Source: Lysobacterales bacterium (GTDB lineage: Bacteria > Pseudomonadota > Gammaproteobacteria > Xanthomonadales > SZUA-36). Taken from it: a stretch of 64,000 bases of DNA. The stretch is taken from NCBI GenBank assembly GCA_029859645.1, contig JAOUCS010000006.1, positions 1 to 64,000 of the forward strand, written 5' to 3'. Below, piece after piece: positions 1-64,000 of the stretch. Made by a program: the position numbers and the translations under genes. The notes below the pieces were generated by a model. The model was not told the DNA's origin. It made no database searches and was given only the letters and a program-made list of their open reading frames with translations. Numbering within the stretch: position 1 is the first letter of the stretch; every line of letters begins with the position of its first letter.

Positions 1-2
1 CC

Positions 3-422
3 CTGCCTGGCCTGGTGCCGGTGCTCGGTTTCGACCAGCAGCAAATGTACTGGCTGATTATTGGGGCTTACGTCGGCGGCCGGTTGGTGGAAGGCGTTTT
101 TCCATTACTGGGAGACTGCGGCCTGTTTACCTGGCGGCCATTCGATGCCTGGTTTCGACTGGTCACAGCGCGCCGTAATCCCTGCCTGATCATCCTGACC
201 CTGGCGGCGCTGGCCGGCCGCCCGGACTGGGGTTTCATCGCCGTGACTTTCTGGTCCGTGCTGACCACCGGGGTTCTGGCTCTGCGCCTGTTGCAGGGTG
301 TTTTTTCGAGACTTCGCAGTGGTCCGCTGCATTCCTGGCTGAGCGCGGCAGATGTCGCAACCGGACCCCACCGGGGTGCATTCAGGGTGTTCGGCAGCAC
401 CCGGGGCGCATATGGAGCCTAG
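3..422 (+). CDS. Probable CDP-alcohol phosphatidyltransferase family membrane protein, C-terminal part (5' end outside window)
   Basis: The reading frame is open from the left edge of the window, so only about the last 139 residues are visible. They contain two or three hydrophobic stretches (WLIIGAYVGG, NPCLIILTLAALAG and a segment around FWSVLTTGVLALRLL) separated by a basic stretch with RPFDAW and ARRNP. I recall this layout from the C-terminal half of CDP-alcohol phosphatidyltransferases, which join a head group to a CDP-activated lipid in the inner membrane. The diagnostic DG...AR...D motif would lie upstream and is not visible, so the assignment is tentative. The stop codon overlaps the start of the next gene, a CDP-diacylglycerol-synthase-like protein, which suits a shared lipid role. 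Confidence 0.45.
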   Translation: MPGLVPVLGFDQQQMYWLIIGAYVGGRLVEGVFPLLGDCGLFTWRPFDAWFRLVTARRNPCLIILTLAALAGRPDWGFIAVTFWSVLTTGVLALRLLQGVFSRLRSGPLHSWLSAADVATGPHRGAFRVFGSTRGAYGA

Positions 423-1368
423 TCCCCAGCCGCCATTACGCACCCTGCAGCAGATCGTTCGTGGCCAGGTCTCGGGTACCTGTGATTTTCCGGACCAGCA
501 AAGAGACCGTCTGCTGAACCAGGTTCGCGAACGCTACGGTGACGGGCTGCAGGCGGTCCTGATCTATGGGTCTTATTTACGCGGCAAGCGCGACACACTG
601 CTTGATTTTTACGTCTTGCTGGACAGTTATCGCTCGATGCCGAGTACCTGGCAAGGGTGGCTATGCCGGGCGCTGCCGCCCAATGTTTACCAGATCTTCG
701 ATGGGGTGCCTCCGGACGAAATCCGGGCCAAGTATGCCTTACTGACCCTGGCCGGTTTCGAACGCGCCGTGTCGCGTGATTTTCATTCCTATTTCTGGGC
801 CCGGTTCGCTCAACCCTGCGGGATTCTGTACTGCAGGGACGACGCCGTCGAACAACGCGTCATCGAGGCGATCAGTGTCGCCTGCAGGACCTTTACCCGC
901 CGGGTCGTGCCTGCATTGCCTGACGGGTTCGACGCCCGCACCTTGTGGGCAGAAGGGCTGGCACGCACCTATCGCTGTGAATTCCGCTCTGAACCTCCGG
1001 GTCATGCAGAGCAGCTTTTTGAATACTGGCCGGATTACTACCGTGAGGTCACGGCATCCATCGCCACCGGCGGGGTTGACTACGAGCCTTCAGGCGGCGA
1101 TGACTGGTACCTCAACAAGGCGCCTGGCGGGAAGCGCCGATGGTCACCGGCAGGCTGGTGGCTGCGACGCCTGCAGGGCAAGGTTCTGTCGACGCTGCGG
1201 ATCATCAAGGCGGCCCTGACCTTCGATGGCGCGCTGGATTACCTGTTGTGGAAAATCAAGCGGCATTCCGGTGTCTACATCGAGCCTACCGCGCTGCAAC
1301 GCAGGGCGCCGTTGGTTTTCGCCTGGCCGCTGCTGTTTCGTCTGTGGCGGAAAGGAGCATTCCGATGA
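412..1368 (+). CDS. Tam41/Mmp37-like nucleotidyltransferase (possible CDP-diacylglycerol synthase)
   Basis: A 318-residue protein. ATG at 412 is chosen because it overlaps the previous stop; an in-frame start exists 60 bases upstream. Near residues 51-70 there is IYGSYLRGK followed by LLDFYVLLD. This fits the GS...D pattern of nucleotidyltransferases and resembles the Tam41 segment with YGS and LDF. Residues about 106-139 (AKYALLTLAGF, then YFWARFAQP) resemble the second conserved Tam41 block with KYG and GR-QKP. Tam41 makes CDP-diacylglycerol from phosphatidic acid and CTP at the mitochondrial inner membrane; bacterial relatives occur. Its neighbours are a probable CDP-alcohol phosphatidyltransferase and a flippase, both overlapping it, which supports phospholipid head-group synthesis. 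The assignment rests on motif resemblance only; another nucleotidyltransferase role is possible. Confidence 0.55.
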   Translation: MEPSPQPPLRTLQQIVRGQVSGTCDFPDQQRDRLLNQVRERYGDGLQAVLIYGSYLRGKRDTLLDFYVLLDSYRSMPSTWQGWLCRALPPNVYQIFDGVPPDEIRAKYALLTLAGFERAVSRDFHSYFWARFAQPCGILYCRDDAVEQRVIEAISVACRTFTRRVVPALPDGFDARTLWAEGLARTYRCEFRSEPPGHAEQLFEYWPDYYREVTASIATGGVDYEPSGGDDWYLNKAPGGKRRWSPAGWWLRRLQGKVLSTLRIIKAALTFDGALDYLLWKIKRHSGVYIEPTALQRRAPLVFAWPLLFRLWRKGAFR

Positions 1369-2666
1369 TTCCCGCAGGCAGCATGCTGCAACGTGTGCTG
1401 CGCAATTTCGGGGTGGTTATCCGTGGTCGTGCGTTGGCCGGCCTGTTTTCGGTGGCGGCGACCGGTCTGATGGCCAATGCGTTGCCGGCCGCCGAATTCG
1501 GCCTGATCGTGCTCGTACATACCTACGTGATGGTGATCCGCGGTGCGCTGAATTTCAGGACCTTCGAAGCGGTGGTCCGTTTTGGAATTCCGCTGAACGA
1601 ATCCGGCGACCGGGATCGATTCAGGTCGTTGCTGCGCTCCACCCTGCTGGTGGATTATTCCGCCGGGATTTTTGCAACGCTGGTCGCCATTGCCGCCGCC
1701 CCGCTGGCCAGTTCTTTGCTTCACTGGAGCCCCGAAACCGTTTACTGGGCAATGGGTTACAGCCTGGTGATCCTGGCCACCGCCAACGGCACGCCCAACG
1801 GTATTCTGCGCGTCTATGACCGTTTTGATGCGATCGGCGTCCAGTATGCGGTTGCCCCTGCGCTGCGCTTCTTGTCGATTGGGATCGCCTGGTGGCTGGA
1901 AGCGCCGATGGAAGTGTTCATGGTCGCCTGGGGTTCCGCCTTTGCCCTCGGACATGCCTACATGTCGGTACGCGGCTTCATTGAGTTGCGTCGGCACATC
2001 AAAACGCGGTTATGGTTGGGATTCAGCCGGACCGACCTGACGCGGCGGGAAAGCGAATTCTGGAAATTCGTCAGGGTGGTCTACTGGCAGACCAACATCG
2101 ACCTGTTACCCAAGCACGTCTCCGTGCTGCTGGCGGGCGCGATGCTGGGACCGGCGGCGGCAGGCCTGTTCCGGTTGGCGCGCGAGGTTTCAACGATCCT
2201 TGCCCAGCCGGCACTGGTGCTCAGGGAAGTACTGTTTCCGGACCTGACCCGCAGTGTTCACATGGACGACGGCAATATCCATTCTGTGCCTATCAAGACC
2301 GCAGTGGTCGCGGGTGTGGTCGGACTGCTTTTTGTCGCTCTTGCGGTCGTGTTCGGAGAGTCGCTGCTGGGGATCGTGGGCGATGAATACGTTGCCGCTG
2401 CTCCGTTGCTGAGCCTGCTGTTGCTGGCCGCTTCATTCGACCTGGCCAGCGCTTCACTGCGGGCGGCCGCTTACGCGATGGGACAGGCCGCGTCGATTCT
2501 GAACATACACGTGGTTGGCATCTTGACTTATATCGGCGCGTTTTTTGTGCTCACGCCGCCACTGGGATTAGTGGGCCCGGGTCTGGCAGCGGTGCTCGCC
2601 TCGTTATTGGCAATGGGCCTGACGGCCAGGCTGATCAGCAGGCTTTCTGCTCAGCCATCGGCCTGA
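1365..2666 (+). CDS. Polysaccharide/lipid flippase of the oligosaccharide flippase (MVF/Wzx-like) family
   Basis: A 433-residue polytopic membrane protein with about 12 to 14 hydrophobic segments, typical of Wzx/RfbX-like transporters that move lipid-linked sugars or lipids across the inner membrane. ATG at 1365 overlaps the upstream stop (ATGA) and has a good ribosome site (AAAGGAG, eight bases before it), so the much longer open frame beginning at 1140 is rejected as a start. It is the last gene of the plus-strand lipid operon. Its 3' end overlaps the 3' end of the convergent serine palmitoyltransferase gene by 16 bases. The substrate cannot be told from sequence. The context suggests a lipid or a lipid-linked glycan, possibly the product of one of the two facing operons. 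Confidence 0.75.
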   Translation: MIPAGSMLQRVLRNFGVVIRGRALAGLFSVAATGLMANALPAAEFGLIVLVHTYVMVIRGALNFRTFEAVVRFGIPLNESGDRDRFRSLLRSTLLVDYSAGIFATLVAIAAAPLASSLLHWSPETVYWAMGYSLVILATANGTPNGILRVYDRFDAIGVQYAVAPALRFLSIGIAWWLEAPMEVFMVAWGSAFALGHAYMSVRGFIELRRHIKTRLWLGFSRTDLTRRESEFWKFVRVVYWQTNIDLLPKHVSVLLAGAMLGPAAAGLFRLAREVSTILAQPALVLREVLFPDLTRSVHMDDGNIHSVPIKTAVVAGVVGLLFVALAVVFGESLLGIVGDEYVAAAPLLSLLLLAASFDLASASLRAAAYAMGQAASILNIHVVGILTYIGAFFVLTPPLGLVGPGLAAVLASLLAMGLTARLISRLSAQPSA

Positions 2667-3844
2667 AGCAAATGCTTGAGGCTGCCGAAAGCTTCGATGA
2701 TTTGTTCGACCTGTTCGCGGCTATGGGCAGCGCTGACGCTGCAGCGGATGTAGCTGTGCTGATCCGGTGACGCCGGCGGCACCATCAGGTTGGTGTAGAC
2801 GCCTTTCTCCAGTAACTGGTTCCAGAAGGGCAGGGCCGCTTCTTTTGCCCCCAGTTTGACCGCAACCACTGGACTGACCTCGGGGCCGGTTTCAAATCCC
2901 AGCTCGTTAAATCCCTGGTACAACCTGTCGGCGTTGCGCCAGAGCGTTTCACGCAGCTCAGGTCTGCCCTTCACCTGCTTCAGGGCCTCATGAGTACTGG
3001 CGATGATTGAAGGGCTGGACGAAGCAGTGAATATGAACGGACGGGACAGGTACCGCAGCAGGTCGAGTTCCGGGTGCCGGCTGACGCAAAAGCCACCCAT
3101 CGCGCCCAGGCTTTTACTGAAGGTGCCGACAAAAAAGTCTACCTGGTCCATCACTCCCTGCGCTTCTGCCACGCCGCAGCCGTTATCACCATAAACGCCC
3201 AGCGAATGGGCTTCATCCACCAGCAGCAGGGCGCCGTACTTTTCTTTCAGAGCCGCTATTTCCACCAGGGGCGCACAGTCTCCCATGACGCTGTACAGGC
3301 CCTCGGTAACGATCAGGCAGTCCTGCGCGCGCTCTCCGAGTCTCTGCAGGCGTTTTTCGAGGCTCTCGACATCGTTGTGTCTGAACCGGAAGATATCGGC
3401 GCCGCTCATCTGGCAGCCGTCGTATAAGCTGGCGTGGGCATCGGCATCCAGCAGCACCGCATCACCGGGGTTCAGCAGGGCCACCAGTGTCCCCAGGTTG
3501 GCCGCGTAGCCGGTCGAGAAAACCATGCCATGGCCGACCTTGAAAAAGTCAGCCAACTCCTGTTCGAGAGCCGCATGCGCCGAAAAACTTCCATTGGCCA
3601 TGCGGGAGCCCGTGGTGCCGGTGCCTTGAGACTCGATGGCGTTCCTGGCGGCAGCGACGCAGGCCGGGTCGAAGGTCAGCCCGAGATAATTGTTGGTCCC
3701 CGCGAGGATGGTGTTGCGGCCTTCGACAATACCCTCGGTCGGCGAAAGGATTTGCTCCATCACCACTGCGGTCGGGTCGTGTCCGCCGACGCTGAGCTGT
3801 TCGCGAATGGCCCTGGCCGATTCGAATTTGTCCAGTAAACCCAT
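2651..3844 (-). CDS. spt: Serine palmitoyltransferase (alpha-oxoamine synthase family)
   Basis: A 397-residue PLP enzyme that condenses serine with a fatty acyl thioester to give 3-oxo-sphinganine, the first step of sphingolipid synthesis. The pyridoxal lysine is K244 in TFSKSLGAMGGF, and the DEAH motif is at residues 210-213 followed by SLGVYG. The NNYLG, STGYAANLG and RPFIFTASSSPS segments agree better with soluble bacterial serine palmitoyltransferase (Sphingomonas type) than with BioF or Kbl, whose lysine loop differs. It is the last gene of a minus-strand operon with a dedicated acyl carrier protein, an SDR reductase and an acyl-AMP ligase, as in the Caulobacter ceramide cluster. BioF is the alternative, but no other biotin genes are nearby. 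Confidence 0.87.
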   Translation of the reverse strand: MGLLDKFESARAIREQLSVGGHDPTAVVMEQILSPTEGIVEGRNTILAGTNNYLGLTFDPACVAAARNAIESQGTGTTGSRMANGSFSAHAALEQELADFFKVGHGMVFSTGYAANLGTLVALLNPGDAVLLDADAHASLYDGCQMSGADIFRFRHNDVESLEKRLQRLGERAQDCLIVTEGLYSVMGDCAPLVEIAALKEKYGALLLVDEAHSLGVYGDNGCGVAEAQGVMDQVDFFVGTFSKSLGAMGGFCVSRHPELDLLRYLSRPFIFTASSSPSIIASTHEALKQVKGRPELRETLWRNADRLYQGFNELGFETGPEVSPVVAVKLGAKEAALPFWNQLLEKGVYTNLMVPPASPDQHSYIRCSVSAAHSREQVEQIIEAFGSLKHLLQADG

Positions 3845-3855
3845 ACGGCTATCCG

Positions 3856-4140
3856 TCAGCCAGACAGATCTTTGTCGACGATAACCGCCAGGTCGTGGAC
3901 GGTGTGAGTGTTGGACAGGCTGTTCATATCGATCATGACGTCAAAGGCTTCTTCCAGTTCCATCATGAATTCCATCACCTGGAACGAGTCCATTGTGAAG
4001 TCGGACACCAGGTTGGTTTCCCCGGTAATTTCACCATGTGCTTCCAGTTCCGGATGGTTGCTGGATTCCAGGTAGCTCGCCAGCAGAAGTTTGATGCGTT
4101 GCTCGATTTCATGGATGCGGGTGTTCACTGGGGTCTCCAT
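3856..4140 (-). CDS. acpR: Dedicated acyl carrier protein of the sphingolipid operon (AcpR-like)
   Basis: A 94-residue acyl carrier protein that probably carries the acyl chain delivered to serine palmitoyltransferase. The phosphopantetheine serine is S52 in MDSFQVMEF, a variant of the usual DSL motif, followed by an acidic helix II (MELEEAFD). The start at 4140 (METPVNT) is preferred; an upstream frame extends to 4197 but would overlap the epimerase gene and lacks family features. The gene lies 11 bases from spt and 13 from the reductase gene, clearly in one operon. It differs markedly from the housekeeping AcpP encoded at 43.9 kb, which argues for a specialised pathway rather than bulk fatty-acid synthesis. 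Confidence 0.82.
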   Translation of the reverse strand: METPVNTRIHEIEQRIKLLLASYLESSNHPELEAHGEITGETNLVSDFTMDSFQVMEFMMELEEAFDVMIDMNSLSNTHTVHDLAVIVDKDLSG

Positions 4141-4153
4141 TAAATATTTTCGG

Positions 4154-5077
4154 TCAATCCCCCGATTCCCGAAACAGCGAATCGACACCCTGTTCAAGGG
4201 TGATTTCAGGAGACCATCCGGTAGCCTGGTTCAGAGCCGTATTGTTGCACAGCCAGTCGGGTTGCGTTAATTCCCTGGCCTTGCCTGGGGTCATCATTGG
4301 AGCATAGCCCAGCAGGCGGGACAAGAAGAGATTTATGCTGCCCGCGCCAAACAGAATCCAGTGGGGAATATTCAGCCGGTAGTGGCGACCTTTTTTGCAA
4401 GCCTGGGCGATTTCTTCCCAGTTGTAGCCACCCTCATGCCCGTCATCCAGGGTGAAGGTCTTTCCGAGGCATTTTTCGGGCTGGTCCAACCAGGCCAGAA
4501 CAGCTGAGGCAACGTCCTGGACATGAATCAGCGAGAGTTTTTGATCAACCGGGCCGGGTGGTGCAATCAGTCCCTTTCGAGCCAGTTTCAGAATCGGCAG
4601 CATTTCCTTGTCGCCCGGCCCGTATACCGCGGGAGGCCTGAAAATAGTCCAGGGAAAAGTGGCATGGGCGATCACTTCCTGTTCGCCGAGGTGCTTGCTG
4701 TTGGCGTAATCCGAGACATGCGGCCGGCTGGCGGCCAGAGACGAAATCAGCAGCAAGGGGGTGTTATGGCCAGCCTGGTTGATGGCATCGACAACGGAAC
4801 GCACACCGTCGATGTTTGCCGGGCGGAAATCATCAAGGGTCCGCCCTCGCACTGAACCCGCGCAATAAATGACGGCGCGGGACTGCTTGATTGCGGAAAT
4901 CAGCTGCCGGCTGTCGCCAAGATCGCAGATCCGCTTTTCAACACCCGGTTCCAGTGCGTCTGGATGACCGGATGATGGTCTGACCACGGCTATCACGCCG
5001 GTTTCTGCGTTCAGCAGGCTGGTTTGAAGGTTGCGGCCAATGAAGCCCGTTGCGCCGGTGAGCAGAACGGGATTCAT
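4154..5077 (-). CDS. cerR: NAD(P)-dependent epimerase/reductase, CerR-like (ceramide pathway)
   Basis: A 307-residue extended short-chain dehydrogenase. The nucleotide-binding GATGFIG motif is at residues 8-14, the active-site serines are around 112-113 (ISSLAAS), and the YxxxK motif is Y124/K128 (YANSK). In Caulobacter the homologous position is held by CerR, which reduces the 3-oxo group of the sphingoid intermediate in ceramide synthesis. The C-terminal part carries a hydrophobic stretch (WILFGAGSINLFLS) that may help it sit at the membrane. The gene starts 12 bases after the stop of the acyl-AMP ligase gene. The assignment rests on fold motifs plus operon context; on sequence alone it would be a generic NAD-dependent epimerase. 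Confidence 0.72.
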   Translation of the reverse strand: MNPVLLTGATGFIGRNLQTSLLNAETGVIAVVRPSSGHPDALEPGVEKRICDLGDSRQLISAIKQSRAVIYCAGSVRGRTLDDFRPANIDGVRSVVDAINQAGHNTPLLLISSLAASRPHVSDYANSKHLGEQEVIAHATFPWTIFRPPAVYGPGDKEMLPILKLARKGLIAPPGPVDQKLSLIHVQDVASAVLAWLDQPEKCLGKTFTLDDGHEGGYNWEEIAQACKKGRHYRLNIPHWILFGAGSINLFLSRLLGYAPMMTPGKARELTQPDWLCNNTALNQATGWSPEITLEQGVDSLFRESGD

Positions 5078-5089
5078 GGGAATGCCGGG

Positions 5090-6898
5090 TCAGGCAGTCT
5101 TGCGATTGTTCCGCCGGTGACTGGGCAGACGCAGAGCCGGGGCAGGCTGCCTTTCAAGGTATGCTTCCCTGGACTGGAATCTTGACAGCTTGCCGGAAGA
5201 CGTCCGGGGCAGTGTGCCGGGTCGCACCAGGTCGATAATGACATTGATTCCGAAATGTTCATGCATCAACTCGGTGATGCCCTGGCTGAGGCGGTGACGC
5301 GCTGAGTTTTCGCGTTCCTTGGTTTCTACCACCATGACGGCCAGTTCTTCCTCGCCGAAGCCGGCGACCGAGAACGCCGCAACCCCGCCGAGTCGCACGC
5401 CTTCAACACGTTGTGCAACGACTTCCATATCATTGGGCCAGATATTTCGCCCCTTGATGATGATTACGTCTTTGCTCCGTGCGGTAATGAACAGGTTGTC
5501 GCCCACCCGGTAACCGATGTCACCGGTATCCAGCCAGCCGTCATCGCTGAGAACGGCGCGCGAACTTTCTTCATCACGAAAGTAACCGCTCATGACGCTG
5601 GGTCCTCTGAGCATGATCTCGCCACACTGGCGTTCACTCACTTCATTGCCCTGCTCATCGCGAATGCAGAATTCAAAACCGGGAAGGACCTGGCCGCAAT
5701 CAACATAGGCGGCCACGTTGTTGTGATCCGGGTTGACGGGTTTCGCCTCGCCGCTGCCGGACATCACTGCCTGGTCTACATAATCAACGGACAGGCCCAG
5801 GTCCAGCGGAGCGAAGCTTACCGCGAGGACACATTCCGCCATGCCATAGCAGGCGACGAAAGCGTTCGGATCGAAATTGCAGGGCGCCAATGCCTCGGCA
5901 AACGCACGCAACGGAATCGGGTTGACCTGCTCTGCACCGACACAAGCCGCCCGCCACGAACTCAGATCGTAACGTTCATAATCTGAAGGCCGCAGGCGCT
6001 TGGCGCACAGGGCATAGCCAAAGGTCGGGCTGGATGAAACGGTCCCGCGATTATCGGAAATGATTTTCAACCAGAGCCTGGGACGCATTGCGAAAGTCCT
6101 GGAAGGCAGGTAATCGGCCGATAACTGGCAGATCAGGGGCACCAGGATAAAACCGATCAGGCCCATGTCGTGGTAGTAGGGAAGCCAGGACACGAAGCGG
6201 TCTTCGTTGTTCAGTTTCAAACCGTCCTGGGCAATAGCCCGCAGGTTTTCGAGCACCGTTGCCTGATCAATTTCGACACCACGCGGAAAGCGCGTGCTGC
6301 CTGATGTATATTGCAGATAGGCTAGGTCCCCGGCCTGCACCGTCTGGAATTCAATGTCTGCCTCAGGCAGTGCATCAAATTCTTCTGGCGTACCCGCCAT
6401 CACGAGGTCCATATCGGCGACAGCCTCGTGCAGGAATTCGGTGTGCGACGCAGGTGCGACGGCAATCGCGGCGTCACAGCTTTCCAGCATGCGGCGAATT
6501 TGCCCGACATACGCGGTGTGCGCACCCATCTGAATGCCCGCCGGCAGGGCGAATGGAATCAGTCCTGCGTATTGGCAAGCAAAGAAAAAGCGGTGAAACA
6601 TGGGATCTGTTTCAGCAATAATGCCAACCCGGTCTCCATGCTTGAGTCCGAGCCCAAGCAGTCGCCTGGCCAGTGTCCGGGCTTCATCGCGCAATTGACG
6701 ATAGCTGAGCACCGCATCCAGTTGACCCCGGTGGTCGTAGAAATTGAAACCGGAATCTCCTGCAGCAGCATAATCGAGAGCCTCCGCCAGGTTAGCGAAA
6801 CCGTCGCTCTTAATTGGAAGCTTTTTGTTGACAGGCGTTGGCTGCATTGAGCTTTCTGTTTTAGTTTTCTGCCCGAAAGTAATTTTTGAATCCATCAT
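5090..6898 (-). CDS. aasR: Fatty acyl-AMP ligase / acyl-ACP synthetase of the sphingolipid operon (AasR-like)
   Basis: A 602-residue adenylate-forming enzyme predicted to activate a fatty acid as acyl-AMP and load it onto the neighbouring acyl carrier protein. The A3 loop is YTSGSTRFPRGVE near residues 197-209. The GWLDTGDIGY and KDVIIIKGRNIWPND motifs are typical of the fatty acyl-AMP ligase class, and the terminal PRTSSGKLSR carries the catalytic lysine. ATG at 6898 has AAAGG about six bases upstream; a TTG at 6901 and an ATG at 6847 are alternatives. First gene of the four-gene operon ending with spt. Such ligases also feed polyketide and NRPS systems, but none is present here. The Caulobacter counterpart is the acyl-ACP synthetase of ceramide synthesis. 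Confidence 0.8.
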   Translation of the reverse strand: MMDSKITFGQKTKTESSMQPTPVNKKLPIKSDGFANLAEALDYAAAGDSGFNFYDHRGQLDAVLSYRQLRDEARTLARRLLGLGLKHGDRVGIIAETDPMFHRFFFACQYAGLIPFALPAGIQMGAHTAYVGQIRRMLESCDAAIAVAPASHTEFLHEAVADMDLVMAGTPEEFDALPEADIEFQTVQAGDLAYLQYTSGSTRFPRGVEIDQATVLENLRAIAQDGLKLNNEDRFVSWLPYYHDMGLIGFILVPLICQLSADYLPSRTFAMRPRLWLKIISDNRGTVSSSPTFGYALCAKRLRPSDYERYDLSSWRAACVGAEQVNPIPLRAFAEALAPCNFDPNAFVACYGMAECVLAVSFAPLDLGLSVDYVDQAVMSGSGEAKPVNPDHNNVAAYVDCGQVLPGFEFCIRDEQGNEVSERQCGEIMLRGPSVMSGYFRDEESSRAVLSDDGWLDTGDIGYRVGDNLFITARSKDVIIIKGRNIWPNDMEVVAQRVEGVRLGGVAAFSVAGFGEEELAVMVVETKERENSARHRLSQGITELMHEHFGINVIIDLVRPGTLPRTSSGKLSRFQSREAYLERQPAPALRLPSHRRNNRKTA

Positions 6899-7160
6899 CA
6901 AGGGCCTTTGTGGGTCAAAGTGTCCGGATTTTTACAGTCGCCGTCAAGCTATCTAACGCCTATTTAACAAACCCCAAACCAATCGTTTGGAGGTTTTTAC
7001 AACGCCTGTAACAATCCAATTCGTATTGCTTCAGACGCAATTTATGCTAACGAGCGTTATCCTACTTGTCACAACAGGACAACATATTGACTCAGATACT
7101 GTTCGGCTTAATTTTTAGCGGACACCGCTCGGGACATAATGATAACCGAAATTGATTAGA
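6899..7160. promoter_or_regulatory. AT-rich intergenic region upstream of the sphingolipid operon
   Basis: 262 bases between the end of modC and the start of the acyl-AMP ligase gene, noticeably more AT-rich than the coding DNA around it. It holds two inverted repeats: CCAAAC-CAATC-GTTTGG at 6974-6990 and AGCGG-ACA-CCGCT at 7117-7129. The second is not followed by a T run on either strand, so it is not a convincing terminator for modC. I could not find a confident -35/-10 pair on the minus strand. The region must nevertheless carry the sphingolipid-operon promoter unless that operon is read through from modC. Confidence 0.4.
6974..6990. repeat. Inverted repeat upstream of the sphingolipid operon (possible operator)
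   Basis: A perfect 6-bp inverted repeat, CCAAAC and GTTTGG, separated by five bases. With mismatches it extends to about 10 bp on each side (AACCCC and GGAGGT flanks). It lies 76 bases upstream of the acyl-AMP ligase start. The size and AT-rich setting would suit a dimeric regulator such as a TetR or MarR type, but no regulator gene is adjacent, so the binding protein is unknown. Confidence 0.35.
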
Positions 7161-8228
7161 TTATGGTAATAAAGCAATGCTCTTTATTTGCGCAAATACC
7201 TGTTTTCCGGGCGCAAGCTTCAAATCATCGGCGGATTTACGGGTGATGCTGGCGATCAGAGGCACCTGGGAGGTCATTAATCTTACCGTTACCTGGGCAG
7301 CGCCGGCGGGTGAAATGTCGTCTACTACTGCTGGAAATATGTTCAGAATACTGGTGCCAGTCTGGTGCTCGAGGGTCAGGCTTACGTCGCGCGCGGCAAG
7401 CCTCAGGCGGGCGGGCGTGCCAACCGGCAGATCGGTTCCTGCGATGGCGATCTGACCGCCGCCAAAGTCCATCAAGGTTAATTGGTACGCGTGGTCATGG
7501 GCAGCAACGACTGCCTCGATAATTGCCGATGCTTCTGTGCCTTGCGCGAGAGCGAGGTCGAGCCGGGTAAACATGTCATGGACATCACCTGCTGCCTTGA
7601 CCCTGCCGGAATCCAGCAGAACCAGGTGATCGGCCAGTCTGGCGACTTCTTCGGGCAAATGACTGACGTGAATGACCGGGATCTTCAATTCGCGATGCAA
7701 CGACTCAATGTAAGGAATGATTTCCTGCTTCCGGTCGATGTCAACTGCCGCCAACGGTTCGTCCATCAGCAACAGTTGCGGGCTGAGAGCAAGGGCGCGG
7801 GCGATTGCAACGCGTTGGCGCTCACCCCCTGACAACGTCGCCGGCATCCGCTGTAGCAGTTCGCCAATTTCCAGTAATTCGATGGCGCTGTCCAGTGCGA
7901 TATGGCGGTTTTCCCGGGCAACGCGCTTGATGCCGTATTCGAGGTTACGCCTGATATTAAGGTGATCAAACAGGCTGGATTCCTGGAATACATAGCCCAG
8001 TGAGCGGCGATGGGTCGGCAGGAAAAACCGGTCCTGCTGCCAGATCATTTCCCCCACCCTGATAACAGCCCCGGGATGCCTGTCCAGCCCGGCAATGGCC
8101 CTGAGGATGGTCGTTTTGCCACAGCCGGAAGGGCCGAACAGAGAGGTGAATCCGCGCGCAGGAAGTTGCAGATCGATGTCGAGATCAAACTCGCCACGAC
8201 GAGCTTTGAAGCGCACTTCAATGGTCAT
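7161..8228 (-). CDS. modC: Molybdate ABC transporter ATP-binding protein ModC
   Basis: A 355-residue ATPase that powers molybdate uptake. Walker A is GPSGCGKTT at residues 32-40, the signature is LSGGERQ near 132-138, Walker B is LLLMDEP, and the switch histidine is in VIHVSH. The C-terminal part (from about residue 290) has the Mop-like oxyanion-binding domain characteristic of ModC, which separates it from other ABC ATPases. The start codon overlaps the modB stop (ATGA). Third gene of the modABC unit. No ModE-like regulator is found in the window. Confidence 0.93.
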   Translation of the reverse strand: MTIEVRFKARRGEFDLDIDLQLPARGFTSLFGPSGCGKTTILRAIAGLDRHPGAVIRVGEMIWQQDRFFLPTHRRSLGYVFQESSLFDHLNIRRNLEYGIKRVARENRHIALDSAIELLEIGELLQRMPATLSGGERQRVAIARALALSPQLLLMDEPLAAVDIDRKQEIIPYIESLHRELKIPVIHVSHLPEEVARLADHLVLLDSGRVKAAGDVHDMFTRLDLALAQGTEASAIIEAVVAAHDHAYQLTLMDFGGGQIAIAGTDLPVGTPARLRLAARDVSLTLEHQTGTSILNIFPAVVDDISPAGAAQVTVRLMTSQVPLIASITRKSADDLKLAPGKQVFAQIKSIALLP

Positions 8229-8905
8229 TGCCGCACCAGCCGGAAACGGCGATTCAGCCCATAGACGGCAATCAGTAGCAGGAAGCTGAGAACCAGCAGG
8301 GTAGCTGACAGCCAGTGGGCGTGGGCGTATTCGAGCCCTTCCACATGATCGTAAATGGCGATGGATGCAACCCGGGTTTGTCCGGGTATGTTTCCGCCAA
8401 TCATCAGCACCACTCCGAATTCACCGATCGTGTGGGCAAAACCGAGTACCGCCGCGGTAAAAAATCCCGGCCGGGCCAATGGCACTGCCACGGTGAAAAA
8501 ACGGTCGATTGGAGAGGCGCGTAACGTAGCGGCAACTTCCATTGGGCGCTTGCCTATTGCGCTGAATGCATCCTGTAGCGGCTGCACCACGAATGGCATG
8601 GAGTAAATGATTGAACCGATCACCAGCCCGGTGAACGTGAAAGCCAGGGGGCGGCCACCGGCAGCTTCCATTAGCCCGCCGACCGGGCCATTCGGACCCA
8701 GCGCCAGCAACAGGTAAAACCCGAGCACCGTGGGTGGCAGGACCAGCGGCAGGGCGACGATTGCCTCCGGAATGAATTTGAGCTTCCACTGTGTGCGCGC
8801 CAGCCACCAGGCGAGCGGCATGCCCAGCACGAGCAGGACCAGGGTGCTGATGAATGCGAGTCTCAGCGTGATAAACAGGGCTGTAATGTCAGCTTCGTTC
8901 AGCAT
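8225..8905 (-). CDS. modB: Molybdate ABC transporter permease ModB
   Basis: A 226-residue inner-membrane permease with about five transmembrane helices. It has the coupling-loop motif around EVAATLRASPIDRFF, where permeases of this class contact their ATPase (the EAA loop), followed by a glycine-containing segment. It forms the molybdate channel with ModC and receives substrate from ModA. The start overlaps the modA stop by one base and its end overlaps modC by four, so the three are co-translated. The length matches the family. Confidence 0.92.
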   Translation of the reverse strand: MLNEADITALFITLRLAFISTLVLLVLGMPLAWWLARTQWKLKFIPEAIVALPLVLPPTVLGFYLLLALGPNGPVGGLMEAAGGRPLAFTFTGLVIGSIIYSMPFVVQPLQDAFSAIGKRPMEVAATLRASPIDRFFTVAVPLARPGFFTAAVLGFAHTIGEFGVVLMIGGNIPGQTRVASIAIYDHVEGLEYAHAHWLSATLLVLSFLLLIAVYGLNRRFRLVRQ

Positions 8906-9684
8906 CAGGGTGTCAGGTATCCGTGTTCAAGAATGACCGTTATAGCCTTGTCACTGCGCACATACAACATGAAATCCCGCGCTGCCGGAGTGTCCTTGAG
9001 TAACACGGCCTGTTGATCAATCGGCTGGTGCAGTCCGGCAGGCACCAGCCAGTACCTGGCCCCCGTCAGTTCCGCCTGCTGGTCGAGTTGTGAGCGGGCC
9101 ACAAAGCCCAGTTCGGCATTGCCGCTGAAGACGAATTGATAGGCCTGTCCGACATTTTCACCCATGACCAGGCGTTGTTTCAGCGATTCCCGAAGGCCCA
9201 GTGATTCCAGCACCTGCAGGGCGGCTTTGCCGTAAGGTGCAAGTGCAGGATTGGCGATGGCAAGGTACCGATAGTTTCCCTCCTGCAGGTATTTTTCATC
9301 CAGCGGGAGGGCTGAGTCGCCTGGCCTGAACAGTACCAGTTGGCCGCGCGCATAAGTGAAGCGGGTGGCGGGCACCGCCAGCCCGTTTTGTTCCAGCCGG
9401 GCAGGGCGTTCGCTATCGGCAGCAAAAAACGCATCGAAAGGCGCGCCGTGGATGATCTGGGCGTAGTGCTTGCCGGTAGAACCAAAAATGAGCAGTACTT
9501 CGTGCCCTGTGTCCCTCTCAAAATTCGCTGCCAGTGATGACATGGCAAGCCGAAAGTTGCTGGCTGCAGCCACCCGGATTTCATCGCCAAAGCAGGCGCT
9601 GCATATCGTTTGCTGTAGCACGAACAGGAGCAGCAGAACCCGGTATCCGGGTAAGGTTGTCCCTCGCCCGATGTTTACAGCCAT
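8905..9684 (-). CDS. modA: Molybdate-binding periplasmic protein ModA
   Basis: A 259-residue periplasmic substrate-binding protein. An N-terminal hydrophobic stretch (RVLLLLFVLQQTICSACFG) looks like a signal peptide with cleavage before DEIRVAAASN. The oxyanion-binding features AAASNF, FGSTGKHYAQI and APFDAFFAAD are those of ModA proteins. It captures molybdate (or tungstate) and passes it to ModBC. First of the three mod genes; its start overlaps by ten bases the end of a small membrane methyltransferase gene, so the four are probably one transcript. Confidence 0.9.
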   Translation of the reverse strand: MAVNIGRGTTLPGYRVLLLLFVLQQTICSACFGDEIRVAAASNFRLAMSSLAANFERDTGHEVLLIFGSTGKHYAQIIHGAPFDAFFAADSERPARLEQNGLAVPATRFTYARGQLVLFRPGDSALPLDEKYLQEGNYRYLAIANPALAPYGKAALQVLESLGLRESLKQRLVMGENVGQAYQFVFSGNAELGFVARSQLDQQAELTGARYWLVPAGLHQPIDQQAVLLKDTPAARDFMLYVRSDKAITVILEHGYLTP

Positions 9685-10139
9685 TTCCTCACCCTCTGTC
9701 TGTACCGGCGGAAATCATCGCCAAAGGCGGCCTCCAGCGCCTGTTCCTCGGGCCTGATCTGGTAACGGTTTATGTACCAGGCAAAAACAACCACTATCAG
9801 CAGTGACCACAGGTTGCCAAGAAACAGCCCCCAGCCGACCAGTGCCAGGAGCAGCGCCAGGTACATGGGGTTGCGGGTAAAACGAAAAATTCCGTCATCG
9901 ACCAGGTGAGAGCAGTTTTCAGGCAACAGGGGATTCACCGTGGTGTTGGCATGGTGAAAAGCAACAACACCCAAAATTCCAAAAGCCAAAGCCGCCACGA
10001 CAAACAGGAACATGCTGATCAATCTCAGCTTCTCCGGCAGGGGGTAAGCCGGCGCCAGGATCGCTATCAGCCACATCAGTGCCGCGCTTACCAGGGTCAC
10101 CGCTACGGGGGGGATTCTATGTTCGAGGGACCGTTTCAT
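9675..10139 (-). CDS. Isoprenylcysteine carboxyl methyltransferase-family membrane protein
   Basis: A 154-residue protein with four or five hydrophobic helices. The C-terminal part carries the family's signature segment (DDGIFRFTRNPMYLALLL), then a stretch ending PEEQALEAAFGDDFRRYRQRVRKWL. The R-NPMY and E-F--Y motifs are shared with ICMT/PEMT-type methyltransferases that bind S-adenosylmethionine at the membrane. The bacterial substrate is generally unknown. It overlaps the modA start by ten bases and so appears to head the mod operon, but no functional link to molybdate is evident. The family call is secure; the activity is inferred. Confidence 0.72.
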   Translation of the reverse strand: MKRSLEHRIPPVAVTLVSAALMWLIAILAPAYPLPEKLRLISMFLFVVAALAFGILGVVAFHHANTTVNPLLPENCSHLVDDGIFRFTRNPMYLALLLALVGWGLFLGNLWSLLIVVVFAWYINRYQIRPEEQALEAAFGDDFRRYRQRVRKWL

Positions 10140-10259
10140 TTCATCCCCGGCTTCCTGTTCTGCTGCAATAGCAGGAGCGCCTCAGCCAGGAGCGCCATTC
10201 CGATCGGTTTGCAGGTTGGACTTGACTGATTTTATTCATGCCGTTGAACGTAGCCGCCA

Positions 10260-11594
10260 TCAGGCAAAGATACCATGCAAATACCAACCCCGGCGGGGCT
10301 TGTATTCGCGGAAAGCCCACAAGGTGCTGCCATGGTTGTCACGGACGATAAAGTAATCACGGCGGCAATCGCGGCCGTCCCACCAACCGCTCTCGATGCG
10401 CTCGGGTCCGGCCAGGATTTCGAAGTGTTCGATGCGGCAGGGTTTGGGGTTTGGCAGCAACCAGGGTGGGCGGTGAGCCAGGGGGATGCAATCCGGACGT
10501 TCATCCAGCGTGCGCGGGCGCCAGCTGTATTCCGGACGGTGATCCTGCACTCCGGTCAAGCCGCTGACGGCTTCGTTGCCCAGCCGGGCCTGCAGGCGCT
10601 CCGCCAGTTGCCGGATATCCTGCTGTTGTTCCGTCGGAGTATCCCGGAACAGGCTGTGCTGGCCCGCGTTGAACTTCAGCAAGGTGGCTGCTTCCAGGCG
10701 GATTTCGCGTACGGCCTGCGGCAGCTGCAAGCGCTCCATGCGTTCACGCAGTACGCTCAGCAGGCGGTCTGCGTCCTGGGTTGGAGACTGCAGGCCCAGG
10801 TTCAGCGAGGTCGATGGGTGATCCTCATACCCCAAATTGAGTTGCAGTGACTGTACCGCGTTGTCACCGCCGCGCAGCACGCCGCAAAGCTCTTCCAGCA
10901 GACGTTTCAACGGGAACAGCAATCCCTGGCAGCTGTGGATTTCTGCCGGCATTTCCAGCTGCGAAGAAAAAGTTTCGGGCGGATGATACATGGCCCGGGG
11001 ATCGGGACGGGTTCCCAGGATACGCTCGAGGTAGTCGGGCAAGGCGGGGCCGAAACGACGGGTCAGTGACTTACGTGGCAGGCGCAGCAGGTCGCGAAAC
11101 TGACGAAAACCCATCCGCTCCATCGACGTCCGCTGCGCCGCATCGAAGTGCAGGCGGTCCAGTGGTAACGGGCCCAGTTGCCGGCGTATATCAGCCGGTG
11201 AAGCGAGGTGCAAACCCTCAGGCGCCGCCAGCCAGGCAGCTTCGGGGGTTGGCGCCGAGCCGGCCAGGGCTTGATAACCCAAATCTCCGAGTTCCTGCCG
11301 CAGGCGTTGGCCCAACTGCTCTGTGCGGCCGAACAGGCGCTTGCTGGCCGCTGTTTCAAGAAACAGGCCATTGCGGCTGCTCGGCATGCAGACCTGGCTG
11401 CTGTACTGGTAACACCATGCGGCCAGGCGTTGCAGGGCCTGTCGCTCGGCCGCACCGTTGGATTCCGGCACGGACCAGTCTGCAGGCGGGAGGCTAGTGC
11501 TGCTTAGCCCGCGGCTGTGCAGGTCCCGCGACAGTTGCGGAAAACGAATGGCCAGCCAGCGTGGTGCTGATGGTATGTTCTGTGTAGCTTGCAT
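10260..11594 (-). CDS. imuB: Error-prone repair protein ImuB (inactive Y-family polymerase-like)
   Basis: About 444 residues. The N-terminus (WLAIRFPQL) aligns with the first strand of Y-family polymerases but lacks the catalytic aspartates found in DinB. It has the LPLDRLHFD, GFRQFRDLLRLP and RFGPALPDYLERILG segments seen in ImuB. ImuB is the hub that joins ImuA and the polymerase DnaE2 to the beta clamp during mutagenic lesion bypass. The start is uncertain: ATG at 11594 or 11624, neither with a clear ribosome site. The frame is open further upstream, but that part is the shadow of imuA. The gene overlaps the end of imuA by about 100 bases. No dnaE2 follows it, which is unusual for this cassette. 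Confidence 0.85.
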   Translation of the reverse strand: MQATQNIPSAPRWLAIRFPQLSRDLHSRGLSSTSLPPADWSVPESNGAAERQALQRLAAWCYQYSSQVCMPSSRNGLFLETAASKRLFGRTEQLGQRLRQELGDLGYQALAGSAPTPEAAWLAAPEGLHLASPADIRRQLGPLPLDRLHFDAAQRTSMERMGFRQFRDLLRLPRKSLTRRFGPALPDYLERILGTRPDPRAMYHPPETFSSQLEMPAEIHSCQGLLFPLKRLLEELCGVLRGGDNAVQSLQLNLGYEDHPSTSLNLGLQSPTQDADRLLSVLRERMERLQLPQAVREIRLEAATLLKFNAGQHSLFRDTPTEQQQDIRQLAERLQARLGNEAVSGLTGVQDHRPEYSWRPRTLDERPDCIPLAHRPPWLLPNPKPCRIEHFEILAGPERIESGWWDGRDCRRDYFIVRDNHGSTLWAFREYKPRRGWYLHGIFA

Positions 11595-12249
11595 GGGTTT
11601 GAGTGTGCCGCGGTTGTTTCCCATAAGCTGAGAAAAGTTGGGGGATCCAGACCGGTTCGGCGGGACGGCTTCCGCGGCATTTGAGGATGTTGATACGGAT
11701 GCCGCGATGATGATCCGCGCCCAGTTGCAGGCGCAGAGCAGCAGGGGAGGATTCCTTGCTGGCGCTTGCCGGCCGGAACAGGAAGGCCAGCTTCGCGCTG
11801 CTCTCGGCGGCGATCTGCAGGCGGCGCAGGCGGCTGAAGCTGATCTGTTCAGGCCAGGCCAGTACCGCACCACCCCGGCCGCTATGCAAGGCCTGTTCGC
11901 AGGCCCACAAGGTTTTTTTTCCGTTGCCTGTCCGCACCACCAGCAAGTGATCCAGCAATAAGCCATGTCCGTGCAGTGCGGCCGGGTAGGGTATCCATGG
12001 CGGATCCACCAGGATGACCCACTGACCCCGCTGACTGATTTCCGCCAGCGCAGGAAACAGTAGCCTCAATTCACCCATTCCGGGTTTCAGAGTCATCAGT
12101 TCGGTCAGCGCGCCCTGCGGCCAGCCATGGCCGGGCAATTGCCTGTCAAGGCGTGCATAGCCGGTGGGCAGGCTGCGCTGACTGCGGTTGTGCTGCCGGC
12201 CCCGCCATAACTGCGGCGTGTTGCGGAGCAGTTGGTTGATGGTGCTCAC
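11494..12249 (-). CDS. imuA: SOS-associated translesion synthesis protein ImuA (SulA/RecA-like)
   Basis: A 251-residue protein starting with GTG that overlaps the lexA stop (GTGA). Residues about 28-60 ([24 protein letters not shown], split here by eye) match the start of ImuA/RecA-like proteins where the ATPase core begins, although a full Walker A is not conserved. ImuA binds ImuB and is needed for damage-induced mutagenesis in organisms with the imuA-imuB-dnaE2 system. The C-terminal 40 residues (from about [10 protein letters not shown]) are low-complexity and overlap the imuB start, so the true functional end may be earlier. Expression is expected to be SOS-controlled through the LexA box upstream of lexA. 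Confidence 0.82.
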
Positions 12250-12878
12250 AGCGCCGGGCGGATGACCCCGACGCCCAGCCCCTCGATGGCGAGTTCCTGG
12301 TGCCGGAGATCTATTTCGATGGGATCGAAATCACGGTTTTCAGGAAGCAGCTGAACCCGGAAACCCTGCCTTTGAAAACGTTTGACGGTCACTTCGTCGT
12401 CCACCCGGGCCACCACGATCTGCCCATTGCGCGCTTCCGGGGTGCGATGCACGGCCAGCAGGTCGCCATCCAGGATGCCGGCATCCTGCATGCTGCTGCC
12501 TTCCACTCGTAACAGGTAGTGGGGTTTTTGCGGGAACAGTGACGGGTCTACACGATATTCGTCTTCGATGTTTTCCTGCGCTAGGACCGGGCTGCCGGCG
12601 GCTACACGGCCGACCAGCGGCAGTGGCGTGTTGGCGGACGCCGGCAATTCACCGGCAGCCAGCGGCAGCAGGCTGATGCCGCGGGCGGCGCCGCGCTCGA
12701 TACCGATCACGGATTTCTTTTCCAGGGCCCTCAGGTGGGCTTCTGCAGCGTTGGGTGAACGAAAACCAAAATGCGCAGATAGTTCAGCCCTGGTAGGAGG
12801 AAATTTATTTTTTTCAATAAATTGTGAGATAAACGTGAGAATCTCTCTCTGACGAATGGTGAGTTTCTTTTCAGGCAT
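12246..12878 (-). CDS. lexA: LexA repressor
   Basis: A 210-residue SOS repressor. The N-terminal winged helix ([11 protein letters not shown], then [15 protein letters not shown]) binds the SOS box. The self-cleavage site is A94-G95 in VAAGSP, the catalytic serine is S129 (GSSMQDAGI), and the lysine is K166 (VTVKRF). All residues for RecA-stimulated cleavage are present. Its start lies 20 bases from a near-consensus SOS box, so it autoregulates. It is transcribed first, followed by imuA and imuB, each overlapping the previous gene, so the whole lesion-bypass set rises together on DNA damage. Confidence 0.95.
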
Positions 12879-12898
12879 CGTGGTGTGCTCTCAGGGAT

Positions 12899-12918
12899 TA
12901 CTATAAATATATACAGTA
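12899..12918. promoter_or_regulatory. LexA-binding SOS box
   Basis: The 20-mer TACTATAAATATATACAGTA differs from the E. coli-type consensus (TACTGT-N8-ACAGTA with an AT-rich centre) only in one half-site base and one central base. It is centred about 30 bases upstream of lexA and about 50 bases upstream of the divergent TPR gene. It should therefore repress lexA-imuA-imuB and may also affect the TPR gene. Confidence 0.85.
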
Positions 12919-12957
12919 ATAAGGTGTTGATCAACTGTTAAACTGGTTACAAAGCCT

Positions 12958-14538
12958 ATGGTGACTGAAAAAACAACCAAGAGTCTCTGGACGAAACTGA
13001 AAGAGCGGAAGGTGATCCGGGTAGCCATCGTCTACGTTCTGGTCGGTTGGGTCATGATGCAGATCGGTGAAGTGACTTTCGAGGCGCTTGGCTTGCCGGA
13101 ATGGGCGCTGAGCCTGCTGATTGTCATTGTCCTGCTGGGCTTTCCGATCGCGCTGGTGCTGGCCTGGGCCTTTGAACTGACCCCGGAGGGTATCCGAAAA
13201 GATTCGGCCGGGAGAAGCGATCAACCCAGGCAGGCAGCGCCCGAACTGGATCGCAAGGCTCCGTCTATCGCTGTCCTGCCTTTTGAGGACATGAGTGAGC
13301 ACGGCGATCAGGCGTATTTCTGCGAGGGTATCGCCGAGGAAATCCTCAACGCCCTGTGCAAAATCGCGAACCTGCGTGTTGCTTCACGGGTTACTGCATT
13401 TCGTTTTGCGGGAAAAGGCGCTGATGTTCAGAACATCGGCAGAAAGCTCAGGGTGCAGACCGTGCTGGAAGGCAGTGTCCGTAAATCCGGGGACAAGCTT
13501 CGGATCACTGCGCAACTGGTCAAGACTGCGGATGGCTATCACCTGTGGTCCCGGCAGTACGACCGTGGCCTTGAAGACATTTTTGAGATCCAGGCCGAAA
13601 TTGCCGACTCCATTGCCAACGCGCTGAGCGTGACGCTTAAGCGCACAAGCGCCGCCATGCAGCGTAATGTCGATCCAAAAGCTTATGATTTCTTTCTGCG
13701 CGGGCTGAGTTATTTCGCGAAGCACAACGTGCAGGACACGGTGTATGCCCGCCAGATGTTCAACCGGGCGTTGGAAGTGGATCCGGAATTTGGACGTGCC
13801 TGGGCCGGCCTGGGTTATACCTATGGCTTTGAATACATGTATTTCAACGCGGCGGATGTCAGCCGGGAAGAGGCGCTGCGAACCAGTCTGAAGGCGCTTG
13901 AATTGGCTCCGGACCTGGCGGAATCACACGTTTCCGCCGGCATTGCCCACTGCATGCTGAAGGATTACCAGGAGGCCGAGTCCCAGTTTGAAACCGCGGT
14001 TGAACTGGATCCCGAGAGCTATGACGCCTGGTATTTTTTCGGTCGCAGCAAGGTTCACGAAGGGGATCTCGAGAAAGCGCTGCAGCTGTTTGACCGGGCT
14101 TCCAGGGTCCGTCCCGAGGACTGCCAGAGCGTGTTACTGCAATCGCAGCTTTATCACAGCCTGGGCGATACCCGAAAGGAAATGGAGTCCGCGAAAAAAG
14201 GAATTGAGCGCGCCCGGGCTGTGCTTGAGCTGAATCCCGATGACAACCGTGCGCTGAACATGGGTGCGTTCGGACTGCTGCGCCTGGGCGAAAAAGAGGA
14301 AGCCAAGCGCTGGATGCAGGCTTCTGTCGAGAGCGCCCCGATGGATTCGATCGTCAATTACAACGCAGCCTGCTTTTATTCACTGGCCGGGGAAGCCGAA
14401 AAATCAATCGATTGCCTGGAACACTGCTACCTGAAGGTCGGCAACCTGAACCGCGAGTGGCTGGAACACGATTCAGACCTGGATAACGTCCGCGATCATC
14501 CGCGCTTTGCCGAAATCCTGGCTTTTTTTGACCTGTAA
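12958..14538 (+). CDS. Membrane-anchored TPR protein with TolB/FlgO-like N-terminal domain
   Basis: A 526-residue protein. Residues 10-80 hold a helical pair (VIRVAIVYVLVGWVMMQIG and LLIVIVLLGFPIALVLAWAFEL) ending with ELTPEGI, a module common in gammaproteobacterial signalling proteins. Residues 100-220 form a domain starting SIAVLPFEDMS and continuing to EGSVRKSG and LWSRQYDR, as seen fused to adenylate cyclases and TPR proteins. The remainder consists of TPR repeats. Function is unknown; a scaffold or sensor at the inner membrane is likely. It is divergent from lexA with only 79 bases between starts, and the SOS box lies in that gap. No strong ribosome site is visible; GTG at 12961 is an alternative start. 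Confidence 0.75.
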   Translation: MVTEKTTKSLWTKLKERKVIRVAIVYVLVGWVMMQIGEVTFEALGLPEWALSLLIVIVLLGFPIALVLAWAFELTPEGIRKDSAGRSDQPRQAAPELDRKAPSIAVLPFEDMSEHGDQAYFCEGIAEEILNALCKIANLRVASRVTAFRFAGKGADVQNIGRKLRVQTVLEGSVRKSGDKLRITAQLVKTADGYHLWSRQYDRGLEDIFEIQAEIADSIANALSVTLKRTSAAMQRNVDPKAYDFFLRGLSYFAKHNVQDTVYARQMFNRALEVDPEFGRAWAGLGYTYGFEYMYFNAADVSREEALRTSLKALELAPDLAESHVSAGIAHCMLKDYQEAESQFETAVELDPESYDAWYFFGRSKVHEGDLEKALQLFDRASRVRPEDCQSVLLQSQLYHSLGDTRKEMESAKKGIERARAVLELNPDDNRALNMGAFGLLRLGEKEEAKRWMQASVESAPMDSIVNYNAACFYSLAGEAEKSIDCLEHCYLKVGNLNREWLEHDSDLDNVRDHPRFAEILAFFDL

Positions 14539-14560
14539 CACGAAACCGTGTTGCTCGGGC

Positions 14561-16267
14561 TTACCAGCCGCCACCGCCGCCACCACCGCCACCACCGCCG
14601 GAAAAGCCGCCACCCCCCGATCCTGATGACGAACCGGGTGGAGTTGAGGCCGATGCGATGGCGGTCGAAAAAGAACTGCTGAAACTGTCGCCCAGGTGAT
14701 GCAGCGCATTTATGCCGTGAAATTGACCGCTGTACCAGGCGGGGTGATAGCCGGACTGCTGCTGGTCCCGCGGCAGCTCACGGGCAAATCGCCGGCACCA
14801 GCTGTTTTCAACACCCAGGGCATAGGCGTAAGGTAAAAATGCCTCAAATACCTCGGGCGTGAGTTGCGGTGAACGCATCCGCTCGAGGCGATCCTGCTCG
14901 GCCGTGCCCAGGTACATTCTGAACCCATCGATTTCATCCATGACCTGCCGGCCAATGCGGGTGGGCGCCCGCATCAGGAAAGCAAAAAGCCCGTGCAGGC
15001 CAAGCGTCAGCAATCCGTAGGTGATCCAGAGGGCAGGCCCGCCATCAAGAAATATTGCGATGATGGCGGCCGCAATCGAAATCAGCACGGCCGGAACAAT
15101 ATACATGCTGTTGTAGTGAAACAACTGGCCCAGGTATTCTCTTTTAAGCTCTTTCTTCAAGGCCTGGGCCGCGCCCCGGAATTGCGCATGGTTTTCATTA
15201 TCCATGCCAATGCTCGAATTCCGGCCCGGTAGCAGCTTATCGAGCACAGCCTGCTCCCCACGAGTCAGCGGTGCAGCGGCAGCGCCCGGTAAACGGCTCA
15301 GGGTGAAGTCCTTGCCGTCTTCTTCTATCGACAGTTGCCGTTTGACGGCCAGGCTGATGATGGCGGCTGTAAACGCATTACGGTCAAATGACATGTCGTT
15401 GACATAGCGGCAGGCTGCCGGAGACAGGTTGTTGGGTGGTTCGAATAAGGGAATGATGACCCCTTTGTCTGGATCACGGCCCACCTGCAGCCAGGCCCGG
15501 ACGTACCAGGCCAACGCGCCAAGCCAGCCGAGCAACAGAGCGATTGCAGCGCCGTTATCGCCAAGGAACCAGAGGAATCTCTGCTCAATAGTGGGCTCTG
15601 CAACCAGGCCTTTAGGCCAGGAGACCACGATGGTCAAACCTTCGCGAGGCTGCAATGGTCGTTGTGTCTCGAACCTTATTTTGTTGCTGGCGGTCACTTC
15701 AACGGTGGCGTCACCGTCCTGCGAGCCCTGCCGTCCGGTATAGACCGAATACGCCAACTCGCCCGGATTTGGTTGAAAGGGCAGAGTGACTGTGACCACA
15801 GCCCGGTCAATCGGAAATTCCCAGCCATGCCCGATCGCGTTGAAATACAGCTCATCGTGATTTTCGAAATACCCCAGTTGCCGGTTGGTCCTGAAGGTCA
15901 GTTCATAATCGTGCGCGCCGTTCTCAACCGTCCGGTTGGCGTTGCCTGCATAGATACGCACACCGTTGGACAGGTCCCGGGTATGCCAGGCTTCAGGTGT
16001 ACCGTTGCGCTTGACCGATAGCGGGGTAAATTCGACGACCACGTGGTTGCCCAGGCGATCCCGGTAGCGGGTAGGAAAATCCCGGTATATGCCCCGGCGA
16101 ATCTGCCGGCCTTCCACCTGCACACGAATCAGCTCGGTCACCCGTAGCTGGCCGCCCGGCTCGAGCAAAATGTCTGACCGATATTCGAGTATGCGTTCAT
16201 CGGCCGCAGCGGTGCCTGCGAAAAGGCAGGCTGCCAGCCACGACAGCAACAGCGTCAGCCGAATCAT
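14561..16267 (-). CDS. DUF2207 family membrane protein with glycine-rich C-terminus
   Basis: A 568-residue protein with a signal peptide (LLLSWLAACLFAGTAAA). It has a large periplasmic beta-rich DUF2207 domain (ILEYRSDILLEPGGQLRVTE), then transmembrane helices near residues 235-255 and 400-440. The tail ends in a run of glycines with a terminal GGW. Such glycine-rich ends are typical of DUF2207 and related TPM proteins. Molecular role is unknown. The start overlaps the end of lemA (ATGA), the common LemA-DUF2207 pairing, suggesting they form a membrane complex. It converges with the TPR gene with 22 bases between stops. Confidence 0.82.
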   Translation of the reverse strand: MIRLTLLLSWLAACLFAGTAAADERILEYRSDILLEPGGQLRVTELIRVQVEGRQIRRGIYRDFPTRYRDRLGNHVVVEFTPLSVKRNGTPEAWHTRDLSNGVRIYAGNANRTVENGAHDYELTFRTNRQLGYFENHDELYFNAIGHGWEFPIDRAVVTVTLPFQPNPGELAYSVYTGRQGSQDGDATVEVTASNKIRFETQRPLQPREGLTIVVSWPKGLVAEPTIEQRFLWFLGDNGAAIALLLGWLGALAWYVRAWLQVGRDPDKGVIIPLFEPPNNLSPAACRYVNDMSFDRNAFTAAIISLAVKRQLSIEEDGKDFTLSRLPGAAAAPLTRGEQAVLDKLLPGRNSSIGMDNENHAQFRGAAQALKKELKREYLGQLFHYNSMYIVPAVLISIAAAIIAIFLDGGPALWITYGLLTLGLHGLFAFLMRAPTRIGRQVMDEIDGFRMYLGTAEQDRLERMRSPQLTPEVFEAFLPYAYALGVENSWCRRFARELPRDQQQSGYHPAWYSGQFHGINALHHLGDSFSSSFSTAIASASTPPGSSSGSGGGGFSGGGGGGGGGGGW

Positions 16268-16815
16268 GAGTGTTCCAGGTCGATCACGGGTGCCGAACGC
16301 TGGCTGGCCAGTTCTATTTCGAAAAACGCAGCACTGATAAAGCCGAATAACCTGGCCACCAGCATCGCAGGAAAGCTCTCTACGAAATTGTTGTTATCGC
16401 GGACGCTGCCGTTGTAATAGCGCCGTGCGAACTGCAGATGCTGTTCGACTCTGACCAGGCTTGCGTGCAGTTGTTGAAAGCCCTCGCTGGCCTTCAATTC
16501 AGGATAATCTTCAGCGAGTGCGAACAGCCTGCCCAGCGACCTTGAAAGCCCGGACTCCTGTTCGGAACGTTCAGGCAGCTGCATGCCAGGATTGCCGCGC
16601 AGCGCAGTGACCCGCTCCAGCACACGTGACTCGTGCTGCATATAAGCCTGCACCGTTTTCACCAGGTTGGGCACCAGGTCGTAGCGGCGCTGCAGCTGCA
16701 CATCGATGCCGGCCCAGGCCTCGTCGACCCGGTTCCGGTTCCTGACCAGCCGGTTATAAGTCCATACCACCCAGGCCAGGACCAACAGGCCAGCTGCTAA
16801 AAATGCATAACCCAC
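16264..16815 (-). CDS. lemA: LemA family protein
   Basis: A 183-residue protein with one N-terminal transmembrane helix (AFLAAGLLVLAWVVW) and an extracytoplasmic coiled-coil domain. YNRLVRNRNRVDEAWAGID, then QLQRRYDLVPNLV and the closing FARRYYNG-VRDNN segment are the hallmarks of LemA. The start is GTG at 16815 with AGGAAGG some 15 bases upstream. LemA proteins are implicated in envelope signalling, but their activity is not established. Overlap with the DUF2207 gene indicates co-translation. Confidence 0.93.
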   Translation of the reverse strand: MGYAFLAAGLLVLAWVVWTYNRLVRNRNRVDEAWAGIDVQLQRRYDLVPNLVKTVQAYMQHESRVLERVTALRGNPGMQLPERSEQESGLSRSLGRLFALAEDYPELKASEGFQQLHASLVRVEQHLQFARRYYNGSVRDNNNFVESFPAMLVARLFGFISAAFFEIELASQRSAPVIDLEHS

Positions 16816-16831
16816 CTCTAAACGCCTTCCT

Positions 16832-17521
16832 TCAAAACGGCAGGTCCAGGGCGTCAGTGATAAAACGGTTCAGTGGCAGGGCGCGACGGAACCCTTCGGT
16901 CACTTCATTGATAAACTCCGGCTTTAGTGCATGGTCGGCCGGAACTTCGGTCATGATGTAAAAACTTTTGCGTTTCAGATCATCGATATGCACATGCTGT
17001 GCATCGAAGCCGCGAGGCGGACGCTTCAGCGAATCGCCCCTGATCCCACCCAGAGCCTTGACCTTGGGAGCATTTACGATCCTTGCCCAGGACCGGGCAT
17101 TGTCCGCGATGAAATCCCTGATCCTGTTCAGCTGCGGACTGGCTGGGTTCCAGACACCGCCGCCATAAAAGATACCGTCCCCTGCCAGGTGCAGATAAAA
17201 GCCCGGAGCATGTGCGTCTTTGCCGGCTTCATGGCGGAATTGCACGCCGGCATGCGTCTTATAGGGTGTTTTGTCTTTTGAGAATCGCGTATCCCGGTAG
17301 ATCCTGAACATGGATCCGCCATGTGGCTTCGGATTCGCTATGTAGTGTTTAGAAAGCTTGTGCAGGCGCGGCGCCATGCAAACAATGAATTCACTGATCG
17401 GATCGACGACGGATTGACGGTAACGGCCCTTGTTTTCATTAAACCATACGCGGTTGTTATTGATCTTAAGATCTTCAAAAAATGCGAAAAAATCCTTCGG
17501 AAATCCCCGGAATTCCGTCAT
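16832..17521 (-). CDS. DUF2461 (TIGR02453) family protein
   Basis: A 229-residue soluble protein. It opens with FPKDFFAFFEDLKINNNRVWFNENK, the conserved start of DUF2461, and contains GSMFRIYRDTRFSKDKTPYKTH and GFYLHLAGDGIFYGGG, also diagnostic. The function of the family is unknown. AGGGAGAG lies about nine bases before the ATG. It precedes lemA by 16 bases in the same orientation and may be co-transcribed with it, though no functional link is known. Confidence 0.88.
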   Translation of the reverse strand: MTEFRGFPKDFFAFFEDLKINNNRVWFNENKGRYRQSVVDPISEFIVCMAPRLHKLSKHYIANPKPHGGSMFRIYRDTRFSKDKTPYKTHAGVQFRHEAGKDAHAPGFYLHLAGDGIFYGGGVWNPASPQLNRIRDFIADNARSWARIVNAPKVKALGGIRGDSLKRPPRGFDAQHVHIDDLKRKSFYIMTEVPADHALKPEFINEVTEGFRRALPLNRFITDALDLPF

Positions 17522-17559
17522 ATGGATACTCTCCCTTGGTTGAAACGGTAGACCCGCGC

Positions 17560-18177
17560 TTAATCTTCACTCGGTTCGACAATGGCCGGATTTGGCAGCA
17601 GCGTAACGGGTTCAGCATAACCCGTGGTGTAGCGCGGAAACGGGTGCCGATAGTAATAGGGGTAGCCGCCCCAACCTCCCCAGCCGCCCCAATAACCTCC
17701 GCGCCAACCCCAGGGCCCGTAGAAGGGGTCACTGTACCCCCGGTAACGCATCACGACCCGGCGCTTCTGCCACAAAACCAGGTCGTCGACTGCCAGTACC
17801 GGATAACGGTAATCAAAGTCATCGACTTTCCGCGTTTCGATCGCCCGAAGGCTCCCGGTCACTGTGAGTTCTCGACCCTTGGTAAAGACGAGCGGATCAT
17901 GAAAACCCGGTTTGCAGGCTATGAAACGGCCCAGCGTGGAGTCTTCGAGCTTCGGCCTGAGATACTTGTCGAGGTTGCGGGACAGGACTTCAAAGCAAGT
18001 GGTGTTGTCCGAGATTTTGGAACTCAGGATAACCCCTCCCCAACGGACTTCCGACCCGAAAACGCCGGGTTCGACGCGGGCCGGTGAAATCTCCTGGTAA
18101 GTGCCCTGGATTTCCTCCGGAATGGTCGTGCAGGCGGAAACTGCCAGAGTAACGATCATAATAATCAAAAGACGCAT
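17560..18177 (-). CDS. Slp-family outer-membrane lipoprotein with aromatic glycine-rich tail
   Basis: A 205-residue predicted lipoprotein. The signal peptide ends in the lipobox LAVSAC with C16 as the lipidated cysteine. The domain that follows (GTYQEISPARV, GVILSSKI, GRFIACKPGFHDP, KGRELTVTGSL) fits the Slp/YeaY family of starvation-inducible outer-membrane lipoproteins. The C-terminal 50 residues are rich in Gly, Tyr, Trp and Pro and probably disordered. The start at 18177 is chosen over 18195 because AGGGAA sits seven bases before it. Family role is unclear, perhaps envelope stress. Transcribed alone or with the next gene 38 bases downstream. Confidence 0.8.
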   Translation of the reverse strand: MRLLIIMIVTLAVSACTTIPEEIQGTYQEISPARVEPGVFGSEVRWGGVILSSKISDNTTCFEVLSRNLDKYLRPKLEDSTLGRFIACKPGFHDPLVFTKGRELTVTGSLRAIETRKVDDFDYRYPVLAVDDLVLWQKRRVVMRYRGYSDPFYGPWGWRGGYWGGWGGWGGYPYYYRHPFPRYTTGYAEPVTLLPNPAIVEPSED

Positions 18178-18241
18178 GTGAATTTCCCTGCTCATGATGC
18201 CGCTAATCTATTGGACCGCAATCTGTAGCAATTATCTTACA

Positions 18242-20218
18242 TCATGCTGACTTTTTATTGGGTCTGAATGCCAGTACGGCCTGCTTCAGCTCAATGAATG
18301 GGGGTGGGGTGGCTGCGTATCGGCTGCGTGAATACAGATGTGCAATCCGGTGAATGGGTTGAGTGCTGGCCGGCAACAGCTTCGAGGCGGACCGGGCGAC
18401 TTCAATCGGGCCATCTGACGGCCGCGCTTCGTAACCGGCTTGCAGCAGCCGCCGGAGAAATTTCCGCCAGTATTTCTGCACCGGATCGCTGCTCGAGGGC
18501 CCCTTGATACGCATCACGATCGGGAAAACCATGGCGCCAAATACCAGCATGACGACAAACAGGATGGCCACCAGCCCCGCAGGGCCAAGGTGATCCAGGC
18601 CCAGCGGTTCGAACAGCCTGGACTGTCGTCCCGCACCATATTCGATAACCCAGTCGTTCCATCGCTGCTGGACAATATCCACGCTGTTACGCATACCTCT
18701 CAACCAGCCATAATCCAGAACATGGCGGGGTGCATTCAAAGCGCCAAGGGAGCCCTGTTCAACCCGCTCAGGAGAAACTGCAGCAGTCGGATCAACGCGG
18801 GTCCAGCCTTTTCCATTCAACCAGACTTCGGTCCATGCATGGGCGTCTGATTGCCTGACCAGCAAGTAGTCGCCCAGCGTGCTGAACCAGCCCCCCTGGT
18901 AGCCGGTGACAATGCGGGACGGTATACCGGCCATGCGCATCATGACCGCGAAAGATGAGGCGTAGTGCTCGCAAAATCCGGTTCGCGTGTCAAACATGAA
19001 ATCGTCCACCGAATGTTGCCCGAGGTAGGGTGCATTCAGGGAATAGTGAAAGGGTTCCTGGTTGAAATGCTGCAACACCCTGCGGATAAACATTTCGTCA
19101 TCCGGGGTTTGCCGGCGCCACTCGAAAACCATTTGCTCGGTCCGGGGGTTACTGCCCTCCGGCAATTCGAGCGCCTGCGGCAGCAGCGAGCCCGCAAGTT
19201 CGGGCGAATCGCTGAAATCCGGATTTGAGACCACTTCGTATTCGGTCAGCTGAATCACCGGCTGATCGCGGATCATCTGGAAATCCATGGTCAGGCGCGT
19301 GTCGTCAGGCTTGCTTGCCGGGTAATCCAGCGCGAACAGCCAGTTTCTCTCATTGGGTTCGAGTTGGACCGTGTATTTCCAGGAATCAGCCGTGACTTCA
19401 GGAACCTCGGGGGCCTCGATATTCCGGCCGTAAAAGCTGCTTTTCCAGGTTCTTCCATCAAAGCGCCAGAATACCGGACCGCGCCAGTATAACTGGCTGG
19501 ACTCGGGCACATTTCCTGAGAACTGCACCCTGAAAGCGGGACTGTCATCCATGAACAGGTTCTGGATACTGCCCGGTGACATGGAGTCTGACAGCCCGGA
19601 TTTGGAATCCAGCGTGGTATCCGGGATACCCCAAAGGGGGCTCGACAGCCGCGGAAACAGGATGAAAAAAGCGATCCCGATGGGTATGGCGAGCGCCACC
19701 AAACGGGTACTGAAACCGAGTTCAGACAGGATGGAGGCACGCACTGCCGGCGCGGGGCCCGCATGTGACCAGGCTTCCGACCTTTGCAGCTGCGCCAGCG
19801 TGACCAGCGCGAGAATCACAGTCAGGCCGCCGTAAACGGGCATGAAGATGCCCTGGGTGAACAGGAATTGCGTAGCGCACAAGAAGAGGCTGAAACTGAC
19901 CACCAGGCGGGCGTCCCGCGTGCGATAGCATTCAACCATTTTCAGCGCCAGCATGATCGATAACAGGCTGACAGCCGCTCGACGCCCGGCCAGGTCGCCG
20001 TACGATATGTACAGAATGGCCAGCCCACCGGCCGTGGCCCCGTGACGCACCAGTGCCGGCAGCGGCTTCCAGTGGTAGATTTCTGCACCGACCCGCCAGG
20101 CCAGCGGCAGCAATGCGACCAGCAGCAAGGCAGGTGGCATGCTGGCCAGTTGCGGCAGCATCGCCAGGGCCAGAGTTGCGATCACCCAGAGTATGGTTTT
20201 GCGTGCGGGATCAATCAT
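18242..20218 (-). CDS. tgpA: TgpA-like transglutaminase (DUF3488 plus transglutaminase domain)
   Basis: A 658-residue inner-membrane protein. The N-terminal 190 residues contain about six transmembrane helices (DUF3488). A periplasmic transglutaminase-like domain follows, with catalytic Cys in RTGFCEHYASSF, His in DAHAWTEVWL and Asp in WTRVDPTAAV. Another transmembrane helix lies near residue 560, and a C-terminal cytoplasmic DUF4129-like part follows. In Pseudomonas aeruginosa TgpA is essential. The substrate is unknown but probably in the periplasm. The gene overlaps the DUF58 gene (ATGA), the classic MoxR-DUF58-TgpA arrangement. Confidence 0.9.
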   Translation of the reverse strand: MIDPARKTILWVIATLALAMLPQLASMPPALLLVALLPLAWRVGAEIYHWKPLPALVRHGATAGGLAILYISYGDLAGRRAAVSLLSIMLALKMVECYRTRDARLVVSFSLFLCATQFLFTQGIFMPVYGGLTVILALVTLAQLQRSEAWSHAGPAPAVRASILSELGFSTRLVALAIPIGIAFFILFPRLSSPLWGIPDTTLDSKSGLSDSMSPGSIQNLFMDDSPAFRVQFSGNVPESSQLYWRGPVFWRFDGRTWKSSFYGRNIEAPEVPEVTADSWKYTVQLEPNERNWLFALDYPASKPDDTRLTMDFQMIRDQPVIQLTEYEVVSNPDFSDSPELAGSLLPQALELPEGSNPRTEQMVFEWRRQTPDDEMFIRRVLQHFNQEPFHYSLNAPYLGQHSVDDFMFDTRTGFCEHYASSFAVMMRMAGIPSRIVTGYQGGWFSTLGDYLLVRQSDAHAWTEVWLNGKGWTRVDPTAAVSPERVEQGSLGALNAPRHVLDYGWLRGMRNSVDIVQQRWNDWVIEYGAGRQSRLFEPLGLDHLGPAGLVAILFVVMLVFGAMVFPIVMRIKGPSSSDPVQKYWRKFLRRLLQAGYEARPSDGPIEVARSASKLLPASTQPIHRIAHLYSRSRYAATPPPFIELKQAVLAFRPNKKSA

Positions 20219-21195
20219 GACGCATGCAGCGCGAGGATTTCGAGGCAGGCATCCCGGTGCTCTTCTCCCAGGTCGGCGGGCAGGGCTGCGCCGGGCATTT
20301 CCAGGCTGTATGGAATCTGTCGCCGTTCGGCGCGCAGAACCCAGGCGGTCAGGATCGAAAGCTTTTCCTCGGTATCGCCGCTTCCCATCAGGTACCAGTT
20401 AAGTTCACAGGCTTCTTCGCTGGGGGATTCCATGACCCGTGAATAGAGTTTCTGGTGCCGGGCGCTGGTGCGCCAGGCAATTCGACGCAACGGGTCTCCG
20501 GTCTGAAACTCTCTCAGGCCATGAAAATGCTCCCCCTCACCCCGATGAGCCGCACCATGTTCGCCGCGGCCGGTTTTGGGTAATGGCGGCGGGGTGGTGG
20601 CGGGTTTCGGATACACCAGGCATTGAGTGCGTGGTATGACGACGGACCAGGCGCGAAACAGGCCGAGTGGATAACGGTTCTCAATGCGGAACGGTTCCAT
20701 TGGCATCCAGCCGCGTTCAAACGAGAGTTGCCCAAGTGTCAGGGCAATCGTGTTCTGTGGCTCGATATCCGTGCAATCCCGATCCTCGGGAGAGACGGCT
20801 TCGATCGCAAAACGGTGCCTCTCTTCAGGATTCCGAAACAGTACCCGGAAGCGGGCGGTCTCTCCGGCAAAGACCGGCTTGGCCCGAATGGCTTCCAGCC
20901 GAAGGCCTGCCAGGTTCCGATAAGCGAGCACCGTGGTGAGTTGGCCGACAGCAGCGATCAGAAAGCTGAGCATCAGGGTCATGTTGTTATTGAAATTCAG
21001 GCCGCCGATCGCGGTGAGCGCCAAAAGCAGGCCAAACCAGAGGCCAAAGCGGGTCGGCATGACATAGATCTGCCGGTATTCCAGAGTCAGCGGGAGTTCA
21101 GTGGCTCCACGGCGCTGCCTGACGCGCTCCAGCACCCAGCTGTCAAAGCGTTGCCCTGCGCTGGAGGTCTCGTTGGCCATTGTGCTGGATAACAT
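20215..21195 (-). CDS. DUF58 domain protein (MoxR-associated)
   Basis: A 326-residue protein with two transmembrane helices near residues 45-90 (FGLWFGLLLALTAIGG, then MLSFLIAAVGQL). A DUF58/vWA-like domain follows, with the motif FHGLREFQTGDPLRRIAWRTSAR. These proteins work with MoxR AAA ATPases as part of chaperone-like assemblies. ATG at 21195 is used; ATG at 21180 is also possible, and neither has a strong ribosome site. It lies between moxR and tgpA in one operon. Confidence 0.9.
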   Translation of the reverse strand: MLSSTMANETSSAGQRFDSWVLERVRQRRGATELPLTLEYRQIYVMPTRFGLWFGLLLALTAIGGLNFNNNMTLMLSFLIAAVGQLTTVLAYRNLAGLRLEAIRAKPVFAGETARFRVLFRNPEERHRFAIEAVSPEDRDCTDIEPQNTIALTLGQLSFERGWMPMEPFRIENRYPLGLFRAWSVVIPRTQCLVYPKPATTPPPLPKTGRGEHGAAHRGEGEHFHGLREFQTGDPLRRIAWRTSARHQKLYSRVMESPSEEACELNWYLMGSGDTEEKLSILTAWVLRAERRQIPYSLEMPGAALPADLGEEHRDACLEILALHAS

Positions 21196-21221
21196 GGGTT
21201 CCCGTCCGTGGAATCAATTAT

Positions 21222-22178
21222 TCAGGGAATGGGGACCTCGCCCAGCAGTTCCTGGATCTGTTCCTCCGGAGACTGGCTGAATCCGGAAGTTGGGCTCAGG
21301 CGGTGACGGCCCAAACCTGTAAAAACTGTCTTCACGTCTTCCGGTGTAACGAAGTCGCGATCGTCCAGGAAGGCCAGCGCACGGCTGGCTCGTAGCAGGG
21401 CAAGTCCAGCACGCGGTGATAGTCCTGTTTCGAACCATCGGTCATCGCGGGTTTCCTGCAGCAAGGCCTGGATATAATCCAACAGGTTTTCGCTGACATG
21501 TATTTTTTCACAATCAGCCTGTAGCGCTTTAACATCATCAGGGCTCAGCAAAGACCTGGTTCGGTCAAGCAAGTGCGCCCGGTCCTCGGTGATCAGGAGT
21601 TCCCGCTCAGCGGCGGGATCGGGATAGCCCAGCGAAAAACTGAGCAGAAAGCGGTCAAGCTGGGAGTCGGGCAGAGGATAAGTGCCCACCAGGTCCAGCG
21701 GGTTCTGGGTGGCCATGACGAAAAAGGGGCTTGGCAGAGCGTGTGTTTCATTCTCAATCGTTACCTGGCCCTCAGCCATTCCTTCAAGCAGCGCACTTTG
21801 CGTCTTCGGGGTGGCCCGGTTCACTTCATCGGCGAGAATGACCTGTGAAAAAATGGGCCCGGGATGAAACTCGAATTCATCTTTCTCCCGCTTGTAAATG
21901 GAGACACCAAGAATGTCTGCCGGCAGCAGGTCGCTGGTGAACTGGATTCTCTGGTAGTCGGAGCCGATAACGCGGGCCAGGGCATGGGCAAGAGTGGTTT
22001 TACCGACGCCGGGTACATCTTCGATCAGCAGGTGGCCGCGGGCCAGCAAGCAGCAGAAAGCCAGGCTGACCTGCTTGTCTTTCCCCAGCAAAATGGCATT
22101 GACGGCAGCCCGGGCTTCAAGCAATCGCCCATGCCTGTCTCCTGTGCTTTCCTGAGTAGAAATGACGGTGCTGTTCAT
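21222..22178 (-). CDS. moxR: MoxR family AAA ATPase
   Basis: A 318-residue ATPase. Walker A is PGVGKTT around residues 56-62, then FTSDLLPADILGV, Walker B ILADEVNRA, the sensor segment VMATQNP and the LDRF arginine-finger region, all typical of MoxR. It probably remodels or activates a complex with the DUF58 and transglutaminase partners encoded just downstream. The start has AAGGGAA five to six bases upstream. It is divergent from the patatin gene, with 87 bases between them for promoters. Confidence 0.94.
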   Translation of the reverse strand: MNSTVISTQESTGDRHGRLLEARAAVNAILLGKDKQVSLAFCCLLARGHLLIEDVPGVGKTTLAHALARVIGSDYQRIQFTSDLLPADILGVSIYKREKDEFEFHPGPIFSQVILADEVNRATPKTQSALLEGMAEGQVTIENETHALPSPFFVMATQNPLDLVGTYPLPDSQLDRFLLSFSLGYPDPAAERELLITEDRAHLLDRTRSLLSPDDVKALQADCEKIHVSENLLDYIQALLQETRDDRWFETGLSPRAGLALLRASRALAFLDDRDFVTPEDVKTVFTGLGRHRLSPTSGFSQSPEEQIQELLGEVPIP

Positions 22179-22265
22179 ATTCCCTTATCCCGTATTAAGT
22201 GACCGGACCTTCCCTGAATTGCTCGGAGTATACCATTCACTCCAAAAGCCGGTATATTCTGCAGC

Positions 22266-23390
22266 ATGTCCGATTCCACTTCGCATACGGCCCTGATCCT
22301 GCCGGGCGGCGGCGCGCGCGGTTCCTACCAGGTTGGTGTACTCAGGGCTATCCATGAAATCACGGGGAAAACGGGCAATCCCTTCCCGGTGATTTGCGGC
22401 ACATCAGCCGGCGCCATAAACGCAGTGGTCCTGGCCAGTCACGCTCATGAATTCGGCATTGGAATCGAACGGCTGGAACGCTTCTGGTCAACGATGTATT
22501 GTTCGCGCGTTTATCGCACGGACGCGTGGACCGTCCTGAAATCAGGCGTGCAATGGGGCCTGTCCCTGGCGCTCGGAGGCCGGTTGGTTGCGAACCCACG
22601 GTCACTGCTCGATAACGAACCCTTGCGAAAGTTCCTGGCTCGCTCACTGCACCTGGAGGGAATAGATACTTCAATCGAGCAGGGGGCCCTGAGGGGCCTG
22701 GGTATCACCGCCTCGGGTTATACCTGCGCGGCGGCCATCAGTTTCTACCAGGGCGCCAGTGACATCATTCCCTGGGACCGTACACGACGACATGGCCGGC
22801 CGGTCAGGATCGGGCTGAATCATTTGCTGGCATCGGCTGCCCTGCCGCTGCTTTTTCCCGCGGAACGCATCGGTAACGAATTTTTCGGCGATGGCGGCAT
22901 GCGGATGCTGGCGCCACTGAGTCCGGCCATTCATCTGGGCGCGGAGCGCCTGCTGATCATCAGTACCCGTGATGAGAACCCGGATCCGCCACCGCTGGAA
23001 CCGGTGCCCTATCCGTCGCTGGGTGAGATCGGCGGTTACCTGCTGGATACGATTTTCATGGATACGCTGAATGCCGATTTGAGCCGGCTGAAGCGTATCA
23101 ATCGAACACTCGGAATGCTTTCCCCCGAAATGCGGGAGCAATCGCAGCTCAGGCGGATTGACTCGCTGGTTATCCGTCCCAGCCAGGATTTGCGTGAGGT
23201 CACGCATAAACATATGGGCGAAATTCCCGGGTCGGTGCGGACCCTGCTGAAGGCGCTGGGTGGCTGGGGCCGGGACTGGAGGATGGCCAGTTACCTGTTG
23301 TTCGAATCGGTTTACTGCAAGGAACTCATCGAAATGGGCTACCAGGACGGGCTCGGGCAGAGTGAAGAGATCAAGCAGTTCCTGGCCTGA
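22266..23390 (+). CDS. Patatin-like phospholipase
   Basis: A 374-residue predicted serine lipase. The oxyanion-hole motif GGGARGSYQVG begins at residue 14, the nucleophile is S47 in GTSAGA, and the catalytic aspartate is in FFGDGGMRM. The Ser-Asp dyad is complete. The C-terminal 120 residues (LSRLKRINRTL, MREQSQLRRI) are helical and have the form of the DUF3336-less bacterial patatins. It may hydrolyse phospholipids or other acyl esters in the cytoplasm or at the membrane. No signal peptide is visible. It stands alone and converges with fadE, 18 bases apart. Confidence 0.88.
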   Translation: MSDSTSHTALILPGGGARGSYQVGVLRAIHEITGKTGNPFPVICGTSAGAINAVVLASHAHEFGIGIERLERFWSTMYCSRVYRTDAWTVLKSGVQWGLSLALGGRLVANPRSLLDNEPLRKFLARSLHLEGIDTSIEQGALRGLGITASGYTCAAAISFYQGASDIIPWDRTRRHGRPVRIGLNHLLASAALPLLFPAERIGNEFFGDGGMRMLAPLSPAIHLGAERLLIISTRDENPDPPPLEPVPYPSLGEIGGYLLDTIFMDTLNADLSRLKRINRTLGMLSPEMREQSQLRRIDSLVIRPSQDLREVTHKHMGEIPGSVRTLLKALGGWGRDWRMASYLLFESVYCKELIEMGYQDGLGQSEEIKQFLA

Positions 23391-23408
23391 CTTATCGGAC
23401 TGGCGGGC

Positions 23409-25871
23409 TCAGGCGCTTTTTGCCGCCGGCCTGAAGGCAGGATCGTCAAAGCCCTCGATCTCGGCGCGAGTGAATTCATCCACTTCGATCACCGCACGCG
23501 CTGCCTGTTGCGCCAGGCGGACGGTGGTTGCCTGGTCCTCGGTAATCACGCCACTTTCCACGGCTTTCTGAACCAGTTTTTCATAATTCTCATAAGTTAC
23601 CGGTTCATTCAGCGCATTGCGGATGGCATTTTCTGCGTTGGTCGCTGTCAGGGCCAGGTGAAACGCGGTGTGTACTCGTCCACAGGCATCATCCAGGTCA
23701 GACAGGTAGACGCCGGCAACCAATCGGTCACGACTTTCGTTTTCGGTTTGCAGGATCCTGGCGATTTCTTTGCCGATTCGGTCGCCTGGGCGGGTGTAGG
23801 GCTGGCCGAGCGGAAATATGACCCACTTGATCAACCGCCCGGCTCCGGGTATCGGAAAGTTGTCCAGCACACCTTTCAAGCTGTCCTGGATCGCGTACAG
23901 GCTGTCATCCATGGCCCAGCGGACAAAGGGCAGATCGTCTTCCGGCCTGCCGTCGTCCTCAAACCGCTTGAGCACGGCGGTGCCCATGTACAGGTGGCTC
24001 AGCGCATCAGCCAGTCTGCCGGAGAGGGTTTCCCTGAACTTGAATTTTCCGCCAAGGGCCAGCAGCACCAGGTCAGAGGTAAAGCTGAAGGCGGCGCTCA
24101 TACGGGTGATTTGACGGAAATAGTAAGCCGTTGGGCCACGCACCGGCGCACGGGTCGCATGGCCGCGGGAAACGCCGAGCATCCAGGCCCGCACCATGTT
24201 ACTGATGATATGGCCGACGTGGGCAAACATGACCTTGTCGAAGGTCTTGCGAGCCCCCGGTCTGGGGTCCCTGGCGGCCTGCATCTCCTTCAGCAGCCAG
24301 GGGTGGGCCCGAATCGCTCCCTGGCCGAAGATGATCAGTGAGCGGGTCAGGATGTTGGCGCCTTCGACGGTAATGGAGATGGGCAATGCCTGGTAGCCAT
24401 GCGCCAGGTAGTTTCCCGGGCCGGTAATGATGCCTTTACCGCCGTGTATGTCCATTGCATCGTTGACGCAACGGCGGTTTTCCTCGGTCAGTTGATATTT
24501 GAGTATGGCCGACAACACCCCGGGTCGTTCACCCTGGTCCAGCGCCACCAGGGTCAGCATGCGCGCTGCGTCCATTCGATAGGTGCGCCCGCCAATTCGG
24601 GCGAGGGGCTCCTCGATGCCCTCGAAAAAGCCGATGGGGATACTGAACTGCTTGCGAATTCGGGCATAGGCGCCGGATAGCAGGGCGGACATCTTGCCAC
24701 CCGAAGTGCCAAGTGCGGGCAGGGAAATTGAACGTCCGGCGGCCAGGCTTTGCATCAGCATGCGCCAGCCCTGGCCGATCCGTTCCGGCCCGCCGATGAT
24801 CCAGTCCAGGGGTATAAAGACGTCGTTACCGCGGGTAGGGCCGTTCATGAAGACTGCGCCCACCGGCATGTGCCTTTTGCCGATTTCAACACCGGGCGTA
24901 TCGGTTGGGATCAGCGCGCAGGTGATGCCCAGTTCCTTTTTCTCACCCAGCAAGCCGTCTGGATCAAGGGCTTTGAACGCAAGCCCCAGCAGGGTCGCCA
25001 CCGGCGCTAGCGTGATATAGCGCTTATTCCAGGTGAGTTTCAGGCCCAGCACTTGTTTCCCCTCGAATTCACCTTTGCAGACGATGCCCACGTCATTCAT
25101 GCTGGCGGCATCCGAACCGGCGGAAGGGGAGGTCAACGCGAAACATGGAATTTCTTCACCGGCGGCGAGTCGTGGCAGGTAATGGTCTTTTTGCTCCTTG
25201 GTGCCGTAATGGAGCAACAACTCACCAGGCCCCAGGGAATTTGGAACCATTACGGTGATGGCGGTTGTCAGATTCCTGCTGGCCAGTTTCATGACGACCG
25301 CGGAATTGGCTTGTGCGGAAAACTCGAGACCCCCATACGCTTCCGGAATGATCATCCCGAAAAACCGGTGCTCCCGCATGAAATCCCAGAGGCGGTCGGG
25401 CAGGCGCCGCCAGGTGTCGCAAATTTCCCAGTCATCCGCCATGCGGCACAACTCTTCGACCGGTCCTTCCAGGAACGCTTTTTCTTTCGCCGATAAAGCG
25501 GGTGCCGGCAGCTTCAGCAGAGTGCGCCAACGGGGCCGCCCGGAGAATATTTCGGCGTCCCACCAGACCGTACCCGCGTCCAGGGCTTCCTGTTCTGTTT
25601 CAGATACGGTTGGCAGCGCTTTTTGAAACAGGCTGAAAAGCCGGTCGCTGATCAACAGGCGCCGCATCGGTGTAATGGCGAATCCGATCAGGGTGACTGC
25701 GACAATGCCGTTGGCGAAACGGAACCAGCTCGGGACGTAAAATAAATGACGCAATTCGGTCCAGACTACTGTGAGTACGATCATGATGGTCATGGACATG
25801 ACCAAAGAGACCTTTTTGTAGGCCAGCATCAGGACCGTCAGGACCAGGATGAGAAAATAAAGGATATCCAT
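23409..25871 (-). CDS. fadE: Membrane-associated acyl-CoA dehydrogenase FadE
   Basis: An 820-residue FadE-type enzyme that performs the first step of fatty-acid beta-oxidation. Three N-terminal hydrophobic segments (MDILYFLILVLTVLMLA and following) anchor it to the membrane, as in E. coli FadE (814 residues). A flavin-binding core (CFALTSPSAGSDA, LTWNKRYITLAP) and the C-terminal DUF1974 domain follow. The length and order are typical. Together with fadI/fadJ at 36.3-39.5 kb and fadD at 51.6 kb, it gives a full beta-oxidation set in the window. Monocistronic as far as can be seen. Confidence 0.93.
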   Translation of the reverse strand: MDILYFLILVLTVLMLAYKKVSLVMSMTIMIVLTVVWTELRHLFYVPSWFRFANGIVAVTLIGFAITPMRRLLISDRLFSLFQKALPTVSETEQEALDAGTVWWDAEIFSGRPRWRTLLKLPAPALSAKEKAFLEGPVEELCRMADDWEICDTWRRLPDRLWDFMREHRFFGMIIPEAYGGLEFSAQANSAVVMKLASRNLTTAITVMVPNSLGPGELLLHYGTKEQKDHYLPRLAAGEEIPCFALTSPSAGSDAASMNDVGIVCKGEFEGKQVLGLKLTWNKRYITLAPVATLLGLAFKALDPDGLLGEKKELGITCALIPTDTPGVEIGKRHMPVGAVFMNGPTRGNDVFIPLDWIIGGPERIGQGWRMLMQSLAAGRSISLPALGTSGGKMSALLSGAYARIRKQFSIPIGFFEGIEEPLARIGGRTYRMDAARMLTLVALDQGERPGVLSAILKYQLTEENRRCVNDAMDIHGGKGIITGPGNYLAHGYQALPISITVEGANILTRSLIIFGQGAIRAHPWLLKEMQAARDPRPGARKTFDKVMFAHVGHIISNMVRAWMLGVSRGHATRAPVRGPTAYYFRQITRMSAAFSFTSDLVLLALGGKFKFRETLSGRLADALSHLYMGTAVLKRFEDDGRPEDDLPFVRWAMDDSLYAIQDSLKGVLDNFPIPGAGRLIKWVIFPLGQPYTRPGDRIGKEIARILQTENESRDRLVAGVYLSDLDDACGRVHTAFHLALTATNAENAIRNALNEPVTYENYEKLVQKAVESGVITEDQATTVRLAQQAARAVIEVDEFTRAEIEGFDDPAFRPAAKSA

Positions 25872-25930
25872 CAGCGAATGCCATCATAAGATTCAGCGGA
25901 AGTGAGGGTCAAGAACCCGGCCACAGCCGA

Positions 25931-25959
25931 TTGCACGAACGGGCGCATCCCCGTAAAAT
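25931..25959 (+). promoter_or_regulatory. Predicted sigma-70 promoter of ndk
   Basis: -35 TTGCAC (25931-25936), a 17-base spacer, and -10 TAAAAT (25954-25959, five of six consensus bases). Transcription would begin near 25966, leaving a leader of about 78 bases that contains an inverted repeat. Prediction by eye only. Confidence 0.4.
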
Positions 25960-25980
25960 TAGCGGGATATATATACGGTT

Positions 25981-25999
25981 TTTTCTCAGTTTGAGAAAA
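25981..25999 (+). repeat. Inverted repeat in the ndk leader
   Basis: TTTTCTCA and TGAGAAAA form a perfect 8-bp inverted repeat with a three-base loop, and an outer GGTTTT (25977-25982) could pair instead with AAAACC (26004-26009). It lies between the predicted promoter and the ndk ribosome site. It could be an operator or an mRNA hairpin. It is not GC-rich enough to be a typical terminator. Confidence 0.5.
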
Positions 26000-26043
26000 T
26001 CATAAAACCACTTAATAATCATAATGATATGAGGAGTTTATAA

Positions 26044-26469
26044 GTGCAAGTCGAGAGAACCTTATCGATTATCAAGCCCGATGCCGTCGCCAAGAACGTG
26101 ATTGGTGAGATCTACAGCCGTTTTGAAAAGGCCGGTCTGAAAATTGTTGCAGCCCGGATGAAGCAGCTGAGTCGTGCCGATGCCGAGGAATTTTACGCTG
26201 TCCATGCGGAACGCCCGTTTTTCAATGCCCTGGTCGAGTTCATGACTTCCGGACCGGTCATGATCCAGGTACTGGAGGGTGAAAACGCAATTGCACTGAA
26301 TCGCGAGTTGATGGGCGCCACTAATCCGCAGGAAGCAGCGCCCGGAACCATTCGTGCCGATTTTGCCCAGAGCATCGACGCCAACGCGGTGCACGGTTCG
26401 GACGCTCCGGAAACTGCCGCAGTGGAAATTGCCTGCTTTTTCAGCGACAGCGACATCACTTCCCGCTAG
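26044..26469 (+). CDS. ndk: Nucleoside diphosphate kinase
   Basis: A 141-residue enzyme that moves the terminal phosphate from ATP to other nucleoside diphosphates through a phosphohistidine. The active histidine is H117 in [12 protein letters not shown], and the N-terminus [15 protein letters not shown] is typical. The start is GTG at 26044, preceded by GAGGAG at a suitable distance. First gene of the conserved gammaproteobacterial run ndk-rlmN-pilF-rodZ-hisS-yfgM-bamB-der. Confidence 0.97.
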
Positions 26470-26478
26470 CGGTTCTGG

Positions 26479-27582
26479 ATGTCCGTAACTGAAACACGTA
26501 TCAACCTGCTGGACCTGGACGAAGTCCGGCTGAGGGAATTTTTCCAGTCAATCGGTGAGAAACCGTTTCGAGCGGAACAGATTCTCAAGTGGATTTATCA
26601 CCAGGGAGTCACCGACTTTGAGTTGATGACAAACCTGAGCAAGGAGTTGCGTCAGCGGCTTGAGAGAGTGGCTGTCGTGGAACCCCCCAAAGTTCTGAGT
26701 GAGCAGGTCTCACTGGATGGTACGACCAAGTGGCTGATTGGTTTTGGCGGCGGCAACGCTGTTGAAACGGTTTTTATTCCCGAAACGAGCCGGGGCACAC
26801 TGTGCATATCGTCACAGGTGGGTTGCGCGTTGAACTGCACCTTTTGCGCCACCGGCGCCCAGGGCTTCAACCGCAACCTGACCACCGCTGAGATCATCGG
26901 ACAGGTATGGCTGGCGGCCCGGGCACTGGGGCATGAGCGCAATGGTATTCGGCGCATTACCAACGTGGTGCTGATGGGCATGGGCGAGCCGCTGCTCAAT
27001 TTCGATGCAGTAGTACCCGCGCTGTCGTTGTTGCGGCACGATCTCGGATTTGGTTTTGCGGCCAAGCGCGTCACCTTGTCGACTGCCGGCCTGGTGCCGG
27101 GCATCGACCGCTTGCGGGAAACCATTGACGTGGCGCTGGCGGTGTCGCTGCATGCGCCGGAAGATGCGTTGCGGGAAACCCTGGTGCCGCTGAACCGCAA
27201 GTACCCGATCAGGGAATTGATGCGAAGTTGCGCCGATTACGTGTCGGATAAGCATAAGCGGACCGTCACCTTTGAATACACGTTGATTGATGGCGTCAAT
27301 GACCACCCTGAGCATGCGCGGCAGTTGGTGAAACTGCTCAGGCGTCTGCCCAGCAAGCTTAACCTGATACCCTTCAATCCATTCCCCGGGACGCGCTACA
27401 GGTGCTCCACGGCAGAGCGTATCCGTGAGTTCCAGGAAATCGTCATGGCGGGGGGGTTGATTGCGACTGTCCGTAAAACCCGCGGCGATGATATCGATGC
27501 CGCCTGCGGCCAGTTGGCCGGTAAAGTGCTCGACCGTACCCGTCGAAGCCAGATGCTTCGACAACACATGCAAAGGAACTGA
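26479..27582 (+). CDS. rlmN: 23S rRNA/tRNA (adenine-C2)-methyltransferase RlmN
   Basis: A 367-residue radical SAM enzyme that methylates A2503 of 23S rRNA and A37 of some tRNAs. The iron-sulphur cysteines are C116, C120 and C123 in CALNCTFC. The methyl-carrying cysteine lies near the C-terminus in [12 protein letters not shown]. The length matches the family. It lies nine bases after ndk and one base before the pilF start. Confidence 0.97.
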
Positions 27583-27583
27583 C

Positions 27584-28330
27584 ATGTTGAAACTGGTGCT
27601 ACTGATTGCCACGCTGATGATCGTTGCCTGTGAAAGCACGCCGAAAAAATCAGATGCCTCCAAGCGTAAAGCGGCCGAAACGAATACCTCGCTGGGCCGT
27701 AATTACATGGACAGGGGGCAGTATGAAATTGCGCTTGAGAAGCTGAAAAGAGCGGTTGCAAACGATAAGACCTATGCGCCGGCGCACACCTTGCTGGGGG
27801 TTCTGTACGAAACCATTGGTGAAACCGAACTGGCCGGCAAGGAATACAAGCTGGCCCTGCAGTATGACCCGACGGACGGGGACGTGAACAATAACTATGG
27901 CGCCTATCTTTGCGCTACCGGTAAAGGCAATGAAGCAGACAAGTATTTCCTGGCCGCGGTGGATGATCCCTTCTACACCACGCCCGGATTGGCGTTATCG
28001 AACGCCGGCTCCTGTGCGCTCGAACGTGGTGATCTGGACAAAGCTGAAACCTTTTTGAGACAATCGCTGGATTATGACAGCAAGCTGGCCGGATCGCTCT
28101 TGCCGATGGCCAGGATCAGTTACCAGCAGGGTTCCTATTTACGCGCGCGGGCCTTTCTGCAGCGCTACGAAGCGGTGGGGGCCATGAACGAGGAAAGCCT
28201 CGCACTGGGGTATGACATAGAAAAAGAGCTGGGCGATGAGCAGGCAGCCAGTCGTTACCGGCAATCATTGATGGAGCGCTATCCCGGCTCCACGCAGGCT
28301 GGCAGGGTTGCCGGCCAGGATGGAAGATGA
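27584..28330 (+). CDS. pilF: Type IV pilus biogenesis/stability lipoprotein PilF (PilW)
   Basis: A 248-residue TPR lipoprotein. The lipobox is LMIVAC with C16 lipidated, then TPR repeats (SLGRNYMDRGQYEIALEKL and following). PilF helps the PilQ secretin assemble in the outer membrane. ATG at 27584 has AAGGA upstream; the open frame extends back into rlmN but that part is not coding for this protein. No other pilus genes are in the window. The location between rlmN and rodZ is the conserved one, which supports the name. Confidence 0.9.
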   Translation: MLKLVLLIATLMIVACESTPKKSDASKRKAAETNTSLGRNYMDRGQYEIALEKLKRAVANDKTYAPAHTLLGVLYETIGETELAGKEYKLALQYDPTDGDVNNNYGAYLCATGKGNEADKYFLAAVDDPFYTTPGLALSNAGSCALERGDLDKAETFLRQSLDYDSKLAGSLLPMARISYQQGSYLRARAFLQRYEAVGAMNEESLALGYDIEKELGDEQAASRYRQSLMERYPGSTQAGRVAGQDGR

Positions 28331-29199
28331 GCCGTCAGAAAGAACTGATACCGTTGCGGCCAGGTGACCTGCTTCGCTACGAACGGGAACAACAGGGAAT
28401 GTCCATCGAGCTTGCCTCGCGACGTTCCAGGATCAAGCCTTCCGTGCTGGAGGCCATCGAAAGCGGCGAAACCGGGGACATACCGTCTGTTTATCTGCGT
28501 GGTTATATCAAAAATTATGCGGGCTTCCTGGGCGCAGATATTTCCGGTATCGAGGAGCACATGGAACATGTGCAGGGGGCCGAGCCCGAAGTTCGTACCG
28601 TTTTCACCGTCAACACCAACCGGAGTACCGCGGAAAAATGGCTGAAGGCATCCAGTTACCTGGCCGCTTCAGTACTGATCGCGACGCTTGCCTGGCAGTT
28701 TACCCACCAGGCTGTGCGGTTTTCTCAAGGTGATTCGCAGTTGTCTTCCGCTACGGAAGTCCCGACCGAGTCGATCGGTACGGACTCGCCGCAAAACAGG
28801 CAGGAATCGCGTCCTTCCAATACCCATCTGAACGCATCCATTGCCTCGATGGAGGTGATCGGCAAGGATCCTGCCCTGACCGGAACATCCCCGGCGGAAC
28901 AGGCATGGGCAGCGATCAGCGGAAATACGGACGCAACGGATGATCCGGCGAGTCTGCAGCATCGCCTGATGATTACAACTTCCGCAGATACCTGGGTCGA
29001 GATTGCAGATGCATCCGGCAAGCAATTGGAGCTGGACCTGATCAGGGCGGGGAGCAGCCGGGAATACCAGGGGCAGGCTCCCTTCGATGTCATGATTGGC
29101 AGGGCTTCAGCGGTGGTGCTGAATATGGACGGTAGCGAAATCAGCCTGGGGCCGCATACGCGGGGCAACGTGGCCCGTTTCACGCTGCAACCACAGTGA
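28327..29199 (+). CDS. rodZ: Cell-shape protein RodZ (HTH and DUF4115 domains)
   Basis: A 290-residue protein. Residues 10-80 form an HTH (xre-like) domain (GDLLRYEREQQGMSIELASRRS, split at the turn), residues 108-130 a transmembrane helix (SSYLAASVLIATLAWQF), and the C-terminal 80 residues a periplasmic DUF4115 domain. RodZ links MreB to the membrane to keep rod shape. Its start overlaps the pilF stop (ATGA) and its stop overlaps the hisS start (GTGA). In most gammaproteobacteria ispG lies between rodZ and hisS; here it is absent. Confidence 0.9.
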   Translation: MSRQKELIPLRPGDLLRYEREQQGMSIELASRRSRIKPSVLEAIESGETGDIPSVYLRGYIKNYAGFLGADISGIEEHMEHVQGAEPEVRTVFTVNTNRSTAEKWLKASSYLAASVLIATLAWQFTHQAVRFSQGDSQLSSATEVPTESIGTDSPQNRQESRPSNTHLNASIASMEVIGKDPALTGTSPAEQAWAAISGNTDATDDPASLQHRLMITTSADTWVEIADASGKQLELDLIRAGSSREYQGQAPFDVMIGRASAVVLNMDGSEISLGPHTRGNVARFTLQPQ

Positions 29200-30473
29200 C
29201 TTCGGCTATCAATTCAATTCGTGGCATGCATGATACGCTGCCGGCAGACATGCACTTGTGGCACACGCTGGAGCGCACGGTCAAAGCCGTTTTTGCGTCT
29301 TACGGCTTCAGCGAGATCCGCATTCCCGTGCTCGAAAAAACGGAGCTGTTTGCCCGGGCGATAGGTGACGCCACCGACGTGGTCGAGAAGGAAATGTACA
29401 CCTTCGAAGACCGCAACGGCGATTGGTTGAGCCTGCGCCCGGAAGGCACGGCCGGCGTCGTCCGCGCAGTTCTGCAGAATGGCCTGCTGTACGCTGCTCC
29501 GGTGCGGCTGTGGTACATCGGCCCGATGTTTCGGCGCGAACGGCCGCAGAAAGGCCGGACCCGGCAATTTCACCAGGTGGGCGCTGAAGTTTTCGGCGCG
29601 GCCGGACCGGACATCGATGCTGAATTGCTGGCGATGTGCCAGCGCATCTGGCAGTTGCTTGGGCTGAATAACATCCGGCTTGAAGTGAATTCGCTCGGGA
29701 CTTCGCAGGAGCGCGCCCGGTATCGTGAAAACCTGTATGCCTTTCTGAACGACAACCGCGATAGCCTGGATGCCGACAGCCTCAGACGGCTGGAGCGAAA
29801 TCCGCTGAGAATCCTGGACAGTAAGAATTCATCGGTGCAGGAACTGCTGCGCGACGCGCCCGTCCTGGCTGATTACCTGGGCGAGGAGTCGGTGGAACAT
29901 TTCGATGGCTTCTGCAGCTTGCTGCAAAGCTTTGACGTGCCTTACCAGGTCAATCCGAGGTTGGTGCGGGGGCTGGATTACTACAGTCACACGGTATTCG
30001 AGTGGATTACCAGTGATCTGGGCGCACAGGGAACGGTCTGTGCCGGCGGCAGGTACGACGGGCTGGTTGAAATCCAGGGCGGCAAGCCCTGGCCCGGGGT
30101 AGGATTTGCGATGGGGCAGGAGCGGCTGGTGGAATTGATGCGCGAACAGTCGGAGCCACCGCACGAGGTACCCCATGTGTATTGCGTAATGGTCGGAGCA
30201 GGCGCTATTGATGGGGGCATGAAATTGGCCGAGCAATTGCGGCAGGGCGTCAAAGGCTTGCGCATCCAGTCAAACCTGGGCGGTGGCAGCTTCAAATCGC
30301 AGTTTAAGAGAGCTGACCGGAGTGGTGCTGCGTTGGCCATGGTTCTCGGCGAAGACGAGTTGCAGCAAAGGCGGGTCACGATCAAGCATCTGCGGGATCG
30401 GGCCGGTCAGGAAGAAATTAGCCTGGATGACGTCGAATCCTGGTTTCAGAACTACCTGCGCATGTTAAACTAA
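29196..30473 (+). CDS. hisS: Histidyl-tRNA synthetase
   Basis: A 425-residue class II synthetase that charges tRNA-His. Motif 2 is around MFRRERPQKGR, the histidine-specific motif RGLDYYSHTVFEW is complete, and the C-terminal anticodon-binding domain follows. The start is GTG at 29196, overlapping the rodZ stop. The length matches E. coli HisS (424 residues). Confidence 0.97.
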   Translation: MTSAINSIRGMHDTLPADMHLWHTLERTVKAVFASYGFSEIRIPVLEKTELFARAIGDATDVVEKEMYTFEDRNGDWLSLRPEGTAGVVRAVLQNGLLYAAPVRLWYIGPMFRRERPQKGRTRQFHQVGAEVFGAAGPDIDAELLAMCQRIWQLLGLNNIRLEVNSLGTSQERARYRENLYAFLNDNRDSLDADSLRRLERNPLRILDSKNSSVQELLRDAPVLADYLGEESVEHFDGFCSLLQSFDVPYQVNPRLVRGLDYYSHTVFEWITSDLGAQGTVCAGGRYDGLVEIQGGKPWPGVGFAMGQERLVELMREQSEPPHEVPHVYCVMVGAGAIDGGMKLAEQLRQGVKGLRIQSNLGGGSFKSQFKRADRSGAALAMVLGEDELQQRRVTIKHLRDRAGQEEISLDDVESWFQNYLRMLN

Positions 30474-30498
30474 CCCGTTTACATTCTGAGATTCCATC

Positions 30499-31158
30499 AT
30501 GGTTGAAGTTTATGACGCCCACGAACAGGGCGAAATCGTCAAGAAGTGGCTGAGCGAAAACGGCAGCGCCATCGTTATGGGGCTGGTAATTGCCTTTGGC
30601 GGGCTCTTCGGATTCAAGCAATGGCAGGGCTGGCAGGAAAACAGCCGGCAGGCTGCCGCTGTCGAATTTGAGGTGATGACCGACTTGCTGTCCACCGGGC
30701 AACTGGATGCAGCGGTAGCCAATTTTCAAAACCTTCAGGACGAATACGCCAAGTCTCCCTATACCTCGATGGCGGCTTTACAGTTCGCCCGGGCCCGAAT
30801 CGCTGCGAACCAACCAGACCTCGCGGTTGGACTTTATGAATTCGTGATGGAAAACGGTTATCCCAAGGCGATGAAAGTGGTTGCCCGGGAACGGCTGGCT
30901 CGTGTGCTGCTGGACCAGGGGCAGCCCGATGCTGCAATGGCGCTGATTGACGGCGCAACGGACATTACCGGCTTTGAGTCGCGGTTTGCCGAAGTCCGGG
31001 GCGATATTCACCTGGACCAGGGCAGGGTGGAAGACGCTGTTTCCGCATACCAGGAAGCGTTGGAATTGCTTGAACCCGGTGCTGGTGATCGCGGCTTCCT
31101 GGTGATGAAACTGCAGTCACTTGGCGCAGAAGTTCCGGAACCGGGAATCGGGTCGTGA
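30499..31158 (+). CDS. yfgM: YfgM-like ancillary SecYEG/BAM protein
   Basis: A 219-residue inner-membrane protein with one N-terminal transmembrane helix (SAIVMGLVIAFGGLFGFKQW) and a periplasmic TPR domain. The N-terminal DAHEQGEIVKKWLSENG is typical of YfgM, which associates with SecYEG and PpiD and helps outer-membrane protein traffic. The stop overlaps the bamB start (GTGA), matching its usual coupling with bamB. Confidence 0.92.
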   Translation: MVEVYDAHEQGEIVKKWLSENGSAIVMGLVIAFGGLFGFKQWQGWQENSRQAAAVEFEVMTDLLSTGQLDAAVANFQNLQDEYAKSPYTSMAALQFARARIAANQPDLAVGLYEFVMENGYPKAMKVVARERLARVLLDQGQPDAAMALIDGATDITGFESRFAEVRGDIHLDQGRVEDAVSAYQEALELLEPGAGDRGFLVMKLQSLGAEVPEPGIGS

Positions 31159-32315
31159 AAAAGCTCGTCATCGCTTTTATAGCGGTAGGAATACTCCTCC
31201 AGGGTTGTAGCTGGATCCAGAGTTGGGGTGATGATGAGCCCAATCAGCCGGCCCCGCTGGTTGAATTCAAAACTTCGCTGAACGTCAAGAAAATCTGGAG
31301 CGTTAACGTGGGCGACGGTATGGGTAAGCAGGGCATCAGCATGGCGCCCCGCTATTCCTCCGGAGCACTGTTCGCCGCAGACCACAAGGGCAAACTGGTC
31401 GCCGTTGATGCAGAGACCGGCCGCAAAAACTGGGAACTGAAAACCGAGCAACCGTTTTCCGGTGGCCCCGGACTGGATAATGAACAGATTTACATGGGCA
31501 CCATTGACGGTCGCGTCATTGCCTATGATCGCAACAGCGGAACAGAATTGTGGAATGCCCAGGTTTCCTCTGAAGTACTGACGCCTCCCGCCTCCGCGGA
31601 TGGCATTGTCGTGGTGCGTTGCATCGATGGCCGGGTTTTTGGTCTCGACGTGATCAACGGCCGCCGGATCTGGATTTACGACCATAGTGTTCCACTGCTG
31701 ACGCTGCGCGGCAACGCGGACCTGCTGGTCAGGGCCGGCGTGGTCTTCGTCGGCTACGACGATGGCAGTGTAGTAGCCCTGAAACTGGAAGACGGCGCCC
31801 TGATCTGGAACCAGACCATCGTCTCGCCGGAAGGCCGCACCGAGCTCGACAGGCTGGCGGACGTCGGCACGCAGATGGTAATCGTCGCCTCCGACCTGAT
31901 CGTATCAAGCTATAAAAAACGCGTCGTTTCGCTGGCCGCCGATTCCGGCCGGTTGCTTTGGTTCAAGGAAATTTCCTCGGCTACCGGTGTACAGGTCGAT
32001 CGCACGAATCTGGCTGTCAGCGAAGCCAATGGCGATTTCTGGATGCTGGATCGCCGCAATGGCGCAACGATGTGGAAACTGGACCAGATGAGCAACCGGG
32101 GGCTGACACGTCCCGCTTTCTACGGCAATTATGTGGTGGTGGGTGACCAGGAAGGTTACCTGCACTGGATCGATACGGATATTGGCTCATTTGTCGCCCG
32201 TGAGCGGGCCGGCAAGAAGGGGTTTGCCACGGCTCCGATCACCGTTGGTACAACGCTCTACGTGCTCACCCATGGAGGCGAACTCATTGCTTACCGTGCG
32301 GGTGCGGCACTTTAG
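31155..32315 (+). CDS. bamB: Outer-membrane protein assembly factor BamB
   Basis: A 386-residue lipoprotein that is part of the BAM complex. The signal peptide ends in LLQGC with C18 lipidated. Eight PQQ-like beta-propeller repeats follow, with GKLVAVDAETGRKNWELKTE and similar blades. It helps fold outer-membrane beta barrels together with BamA. GTG start overlapping the yfgM stop. Confidence 0.95.
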   Translation: MKKLVIAFIAVGILLQGCSWIQSWGDDEPNQPAPLVEFKTSLNVKKIWSVNVGDGMGKQGISMAPRYSSGALFAADHKGKLVAVDAETGRKNWELKTEQPFSGGPGLDNEQIYMGTIDGRVIAYDRNSGTELWNAQVSSEVLTPPASADGIVVVRCIDGRVFGLDVINGRRIWIYDHSVPLLTLRGNADLLVRAGVVFVGYDDGSVVALKLEDGALIWNQTIVSPEGRTELDRLADVGTQMVIVASDLIVSSYKKRVVSLAADSGRLLWFKEISSATGVQVDRTNLAVSEANGDFWMLDRRNGATMWKLDQMSNRGLTRPAFYGNYVVVGDQEGYLHWIDTDIGSFVARERAGKKGFATAPITVGTTLYVLTHGGELIAYRAGAAL

Positions 32316-32335
32316 TTTTTTCAGGGGTCAGGACA

Positions 32336-33736
32336 TTGCTGCCCGTCGTCGCTATCGTAGGTCGACCCAACGTCGGTAAATCGACGCTGTTCAATGCGCT
32401 GACCCGAACCCGGGATGCGCTGGTCGCCGATATGCCGGGCGTCACCCGGGACCGGCAATACGGTATATCCAGGGTTGGGAAAAATCCGTGCCTGCTGGTG
32501 GATACGGGCGGGCTCGTATCCAACGCCGAGGGCATTGATTACCTGACCGCTCAACAGGTTCACCAGGCCATCGAGGAATCCGAGTTGGTGCTGTTCGTGG
32601 TCAGCGCCCGTGACGGCCTGATGGCGGAAGACAAGGAAATCGCGTCCCTGCTCAGAAAATCCTCAAGTCAGGTGGTCATGGTGGCCAACAAAATCGATGG
32701 CCTGGACGAGGAAACGGCCGTGGCCGATTTTGCCAGCCTGGGTATGGGCGACTTGCTGCCGGTGGCTGCCACACACCGCCGGGGCCTGGATTCGATGATG
32801 CGCCGGGTCGAGCAACTGTTACCGGAAGCGCCCGAAGCGGAAGAAGAAGAGACGACTGACCGTTTGCGCCTGGCCATTGTCGGCCGGCCGAATGTTGGCA
32901 AATCGACGCTGGTTAACCGCCTTCTCGGTGAAGAGCGTGTGCTGGCTTTCGACCAGCCAGGCACCACCCGCGATACGATCAGCACGATGATGGAGCGGGA
33001 CGGCCAGGAATATGAGCTGATCGATACGGCTGGCGTCAGGCGCCGCTCAAGAGTGACCGAAGTGGTTGAGAAATTCAGCACGATCAAAGCGCTCCAGGCC
33101 ATTGAGCGCGCCCATGTCGTGGTCCTGATGCTGGATGCAAATGAAGGCCTGACGGACCAGGACACGACCTTGCTGGGACATGTGCTGACACAGGGCCGCG
33201 CCCTGGTGATCGCTCTGAACAAGTGGGATGGACTGGACCCGGATCATCGCAAGCGCATCCGGTCAGATATGGACCGCAAACTGACTTACGTAGACTGGGC
33301 GCAACGGGTCACGCTCTCGGCCCTGCATGGCTCTGGTATACAGGAATTGATGAAGGCCGTGCAGGTCGCATGGAAGAGCGCTTTGAAAGACTTCAGCACA
33401 CCGGAGCTGACCCGGGTGCTGACAGCGGCGTTTGACGCGCATCAGCCGCCGATGAAACACGGCAGGACCGCAAAGCTGCGCTACGCACACTCCGGCGGAA
33501 AATTGCCGCCGAGAATTATCATTCACGGCAGCCGCACGGACACCATTCCCGATTCCTATCGCCGGTACCTGGTCAACCGGTTTATCAAGCACTTCAAGCT
33601 CAAGGGCACCCCCGTTTTTATCGACTTTCGGGACAGCGACAATCCTTACAAGAACCGGAAAAACGTTCTCAGCCGGAGACAGCTTGAAAAACGCAAACGC
33701 CTGAAAAAATTCACTGGCAGAAAATCACGCAAGTAG
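32336..33736 (+). CDS. der: Ribosome-associated GTPase Der (EngA)
   Basis: A 466-residue protein with two tandem GTPase domains (GRPNVGKSTLF near residue 9 and again GRPNVGKSTLV near residue 185) and a KH-like C-terminal domain. It acts in 50S ribosome assembly. TTG at 32336 is the start because it gives the usual N-terminus LPVVAIVGRPNVG; AGGGGTCAGGA lies upstream. The C-terminal tail is lysine and arginine rich, as in other gammaproteobacterial Der proteins. Last gene of the conserved run. Confidence 0.96.
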   Translation: MLPVVAIVGRPNVGKSTLFNALTRTRDALVADMPGVTRDRQYGISRVGKNPCLLVDTGGLVSNAEGIDYLTAQQVHQAIEESELVLFVVSARDGLMAEDKEIASLLRKSSSQVVMVANKIDGLDEETAVADFASLGMGDLLPVAATHRRGLDSMMRRVEQLLPEAPEAEEEETTDRLRLAIVGRPNVGKSTLVNRLLGEERVLAFDQPGTTRDTISTMMERDGQEYELIDTAGVRRRSRVTEVVEKFSTIKALQAIERAHVVVLMLDANEGLTDQDTTLLGHVLTQGRALVIALNKWDGLDPDHRKRIRSDMDRKLTYVDWAQRVTLSALHGSGIQELMKAVQVAWKSALKDFSTPELTRVLTAAFDAHQPPMKHGRTAKLRYAHSGGKLPPRIIIHGSRTDTIPDSYRRYLVNRFIKHFKLKGTPVFIDFRDSDNPYKNRKNVLSRRQLEKRKRLKKFTGRKSRK

Positions 33737-33757
33737 TCACCGGCTGAATCCTCTCTC

Positions 33758-34867
33758 ATGAACGAACGTCACACTGCACCCCTAGAAACCCCGGTCAGCG
33801 AAGTGGCGGATCAGGTATCGGAAACCTGCCCACTGTTCGATATAAGAACCGTGAATGAACGCCAGACCGGTGCGCCCGTGGGTTCCATCGCTCTATCCGT
33901 CGAGGAACTGCTGACAAAGGTCAGGGAATCTGCACCGGATGTGAAACTACGGGGGTGGGTGATGTGCAGCGAGGGGCTGCGGTCGCTGGCTGCGGTAAAG
34001 CAGTTATGGGCACTGGGAGGCACAGGTTTCAGCAGCGTCGCGGGTGGCTTCAGGGACTGGCGCGAAGCCGGGTTGCCGGTCGCTTTTCCAGCCGGGCTGG
34101 ACTCCGGCCAGGCGGAGCGATACGCCCGTCACCTGGTCATGCCGCAGGTGGGTGCCGAAGGACAAAGAAAACTGCTGGATTCCCGCATCCTGCTGGTTGG
34201 CCTCGGCGGCCTCAATTCGCCAGTGGCTATGTACCTGGCGGCTGCAGGTGTCGGCACGCTGGGCCTGGTCGATTTTGACAGCGTCGAGCAGAGCAATCTG
34301 CAGCGCCAGGTGGTGCATGGCGAGAGCAGCGTGGGGCTTGCCAAGGCTGAATCGGCCCAGCAGCGGATACGGGATATCAACTCTGCGGTCAATACGGTCG
34401 TCATCGACCGGGAGGTCAGCCGGGAAAACGCCGCATCATTGGTGGAAAACTGGGATATCGTGATCGACGGCACCGATAATTTCGCGACCCGCTATGCCTT
34501 GAATGCAGCGTGTGTGCAGCACTCGATACCCCTGGTTTACGGCGCGGTAATGCGGTTCCAGGGACAGGTGGCTGTATTCTGGCCGGCGGCGAAATCATTG
34601 CCTGGGTCTTCCTGCTTCCAATGCCTGATGCCCCGGCCACCGGCGGCCGGCGAAGCACCAGGCTGTGCTGAAGCCGGGGTGCTGGGCGTTCTGCCGGGCA
34701 TTGTGGGTGCTCTGCAGGCCAGCGAGGCATTGAAACTTGCCCTGGACATCGGGCGGCCGCTGGTCGGCGAGCTGCTGATGGTCGATGCCCTGACCATGGA
34801 GTTCCGGAAAATGCTGATCCCGGTGAACAGATCCTGTTCCTGCTGTGGTTCAGAGTCGCCAGGATGA
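33758..34867 (+). CDS. moeB: MoeB/ThiF-type sulphur carrier adenylyltransferase with N-terminal rhodanese domain
   Basis: A 369-residue fusion. Residues 15-112 form a rhodanese domain with C70 in the MCSEGLRS loop, the usual persulphide site. Residues 118-365 form a ThiF/MoeB adenylating domain (ERYARHLVMPQVG, FDSVEQSNLQRQVVHG, DGTDNFATRYALN) with the zinc cysteines CFQC and CSCC and the CAEAGVLGVLPG loop. The glycine-rich loop reads GLGGLNSP, where MoeB proteins normally have a glycine instead of the asparagine. It probably activates MoaD (molybdopterin) or ThiS, with the rhodanese supplying sulphur. Its 3' end overlaps that of the convergent glutathione peroxidase gene by 18 bases. Confidence 0.82.
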   Translation: MNERHTAPLETPVSEVADQVSETCPLFDIRTVNERQTGAPVGSIALSVEELLTKVRESAPDVKLRGWVMCSEGLRSLAAVKQLWALGGTGFSSVAGGFRDWREAGLPVAFPAGLDSGQAERYARHLVMPQVGAEGQRKLLDSRILLVGLGGLNSPVAMYLAAAGVGTLGLVDFDSVEQSNLQRQVVHGESSVGLAKAESAQQRIRDINSAVNTVVIDREVSRENAASLVENWDIVIDGTDNFATRYALNAACVQHSIPLVYGAVMRFQGQVAVFWPAAKSLPGSSCFQCLMPRPPAAGEAPGCAEAGVLGVLPGIVGALQASEALKLALDIGRPLVGELLMVDALTMEFRKMLIPVNRSCSCCGSESPG

Positions 34868-35338
34868 CAGGTTTCGTTCGATCTCGTGGCGAAAAGAAGG
34901 GTCATCAGGCTCGACTTTCGACGGCCAGTGTTTCAGTAACGACCCGTCTGCTGTAAACAGATATTTGAAAAAATTCCAGGTGGGCAGTATGTCCCTGGTG
35001 TATTCTTCGCGCAGGGCTATAAACAGCGGATGTGCGCCCATTCCGGTGATACTCTGTTTTTGCGTCATCGGGAATGTCACATCGAACTGGCTCGTGCAGA
35101 ACGCAAGGATGGCTTCGTCGTCTCCAGGCTCCTGCGAACCGAAATCATTGCAGGGAATACCGATGACCACCAGCCCGGAAGGCCGGTATTCTTCCCACAG
35201 CGCCTGGAGTTTTGAATACTGCGATGTATAACCGCACTCGGATGCGGTATTGACAAGCAACAGTGGTTGGCCGTTCCATCGGTTTAGCGGCATGGTCACT
35301 CCCTGGAGGGAGTGGAAAACAAACTCATGGACTCGCAT
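34850..35338 (-). CDS. Glutathione peroxidase (cysteine type)
   Basis: A 162-residue peroxidase that reduces hydroperoxides with thiols. The peroxidatic cysteine is C35 in TASECGYTSQY, the partner Gln is Q69 (NDFGSQEPG), and the Trp is in PTWNFFKY. Cysteine replaces selenocysteine as in most bacterial members, many of which prefer thioredoxin to glutathione. Start at 35338 has a strong AGGAGG ribosome site; the longer frame to 35398 is rejected. Divergent from folD with about 40 bases between them. Confidence 0.9.
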   Translation of the reverse strand: MRVHEFVFHSLQGVTMPLNRWNGQPLLLVNTASECGYTSQYSKLQALWEEYRPSGLVVIGIPCNDFGSQEPGDDEAILAFCTSQFDVTFPMTQKQSITGMGAHPLFIALREEYTRDILPTWNFFKYLFTADGSLLKHWPSKVEPDDPSFRHEIERNLSSWRL

Positions 35339-35377
35339 AGAATTTTCCTCCTTGTCTAAACTAAAATACCCCGGATC

Positions 35378-36280
35378 ATGAACACAAGCCAACAACAATC
35401 AAAAGCAAAAATACTCGATGGAAATAAAGTCAGCCAGGCGCTGATTGAATGTGTGCGCGAATCAATCGAAGCTCACGTGGCGCAGGGAGGGCGGCGTCCG
35501 GGGCTCGCGGTCGTGCTGGTGGGTTCGGACCCGGCATCTTCAATCTATGTCCGTGCCAAACGCCGTGATTGTGAATCGGCCGGTATCATCGCCCGGGACT
35601 TTGACCTGGATGAGACCACCGCCGAACAGGAACTGCTCGACTTGATCGATCAGCTGAATGAAGATCCGGAGGTCGATGGCATCCTGGTGCAGTTACCGTT
35701 GCCGCACCACATCAATGAGGCTGCCGTGACCAATCGCATCCGGTCGAACAAGGATGTCGATGGCTTCCATGCTTTCAATGTCGGCAAGCTCGCGCTTCGT
35801 CAACCTGGTCTGAGACCGTGCACACCCCGCGGTGTGATGGCGTTGCTGCATTATTACGGGATTGCGAACCGTTCGATGCATGCAGTGGTGGTTGGCGCTT
35901 CTAACATCGTCGGTCGGCCAATGGCGCTGGAACTTCTGTTCACCGGCTCGACAGTCACGGTCAGCCATCGGTTTACCCGTAACCTGGAAGAACACGTGCG
36001 CAGCGCTGAGCTCCTGATCAGTGCGATCGGCAAGCCAGGCATCGTCAATTCAGACTGGATCAGGCCGGGGGCGATTGTTGTGGACGTTGGCATTAACCGT
36101 TTGCCGGACGGCAAAATCGTCGGCGACATTGATTTTGACAGGGCGGCGGAACGGGCCAGTTGGATCAGCCCGGTTCCAGGTGGCGTTGGCCCGATGACCC
36201 GGGCCACGCTCATGCTCAACACGGCCGAAGCTGCCGGCCTGGAAGTGCAGATGCCGTTCAAGGCTCAACCCAGGGGTTAG
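35378..36280 (+). CDS. folD: Methylenetetrahydrofolate dehydrogenase / cyclohydrolase FolD
   Basis: A 300-residue bifunctional enzyme of one-carbon metabolism that interconverts methylene-, methenyl- and formyl-tetrahydrofolate. The catalytic lysine is K61 in [22 protein letters not shown] and the terminal [15 protein letters not shown] are the folate and nucleotide-site motifs. The length is typical. It runs towards the thiolase gene with three bases between the stops. Confidence 0.96.
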
Positions 36281-36283
36281 CCC

Positions 36284-37564
36284 TTAATCCTTTTCCAGGA
36301 TGGCGGCAACACCCATGCCGCCGGCGGTGCAGACCGAAATCAAACCACGTCCGGAGCCGGAATTGGCAATGATTTGCGCCAGGTTGCCGACAATTCGTGC
36401 ACCGGTCGCGGCAAACGGATGGCCGACGGCCAGGCTGCTGCCATGAATGTTCATCTTGGAACGGTCGATGGAACCCAGTGCGGCATCCAGCCCCAGTCGG
36501 TCACGGCAGTATTCTTCCGATTCCCACGCCGCCAGCGTGCACAGGACCTGGGCAGCAAAGGCTTCGTGAATTTCGTAATAATCGAAATCCTGCAGCGACA
36601 GGCCGGTTCGTTGCAGCATTTCAGACACCGCCACTGTCGGGGCCATCAACAGGCCTTCATCGTTAACGAAATCAACGGCGGAAGTCCGGCTTGCGGAGAG
36701 CCAGGCCTGCACCGGCAAATCATGCTCGGCAGCCCATTCCTCGGAAGCGAGCAAGACGGCGGCTGCGCCGTCGGTCAGCGGTGTGCTGTTTCCCGCCGTC
36801 AGTGTCGCATCAGCACTCTTGGAAAACACGGTCCGTAATTTGCCGAGTTTATCCATACTGCTGTCTGCGCGAATGTTATTGTCCCGGGTTACGCCGCCCC
36901 ACGGTAAAACCAGCTCGTCGAAGACGCCCTCGTCGTAGGCCCGGGCTGCTTTTTGGTGACTTTCTGCCGCCAGCTGATCCTGATCTTCGCGGGAAATGCC
37001 CCATTCACGCGCCATTCGTTCGCAGTGCTGGCCCATCGACATTCCGGTTCGGGGTTCTCCGTTGGCCGGCAGAACGGGCTTCAGCTCAGAAGGGCTGAAA
37101 CCCTTGAACGCCTGCATTCGCTGTTTGCCGGTTCGGGCAGCGCCGGCCTTGACCAGCCGCTGAGCAAATTTCCTGCCGAAAGTGATAGGTGGATCGGATG
37201 TGGTATCCGTACCTGCCGCGATGCCGCAGTCTATCTGTCCACTAGCGATTTTTGCGCCAATCATCATGGCCGACTGCAGGCTGGTGCCGCAGGCCTGTTG
37301 CAGGGTAATTCCCGGGGTGAGCGGTGACAGCGAGGTCGACAGCAAGGCTTCCCGCGCCAGGTTCCAGTCTTTCGAGTGGCTGGTTACCGCGCCGGCAACG
37401 ACCTCATCGATCTGCTTGCCGTCCAGTCCGAACCGATCGACCAGTCCCTGGATGGCAGCAGACAGCATGTCCAGGTTGGTCTGGTTGGCGTATATGGTGT
37501 TGGAGCGGCAGAACGGAATGCGGCTACCGCCGATGACTGCAATCCTGCGTAATTGATCACTCAT
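36284..37564 (-). CDS. fadI: Acetyl-CoA C-acyltransferase (beta-oxidation thiolase, FadI-like)
   Basis: A 426-residue thiolase that cleaves 3-oxoacyl-CoA in the last beta-oxidation step. The acyl cysteine is C92 in QQACGTSLQS, the histidine is in HEAFAAQ, and the C-terminal cysteine is in CTAGGMGVA. The start at 37564 (MSDQLRRIAV) overlaps the fadJ stop by eight bases; a longer frame to 37618 is less likely. The length and the FadJ neighbour identify the anaerobic/long-chain FadI-type rather than FadA. Confidence 0.9.
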   Translation of the reverse strand: MSDQLRRIAVIGGSRIPFCRSNTIYANQTNLDMLSAAIQGLVDRFGLDGKQIDEVVAGAVTSHSKDWNLAREALLSTSLSPLTPGITLQQACGTSLQSAMMIGAKIASGQIDCGIAAGTDTTSDPPITFGRKFAQRLVKAGAARTGKQRMQAFKGFSPSELKPVLPANGEPRTGMSMGQHCERMAREWGISREDQDQLAAESHQKAARAYDEGVFDELVLPWGGVTRDNNIRADSSMDKLGKLRTVFSKSADATLTAGNSTPLTDGAAAVLLASEEWAAEHDLPVQAWLSASRTSAVDFVNDEGLLMAPTVAVSEMLQRTGLSLQDFDYYEIHEAFAAQVLCTLAAWESEEYCRDRLGLDAALGSIDRSKMNIHGSSLAVGHPFAATGARIVGNLAQIIANSGSGRGLISVCTAGGMGVAAILEKD

Positions 37565-39536
37565 GTTCCTGACCCTCCTGACCTTTGTTGCCTTGCTCAA
37601 GGTAGTACAGCGGTCCACCCCGGAAAGGAGCGAAACCGGTGCCGAAGATCATGCCTGCATCTACCGAGTCACGATCCTCAACGATTCCATCAGCCAGGCA
37701 AGCCTGGCATTCGTCGAAATAGGGTTGCAGCAATTCTTTTCCGAGGGACTCCAGGTTGATGCCTTCGGTGGCGCTCCGGTCCTTCTCGGCCCGGCCCTTT
37801 TTCCATAGGTAAAATCCTTCGCCACTTTTCTTGCCCAGCTTGCCCTGGTCGACGTATGACTTGAGGACTTCCGCGTCTGCTGCAGCTTCCTCTCCACCCA
37901 GTGTACTCATCACGCCCAGGCCGACGTCCAGGCCGACCGTATCGGCGAGTTCAACCGGCCCCATCGGCATGCCGAATTGCTCGGCGGCCGCATCGATCGC
38001 TTCCTTCGCGATACCGCGTTCGCGATGAATCTGGAAGGCCTTCAGCATGTATTGGGCCAGGACCCGGTTGACCAGGAACCCGGGGCTGCTGACGACAGGC
38101 AATGGGAACCGGTTTATCTGGTTGCAGAACGCTGAGCCCCGGTCAATTTCTTCCGCTTCGGTCACAGAGTCATGGACCACTTCAACCAGTGGCATCTTGG
38201 CAACCGGGTTGAAGAAGTGCAGCCCAATCAGGCGTTTTGGATTATCCAGCACCGCCGCAATGTCCTTGAGCGGGATCGCAGAGGTGTTGGTGGCGAGAAT
38301 GGCTTCCGGTTTTACCCGGGTTTCAAGTAACTTGAACAGTTCCTGCTTGGCTTCGAGGTTTTCGAAAATGGCCTCGATAATGACATCGGCCCGTGCGGCA
38401 CCGTCGCCCGTCACATCCGGGATCAGACGGCTGAGTGCGCCGGCGATCCGGTCCGGTGTTTTAAGCCGCCTGGAAAAAAGCTTTTTGGCACGCTTCACAG
38501 CGGGTTCGATGTACTGCATCTCGCGGTCCTGCAGCGTTACTTCCAGGCCTTGCAGTACGCACCACGCGGCAATGTCGCCGCCCATGACGCCTGCTCCAAT
38601 GACATGAACGCGACGAGCCTTGAAACCGGCACCCTTGCCATGGGCCTTTAGCCCTTCCATCAATCGGAACACGCGTCTCAGGCCCTTCGAAGTATCGCCG
38701 TTAATCAGGCGTGCGATCCGCACTGCTTCTTCGTTTAACATGCTGCGAGGGTCGTTGCCATGGTTTTCCCAGGCGTCGATCAATTCAAACGGGGCAGGGT
38801 AATGAGCGGGGTTGGCCTTGGCTGCGGTTTGTTTGCGCATCTGCCCGGCCAGGAATTTGCGAGCGGGGCCCGAGTTGCTGAGCCGTGCCAGCAGACCGGG
38901 GCCGCGGCTTTTTTTGCCAGCCAAAACTGCACGCCTGGCCGCCCATCGAAGGCCCCCGTGCGGTCCTACCAACTGGTCCACCAGGCCCAGGCCTTTTGCC
39001 TGGTGTGCACGCAACATGCGACCGGTCAGCATGATTTGCAGGGCCTGGAAACCGCCAATCTGGCGGGTTGAACGGGCGCTGCCGCCGAAGCCCGGGTAAA
39101 TTCCCAGTTTGACTTCGGGGAAGCCCAGGCGCGTTTGTTCAATATTGGCGGCGATGCGGTAGTCAAAACACAATGCGAGTTCGAGTCCGCCACCAAGGCA
39201 GTAACCCTCAATGATCACGGCGGTAGGAAACGGCAGTGCTTCAACCCGGTCGAAAACATCGTGAACTTCCCGGATGAACCCCTCGGCTTCGCCCACGCTG
39301 CTGACCTGGTCGAATTCTCGGACATCAGCTCCGACGATGAACGACTTGTTCTTGCCGGATTGGAGCACCAGGCCGCGGGGGTGATTCTTTTCCAGTTCCG
39401 TCACTATTTCGACCAGTTCAAGCATGACCTCGCGCGACAGGCTGTTGCTGGTTTCCCCGCTACGATCCAGGGTCAGCCAGCAGACTTTGTCCAGGTCGTA
39501 GTCAAGACGCCAGTGGGTGAATGGGGGCTTGCTCAT
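37557..39536 (-). CDS. fadJ: Multifunctional fatty-acid oxidation enzyme (enoyl-CoA hydratase / 3-hydroxyacyl-CoA dehydrogenase, FadJ-like)
   Basis: A 659-residue protein, slightly shorter than E. coli FadJ (714). Residues 1-190 form the crotonase domain (GADVREFDQ, EGYCLGGGLELAL). Near 310 starts the Rossmann dehydrogenase domain (VHVIGAGVMGGDIA), with HFFNPVAKMPLVEVV containing the catalytic histidine. Two C-terminal dehydrogenase subdomains follow. It hydrates enoyl-CoA and oxidises the product for FadI. It lies in the order fadJ-fadI and is co-translated with fadI. Confidence 0.92.
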   Translation of the reverse strand: MSKPPFTHWRLDYDLDKVCWLTLDRSGETSNSLSREVMLELVEIVTELEKNHPRGLVLQSGKNKSFIVGADVREFDQVSSVGEAEGFIREVHDVFDRVEALPFPTAVIIEGYCLGGGLELALCFDYRIAANIEQTRLGFPEVKLGIYPGFGGSARSTRQIGGFQALQIMLTGRMLRAHQAKGLGLVDQLVGPHGGLRWAARRAVLAGKKSRGPGLLARLSNSGPARKFLAGQMRKQTAAKANPAHYPAPFELIDAWENHGNDPRSMLNEEAVRIARLINGDTSKGLRRVFRLMEGLKAHGKGAGFKARRVHVIGAGVMGGDIAAWCVLQGLEVTLQDREMQYIEPAVKRAKKLFSRRLKTPDRIAGALSRLIPDVTGDGAARADVIIEAIFENLEAKQELFKLLETRVKPEAILATNTSAIPLKDIAAVLDNPKRLIGLHFFNPVAKMPLVEVVHDSVTEAEEIDRGSAFCNQINRFPLPVVSSPGFLVNRVLAQYMLKAFQIHRERGIAKEAIDAAAEQFGMPMGPVELADTVGLDVGLGVMSTLGGEEAAADAEVLKSYVDQGKLGKKSGEGFYLWKKGRAEKDRSATEGINLESLGKELLQPYFDECQACLADGIVEDRDSVDAGMIFGTGFAPFRGGPLYYLEQGNKGQEGQEHE

Positions 39537-39593
39537 TTTCGGGCTCCGTACGGTGAAGTATGGTGACCCTTGATTATTACATAGATCGCAGCG

Positions 39594-40190
39594 TTACGGC
39601 AGTATGAATCCCGCCTTGCGCAGTCCGTGGGACAAGTCAATCAGGGGCAATCCGATGATCGCCGTCGGGTCATCGGAAGTCATCGAATCCAGCAGGCTGA
39701 TCCCCAGTGCTTCCGATTTGAAGCTGCCGGCACAGTCGACCGGGTCATCGGCTTTCACATAGCGCCGGATTTCATCATCCTCCAAACGGCGAAAGCGGAC
39801 CTTGGTAACCACGCAACGTTCGAACAGGAAATCGCTGCGGACGCAATGAATGGCTACCGCGGTGTGGAAGGAGACCGTTTGCTGGCTGAATTTTTGCAAC
39901 TGGCGGATTGCCTTGTCCGCTGTTCCTGGCTTGCCGACAACTTCCCCCAGGCACTCGGCCAACTGGTCCGAACCGATAACGGTCGCTGCTGGAAACTGCC
40001 GGGCCACTGCCAGGCTTTTTTGCCGTGCCAGGCGTGCGACCAGGGAGGTGATGGCCTCTCCCGGAAGTGCCGATTCATCCACGTTTGGAGATTGGGTGTC
40101 AAACGGAAGGTTTAACTGTTTCAGCAGTAATCTGCGGTAAGGACTGGAAGAAGCCAGAATCAATTTCGAATGGGGTGACTGGAGCTGCAT
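39594..40190 (-). CDS. Maf-family nucleotide pyrophosphatase (YceF-like)
   Basis: A 198-residue Maf protein. LASSSPYRRLLL (residues 12-23) and the VIGSDQLAE and GKPGTADKA motifs match the YceF subfamily, which hydrolyses m7GTP and related modified nucleotides to keep them out of nucleic acids. It sits divergent to yceD/rpmF with about 75 bases between them, the same neighbourhood as in E. coli, which supports the YceF type rather than YhdE. Confidence 0.9.
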   Translation of the reverse strand: MQLQSPHSKLILASSSPYRRLLLKQLNLPFDTQSPNVDESALPGEAITSLVARLARQKSLAVARQFPAATVIGSDQLAECLGEVVGKPGTADKAIRQLQKFSQQTVSFHTAVAIHCVRSDFLFERCVVTKVRFRRLEDDEIRRYVKADDPVDCAGSFKSEALGISLLDSMTSDDPTAIIGLPLIDLSHGLRKAGFILP

Positions 40191-40264
40191 ATTTGTAGTA
40201 AAATGACCCGTTTATGTGGAGCAGTTGTCTTTATATTGCAGCTGCTGATTGGAATTGTGAAGCT

Positions 40265-40828
40265 ATGTCCCGTGAATTTCCAGACTTTATAGATCCCTGG
40301 AAGGCAGCAGACGGGCGGCGTAGTTTCCAGGGTACGATGCCTCTGAAGAGGCTGCAGCGGCTTGAATCGATGCTGGCGCCGGCAGAAAATGGCCAGTCTG
40401 ACGTTAAGCTGGCTCGAAAAGACGTGGCTTTCAGCGTCCGGTTTGGATATGACGAGCAGGGACTGGTAACGATTCGGATAAACGTGAACGGGAGTTTGCC
40501 GCTTGTTTGCCAGCGCAGCCTGGAGCCGTACCAGGAAAAAATCGACCGAAGCAGTTTGCTGGTGGTCATAGAGCAGATATCCGATCAGGATGACGTGCCG
40601 GAAAGCTATGATCCCGTATTGGTGGAAAACCGACGGCTGGCCATCCAGGACATCGTCGAAGAAGAGTTGCTGTTAGCCATACCGCAGGTGCCGCGAAACC
40701 CTGAGGTTGGAGAAATTGAATTATCGACGGATGGAGAGGTCACAGTGCCGTCCGAAGCCGGGAAAGAGCAAAGCCACAAACCATTCGCCGGGTTGGCTGG
40801 GCTCATGAAGGCTGATATCAAGGATTGA
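40265..40828 (+). CDS. yceD: YceD family protein (DUF177; 23S rRNA accumulation factor)
   Basis: A 187-residue protein of the DUF177 family, encoded upstream of rpmF in nearly all gammaproteobacteria. It has the typical beta-rich middle (FSVRFGYDEQGLVTIRI, LPLVCQRSLEP) and the acidic segment with IVEEELLLAIPQVP. In E. coli YceD influences 23S rRNA levels. ATG at 40265 (MSREFPDFI) is chosen over an upstream ATG at 40214, which would add an unconserved cysteine-containing stretch. Confidence 0.9.
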   Translation: MSREFPDFIDPWKAADGRRSFQGTMPLKRLQRLESMLAPAENGQSDVKLARKDVAFSVRFGYDEQGLVTIRINVNGSLPLVCQRSLEPYQEKIDRSSLLVVIEQISDQDDVPESYDPVLVENRRLAIQDIVEEELLLAIPQVPRNPEVGEIELSTDGEVTVPSEAGKEQSHKPFAGLAGLMKADIKD

Positions 40829-40892
40829 TCCGCAAGCCGGATCGGTCGTGAAATTGAAAATTATTTATTGATTTGACTTGGGAGTAATAGTC

Positions 40893-41087
40893 ATGGCTGT
40901 ACAAAAAAACCGTAAAACGCCGTCAAGGCGCGGTATGCGCCGGTCGCACGATTCACTCAAAGCGCCTACGCTTTCTGTGGATTCCACGACAGGTGAAACC
41001 CATCTTCGTCATCACATGACGCCTGAAGGTTATTACAAGGGCAGAAAGGTCATTGAAACTCCAGTCGTGGAATTCGACGAAGAGTAA
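40893..41087 (+). CDS. rpmF: 50S ribosomal protein L32
   Basis: A 64-residue ribosomal protein. The N-terminus [20 protein letters not shown] is diagnostic, and the [11 protein letters not shown] segment near the C-terminus agrees. GGAGT precedes the ATG. It lies between yceD and plsX, as expected, so ribosome and fatty-acid synthesis genes are linked. L32 here has none of the zinc cysteines seen in some species. Confidence 0.97.
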
Positions 41088-41103
41088 GACCCAGCTCTGC
41101 TGA

Positions 41104-42135
41104 GTGAGTAAACCTGAAAAGACGGTACTGGCCCTGGACGCTCATGGCGGCGACCAGGGCCTTGCTGTATCTGTGCCCGGCGCATTGGCCGCACTGGAGT
41201 CCGACCAGGGTCTCGAAATCCACCTGGTAGGCAACGAAGGCGAATTGACTTCTGCGCTGGAGAAAGTGGGTAGCGCAGCCAGGGAGCGCCTGCGTATCCA
41301 TCCTGCAGCGACCGTATTGGCCGTGGATGCCAGTCCCGCCGATGTGCTTCGGCGTGGCCGTGACAGCAGCCTCTGGAAATCCTTTGAACGGGTAGCGGCC
41401 GGCCAGGCCTCAGCCTGCGTCAGCAGCGGCAGCACGTCAGCCATGATGGTGTCTGGCGTCAAACTGCTGGGTACGCTGACCGGGATTCAACGGCCAGCCC
41501 TGATGGCGTATGCACCCAGCCTGGGAGGCCATACCGGTTTGCTGGATCTGGGTGCGAACCTCAGGGTTTCAGCACGGCAACTGGTCCAGTTCGCGGTGAT
41601 GGGTTCGGTGACGGCGGCGGAAGCGGACGGGCGGGATAATCCACGGGTGGGATTGCTTAACGTGGGACACGAAGACAGCAAGGGCCATGACGTGGTCCGC
41701 GAAGCCCATGCGATCCTGCAGGACCTGCCTTTGAACTATGTTGGTTTTATCGAGGGCCATGATATCTTTGGAGGCACGGTCGATATCGCCGTATGCGACG
41801 GTTTTTCGGGAAACCTCGTGTTGAAATCGTCAGAAGGCCTGGCGCGCATGTTTCTGCAGGAATTGCGCAGCGCCTTCAACAGTAACCCGGCGAGCAGGCT
41901 GGGTGGAATGATGGCGGCGCCTTCTCTTCGAAGAATGCTGGCGCGACTCGACCCCGCCGCGCATAATGGTGCCCCTTTACTGGGCCTGAATGGCGTTGCC
42001 GTGAAGAGCCATGGCGGAACGGACGTTGCCGGCTTGACCCGGGCGATCCTTGAGGCAGGGCGCGAAGCCCGGCGCCAGGTACCTCGCAGAATCGAGGCTT
42101 CGATACACGAGTATCAACTGGAGACATCAGCGTGA
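41104..42135 (+). CDS. plsX: Phosphate acyltransferase PlsX
   Basis: A 343-residue enzyme that makes acyl-phosphate from acyl-ACP, the acyl donor for phospholipid synthesis by Pls[12 protein letters not shown] at the start and IGVLNVGHE-like [15 protein letters not shown] and [21 protein letters not shown] segments are conserved. The start is GTG at 41104, 16 bases after rpmF. The stop overlaps the fabH start (GTGA). Confidence 0.95.
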
Positions 42136-43106
42136 TTTATTCAAAAATAATCGGGACAGGAAGTTGTTTACCCGACAAAATTGTCACTAATCATGATCTG
42201 GAAAAAATGATGGATACCAGCGACCAGTGGATCAGGGAGCGCACCGGTATCCGCGAGCGCCGGGTGGTCGAAGATAACGAGACAACGGGAACCCTGGCCG
42301 AGCAGGCTTGCCTGAGAGCCATTGAATCAGCCGGTGTCGATCCGGCTGAGATCGATCTCTTCGTGATGGGCACGACGACGCCGGACCTGGTTTTTCCGAG
42401 CACCGCCTGCCTGTTGCAGAAGAAGCTCGGGTTACCTGATTGCGGTGCAATGGATATTAATGCGGCCTGTTCGGGATTCATGTATGCCTTGAGTGTCGCA
42501 GACAAGTTTGTCCGCACCGGCGACGCCAAAAAAGTCCTGGTCTGCGGTGCGGAAACCTTGTCAAAAATTACCAATTGGAATAAGCGGGACACCGCGGTGC
42601 TGTTCGCGGACGGGGCAGGGGCGCTGGTGCTCGAGGCCTCGGAAGAACCTGGAATCCTCTCGACTCACATCCATGCCAACGGTGACTACGTGGACCTGCT
42701 GACAACCAATGCCGGCGTTTCCGTGGGCTGGGAAGCGGTGAGTGAAAACGATGGCAAGCCGGAAATCCAGATGCGGGGTAATGAAGTTTTCAAGGTGGCG
42801 GTCAGGACGCTGGGTCGGATCGTGGAAGAAACCCTGGGCGCCAATGACCTGCAAAAATCCGACCTGGACTGGCTAATCCCGCACCAGGCCAATTTGCGGA
42901 TTATTACCGCTATGGCCAAAAAACTGGAAATGGACATGGATCACGTGGTCGTAACCGTCGACAGGCACGGCAATACCTCCGCGGCCTCGGTTCCGCTGGC
43001 GCTTGACGAGGCCGTGCGTGACGGGCGCATCAAGCGCGGTGACCTGCTGCTGCTCGAGGCGTTTGGGGGCGGCTTTACCTGGGGTTCAGCGCTGATCAGG
43101 TATTGA
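42132..43106 (+). CDS. fabH: 3-oxoacyl-ACP synthase III FabH
   Basis: A 324-residue ketosynthase that starts fatty-acid synthesis by joining acetyl-CoA to malonyl-ACP. The Cys-His-Asn triad is complete: C113 in [10 protein letters not shown], His in IPHQANLRI and Asn in [12 protein letters not shown] start overlapping plsX. Unusually, the next gene is fabG and not fabD. Confidence 0.96.
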
Positions 43107-43123
43107 TGGAATTGGAGTGCGTT

Positions 43124-43873
43124 ATGGAATTGAATCTGGGTGAACAAGTTGCAATCGTTACCGGGGCCAGTCGTGGGATCGGTGCGGCGATTGCCGACAC
43201 GCTCGCTGCTGCCGGCGCCAAAGTGGCTGGCACAGCGACCACGCAGGCAGGCGCGGAAGCCATTTCGGAACGCCTGGCTGAGATCAGTACGGATGGCCGT
43301 GGTGAGGTATTGGATGTCAACGATGCCAATGGCGCCGCCGAACTGGTCGGCAGGGTCACTGCTGAATTGGGTGTGCCCACCATCCTGGTCAACAATGCCG
43401 GCATCACGCGGGACCAGATCCTGATGCGCATGAAGGAAGACGAATGGGACTCGGTGCTGGAGACCAATCTTCGATCGGTTTACCGCCTTTCCAAAGCTTG
43501 CCTGAGAGGTATGATGAAAGCGCGGACCGGCCGAATTATCAGTATTGCATCCGTGGTGGGCGCCATGGGAAATGCCGGGCAAACCAACTATGCTGCCGCC
43601 AAGGCAGGTATGATGGGTTTCTCACGTTCGCTTGCGCGTGAGATCGGTTCGAGAAATATCACAGTGAACGTGGTCGCTCCGGGCTTTATCGATACGGACA
43701 TGACACGCGCCCTGGATGACAAGCAAAGAGAGGCTCTTCTGAAGGACATTCCCTTGCAAAGATTGGGAGAGCCCGAAGATATCGCAGCCACCGTGTTGTT
43801 CCTCGCTTCGGCGCAGGGCGGCTACATTACGGGGCAAACTTTTCATGTCAATGGCGGCATGTACATGATTTAG
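43124..43873 (+). CDS. fabG: 3-oxoacyl-ACP reductase FabG
   Basis: A 249-residue short-chain dehydrogenase reducing 3-oxoacyl-ACP with NADPH. GASRGIG begins near residue 14, the NNAG motif follows, and the Ser-Tyr-Lys residues are in IASVVGAMG and NYAAAKAG. ATG at 43124 is preferred because GGAG lies seven bases before it; an ATG at 43106 overlapping the fabH stop is possible. Directly follows fabH. Confidence 0.95.
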   Translation: MELNLGEQVAIVTGASRGIGAAIADTLAAAGAKVAGTATTQAGAEAISERLAEISTDGRGEVLDVNDANGAAELVGRVTAELGVPTILVNNAGITRDQILMRMKEDEWDSVLETNLRSVYRLSKACLRGMMKARTGRIISIASVVGAMGNAGQTNYAAAKAGMMGFSRSLAREIGSRNITVNVVAPGFIDTDMTRALDDKQREALLKDIPLQRLGEPEDIAATVLFLASAQGGYITGQTFHVNGGMYMI

Positions 43874-43940
43874 ACTGGCATCGAAGCCGCATATTCTCTA
43901 AAATTGCCAGACTGAATCCCCCAAAGAGGAATGTATCTCA

Positions 43941-44174
43941 ATGAGCAGTATTGAAGATCGCGTCAAAAAGATTGTTATCGAACAACTTGGTGTCAAGGAA
44001 GACGAAGTTACGCCCAGTGCGTCATTCGTTGATGATCTTGGCGCAGACTCCCTGGATACCGTTGAACTGGTGATGGCGCTCGAAGAAGAATTCGAATGCG
44101 AAATCCCGGACGAAGAAGCGGAAAAAATCACCAGCGTTAAGCAGGCTATTGACTACGTTCAAGCCCACATCTGA
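43941..44174 (+). CDS. acpP: Acyl carrier protein AcpP (housekeeping)
   Basis: A 77-residue acyl carrier protein. The phosphopantetheine serine is S37 in [13 protein letters not shown], followed by an acidic helix. The N-terminus [18 protein letters not shown] matches gammaproteobacterial AcpP. AAAGAGGA lies upstream. It is the general carrier, in contrast to the divergent carrier of the sphingolipid operon at 3.9 kb. Confidence 0.97.
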
Positions 44175-44200
44175 TTTTTCGAAATACGCATTTTAGAAAA

Positions 44201-44223
44201 ACGGCCGGCGTTACGCCGGCCGT
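44201..44223 (+). terminator. GC-rich hairpin between acpP and fabF (partial terminator or processing site)
   Basis: ACGGCCGGCG and CGCCGGCCGT form a perfect 10-bp stem with a TTA loop, 27 bases after the acpP stop. There is no clean T run after it (TGTCGATT follows), while an A run precedes it. It therefore looks like a weak or regulated terminator, or an RNA-stabilising hairpin that lets acpP be expressed above fabF. Confidence 0.55.
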
Positions 44224-44262
44224 TGTCGATTGGAATACCCGCTTCTTCATGAGGAAATGAAA

Positions 44263-45513
44263 GTGTCAGTTCGTCGAGTTGTTGTGACAGGCATGGGCTT
44301 GATCTCGCCCGTAGGTAACAGTGTTGAGTCCGGCTGGGAAGCCGTATGCAACGGTAAAAGCGGTATCGGACCGGTAACGGATTTTGATGCCTCGCTGCTC
44401 GGCACGCGAATCGCCGGCGAGATCCGTGACTTCAACGTGACCGATTACCTGACTGACAAAGAGGCGCGGCGCTATGACACCTTTGTGCACTATGGCCTGG
44501 CCGCCGCTCACGATGCCCTGAGTGATGCCGGCCTGAGCCCGGATGACGGGAAGATTGATCCCGAACGGGTCGGTTGTGCCATCGGCTCCGGAATCGGGGG
44601 TATTTCTGCCATCGAAAAAAACATGCTGATTTATCGTGACAAAGGTCCCCGGAGGATTTCACCTTTCTACATTCCGGGCGCTATCGTCAACATGATCAGT
44701 GGCATTCTTTCTATCCAGTACGGTTACAAAGGGCCGAATGTAGCCGTGGTATCGGCCTGTACAACGTCCACCCATAACATCGGCATGGCAGCTCGTATGA
44801 TCAAGTACGGCGATGCGGATGTGATGGTGGCCGGGGGTGCCGAATACGCGACCACGCCGACTTCGATGGCCGGTTTTGTCACGGCCAAAGCCATGTCCAC
44901 GCGCAATGATGATCCGGAGGGCGCGAGCCGGCCCTGGGACCGCGACAGGGACGGATTCGTATTGGCCAATGGCGCCGGCGTTATGGTCATCGAAGAGTTA
45001 GAACACGCCAGGGCGCGCGGCGCCAGCATACTGGCTGAACTGGTCGGTTTCGGAATGAGTGGTGATGCGTATCACATGACTGCGCCGCCGGCGGATGGCG
45101 AAGGTGCAGCCCGGTGCATGAAAATTGCGTTGCAGGACGCCAGACTCAACCCGGAGGATATTGACTACATCAATGCCCATGGTACTTCGACCATGCTCGG
45201 TGACCGGGCCGAGTCCGACGCAGTGAAAGCAATTTTTGGAGATCACGCTTACCGGCTTGCGGTCAGCTCCACAAAGTCGATGACCGGCCATATGCTGGGC
45301 GCTGCAGGCGGGGCCGAGGCACTGTTCTCGGTGCTTTCGATCCAGCACGGCATTTTGCCGCCTACCATCAACCTGGAGAACCCCGGCGAGGGCTGTGACC
45401 TCGACTATGTTCCCAATGTCGCCAGGGAACAGGAGGTAGATGTCGTTTTGTCCAATTCTTTCGGTTTTGGCGGAACCAACGGCACGCTGGTTTTCAGGCG
45501 ATTCCGGGACTGA
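44263..45513 (+). CDS. fabF: 3-oxoacyl-ACP synthase II FabF
   Basis: A 416-residue elongating ketosynthase. The active cysteine is in VVSACTTSTHNIG, with histidines in NAHGTSTMLGD and TKSMTGHMLGAAGG. GTG at 44263 is preferred because GAGGA lies seven bases upstream; ATG at 44257 is two codons earlier but its ribosome site would be too close. Extends acyl chains up to C18 and is temperature-sensitive in E. coli. Confidence 0.95.
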   Translation: MSVRRVVVTGMGLISPVGNSVESGWEAVCNGKSGIGPVTDFDASLLGTRIAGEIRDFNVTDYLTDKEARRYDTFVHYGLAAAHDALSDAGLSPDDGKIDPERVGCAIGSGIGGISAIEKNMLIYRDKGPRRISPFYIPGAIVNMISGILSIQYGYKGPNVAVVSACTTSTHNIGMAARMIKYGDADVMVAGGAEYATTPTSMAGFVTAKAMSTRNDDPEGASRPWDRDRDGFVLANGAGVMVIEELEHARARGASILAELVGFGMSGDAYHMTAPPADGEGAARCMKIALQDARLNPEDIDYINAHGTSTMLGDRAESDAVKAIFGDHAYRLAVSSTKSMTGHMLGAAGGAEALFSVLSIQHGILPPTINLENPGEGCDLDYVPNVAREQEVDVVLSNSFGFGGTNGTLVFRRFRD

Positions 45514-45524
45514 CAGGGGAAAGC

Positions 45525-46328
45525 ATGATCGAATGCCTGGTGGACGGTGAAATTTCCGATCGGATTTCCGCGTCTGACCGGGGTCTGCAATTCGGTGACG
45601 GGTTATTTGAAACCATAGCCGTGATTGGTGGGCAACCTCGTTTCTGGCAACTTCACATGGACCGCCTGGGGGCAGGCTGTGAGCGGCTGGGCATACCCGC
45701 CACACCGCAACCTGTTTTGCTGCGCGAAGTTAAAACCGTTTGCGCCGGACAATCACAATGCATCGTCAGGATTATCGTAACCCGTGGTGAATCAGAACGA
45801 ACCTATTCGACCGCCGGCCTCGCGCAGGCCCATCGGGTAGTCAGCGCGCATGCCTGGCAACCCGAAGAACCTGATCCGGGCGTATTCGGTGTCCGGGCGC
45901 GCCTGTGTAATCTGCGTTTGGGCATTCAACCCGACCTGGCAGGCATGAACCACCTGAACCGCCTGGAACAGGTTTTGGCACGGGCTGAATGGGACGACCC
46001 GCTGATCGATGAAGGCATCCTGCTAGACCGTGAGGACCACGTGATCTGTGGTGTCTCAAGCAACATTTTCCTGGTGTATGCAGGGCGCCTGCTCACGCCA
46101 CGTCTCGATCGCTGTGGCATTCGGGGTGTCATGCGCGCCGCCATTCTGGGCGCCTTCCGGGAACGGTGTGAGCAACGCCGATTACTGCTGGACATGCTGC
46201 CGGATGCAGAAGAGGTTTTTATCTGTAACAGCGTCCGAGGTGCCATACCACTCACCCGAATCGGGCACTGGGAATATGAAATCGGCCCGGTCACGCGGGA
46301 AGTGCGGGAGTGGCTGAAGCAGCAGTGA
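45525..46328 (+). CDS. pabC: Aminodeoxychorismate lyase homologue PabC lacking the pyridoxal-phosphate lysine
   Basis: A 267-residue fold-type IV PLP enzyme by homology, located between fabF and mltG as in E. coli. PabC releases pyruvate from aminodeoxychorismate to give 4-aminobenzoate for folate. SDRGLQFGDGLFET and the NHLNRLEQV segment are recognisable. The residue before HLNRLEQV is Asn142 (codon AAC at 45948), where E. coli PabC has the Schiff-base lysine (K140 in GIKHLNRLEQ). Only two lysines occur in the protein, K70 and one near the C-terminus, so no nearby substitute exists. Either the protein is inactive as a lyase, or it has a new role, or there is a base error. Confidence 0.85.
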   Translation: MIECLVDGEISDRISASDRGLQFGDGLFETIAVIGGQPRFWQLHMDRLGAGCERLGIPATPQPVLLREVKTVCAGQSQCIVRIIVTRGESERTYSTAGLAQAHRVVSAHAWQPEEPDPGVFGVRARLCNLRLGIQPDLAGMNHLNRLEQVLARAEWDDPLIDEGILLDREDHVICGVSSNIFLVYAGRLLTPRLDRCGIRGVMRAAILGAFRERCEQRRLLLDMLPDAEEVFICNSVRGAIPLTRIGHWEYEIGPVTREVREWLKQQ

Positions 46329-46332
46329 AAGA

Positions 46333-47334
46333 ATGAAGAAGCTCCTGATGCTTTTTGCTGTTGCCCTGGTGCTCCTGGCAGTGATTGCCTGGACCGGATG
46401 GCAGCGCTACCAGGACTTTCTTGCCACGCCTTTGAACATCCCGGCGGACGGACAGGTGTTTGAACTCGAGGTGGGCGCCACAGGGTCGGCAATTGTCCAG
46501 CAGCTCGCTGCCATGGGACTGGCACGCCCCGGCTGGGAGTGGCGCGTATTGATGCGGCTGGAGCCTCACGTTTACCGCGCCGGTGAATATTTACTGGAAC
46601 CGGGTTCAGGGCCGCAGGCCGTTCTCCATAAGCTGTCCAGTGCTGATGTTATTCAGTATCGCCTGACCGTAGTGGAGGGCTGGACCTTCAGTCAACTGCT
46701 TGATGCGCTGGCGACAAATGAAACCCTGCGGCATGAACTGGAAACCGATCCGGTTGATGCAGGGTGGCGGACCACGCTGGGACTTGAATGGGATCACCCT
46801 GAAGGCTGGTTTCTGCCGGAAACTTACCAGTTCAGCCGGGGTGATTCCGACCGGGACATCCTGCTCCGGGCGCACCAGGCGATGCAGCGGGCACTCGCCG
46901 AGGCCTGGGAAGCCAGGGATACGGGGCTGCCATTGGAGTCTCCATACGAAATGCTGATACTGGCGTCGATCATCGAAAAAGAGACATCCATCGACCACGA
47001 ACGGTCGCAAGTCGCTGGCGTGTTTATTCGCAGACTGCAAAAAGGCATGCGGCTGCAAACCGATCCAACGGTCATTTATGGCCTGGGTGATACCTTTGAC
47101 GGTGATATCCGGCGCCGTGATCTGAAGGCGGACACGCCCTACAATACCTATACCCGTCACGGATTACCGCCAACGCCGATCGCGTTGCCGGGCAAGGCTT
47201 CCTTGCTGGCAGCCGGTCAGCCCGATGCGGGCAATGCACTGTATTTCGTGGCAGACGGCAAAGGCGGCCATACTTTTTCAGCGACGCTGGAAGAGCACCA
47301 GGCTGCCGTAAACAAACTGATAGGAAGAAATTAA
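46333..47334 (+). CDS. mltG: Endolytic murein transglycosylase MltG
   Basis: A 333-residue inner-membrane protein (YceG family) that cuts nascent peptidoglycan and limits glycan length. One N-terminal transmembrane helix (LLMLFAVALVLLAVIAWTG), then a LysM-like part, then the catalytic domain with Glu215 in LASIIEKET and the LQTDPTVIYG and YNTYTRHGLPPTPI segments. The stop overlaps the tmk start (TAATG). Confidence 0.94.
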   Translation: MKKLLMLFAVALVLLAVIAWTGWQRYQDFLATPLNIPADGQVFELEVGATGSAIVQQLAAMGLARPGWEWRVLMRLEPHVYRAGEYLLEPGSGPQAVLHKLSSADVIQYRLTVVEGWTFSQLLDALATNETLRHELETDPVDAGWRTTLGLEWDHPEGWFLPETYQFSRGDSDRDILLRAHQAMQRALAEAWEARDTGLPLESPYEMLILASIIEKETSIDHERSQVAGVFIRRLQKGMRLQTDPTVIYGLGDTFDGDIRRRDLKADTPYNTYTRHGLPPTPIALPGKASLLAAGQPDAGNALYFVADGKGGHTFSATLEEHQAAVNKLIGRN

Positions 47335-47957
47335 TGCAAGGCAAGTTCATTACCATGGAAGGCGGTGAGGGCGCTGGCAAGTCCACCATGATGCAGCGTG
47401 TCGGAGGCTGGCTGGAAGCGGCAGGACACCGCGTGGTAGTGACCCGTGAGCCGGGTGGCACGGATCTCGCTGAGAAGCTGCGAGAGATCTTGCTGGACCG
47501 TGATAACAACACGCTTTCGGGCCAGGCGGAGTTGCTGCTGGTGTTTGCTTCCAGGGCGCAACACCTGGATGAGTTGATCCGACCGGCGCTGGCACGCGGA
47601 GACTGGGTCCTTTGTGATCGCTTTACCGACGCCACCTGGGCCTACCAGGGAGGTGGCAGGGGCCTGCCACTGGACGACATCAAAACGCTCGAAAAACTCG
47701 TTCACGGCGATCTCAGCCCGGATTTGACCCTGTTGCTGGACCTGCCGGTAGAACATGGCATGAGACGAGCCGGTGAGCGCAGCGAGGCGGATCGTTTTGA
47801 ACAGGAATCGAGCACATTCTTTGAGCGGGTCCGAAACGCCTACCTGGAACGGGCAAACTCGGCCCGTGGGCGATTCGCCATCGTCGATGCGTCCCCCGGG
47901 GTGGATGAGGTCTGGGCACAGATTGAAGAAATTCTGTCAAGCAGGTTCAATTCATGA
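47334..47957 (+). CDS. tmk: Thymidylate kinase
   Basis: A 207-residue kinase that phosphorylates dTMP to dTDP. The P-loop is EGGEGAGKST at residues 9-18; TREPGGTDLAEKLR and the DRF-DATWAYQGGGRG segments are the thymidine-binding and lid motifs. Overlaps mltG upstream and holB downstream. Confidence 0.96.
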   Translation: MQGKFITMEGGEGAGKSTMMQRVGGWLEAAGHRVVVTREPGGTDLAEKLREILLDRDNNTLSGQAELLLVFASRAQHLDELIRPALARGDWVLCDRFTDATWAYQGGGRGLPLDDIKTLEKLVHGDLSPDLTLLLDLPVEHGMRRAGERSEADRFEQESSTFFERVRNAYLERANSARGRFAIVDASPGVDEVWAQIEEILSSRFNS

Positions 47958-48886
47958 GTTATCCATGGTTACAGCCCGCCGAGGAAGAGTTTGCAGAACG
48001 GTTGGTGCAAGGCCGCCTGCCTCACGCTTTGTTACTTTCCGGGCCACGCGGCACCGGCAAGAAAGAACTGGCCTCGCAGTTGCTGGCCGGTATCCTCTGC
48101 CTGGACAGCGACTGGCCGGCCTGCGGTAACTGCCGCTCCTGCCAGTTACTGGCAACCGGCGCGCATCCAGATTGCCGCATCCTCACCTTCGAGGACCATC
48201 CGCGTACGGGTGACTTGCGCAAGGAACTGATCGTAGACCAGGTTCGCGGCCTCATTTCATCCCTCAATCTGACAAACACCATCAGCCGGCGAAAAGCGGC
48301 GCTGATCTACCCGGCTGAGGCGATGAATACCAACGCCGCGAATGCCCTGTTGAAAACCCTGGAGGAGCCGCCGGGTGAAACAGTCATCATCCTGGTATGC
48401 AGCGATACGGCCCGTTTGCCTGCCACCATTCGCAGTCGCTGCCAGAATTTGACCATTCGCCAGCCTGAACCCGCGGATGCACTTGACTGGTTGCAGAACG
48501 AGTCAGGTCTTGATGAGCAGTCTGCGAGGGCAGCCTTGCAGGCAGCCGCCGGCAGTCCGCTGGAAGCACTCAGACTTCACCGGGAAGGTGCCACGGAGCA
48601 ATACCTTTTATTGACCGAAACCCTGGCGAAACTGGAAGCCGGTCGGATCGGCGCAGGCAGCGCTCTTGCAGCGCTGGCCGATGTTGAACCGGACAGGCTG
48701 TGGTCGTGGATTTCGCTATTGGCGGCTGGCCGGCTGAAATCCGGTGGGCGCCCTCTGCAGCAAGCCCGTGAGCTTTCGAAATTGCAGTCAGCCGCGGATC
48801 TGAACCGCAAGTTGGTATCAACACCGGTTCGGAAAGACTTTCTTCTGCAGGATTGGCTGATACAATGGGCGCGAATCAGCGCTTAG
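47954..48886 (+). CDS. holB: DNA polymerase III delta' subunit HolB
   Basis: A 310-residue clamp-loader subunit. A P-loop-like GPRGTGKKEL lies at residues 30-39, a zinc module has C57, C60, C63 and C74, and LLKTLEEPPGETV and the sensor SRCQNL segments are conserved. It opens the beta clamp with gamma/tau and delta. ATGA overlap with tmk; followed by a PilZ gene, as in many gammaproteobacteria. Confidence 0.93.
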   Translation: MSYPWLQPAEEEFAERLVQGRLPHALLLSGPRGTGKKELASQLLAGILCLDSDWPACGNCRSCQLLATGAHPDCRILTFEDHPRTGDLRKELIVDQVRGLISSLNLTNTISRRKAALIYPAEAMNTNAANALLKTLEEPPGETVIILVCSDTARLPATIRSRCQNLTIRQPEPADALDWLQNESGLDEQSARAALQAAAGSPLEALRLHREGATEQYLLLTETLAKLEAGRIGAGSALAALADVEPDRLWSWISLLAAGRLKSGGRPLQQARELSKLQSAADLNRKLVSTPVRKDFLLQDWLIQWARISA

Positions 48887-48895
48887 GAAGGAACC

Positions 48896-49237
48896 ATGGC
48901 ACAGCAGGGAATTCTCTCACTTTCGATCAAGGACCGTCAGGCACTGTATAAATCCTATATGCCATTCGTGTCGGGTGGCGGGCTATTCGTACCCAGCACC
49001 AAGCAGTTCAGCCTTGGGGATGAAGTTTTCCTGCTGCTGACTGTCATGGAATTCGAAGAACGCCTGCCCATACCGGGCAAGGTGATCTGGATTACACCCC
49101 AGGGCGCCGCGGGAAATCGCAAAGCAGGTATCGGTGTACAGTTTGCTGACACACAGGATGGCGCCCACGCCAGGACCGTGATCGAGTCACACCTGGCAGC
49201 TCAGCTGAAAAGCAACAAAGCGACGCACACCATGTAA
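48896..49237 (+). CDS. PilZ domain protein
   Basis: A 113-residue protein. It has YMPFVSGGGLFVPSTKQFSLGDEVFLLLTV and GKVIWITPQGA-like features of PilZ (split here by eye). The RxxxR part of the cyclic-di-GMP motif is not visible at the N-terminus, as in the original PilZ, which acts in type IV pilus function without binding c-di-GMP. The position after holB fits PilZ of Pseudomonas and Xanthomonas. Confidence 0.88.
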   Translation: MAQQGILSLSIKDRQALYKSYMPFVSGGGLFVPSTKQFSLGDEVFLLLTVMEFEERLPIPGKVIWITPQGAAGNRKAGIGVQFADTQDGAHARTVIESHLAAQLKSNKATHTM

Positions 49238-49240
49238 GTT

Positions 49241-50410
49241 TCAGCGGGCCGCTGATCCTACGATGTTCATGAACCGGCCCAGCATTTCCTCGTCCTGGTA
49301 GAAATGCGGGGACACTCGAATAGACCCTCCACGGATCACCACATCGACACCTGCTTCAGCCAGTGCCTGGTGAATGGCCTCTGCGGCGACCGATTCATGG
49401 CGGAAGCTGACGATGCCTGATTGCCTGTCGGGTGATGTCCGGCTGCTGATCATAACCCCCGGAATTTTTCCGAGTTCGCGCAACAGGAATCCGGTGTTGG
49501 CGAGCACCCGCGCGCCTACTTTATCCATACCATAGTCAAGTAACAGCTGGACTGAGGCGTCCATGGCCGCCTGTCCCATGGTGTTGGGACTTCCCGCTTC
49601 GAACCGCTTGGCGCTGCTGGCCGGTTCCCAGTGATCACGTTCAAAATCAAATGGATGCTCAAACATATGCCAGCCCTGTTGCAACAATCGCAATTTCGGC
49701 CGGGCCGATTCGCTGCAGTAAAAAACAGCGATGCCTTCCGGCGCCAGCAGCCACTTGTGGGCATCGGCGGCCAGGAAATCGATGTGACAGGACTGTACAT
49801 CCATCGGCAGGGCGCCGAGTTGCTGAATCGCATCGACAAAAAACAATATGCCATGGCGCCGGCAATGCGAGCCCAGTCGATGCAGGTCGAGTTTGAATCC
49901 ATCACTCCACTGGACTGCACTGACAGAGAGAAGCCGGGTATTCCGGTCCATGGCATCGAGCAAGGCCTGTTCGGCATCCGCTGCGCTGCGTATATCGACT
50001 TCGCGAATTTCCACGCCGTGGACCGACTGCGCCAGCCAGGGCAGGCGATTGGAGGGGAATTCTCCAGCAGGCAGAACGACATTGTCCCCCGCTTGCCAGT
50101 CCAGCCCGAAGGCAACCGTGCAGATACCTTCGCTGGTATTTTTCAGCAACGCGATATCCGCGGCACCGGCAGCGCCCGTTAACCTGGCCAGGCTTGCGCG
50201 TAAGCGAATTTCACGCTTGTACCACTCTCGGTAGCCCATTGACCCCTGCAGCATGTTTTCTTCTGCAAACTGCTGCACGGCCTCGGCGGCGCAGCGCGGC
50301 CACGGGCCCGCGGCTGCATGATTGAGATACATGCCATTTTCCAGGATAGGAAACTGGTCGGAAAAGGAAAGGGGGCGCGAGGGTGGCAGCGGTCGGTTTG
50401 TATCAGGCAT
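49241..50410 (-). CDS. Class V aminotransferase / cysteine desulfurase-like protein
   Basis: A 389-residue PLP enzyme. The Schiff-base lysine is K219 in DAHKWLLAPEG, with FVDAIQQLGALPMDV just before it. The substrate is not clear: the sequence looks like isopenicillin-epimerase/kynureninase-type class V members more than IscS or SufS, since the catalytic-cysteine loop is not evident. Start at 50410 (MPDTNRP); the frame also opens at 50440, which would extend across the dinB start. Ends three bases from the PilZ stop, convergent. Divergent from dinB. Confidence 0.72.
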   Translation of the reverse strand: MPDTNRPLPPSRPLSFSDQFPILENGMYLNHAAAGPWPRCAAEAVQQFAEENMLQGSMGYREWYKREIRLRASLARLTGAAGAADIALLKNTSEGICTVAFGLDWQAGDNVVLPAGEFPSNRLPWLAQSVHGVEIREVDIRSAADAEQALLDAMDRNTRLLSVSAVQWSDGFKLDLHRLGSHCRRHGILFFVDAIQQLGALPMDVQSCHIDFLAADAHKWLLAPEGIAVFYCSESARPKLRLLQQGWHMFEHPFDFERDHWEPASSAKRFEAGSPNTMGQAAMDASVQLLLDYGMDKVGARVLANTGFLLRELGKIPGVMISSRTSPDRQSGIVSFRHESVAAEAIHQALAEAGVDVVIRGGSIRVSPHFYQDEEMLGRFMNIVGSAAR

Positions 50411-50415
50411 GCCGC

Positions 50416-50421
50416 TATAAT
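50416..50421 (+). promoter_or_regulatory. Probable -10 element of dinB
   Basis: A perfect TATAAT lies seven bases before the dinB ATG. If used, transcription would start at or next to the A of the ATG and the message would be almost leaderless, consistent with the lack of a Shine-Dalgarno sequence. A good -35 was not found, and no LexA box was seen. Confidence 0.4.
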
Positions 50422-50427
50422 GCGGTG

Positions 50428-51615
50428 ATGGAAGCGGCAAAGCAACGGGCGATCATTCATGTAGACATGGATGCGTTTTATGCTGCGGTTGAGCTCCTGG
50501 ATGATCCTTCCCTGGAGGGACAGTCGGTGATTGTGGGCGGGCTGGGGCCGCGCGGTGTTGTCGCTACGGCCAACTATGAAGCCAGGTCATTCGGCGTTCA
50601 TTCCGCGTTGCCGATGGGACGGGCCAGGCGCCTTTGTCCGCGCGCCCGGTTTATCCGCCCCCGCATGGCGAGGTACCGGCAGAAGTCGGCCGAGGTTTTC
50701 TCTGTTTTCCGTGATTTCACCCCTCTCATCGAGGGCCTGTCGCTGGACGAGGCTTTTCTCGATGTAACCGGCAGTCTGCGCCTGTTTGGCGAGCGGGAAG
50801 AAATGGGGCGGCGGATCAAGGACAGGATACAAGCTGACACCGGGCTGACAGCCTCGGTGGGAATTGCACACAACAAGTTCCTGGCAAAACTTGCTTCTGA
50901 TGCGGACAAACCCGACGGTCTGGTGGTCGTGCGGCCGGAACAGGTCCAGTCTTTTCTCGATCCCATGCCGATTACGCGATTGTGGGGTATCGGCAAACAG
51001 ACAGCGCCAAAACTCAGGGCGTTGGGTATATTGACGATCGGGCAGCTGAGGAACACGGACATGTCCATTCTGCGACAGGTGCTGGGGAACCGAGCCGGTC
51101 ATTTTCTGGACCTTGCAGCAGGCCTGGATGATCGTGAGGTCGCTCCCGGCCGGCCGGACAAATCCATCAGTCATGAGGTAACCTTTGACAATGACATCCT
51201 GGACCGGGTCGAGTTGCTGGCGGAATTGCAACGCCAGGCGGAAGCAGTTTCCAGGCGATTACGTGCCCAGCAACTCATGGCAAGCACGGTGGTGGTGAAA
51301 ATCCGGGATTCGTCCTTTCACACGATTACGCGCAGCCGCAGCATGAGGGCTTGCTCGAACAGCACCCAGACACTGTACAAATTGGCACGTGCCCTGTTTG
51401 AGCGGTGGCGTAATGAACACCAGGGGACGGCCGTGCGCCTGCTTGGCATGGGCGTGTCAGGTTTGCAGGAATCCAGCGTGGCCGGGCAGGCGGCCGGTGA
51501 CCGCCTGGATAAGCCTGCAGAGCGGGAAATCGACCGGGTTTTCGACCAGATCAACCAGCGCTACGGCGATTCAAAAATCACCCACGGCCAGGTACTGCGG
51601 CGTAAAAAGGACTAA
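50428..51615 (+). CDS. dinB: DNA polymerase IV DinB
   Basis: A 395-residue Y-family lesion-bypass polymerase. Catalytic acidic residues are D13 (HVDMDAFYA) and D107-E108 (LSLDEAFLDVT). The finger, thumb (HNKFLAKLASD, RLWGIGKQTAP) and little-finger domains are all present. ATG at 50428 gives the usual start; the in-frame upstream ATG at 50383 adds an unconserved stretch inside the neighbouring gene's 5' end. No clear SOS box upstream, in contrast to lexA. Confidence 0.95.
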   Translation: MEAAKQRAIIHVDMDAFYAAVELLDDPSLEGQSVIVGGLGPRGVVATANYEARSFGVHSALPMGRARRLCPRARFIRPRMARYRQKSAEVFSVFRDFTPLIEGLSLDEAFLDVTGSLRLFGEREEMGRRIKDRIQADTGLTASVGIAHNKFLAKLASDADKPDGLVVVRPEQVQSFLDPMPITRLWGIGKQTAPKLRALGILTIGQLRNTDMSILRQVLGNRAGHFLDLAAGLDDREVAPGRPDKSISHEVTFDNDILDRVELLAELQRQAEAVSRRLRAQQLMASTVVVKIRDSSFHTITRSRSMRACSNSTQTLYKLARALFERWRNEHQGTAVRLLGMGVSGLQESSVAGQAAGDRLDKPAEREIDRVFDQINQRYGDSKITHGQVLRRKKD

Positions 51616-53297
51616 CCGCCTTCCAGCTTTTTCAGCTCTTCGTCACGGAGTTCCCGGCGCAAAATCTTACCCACGTTAGACTTGGGCAATTCGTCACGAA
51701 ATTCGATGTGACGCGGACGTTTGTACCCGGTCAGCTGCTCCTTGCAATGAGCGAGCAGTTCGTCTTCGGTGAGTGACGGATCCGACTTGACCACGAAAAC
51801 CTTGACGGCCTCGTTCGACTTGGGGTCCGGCACGCCGATTACCGCGACTTCCAGAACCTTGGGATGCAACGCGACCACGTCTTCGATTTCGTTGGGAAAG
51901 ACATTGAAACCGGAGACCAGGATCATGTCTTTCTTGCGGTCAACGATCTTGAAGAAGCCGTCTTCGGTCATCAGGGCCACATCACCGGTTCGCAACCAGC
52001 CATCGTCGGTAATCACCTTGGCTGTTTCCTCGGGACGTTGCCAATAACCTTTCATCACCTGGGGCCCCCTGATGACCAGTTCCCCCCTTTCACCCTGCGG
52101 CAACAGGTCACCGGCATCGTTCATGATGCCGCATTCGGTGGAAGAGATCGGCAGGCCGATACAGCCGTTGAAACCTTCCAGGTCCATGGGGTTGATACAG
52201 GCCGCCGGTGAGGTTTCCGTCAGGCCATACGCTTCGACCAGCGGAGTGCCAGTCACTTCCCGCCATTTTTCCGCTACCGCTCTTTGCACGGCCATGCCCC
52301 CACCCAATGCGCCTTTGAGTGTGCTGAAATCGAGTTCGGCAAACCCGGGGTCGGCCAGCATGCTGTTGAACAACGTGTTGACGCCCGGGATAAACGTAAA
52401 CGGCACAGTTTTGAGTTCCTTGATGAAGCCGGGAATATCCCTCGGATTGGTGATCAGGACATTGACTCCGCCCATGGCCATGAACACCAGGCAGTTCGCC
52501 GTCAGGGCAAAGATATGGTAGAGGGGTAGTGCGGTAATAACGATCTCGGAATCGTTGCCTACGCCGGCAGGGATCATCCATGCCTTCGACTGCTGCATGT
52601 TGGCGACCAGGTTGCGGTGTGTCAGCATCGCGCCCTTGGCCACGCCGGTGGTGCCGCCGGTGTACTGCAGGAATGCCAAGTCGTCCAGGCCAAGCTCTAC
52701 CGGAGTCAACGCCATCCGTGATCCTTCCTGCAGGGCCTGGTTGAAGCGGGTCGCTCCAGGAATGCTGAAATCGGGTACCGCCTTTTTCACATGCTTGAGC
52801 ATGAAATTGATGATCGTGCCCTTCGGAAAACCCAGCAGATCTCCGATCCGCGTGGTGATGACCTGTTCGACCGGTGTCTCGCCGACGACTTTTTCCAGCA
52901 CGTGCGCAAAATTCTCAACGACCACGATCGCCCGGGCGCCTGAATCGGTCAGCTGGTGCTTGAGTTCCCGCGCGGTGTACATCGGGTTGGTGTTGACGAT
53001 AACGAGACCGGCGCGCATCGCGCCGAACAGCGCCACCGGGTACTGCAGGATGTTGGGCATCATCAGTGCGATCCGGTCGCCCTTGACCAGGCCCTTGCTT
53101 TGCAACCAGGCGGCAAAATCATGGGTCAGGCGATCCAGGTCGTGATAATTGAGTTCCTTGCCAAAGTTCATATAAGCGGTCTGTTTGCCGAACTTCTGGC
53201 AACTCTGGGCAAAAATATCCAGGATGGATGAGTATTCACCCATGTCAATTTCGGCCGGGACTCCCTCGGGGTAACTATTTAGCCATGGTTGGTTCAC
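51612..53297 (-). CDS. fadD: Long-chain fatty-acid-CoA ligase FadD
   Basis: A 561-residue adenylate-forming enzyme that activates fatty acids to acyl-CoA. The AMP loop is YTGGTTGVAKGA, with GWLRTGDVALM and KIVDRKKDMILVSGFNVFPNEIE. The N-terminus PWLNSYPEGVPAEID matches FadD. GTG at 53297 with GAGGA upstream is the start; the frame extends to a TTG at 53312. It is convergent with dinB (four-base overlap) and divergent from the ligase-CBS gene. Confidence 0.92.
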   Translation of the reverse strand: MNQPWLNSYPEGVPAEIDMGEYSSILDIFAQSCQKFGKQTAYMNFGKELNYHDLDRLTHDFAAWLQSKGLVKGDRIALMMPNILQYPVALFGAMRAGLVIVNTNPMYTARELKHQLTDSGARAIVVVENFAHVLEKVVGETPVEQVITTRIGDLLGFPKGTIINFMLKHVKKAVPDFSIPGATRFNQALQEGSRMALTPVELGLDDLAFLQYTGGTTGVAKGAMLTHRNLVANMQQSKAWMIPAGVGNDSEIVITALPLYHIFALTANCLVFMAMGGVNVLITNPRDIPGFIKELKTVPFTFIPGVNTLFNSMLADPGFAELDFSTLKGALGGGMAVQRAVAEKWREVTGTPLVEAYGLTETSPAACINPMDLEGFNGCIGLPISSTECGIMNDAGDLLPQGERGELVIRGPQVMKGYWQRPEETAKVITDDGWLRTGDVALMTEDGFFKIVDRKKDMILVSGFNVFPNEIEDVVALHPKVLEVAVIGVPDPKSNEAVKVFVVKSDPSLTEDELLAHCKEQLTGYKRPRHIEFRDELPKSNVGKILRRELRDEELKKLEGG

Positions 53298-53431
53298 AAC
53301 GATTCCTCGCAAATAACGCGGTCAGGGTAATATATGCATCAATACTGCACGAAGCATTTTGATGGATGTCAGAAGCTTTTCTTTCGATCACGTGGGATAA
53401 TGATTACCGATTTAGGCCGGGGTAGCAACGG

Positions 53432-55348
53432 ATGGGCGAACAAAACGTCAAGCTGAACGACGACGAATCGACGCACCAGGCATTCATGAAGGCATTGCTG
53501 ACCGAAGTGCATGCCCTCGAGCGGATGCTGGATACCGGCTTGCTGGAATCGGGCGTACGCCGCATTGGAGCCGAGCAGGAAATGTTCCTGATCGATAAGG
53601 CCAATAAGCCGGCACTCAAGGCCATGGAGATCCTTGACATCGTTGATGACGAGCGCTTTACACACGAGCTCGGACTGTTCAATCTCGAAGCAAACCTCTC
53701 TCCACGAAGGCTGGGTGGAGACTGCCTATCCCAATTGGAAAAAGAGGCCCAGGAAATCTACCTGAAGGCGCGGGAAACCGCGGCAAAGGTCGATTGCGAC
53801 ATTGCCCTGATCGGTATTCTGCCAACGCTTACGAAGGATAACCTGGGTCTTGAATCGATGGTGCCCACACCCCGTTATTACGCGCTGAACGACGCGATCA
53901 AGGCACTCAGGGGCGGGGAATTCGATTTCACCATCAACGGTATAGATCAACTGGTGGTCGAGCATGACAACGTGATGCTGGAAGCCTGTAACACCAGTTT
54001 TCAGGTTCACTTCCAGGTCAGCCCGGAAAACTTCGCCAAGAATTACAATATCGCGCAGGTAGTGACTGCACCTTTGCTGGCAGCGGCAGTCAACTCGCCG
54101 GTGCTGCTGGGCAAGCGTCTCTGGCACGAAACCCGTATCGCGGTGTTCGAATACTCCGTCGATACCCGTTCCAAGGTACAGCAGGAGCGGGGCCTGAAGC
54201 CGCGAGTGCATTTCGGTGATCGCTGGCTTGAAGAATCGGTCACGGAAATATTCAAGGAGGATATCGCGCGCTTCCGTATTGTGCTGACCACCGATACTGA
54301 AGAAGATCCGCTGGGAATGATCGACCGGGGCATCATGCCATCCTTAAACGCCCTGCGGCTTCACAACGGAACCGTCTATCGCTGGAACCGGCCGTGTTAT
54401 GGGGTCCACAACAATATTCCCCACCTGCGGATTGAAAACCGGGTCATTCCCTCCGGCCCCACGGTGCTCGATGAAGTGGCCAATGCCGCTTTCTTCTACG
54501 GCATGATGGCCGGCATGACCGAGCAGGTTGATGACATCAGGGACTACCTGACCTTTGGTGACGTCAAATCCAATTTCCTGGCCGCCGCGCGAGACGGCAT
54601 CCGGGCACAGATGAACTGGTTCAACGACACCCATCTGCCGGCGAAGGAACTGGTGTTGGAACAGTTGCTGCCGTTGGCGCGCGAGGGTCTTCAGGAAGCC
54701 GATATCGACAACGATGACATCGACCGCTACCTGGGTGTGATCCAGAACCGTGTCATCAAGCGGCGAACCGGGGCGCGCTGGGCGCTTGAGTCGCTGGAAA
54801 ACATGAAGGACCTGGGCACTGAGGACCAGCGTATGCGCTGTATTGTTGGCAGCATGGTCGCACAGCAGTCCAGCGGTACACCCATTTGTGACTGGGAGCT
54901 GGCAGAATATTGCGAGGAACAGGACTGGCGCGACAGCTACCGCACGGTTGGCTTGTTCATGACCCGCGACCTGTTTACGGTCCGCACAGACGACATTGTC
55001 GATTTCGCGGCCACGCTGATGGACTGGCGCCACATCCGGCACGTGCCGGTGGAAGACGACCAGGGCATGCTGGTTGGCCTGGTTTCGCATCGTGACCTCT
55101 TGCGCCTGGTTGCGCAAGGCCGGATGGGTAAAGAACACCGGGTCACCGTCGATGAGATCATGAACCCGGAGCCGATCACGGTAAGTCCTGATACGTCGAC
55201 GGTGGAAGCCATCCAGATCATGCGCAGGGAAAAACTGGCCTGCCTGCCGGTAACGCGTGATGGCAAACTGGTAGGAATCGTCAGTGAGCATGACCTGATC
55301 ATCGTTGCATCGCACCTGCTGGAGTCGCAACTGGCAAACCGGGAGTGA
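53432..55348 (+). CDS. Glutamate-cysteine-ligase-family protein fused to two CBS domains
   Basis: A 638-residue fusion. Residues about 20-490 form a GCS2-like carboxylate-amine ligase domain (RRIGAEQEMFLID, ELGLFNLEANLSPRRLGG, HNNIPHLRIENRVIPSGPT). Residues about 505-635 form a CBS pair (FMTRDLFTVRTDD, MNPEPITVSPDTS, GIVSEHDL). GCS2 enzymes join glutamate to an amine using ATP. CBS pairs usually sense adenine nucleotides, so the activity may follow energy state. The true substrate is unknown: classical gamma-glutamylcysteine synthesis is possible but not proven. Stop overlaps the next gene (GTGA). Confidence 0.8.
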   Translation: MGEQNVKLNDDESTHQAFMKALLTEVHALERMLDTGLLESGVRRIGAEQEMFLIDKANKPALKAMEILDIVDDERFTHELGLFNLEANLSPRRLGGDCLSQLEKEAQEIYLKARETAAKVDCDIALIGILPTLTKDNLGLESMVPTPRYYALNDAIKALRGGEFDFTINGIDQLVVEHDNVMLEACNTSFQVHFQVSPENFAKNYNIAQVVTAPLLAAAVNSPVLLGKRLWHETRIAVFEYSVDTRSKVQQERGLKPRVHFGDRWLEESVTEIFKEDIARFRIVLTTDTEEDPLGMIDRGIMPSLNALRLHNGTVYRWNRPCYGVHNNIPHLRIENRVIPSGPTVLDEVANAAFFYGMMAGMTEQVDDIRDYLTFGDVKSNFLAAARDGIRAQMNWFNDTHLPAKELVLEQLLPLAREGLQEADIDNDDIDRYLGVIQNRVIKRRTGARWALESLENMKDLGTEDQRMRCIVGSMVAQQSSGTPICDWELAEYCEEQDWRDSYRTVGLFMTRDLFTVRTDDIVDFAATLMDWRHIRHVPVEDDQGMLVGLVSHRDLLRLVAQGRMGKEHRVTVDEIMNPEPITVSPDTSTVEAIQIMRREKLACLPVTRDGKLVGIVSEHDLIIVASHLLESQLANRE

Positions 55349-55803
55349 ATCGGAGCCACTGGTTTACCGGCTTGATGATACTGGCGCTTGCCGGGCTTTC
55401 GGGTTGTGGTGAAAACCTCACCGTTGAACAGCAAGTGATTGTCACCATCCGTGAGATGGAATCGAAAATCGAGGCCGGCGAACGCCGTGCATTCATGCAA
55501 CACATCGCCGATGACTTCCAGGCCCAGGGCGGCTCCATGAACAGGGAGCAACTGCGGGCGTTTGTGGTTTTCCAGTTGAACCGGCATCAAAGACTGCAGG
55601 CCCAACTGTTCCCGATAAAGGTTTCAGAGACGGGTGAGGCAACGGCGCAGGCGACATTCAGGGCGCTGGTGACCGGCGGACCGAACTGGATTCCGGACAG
55701 CGGCCAGGTGTTCGATTTTACGACCGGGTGGCGCCTGGTGGATGACGAATGGTTGCTGACATCCGCGCGTTGGGATCCGGTTCCGCTGGAAGACGCCTTG
55801 TAG
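55345..55803 (+). CDS. Small lipoprotein, NTF2/DUF-like fold
   Basis: A 152-residue predicted lipoprotein. The signal peptide ends in LAGLSGC with C21 lipidated. The mature part (EQQVIVTIREMESKIEAG, FMQHIADDFQAQGG, GWRLVDDEWLLTSARWDP) has the pattern of NTF2-like small domains. GTG start overlapping the ligase-CBS stop, so translation is coupled. Function unknown; it may be part of the same pathway. Its stop is 41 bases before lhr. Confidence 0.7.
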   Translation: MNRSHWFTGLMILALAGLSGCGENLTVEQQVIVTIREMESKIEAGERRAFMQHIADDFQAQGGSMNREQLRAFVVFQLNRHQRLQAQLFPIKVSETGEATAQATFRALVTGGPNWIPDSGQVFDFTTGWRLVDDEWLLTSARWDPVPLEDAL

Positions 55804-55843
55804 GGTTCTCAGGTTTTGAGAATTCCCGGGTTAGAATGACCGA

Positions 55844-58800
55844 ATGGCGCTCCGCGGATTTCATCCAGCTGTTCTGTCCTGGTTTTCGAATACGTTCGAA
55901 TCAGCGACCCCTGTCCAGGTTGAAGCCTGGAACGCCATTCGTACTGATCAGGATGTTTTGATCGCCGCACCCACCGGCAGCGGCAAAACTTTCGCTGCTT
56001 TCCTCTGCGCCATCGACGAACTCGTTCGCGATAGCCGAGAGGGTCCACTGGCCGACGCGGTGAAAGTACTCTACGTATCACCGCTGAAAGCGCTGTCGAA
56101 CGATATCGAGCGCAATCTGCGCCTGCCGCTGGACGGAATTGACGCATGGCTGAAGCAGGAAAACGGAAGGGCGTCGGGCATCCGCGCCATGGTCAGAACC
56201 GGCGATACGACGCCTGGTGAGCGGGACAAGATGAGGCGCAAGCCACCCCAGATACTGGTCACGACTCCCGAGTCTTTGTACTTGTTGCTGACCTCCGATT
56301 CCGGGCGCAGCATGCTGGCAGGGGTTAAGACGGTCATCGTCGACGAGATTCACGCGGTCGCGGGCAGCAAACGCGGCAGTCATCTTGCATTGAGCCTGGC
56401 CAGGCTGGACGCGCTGGTCAATCCGTCCGGAGCAGGGCATGTCCGCAGGATCGGCCTGTCCGCTACCCAGAACCCCATTCAGCTGATTGCTGCTTTTCTG
56501 ACGGGTGGAAAACCCTGCGCCATCGTCGACACCGGACATCAGCGAGAGCGTGACCTGGCGCTGGTGATTCCTGCGTCGCCACTGTCGCCGGTCATGGCCA
56601 ATGAAGTCTGGGAGGAAATCTACGATCAGATCGAAGCCCTGGTGGAGAACCATCGCACCACGTTGATATTTGTGAACACACGCAGGCTGGCCGAACGGCT
56701 GGCCAGGCACCTGGCGGAGCGAATCGGAGAAGAGTCTGTCACTGCACATCATGGCAGTCTTTCGCGTGATCATCGCCTGGAAGCGGAACAGGCGCTGAAG
56801 TCGGGGCACTTGCGGGCACTGGTCGCGACGGCTTCACTCGAACTGGGAATCGATATCGGGCACGTGGACCTGGTATGCCAGATCGGTTCACCCGGCAGCA
56901 TATCTGCATTCATTCAGAGAGTTGGCCGTGCCGGCCACGCGGTGGGCGAAACACCCAAGGGCAGGCTCTTTCCAGTTTCGCGTGACGACTTGCTCGAGAG
57001 CGTCGCGCTGCTCAGGGCGGTGCGCGACGGCGTGCTGGATCGCGTCATCATCCCCGAGCAACCGCTGGACGTGCTTGCCCAGCAGCTTGTTGCCGAAGTC
57101 AGCGCACGGGAATGGGGCACGCAATCGTTGCTGCAAATGATACGGCAGGCGTGGCCTTACCGGAATCTCTCCGAGCAACAATTGGCTGATGTCATCGACA
57201 TGCTGGCCAACGGCTATGCAACCCGGCGTGGCCGGCGCAGCGCCTATCTGTATCACGACGCCATCAATGCACGCCTGCGGGCACGGCCTGCAGCCAGGCT
57301 GACGGCGCTGCAGAACGGTGGCGCCATTCCGGATCATTTCGACTACGAGGTGCTGATGATGCCGCAGGGATTCCGGGTCGGCACCCTGAATGAGGACTTT
57401 GCATTCGAAAGCCTGCCCGGTGACATCTTTCAGCTGGGTAACACCAGTTACCGGATTCTCAAGATCGAGCAGAGCCGGGTGCTGGTGGAGGACGCCAGGG
57501 GGCAGCCGCCCACGATCCCGTTCTGGTTTGGCGATGCGCCGGGGCGCAGCGATGAGTTGTCTGCGGCCGTGTCCAGCCTGCGAGCGGAAATGGACGAACG
57601 GCTGGGCGCGCAGGGAGCAGAGGGCACCCTGACATACCTGGAGGACCTGGGTATCGATGCGGCCGCAGCCATGCAACTGGTCAGTTACCTGGCCGCGGCC
57701 CGCGAAGCGCTCGGCTGCATACCGACCCAACAGAAAATCGTGATGGAACGGTTTTTTGATGATACCGGCGACATGCACCTGGTCGTTCATGCACCGTTTG
57801 GGTCACGCATCATGCGGGCCTGGGGCCTGGCTCTGCGCAAGCGTTTTTGCCGGCATTTCAATTTCGAGTTACAGGCTGCGGCACTGGAGGATTGCCTGAT
57901 CCTGTCCCTGGGAGAAACCCACAGCTTTGAGACCAGGGATGTTCCTGCCTACCTGAAATCCGCAACCGTGCGACAGGTGCTGGTGCAGGCGTTGCTGGAT
58001 GCGCCCCTGTTTGAAGTCCGCTGGCGCTGGAATGCGACCATCGCGCTGGCTGTTCAACGCATGCGCAATGGGCAGAAATTGCCGCCACAATGGCAGAGGA
58101 ACCAGGCCGAAGACCTGGTGGCTGTTGTTTTTCCCGACCAGTTGGCTTGTCTTGAGAACATCCGCGGCGAGCGCGAGATTCCGGACCACCCGTTGGTCAA
58201 TCAGACCATCAGCGATTGCATGACCGAATCGATGGACATCGATGGCCTGGAGGCATTGCTCCGACGCATCGAGGCAAAGGAACTGGAAATTCTCTGTCTT
58301 GACCTGCACGGGCCTTCCCCGCTGACGGCTGAAATTATCAATGCCCGGCCCTACGCGTTTCTGGACGACGGAGAGGCAGAGAACCGCCGGACACGGGCAA
58401 TCAGCCAACCGCACAACGATCTGGCGGACGCGGCGACCCTCAGTATCATCTCCACAGAAGCGACCCAGCAGGTCAGCTCTGAGGCGTGGATAAGACCGCG
58501 GTCTGCCGATGAATTACATGATGGCCTTTTGCAACTGGGTTTTCTGACCGAGGCGGAATACTCAACCGGAACTTCCAGTACCGGAACACCGGGTGGGGGA
58601 AACTGGAACCACTGGTTCAAGGCCCTGGCGGGCGAATTCCGCGCCTGCTGCGTTTGCACTGATGACCGCAACTGGTGGGTAGCAACCGAACGGTTGGATG
58701 AATTTCTGGCCATTCACCCGGATGCCGGGGTCGCTCCGGATCCGGCAGCGGTCTATCCGCGGGTAGAAACAGACCGGGATAAGGCCCTGGTTGAACTATT

Positions 58801-60163
58801 GCGCAGCCGCTTGTCGGGGCTTGGCCCCGTTGATTGCTCGACACTGGCAGAAGACTTCATGTTGATTCCGGCAGAAATTGACACGGCCCTGCTGGCCTTG
58901 CAAAGCGAAGGCTACGTCATGGTGATGGGGCAGCCCAGCCAAGGCGCTAGTCCGGAAAAAACCTGGTGTGAGCGAAGGTTGCTGGCGAGGATCCACCGCT
59001 ACAGCCGGGAACGGCGCCGCAAAGCGGCACGTCCGGTTGCTCCCGCAGCCTACTTGCGTTTCCTGCTGGAATGGCACGGCCTCGATGAGCCGGCCGGGGA
59101 ACTCGAACAGGTGTTGGGTCTGCTCGAGGGCTGGTCCGCCCCGGTCGCTGCCTGGGAGCAGGGACTGCTGGCGAGTCGCTGTGCAGACTATTCGCCCCAG
59201 CGTCTCGATGAACAGTTTCTCAGTGGTTTTGTGACCTGGTTTCGCCCGGCGGGTCCGGGTCAGGGCGCACAGAATCTGGTCGCCGCGACGCCGATCGCAA
59301 TCGTCCCGAGAATTCATGCAGACACCTGGAACCTGCGATCTGCTGTTGACGAGGAGACTCCCGGAGCGCTGGCTGAAAAAGCCCTGCGGGTACTGGAACA
59401 GCACGGCGCCATGTTTACCGTTGACCTCGAGAGGGCCACGGGCCTGCTGCCGGTGCAACTGGAGCAGGCCATCGCAGAGCTGATTGCCCGCGGGCGAGTG
59501 ACTTCCGACGCTTTTTCACCGCTGCGTTGGTTGATCCGGCCCGAGTCTGAAAAACGTCGGAAACAGAAAACGCTGGCGCGGCGAAAAATGCGGGTGCAGA
59601 CCGGGCTGCTGGGGCGCTGGAGCATCAGTGGTGGCAGTATGCCGGGCAACGACAACCTCCGTGAAAGCGAGCTCTTTCAGGACCAGGCGAGGCTTGCCCG
59701 CCTCTGTGAAGCACTTTTGAAGCGTTATGGCGTCGTGTTCAGAGCGGTTACAGAACGCGAATCGCTGCTCCCGCCCTGGCGTTACCTGCTGCGCTACCTG
59801 CGGCGTATGGAAGACCGTGGAGAAGTGTACGGCGGACGGTTTGTGGATGGTTTTTCAGGCGAGCAATTTGCATTGCCCGAGGCGGTCGGCCTGTTGCGAA
59901 GACATGCGAAGGAACCAGCGCAGGACCAGTTCAAGGTCATCAACGCAACGGATCCACTGAACCTGGGTGGAATCATTACACCAGGCGTCAAGACCGCTGC
60001 CAAACCGGGAAACCGTGTCCTGTTACAAAACGGGGTGCCGGTCGCTCGAATCCAGGGCGATGAGCTGGAATTGCTTGGCAAGGGTAGGGCGGTCAGCTCA
60101 GCAGAGGCTGAACGGCATCTGCGAGTCGTACGGGATTTTCGCCGTTCTCAATCCAACCCATAA
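55844..60163 (+). CDS. lhr: ATP-dependent helicase Lhr
   Basis: A 1439-residue superfamily 2 helicase (E. coli Lhr 1538). Walker A is APTGSGKTFAAF at residues 42-53, the DEIH box is in VIVDEIHAVAG, and motif III SATQNP and the second RecA domain (TASLELGIDIGHVDLV, RVGRAGH) follow. A winged-helix and beta-rich Lhr-core part comes next, and the C-terminal half is the long Lhr-CTD found in bacterial Lhr. It unwinds DNA and RNA:DNA and is linked to repair. ATG at 55844. Ends before a bidirectional terminator. Confidence 0.95.
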   Translation: MALRGFHPAVLSWFSNTFESATPVQVEAWNAIRTDQDVLIAAPTGSGKTFAAFLCAIDELVRDSREGPLADAVKVLYVSPLKALSNDIERNLRLPLDGIDAWLKQENGRASGIRAMVRTGDTTPGERDKMRRKPPQILVTTPESLYLLLTSDSGRSMLAGVKTVIVDEIHAVAGSKRGSHLALSLARLDALVNPSGAGHVRRIGLSATQNPIQLIAAFLTGGKPCAIVDTGHQRERDLALVIPASPLSPVMANEVWEEIYDQIEALVENHRTTLIFVNTRRLAERLARHLAERIGEESVTAHHGSLSRDHRLEAEQALKSGHLRALVATASLELGIDIGHVDLVCQIGSPGSISAFIQRVGRAGHAVGETPKGRLFPVSRDDLLESVALLRAVRDGVLDRVIIPEQPLDVLAQQLVAEVSAREWGTQSLLQMIRQAWPYRNLSEQQLADVIDMLANGYATRRGRRSAYLYHDAINARLRARPAARLTALQNGGAIPDHFDYEVLMMPQGFRVGTLNEDFAFESLPGDIFQLGNTSYRILKIEQSRVLVEDARGQPPTIPFWFGDAPGRSDELSAAVSSLRAEMDERLGAQGAEGTLTYLEDLGIDAAAAMQLVSYLAAAREALGCIPTQQKIVMERFFDDTGDMHLVVHAPFGSRIMRAWGLALRKRFCRHFNFELQAAALEDCLILSLGETHSFETRDVPAYLKSATVRQVLVQALLDAPLFEVRWRWNATIALAVQRMRNGQKLPPQWQRNQAEDLVAVVFPDQLACLENIRGEREIPDHPLVNQTISDCMTESMDIDGLEALLRRIEAKELEILCLDLHGPSPLTAEIINARPYAFLDDGEAENRRTRAISQPHNDLADAATLSIISTEATQQVSSEAWIRPRSADELHDGLLQLGFLTEAEYSTGTSSTGTPGGGNWNHWFKALAGEFRACCVCTDDRNWWVATERLDEFLAIHPDAGVAPDPAAVYPRVETDRDKALVELLRSRLSGLGPVDCSTLAEDFMLIPAEIDTALLALQSEGYVMVMGQPSQGASPEKTWCERRLLARIHRYSRERRRKAARPVAPAAYLRFLLEWHGLDEPAGELEQVLGLLEGWSAPVAAWEQGLLASRCADYSPQRLDEQFLSGFVTWFRPAGPGQGAQNLVAATPIAIVPRIHADTWNLRSAVDEETPGALAEKALRVLEQHGAMFTVDLERATGLLPVQLEQAIAELIARGRVTSDAFSPLRWLIRPESEKRRKQKTLARRKMRVQTGLLGRWSISGGSMPGNDNLRESELFQDQARLARLCEALLKRYGVVFRAVTERESLLPPWRYLLRYLRRMEDRGEVYGGRFVDGFSGEQFALPEAVGLLRRHAKEPAQDQFKVINATDPLNLGGIITPGVKTAAKPGNRVLLQNGVPVARIQGDELELLGKGRAVSSAEAERHLRVVRDFRRSQSNP

Positions 60164-60178
60164 CGTCAGCGATATGAA

Positions 60179-60202
60179 AAACCCCGGCGCAGGCCGGGGT
60201 TT
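60179..60202. terminator. Bidirectional intrinsic terminator between lhr and acnA
   Basis: AAACCCCGGC and GCCGGGGTTT form a perfect 10-bp stem with a GCAG loop. T residues follow on the plus strand, and on the minus strand the run reads TTTTT because of the AAAAA at 60177-60181. It lies between the convergent stops of lhr (60163) and acnA (60222), so it can end both transcripts. Confidence 0.8.
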
Positions 60203-60221
60203 CAGGTTTGATTGCCGGCGA

Positions 60222-62876
60222 TCAGGCCGCGAGCTGACGCAGCACGTATTGCAGGATACCGCCATTGCGGTAGTATTCCGCTTCCTTCGGCGTATCGATC
60301 CTCACCCGTGCATGGAACGTCTTTGAAGTGCCGTCTTCAGCGGTTGCAGTAACTGCTACAGTTTCTGAAGAATCGTCTCCAAGTTCTTCAATATCAAAAG
60401 TTTCTTTCCCGCTTAAACCCAGGGAATCAGCGCTCTCTCCTGGCATGAAATTCAATGGCAATACGCCCATGCCGACCAGGTTCGAACGGTGAATGCGTTC
60501 AAAACTCTCGGTGATGACCGCTTTGACGCCAAGCAGGTTGGTTCCTTTTGCCGCCCAGTCGCGAGAAGATCCCGTTCCGTATTCCTTGCCGGCAAGAACA
60601 ATCAGCGGTGTCTCTTCTGCCTGGTATTTCATTGCCGCGTCGTAAATGCTCATCTGCTCACCGGAAGGCTGAAACGTGGTCCAGCCACCCTCGGTACCCG
60701 GTGCGAGCTGGTTGCGGAGACGAACATTGGCAAAAGTGCCACGCATCATCACTTCATGGTTACCCCGGCGGGATCCGTAAGAATTGAAATCTGCCCGCTG
60801 CACGCCACGGCCCTTGAGGTATTCGCCGGCTGGGGAATCCTCCTTGATGGCTCCGGCGGGTGATATGTGATCCGTGGTAATGGAATCACCCAGTTTCGCC
60901 AGGCAACGGGCGCCGCCGATGGTGGGTATTTCGGGCAGTTCCAGGGTCATGCCACGGAAGTAGGGCGGGTTCTGCACATAGGTTGAATCATCCTGCCAGT
61001 CGAAGATTTCACCTTGTGGGGAATCAATGCTGTTCCAGCGCTCATCGCCCTTGAACACGCTCGCGTAACTATTGCGAAACATTTCAGACGTGACGCTGCT
61101 GCCCACCACCTGGTGGACCTCGTGAGTGGTTGGCCAGATGTCTTTCAGATAGACCGGGTTACCATCCTGATCGTCACCCAGGGGATCTTTGGTCAGATCA
61201 ACTTTCAGGCTACCCGCCAGTGCATAAGCGACCACCAGCGGCGGAGAAGCCAGGTAATTCATCTTCACATCTGCGTGGACACGACCTTCGAAGTTCCGGT
61301 TGCCGGACAGCACGGAGCATGCAACCAGGTCATTTTCCCGGATGGCATTGCCAATGGGTTCCGGCAGTGGGCCGGAATTGCCGATACAGGTCGTGCAGCC
61401 ATAACCGACCACGTTGAAGCCCAGTGCATCCAGGTCATCCATCAGGCCAGCCTTGACCAGGTAGTCGGTGACTACACGCGAACCGGGGCCGAGTGAAGTC
61501 TTGACCCACGGTTTGACTTTCAGCCCCTTTGCCAGGGCATTACGAGCCACCAGGCCTGCCCCCAGCATGACAGCAGGGTTGGAGGTATTGGTACAGGAAG
61601 TGATCGCAGCGATCACCACGGCGCCATCTTCGAGCATAAATGATTCGCCCTCGTTGACGACGGGAGCCGAGCCTGTAGTTTCACGTCCAGTCGACAGAGG
61701 TCCGACATTGGCTTCATAATTACTGCGCATGTCACTCAGCAGGACGCGGTCCTGCGGGCGTTTGGGTCCCGCCAAACTGGGCTGAACGGTAGACATGTCA
61801 AGCTCCAGCACCGCGCTGTACTCGGCATCAGGCTGACCGGCTGTGTGGAACATGCCCTGAGCCTTCATATAAGCCTCGACCAGCGCCACCTGCTCATCGG
61901 AACGCCCGGAAAGCCTGAGGTAACGCAGGCTTTCCGGGTCGATCGGGAAAATTCCACAAGTGGCGCCGTATTCAGGCGCCATGTTGGCGATCGTTGCCCG
62001 GTCCGCCAGTGGCAGGCTCTGCAAGCCATCACCAAAGAACTCGACGAATTTACCGACAACACCCAGTTCGCGAAGCATTTCGACAATGGTCAGAACCAGG
62101 TCTGTCGCGGTCGTTCCCTCAGGCAGTTTGCCGGTGAGCTTGAATCCAACGACCTGCGGAATCAGCATAGTGATCGCCTGTCCCAGCATCGCTGCTTCGG
62201 CCTCAATGCCGCCAACGCCCCAGCCCAGTACGCCAATGCCGTTGATCATGGTGGTGTGGGAATCGGTGCCGACCACGGTGTCGGGGTAGGCGACGCCGTT
62301 CGTACCAAACACGACGCGGGCCAGGTGCTCCAGGTTGACCTGATGCACGATACCGGTATTAGGCGGCACCACGCGGAAATTGCTGAACGCGGACTGGCCC
62401 CAGCGCAGGAAACTGTAACGCTCATTATTGCGTTGGAATTCAATCTGGTTGTTGAGGTCCAGTGAGTTTGCCTTGCCGAAACTGTCCACCTGGACAGAAT
62501 GGTCAATCACCAGTTCAGCCGGAGACAGGGGATTGATCTGGTTGGCATCGCCGCCCAGAGAGACCATTGCATCCCGCATGGCTGCCAGGTCGACAACGGC
62601 TGGCACACCTGTAAAGTCCTGCAACACCACCCGTGAAGGAGTGAACGCGATTTCGGTGCTGGGATCTGCTTTGGGATCCCAGTTGCACAGGGCTTCGATG
62701 TCACTGCGGGTGACGTCAACGCCGTCTTCATGGCGAAGCAGGTTTTCCAGCAAGATTTTCAGGCTGAAGGGCAGTCGTGAAATATCATGTTGCTGAGAAA
62801 GTTTTTCGAGGCTGTAGTAGCGGTAGTCCTGGTCGTTGACCGACAGGCTGGAGGCGGTTGAGAAGGAATCTCCCAT
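60222..62876 (-). CDS. acnA: Aconitate hydratase AcnA
   Basis: An 884-residue aconitase that isomerises citrate to isocitrate. The Fe-S cluster cysteines are in [10 protein letters not shown] and [31 protein letters not shown], and the C-terminal swivel domain with [16 protein letters not shown], are typical of AcnA/IRP1-type enzymes rather than AcnB. The first residues ([13 protein letters not shown]) and the length agree with the family (E. coli 891). Monocistronic, ending in the shared terminator. Confidence 0.97.
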
Positions 62877-62917
62877 GCTGTTCTCCGTTATTCGACTGAG
62901 TGATTAGTGGACTGGGA

Positions 62918-62945
62918 ATTATCGCCGAAATCAGGACTTGTTCAC
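62918..62945 (-). promoter_or_regulatory. Possible acnA promoter
   Basis: On the minus strand, GTGAAC (62945-62940) as -35, a 16-base spacer, and GATAAT (62923-62918) as -10, giving a leader of about 35 bases. Only a partial match to consensus; seen by eye. Confidence 0.3.
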
Positions 62946-63057
62946 AGTTATAATCACTATCCATCGTATTTATGGTCATGTGGAACCAAAAACCGAAAAA
63001 CAGAAGATTGTATCCGTACAACTGAATTAACCGGAACATTGCGGAGCCAAGCACCAT

Positions 63058-64000
63058 ATGCCATCAATCAGAAACTGCCTGACAGCAGCAATCATATCGG
63101 CCATCTGCCTATCGCACGCGCAGGCGCAGCCCGAAGTCGACATTGAATTCATCAGCAGTTTTGGTGAGTTCGGTAACACGGACCCTGGAACATTCGATTG
63201 GGCTGCCGGTGTGGCGCTTGACGGCCAGGGAAGAGTTATCGTTGCCGACAACAGAAACCATCGGATACAGCGCTGCACCGTTGAAGGCGATTGCGAAGTC
63301 ATAGGAGAACGAGGTCGGTCACCAGGGCAGTTCAGATGGCCACTGGGAGTTGCTGTAGACGGCCTGGGTAGAATTGTTGTTTCGGAAGCGGGCAATGACA
63401 GGATTCAGTTGCTGGATCAGCAGGGAAACTGGACTTCATTCGGTTCCAATGGCCTGGATGGTCCACCCGGCAAGTTCAGGATACCTGCTGGTATGACAGT
63501 GGATGCTGAGAACCGGATTATCATTGCTGACGAACGGAACCATCGCGTTCAGATTTGTGATGATGCCGGAAACTGCACGGCCTTCGGCCAGTTGGGTTCA
63601 TCACCCGGCATGTTCGATACCCCCCGTGACGTAGCACTGGCAAGCGGGAACAGGATTCTGGTGACGGACTTCTGGAATCACCGAATCCAGATTTGCAGTT
63701 ATTCGGGTGACTGCACAGCTTTCGGCGGACTCGGGACAGAAGCCGGAAAGTTCAATAATCCAGCCGGAATTGCAGTAGACAGCCAAGACCGGATCATCAT
63801 CTCGGAAAGCGGAAATGACCGTTTGCAGATTTGCGATCTGAGCGGTCAATGTACGGCATACGGTGGGCCTGGCGCAGGCCTGAGTCAGTTCAATGACCCC
63901 CAGGCCGTCGATGTGGATGAAAATAACGTCATTTACGTTGGCGAATTGGAGAATCACCGGGTACAGATTTTCCAGGCATTCTATGGAAGTGATCAACCAG
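63058..64000 (+). CDS. Secreted NHL-repeat protein (3' end outside window)
   Basis: Open to the right edge, at least 314 residues. The first 23 residues (MPSIRNCLTAAIISAICLSHAQA, split at the cleavage site) look like a signal peptide. Six repeats of about 46 residues follow, each with G-F--P-GVAVD, then R-IV-D--N-R-Q, the NHL beta-propeller pattern. Four of the six carry a C-x5-C pair (for example CDDAGNC), likely disulphides. The repeats would form one propeller. No catalytic domain is visible; partner binding or a periplasmic or surface role is possible. The ATG at 63058 has GGAG about 13 bases upstream and the frame is free of stops throughout. Confidence 0.75.
   Translation, partial: MPSIRNCLTAAIISAICLSHAQAQPEVDIEFISSFGEFGNTDPGTFDWAAGVALDGQGRVIVADNRNHRIQRCTVEGDCEVIGERGRSPGQFRWPLGVAVDGLGRIVVSEAGNDRIQLLDQQGNWTSFGSNGLDGPPGKFRIPAGMTVDAENRIIIADERNHRVQICDDAGNCTAFGQLGSSPGMFDTPRDVALASGNRILVTDFWNHRIQICSYSGDCTAFGGLGTEAGKFNNPAGIAVDSQDRIIISESGNDRLQICDLSGQCTAYGGPGAGLSQFNDPQAVDVDENNVIYVGELENHRVQIFQAFYGSDQP

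Follow-up and report, generated by a model that had tools for sequence, protein, structure and literature searches.

A predicted ceramide synthesis operon and its adjoining putative headgroup and export genes in a Lysobacterales genome

Four adjacent genes near one end of a contig from a Lysobacterales bacterium (GenBank JAOUCS010000006.1, of which the first 64,000 nucleotides, here called the window, were analyzed) raise the question of whether this gammaproteobacterium makes ceramide and, if so, what the lipid becomes. A preliminary description had read the genes as a ceramide synthesis operon in a class in which sphingolipids are uncommon. Gene identities were assigned by homology, phylogenetic analysis, co-occurrence, and synteny, and from these we infer enzyme activities, the headgroup, the transport route, and a kinase-free variant of the pathway.

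The four-gene operon

Four intact open frames lie in tandem on the minus strand at 2651-6898, where the preliminary description had placed them, with profile matches above cut-offs. They are aasR (5090..6898), encoding a fatty acyl-AMP ligase/acyl-AcpR synthetase; cerR/epi (4154..5077), encoding an SDR reductase of 3-oxo-sphinganine or oxidised ceramide; acpR (3856..4140), encoding a dedicated acyl carrier protein; and spt (2651..3844), encoding serine palmitoyltransferase (SPT). This gene-by-gene assignment agrees with that of aasR, epi/cerR, acpR, and spt in PMC9386255. The genes are separated by gaps of 12 (aasR/cerR), 13 (cerR/acpR), and 11 bp (acpR/spt), and aasR has adjacent ATG codons at 6898 and 6895, the frame from the second being 5090-6895. 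Upstream, 265 bp lie between aasR and genes resembling those of a molybdate transporter. Promoter and terminator counts for the operon were no higher than those in shuffles, so the operon limits are set by spacing only. The same order of all four genes recurs in relatives and in other taxa, which excludes chance. No tRNA and no Rfam match was found in the window. Elsewhere in the window (10260-12878, minus strand), three adjoining genes resemble by eye a mutagenesis cassette of LexA, ImuA/SulA-like, and ImuB-like polymerase homologues, and no dnaE2 gene was seen adjoining them.

A profile comparison and a tree had been proposed as the test of whether the 2651 gene encodes Spt, and both place it with the SPTs and rule out a Kbl or BioF identity. 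In the profile search, the protein reached 605.7 bits with NF047599, the curated model for SPT (cut-off, 500), and 338.6 bits with the bioF model (cut-off, 426), with the Kbl models likewise under their cut-offs, and it matched solved SPT structures with E values of 7e-124 to 6e-121. A maximum-likelihood tree was built from 19 SPT, five Kbl, and three BioF sequences; in every one of the 200 bootstrap trees (100%) a branch set each of the three families apart from the rest, and the window gene was among the SPTs. The true Kbl of the genome is a separate gene (TIGR01822, 675.9 bits). K244 of Spt, within TFSKS, aligns with K265, the pyridoxal phosphate (PLP) lysine in the solved Sphingomonas SPT, and K244, the stacking histidine H137, the Asp/His pair D210 and H213, and the conserved arginine R367 are invariant, corresponding to Sphingomonas K265, H159, D231, H234, and R390; D210 and H213 form part of the DEAH motif. 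The key residues were said to be intact, and this holds for TFSKS, DEAH, the DSF serine of the carrier, and YANSK of the reductase, but V355 stands at the position of Sphingomonas R378, where 18 of 19 aligned SPTs, the E. coli BL21 enzyme among them, have no arginine. Spt is predicted from its sequence to condense acyl-AcpR with serine.

The substrate choice of such synthases is not readable with certainty from sequence, and a cysteate acyltransferase (28eh) is homologous. Together with V355, these points would suit an operon that uses its specialised carrier to make another alpha-oxoamine or a related amino lipid (for example, one that is capnine-like or not derived from serine) instead of ceramide. 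This is highly improbable, since the SPT equivalog score is far above its cut-off and well over those of the Kbl and BioF models, the gene branches with the SPTs, and spt is strictly paired with the N-acyltransferase gene aca/bCerS, as described below. In addition, the BL21 SPT is also without that arginine, yet it yields 3-oxo-sphinganine (PMC9386255).

The other three products fit the ceramide assignment. AasR scored 728.7 bits against the fatty acyl-AMP ligase model NF006624 (cut-off, 600), its best solved relative is the fatty acyl-adenylate ligase 3pbk (E value, 2.6e-150), and it shares 44% identity with the ligase encoded at the spt locus of E. coli BL21. AcpR has a Pfam PP-binding domain (E value, 2.2e-7, above cut-off), with the phosphopantetheine serine in DSF aligned with those of AcpP and other AcpR proteins, and it scores below the curated cut-offs of all the NCBIfam acyl-carrier models listed, as expected for a specialised carrier. 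AcpR is encoded beside the fatty acyl-AMP ligase gene and is distinct from AcpP, the housekeeping carrier reported at 43.9 kb, which was indeed found as a separate gene at 43941-44174 within a fab cluster. CerR contains a Pfam NAD-epimerase (Epimerase) domain (E value, 4.7e-23, above cut-off), with 38% identity to the SDR encoded at the BL21 spt locus. Its Rossmann GxxGxxG motif is at residue 8 and its YxxxK motif (YANSK) is at residue 124, with no space for a signal peptide. All nine of the SDR/CerR homologues viewed start 8 to 12 residues from the Rossmann motif, where a signal peptide cannot fit. Caulobacter CerR was reported to be periplasmic (PMC11087976).

In the proposed route, AasR would load a free fatty acid onto AcpR with the use of ATP, Spt would join acyl-AcpR and L-serine into 3-oxo-sphinganine, aca/bCerS on an adjoining contig would add the second acyl chain, and CerR would reduce the keto group, at a point in the sequence that is disputed in the literature. 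Biochemical work demonstrated acylation of AcpR by AasR and a preference of SPTs, the E. coli B enzyme among them, for acyl-AcpR, and the SPT and AcpR of E. coli BL21 proved functional (PMC9386255). Acyl-AcpR formation and serine condensation thus have biochemical support in the literature, while N-acylation and keto reduction are supported by genetics. By homology, 2651-6898 appears to be a genuine bacterial ceramide-making operon of a type previously elucidated in Caulobacter and E. coli BL21, and the backbone is very probably made by that route. The term ceramide synthesis operon is apt for the backbone genes, but the operon covers only 3-oxo-sphinganine formation and reduction; its four genes are insufficient for ceramide on their own, the N-acyltransferase being encoded elsewhere.

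The joined island and its convergent genes

The operon forms one side of a larger island whose gene content suggests that it probably also adds a phosphate headgroup and carries the finished lipid to the outer membrane. The preliminary description missed that the convergent genes at 3-2666 are part of the same system. The genome (G000) is a draft of 255 contigs with 95.7% completeness, and the island is split over two of them. The start of the window is a contig end, located inside a cpgA-like gene, and its first 145 bases match the last 145 bases of contig C32 (L077) with 2 mismatches. The joined island is about 16 kb long and is unbroken in relatives. Its order is aasR-cerR-acpR-spt, followed by the convergent genes for a flippase, a CpgC-like protein, a CpgA-like protein, a metallophosphoesterase, LptG and LptF paralogues, an LptA paralogue, a CpgD-like NTP transferase, a GMC oxidoreductase, a MobA-like NTP transferase, and aca/bCerS. 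These annotations were taken from the same genes in a relative (G004).

The gene at 1365..2666 (plus strand), encoding a Wzx-like membrane protein and candidate flippase, converges with spt, and their 3' ends overlap by 16 bp. The protein is 29% identical over 404 amino acids (aa) to a "lipopolysaccharide biosynthesis protein" of the E. coli BL21 spt island, and its gene adjoins spt in nearly all relatives. The next gene, at 412..1368 (plus strand), is cpgC-like (CC_1161 type) and shares 37% identity with the gene that occupies the position of CC_1161 in an alphaproteobacterial island. The cpgC-like gene of the window had no Pfam match, but a profile of 13 cpgC-like relatives matched the Tam41 CDP-diacylglycerol synthase 6ig2 (E value, 9e-4). 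An AlphaFold model built from the 13-sequence alignment had a pLDDT of 84.8 (36.9 from the single sequence), and it matched the bacterial Tam41 structure 7ecd with a VIA Z score of 18.8 over 228 residues at 3.2 Å, with the next non-Tam41 fold at a Z score of 9.3, and the structure 6ig4 with a Foldseek E value of 7e-10. The Tam41 fold of the model agrees with the CDP-DAG-synthase InterPro domain noted earlier in CC_1161 (PMC11324152). The product is a candidate CTP:ceramide-1-phosphate (or related phospholipid) cytidylyltransferase. A search for papers on CDP-ceramide in bacteria found none in the literature collection used.

The cpgA-like gene (CC_1159 type, CDP-alcohol phosphotransferase) is represented in the window by its 3' part (3..422, plus strand), truncated by the contig end. 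The fragment matches residues 265 to 397 of a 398-aa relative that has a Pfam CDP-OH_P_transf domain (E value, 8.8e-13). The relative in G004 of an NTP transferase on C32 resembles LicC and related enzymes, and the label CpgD-like denotes this family-level similarity and nothing further. CpgD makes CDP-glycerate (PMC12275187). The Tam41-type CpgC-like protein, the CpgA-like protein, the two NTP transferases (one CpgD-like), and the phosphoesterase would probably activate and attach a phosphate-containing headgroup, and the Wzx-like flippase, the second LptF/LptG pair, and the LptA paralogue may move the lipid to the outer membrane.

Three YghO homologues with 48% to 50% identity were found in G000, of which one is the aca/bCerS gene inside the island. 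The two others are on contigs C127 (L078:7937-9082) and C124 (L079:4897-6045). One of these extra loci is beside genes of fatty acid synthase type, for ketoacyl synthases, a FabA-like protein, an ACP, an SDR, an alcohol dehydrogenase, and a desaturase, and the other adjoins a fatty acid hydroxylase gene. They are possibly chain-modifying or second amide-lipid loci.

Distribution, co-occurrence, and the ceramide kinase

An SPT over the cut-off was found in 20 of the 368 other gammaproteobacterial genomes sampled and in 15 of the 37 genomes of the window's own family. The statement that sphingolipids are uncommon in the class therefore stands for the class at large but not for this family. The nearest relatives in a scan of named records were Lysobacterales metagenome-assembled genomes (MAGs). 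The same rhodobacterial type of SPT was also seen in records labelled Desulfobacterota, Nitrospirota, and others. In MAGs and genomes labelled as delta-type (Desulfobacterota) and Nitrospirota, at loci such as L213, L223, L224, L247, and L276, it is accompanied by an acp and, in several cases, by a ligase gene, which takes it beyond the alpha-, beta-, and gammaproteobacteria of the literature consulted. The patchy distribution in the family could suggest that the operon genes are a decayed or silent remnant, but every frame is intact, the catalytic residues are conserved, and the whole island is conserved across several genera, which makes such decay barely credible.

The island genes also occur together beyond this genome. 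An aca homologue was present in 15 of 16 spt-bearing genomes and in none of 7 without spt. Four LptF/LptG genes were found in each of 7 spt-bearing genomes and two in four genomes without spt, with none seen in a fifth, less complete spt-lacking genome. These pairings tie ceramide synthesis to the remaining island more firmly than position alone, and the island synteny is kept across several genera of the family and in other taxa. A second Lpt system was previously proposed to carry phosphosphingolipids to the outer membrane, by a route termed unknown (PMC11324152), and this proposal gains support from the comparison of related genomes, where the difference between carriers of the island and those lacking it is exactly one LptF/LptG pair.

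An anionic phospho-ceramide is the probable end product. Alternatively, ceramide might be made and remain neutral or carry a sugar, with the convergent genes serving an envelope polysaccharide. The flippase is Wzx-like, the NTP transferases are similar to sugar-1-phosphate nucleotidylyltransferases, and one spt-bearing relative (G015) is without the CpgC-like and GMC genes. Nevertheless, this alternative is unlikely, considering that the modelled CpgC-like protein has a Tam41-type lipid cytidylyltransferase fold, that a search for the cpgC-like gene detected it in 38 of 44 spt-bearing genomes but in 0 of 5 spt-lacking family members, and that Caulobacter needs its CpgC homologue to make phospho-ceramides (PMC11324152).

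In Caulobacter, CpgB lies beside CpgC (PMC10331486), and in other islands a lipid kinase with a GGDG motif adjoins CpgC. A profile of 14 GGDG-type island kinases, run on CpgC-bearing genomes, detected a CpgB-type kinase in 21 of 24 genomes outside the window's family of Lysobacterales MAGs and in 0 of 14 within it, a contrast (Fisher P = 7e-8) that is descriptive since the genomes share ancestry. No DAGK_cat protein at all was found in the 95.7% complete draft of G000. Generic DAGK-type kinases of the family were rejected as CpgB candidates, being about equally common with and without spt and absent from G000, and are thus unlinked to the island. Conversely, a GMC oxidoreductase scoring at least 940 bits was present in 12 of the 14 CpgC-bearing family genomes and in 0 of the 24 outside. 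Two MAGs recorded only as Gammaproteobacteria (L222 and L272) have the GMC gene and no kinase, as in the window's family, whereas in one labelled Gemmatimonadetes (L244) the kinase is present and the GMC gene is represented by no more than a distant relative.

Tam41-type enzymes require a phosphorylated lipid, so in the absence of the kinase ceramide-1-phosphate must come from a different kinase, or the pathway must differ. Without an island-borne ceramide kinase, the CPG/CPG2 pathway cannot operate in the exact form published for Caulobacter. A tentative and rather doubtful proposal is that the Lysobacterales family, along with a small number of gammaproteobacterial MAGs outside it, attaches the headgroup without a ceramide kinase step, with the CDP-alcohol phosphotransferase transferring the phospho-headgroup from a CDP-activated donor directly onto ceramide and the GMC oxidoreductase then modifying the headgroup or the chain, which would yield an undescribed sphingolipid. 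The retention of CpgC after loss of the kinase offers a natural test of the substrate of CpgC, and the kinase-free island is the part that deserves specialist attention.

Comparison with known ceramide loci

Neither the operon nor its occurrence in Gammaproteobacteria is new, because the order aasR-epi-acpR-spt has been published for Nitrosomonas eutropha (Neut_0458-0461) and E. coli BL21 (ECD_02851-02854) (PMC9386255). What is added is a gammaproteobacterial lineage with a full complement of predicted genes for ceramide, its headgroup, and its transport. N. eutropha, a betaproteobacterium, resembles the window's genome in this order and in having aca elsewhere in its genome (PMC9386255). In E. 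coli BL21, whose record was read and the four-gene order verified, aca (yghO, ECD_02850) is present and, unlike in the window, directly adjoins aasR. Identities to the BL21 locus are 52% for Spt and 34% over 58 aa for the carrier, in addition to those given above for the ligase and the SDR. Also in the BL21 cluster are an additional LptF/LptG pair and a homologue of the flippase at 1365-2666, and in the 30 kb of BL21 sequence covered, profiles of the island's other genes detected nothing similar to CpgC, CpgA, or the GMC oxidoreductase.

The Caulobacter comparison was based on a published gene list (PMC11324152) and on an alphaproteobacterial island of that order with homologues in matching places. 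Genes within CC_1168-CC_1152 are required for ceramide phosphoglycerate lipids (PMC11324152). This ceramide diphosphoglycerate region shares with the window's island the ceramide genes, flippase, CpgC, CpgA, phosphoesterase, NTP transferases, LptF2/LptG2, and aca. In contrast to Caulobacter, the window's family is without the CpgB ceramide kinase and has an LptA-like gene and, in most members, a GMC oxidoreductase.
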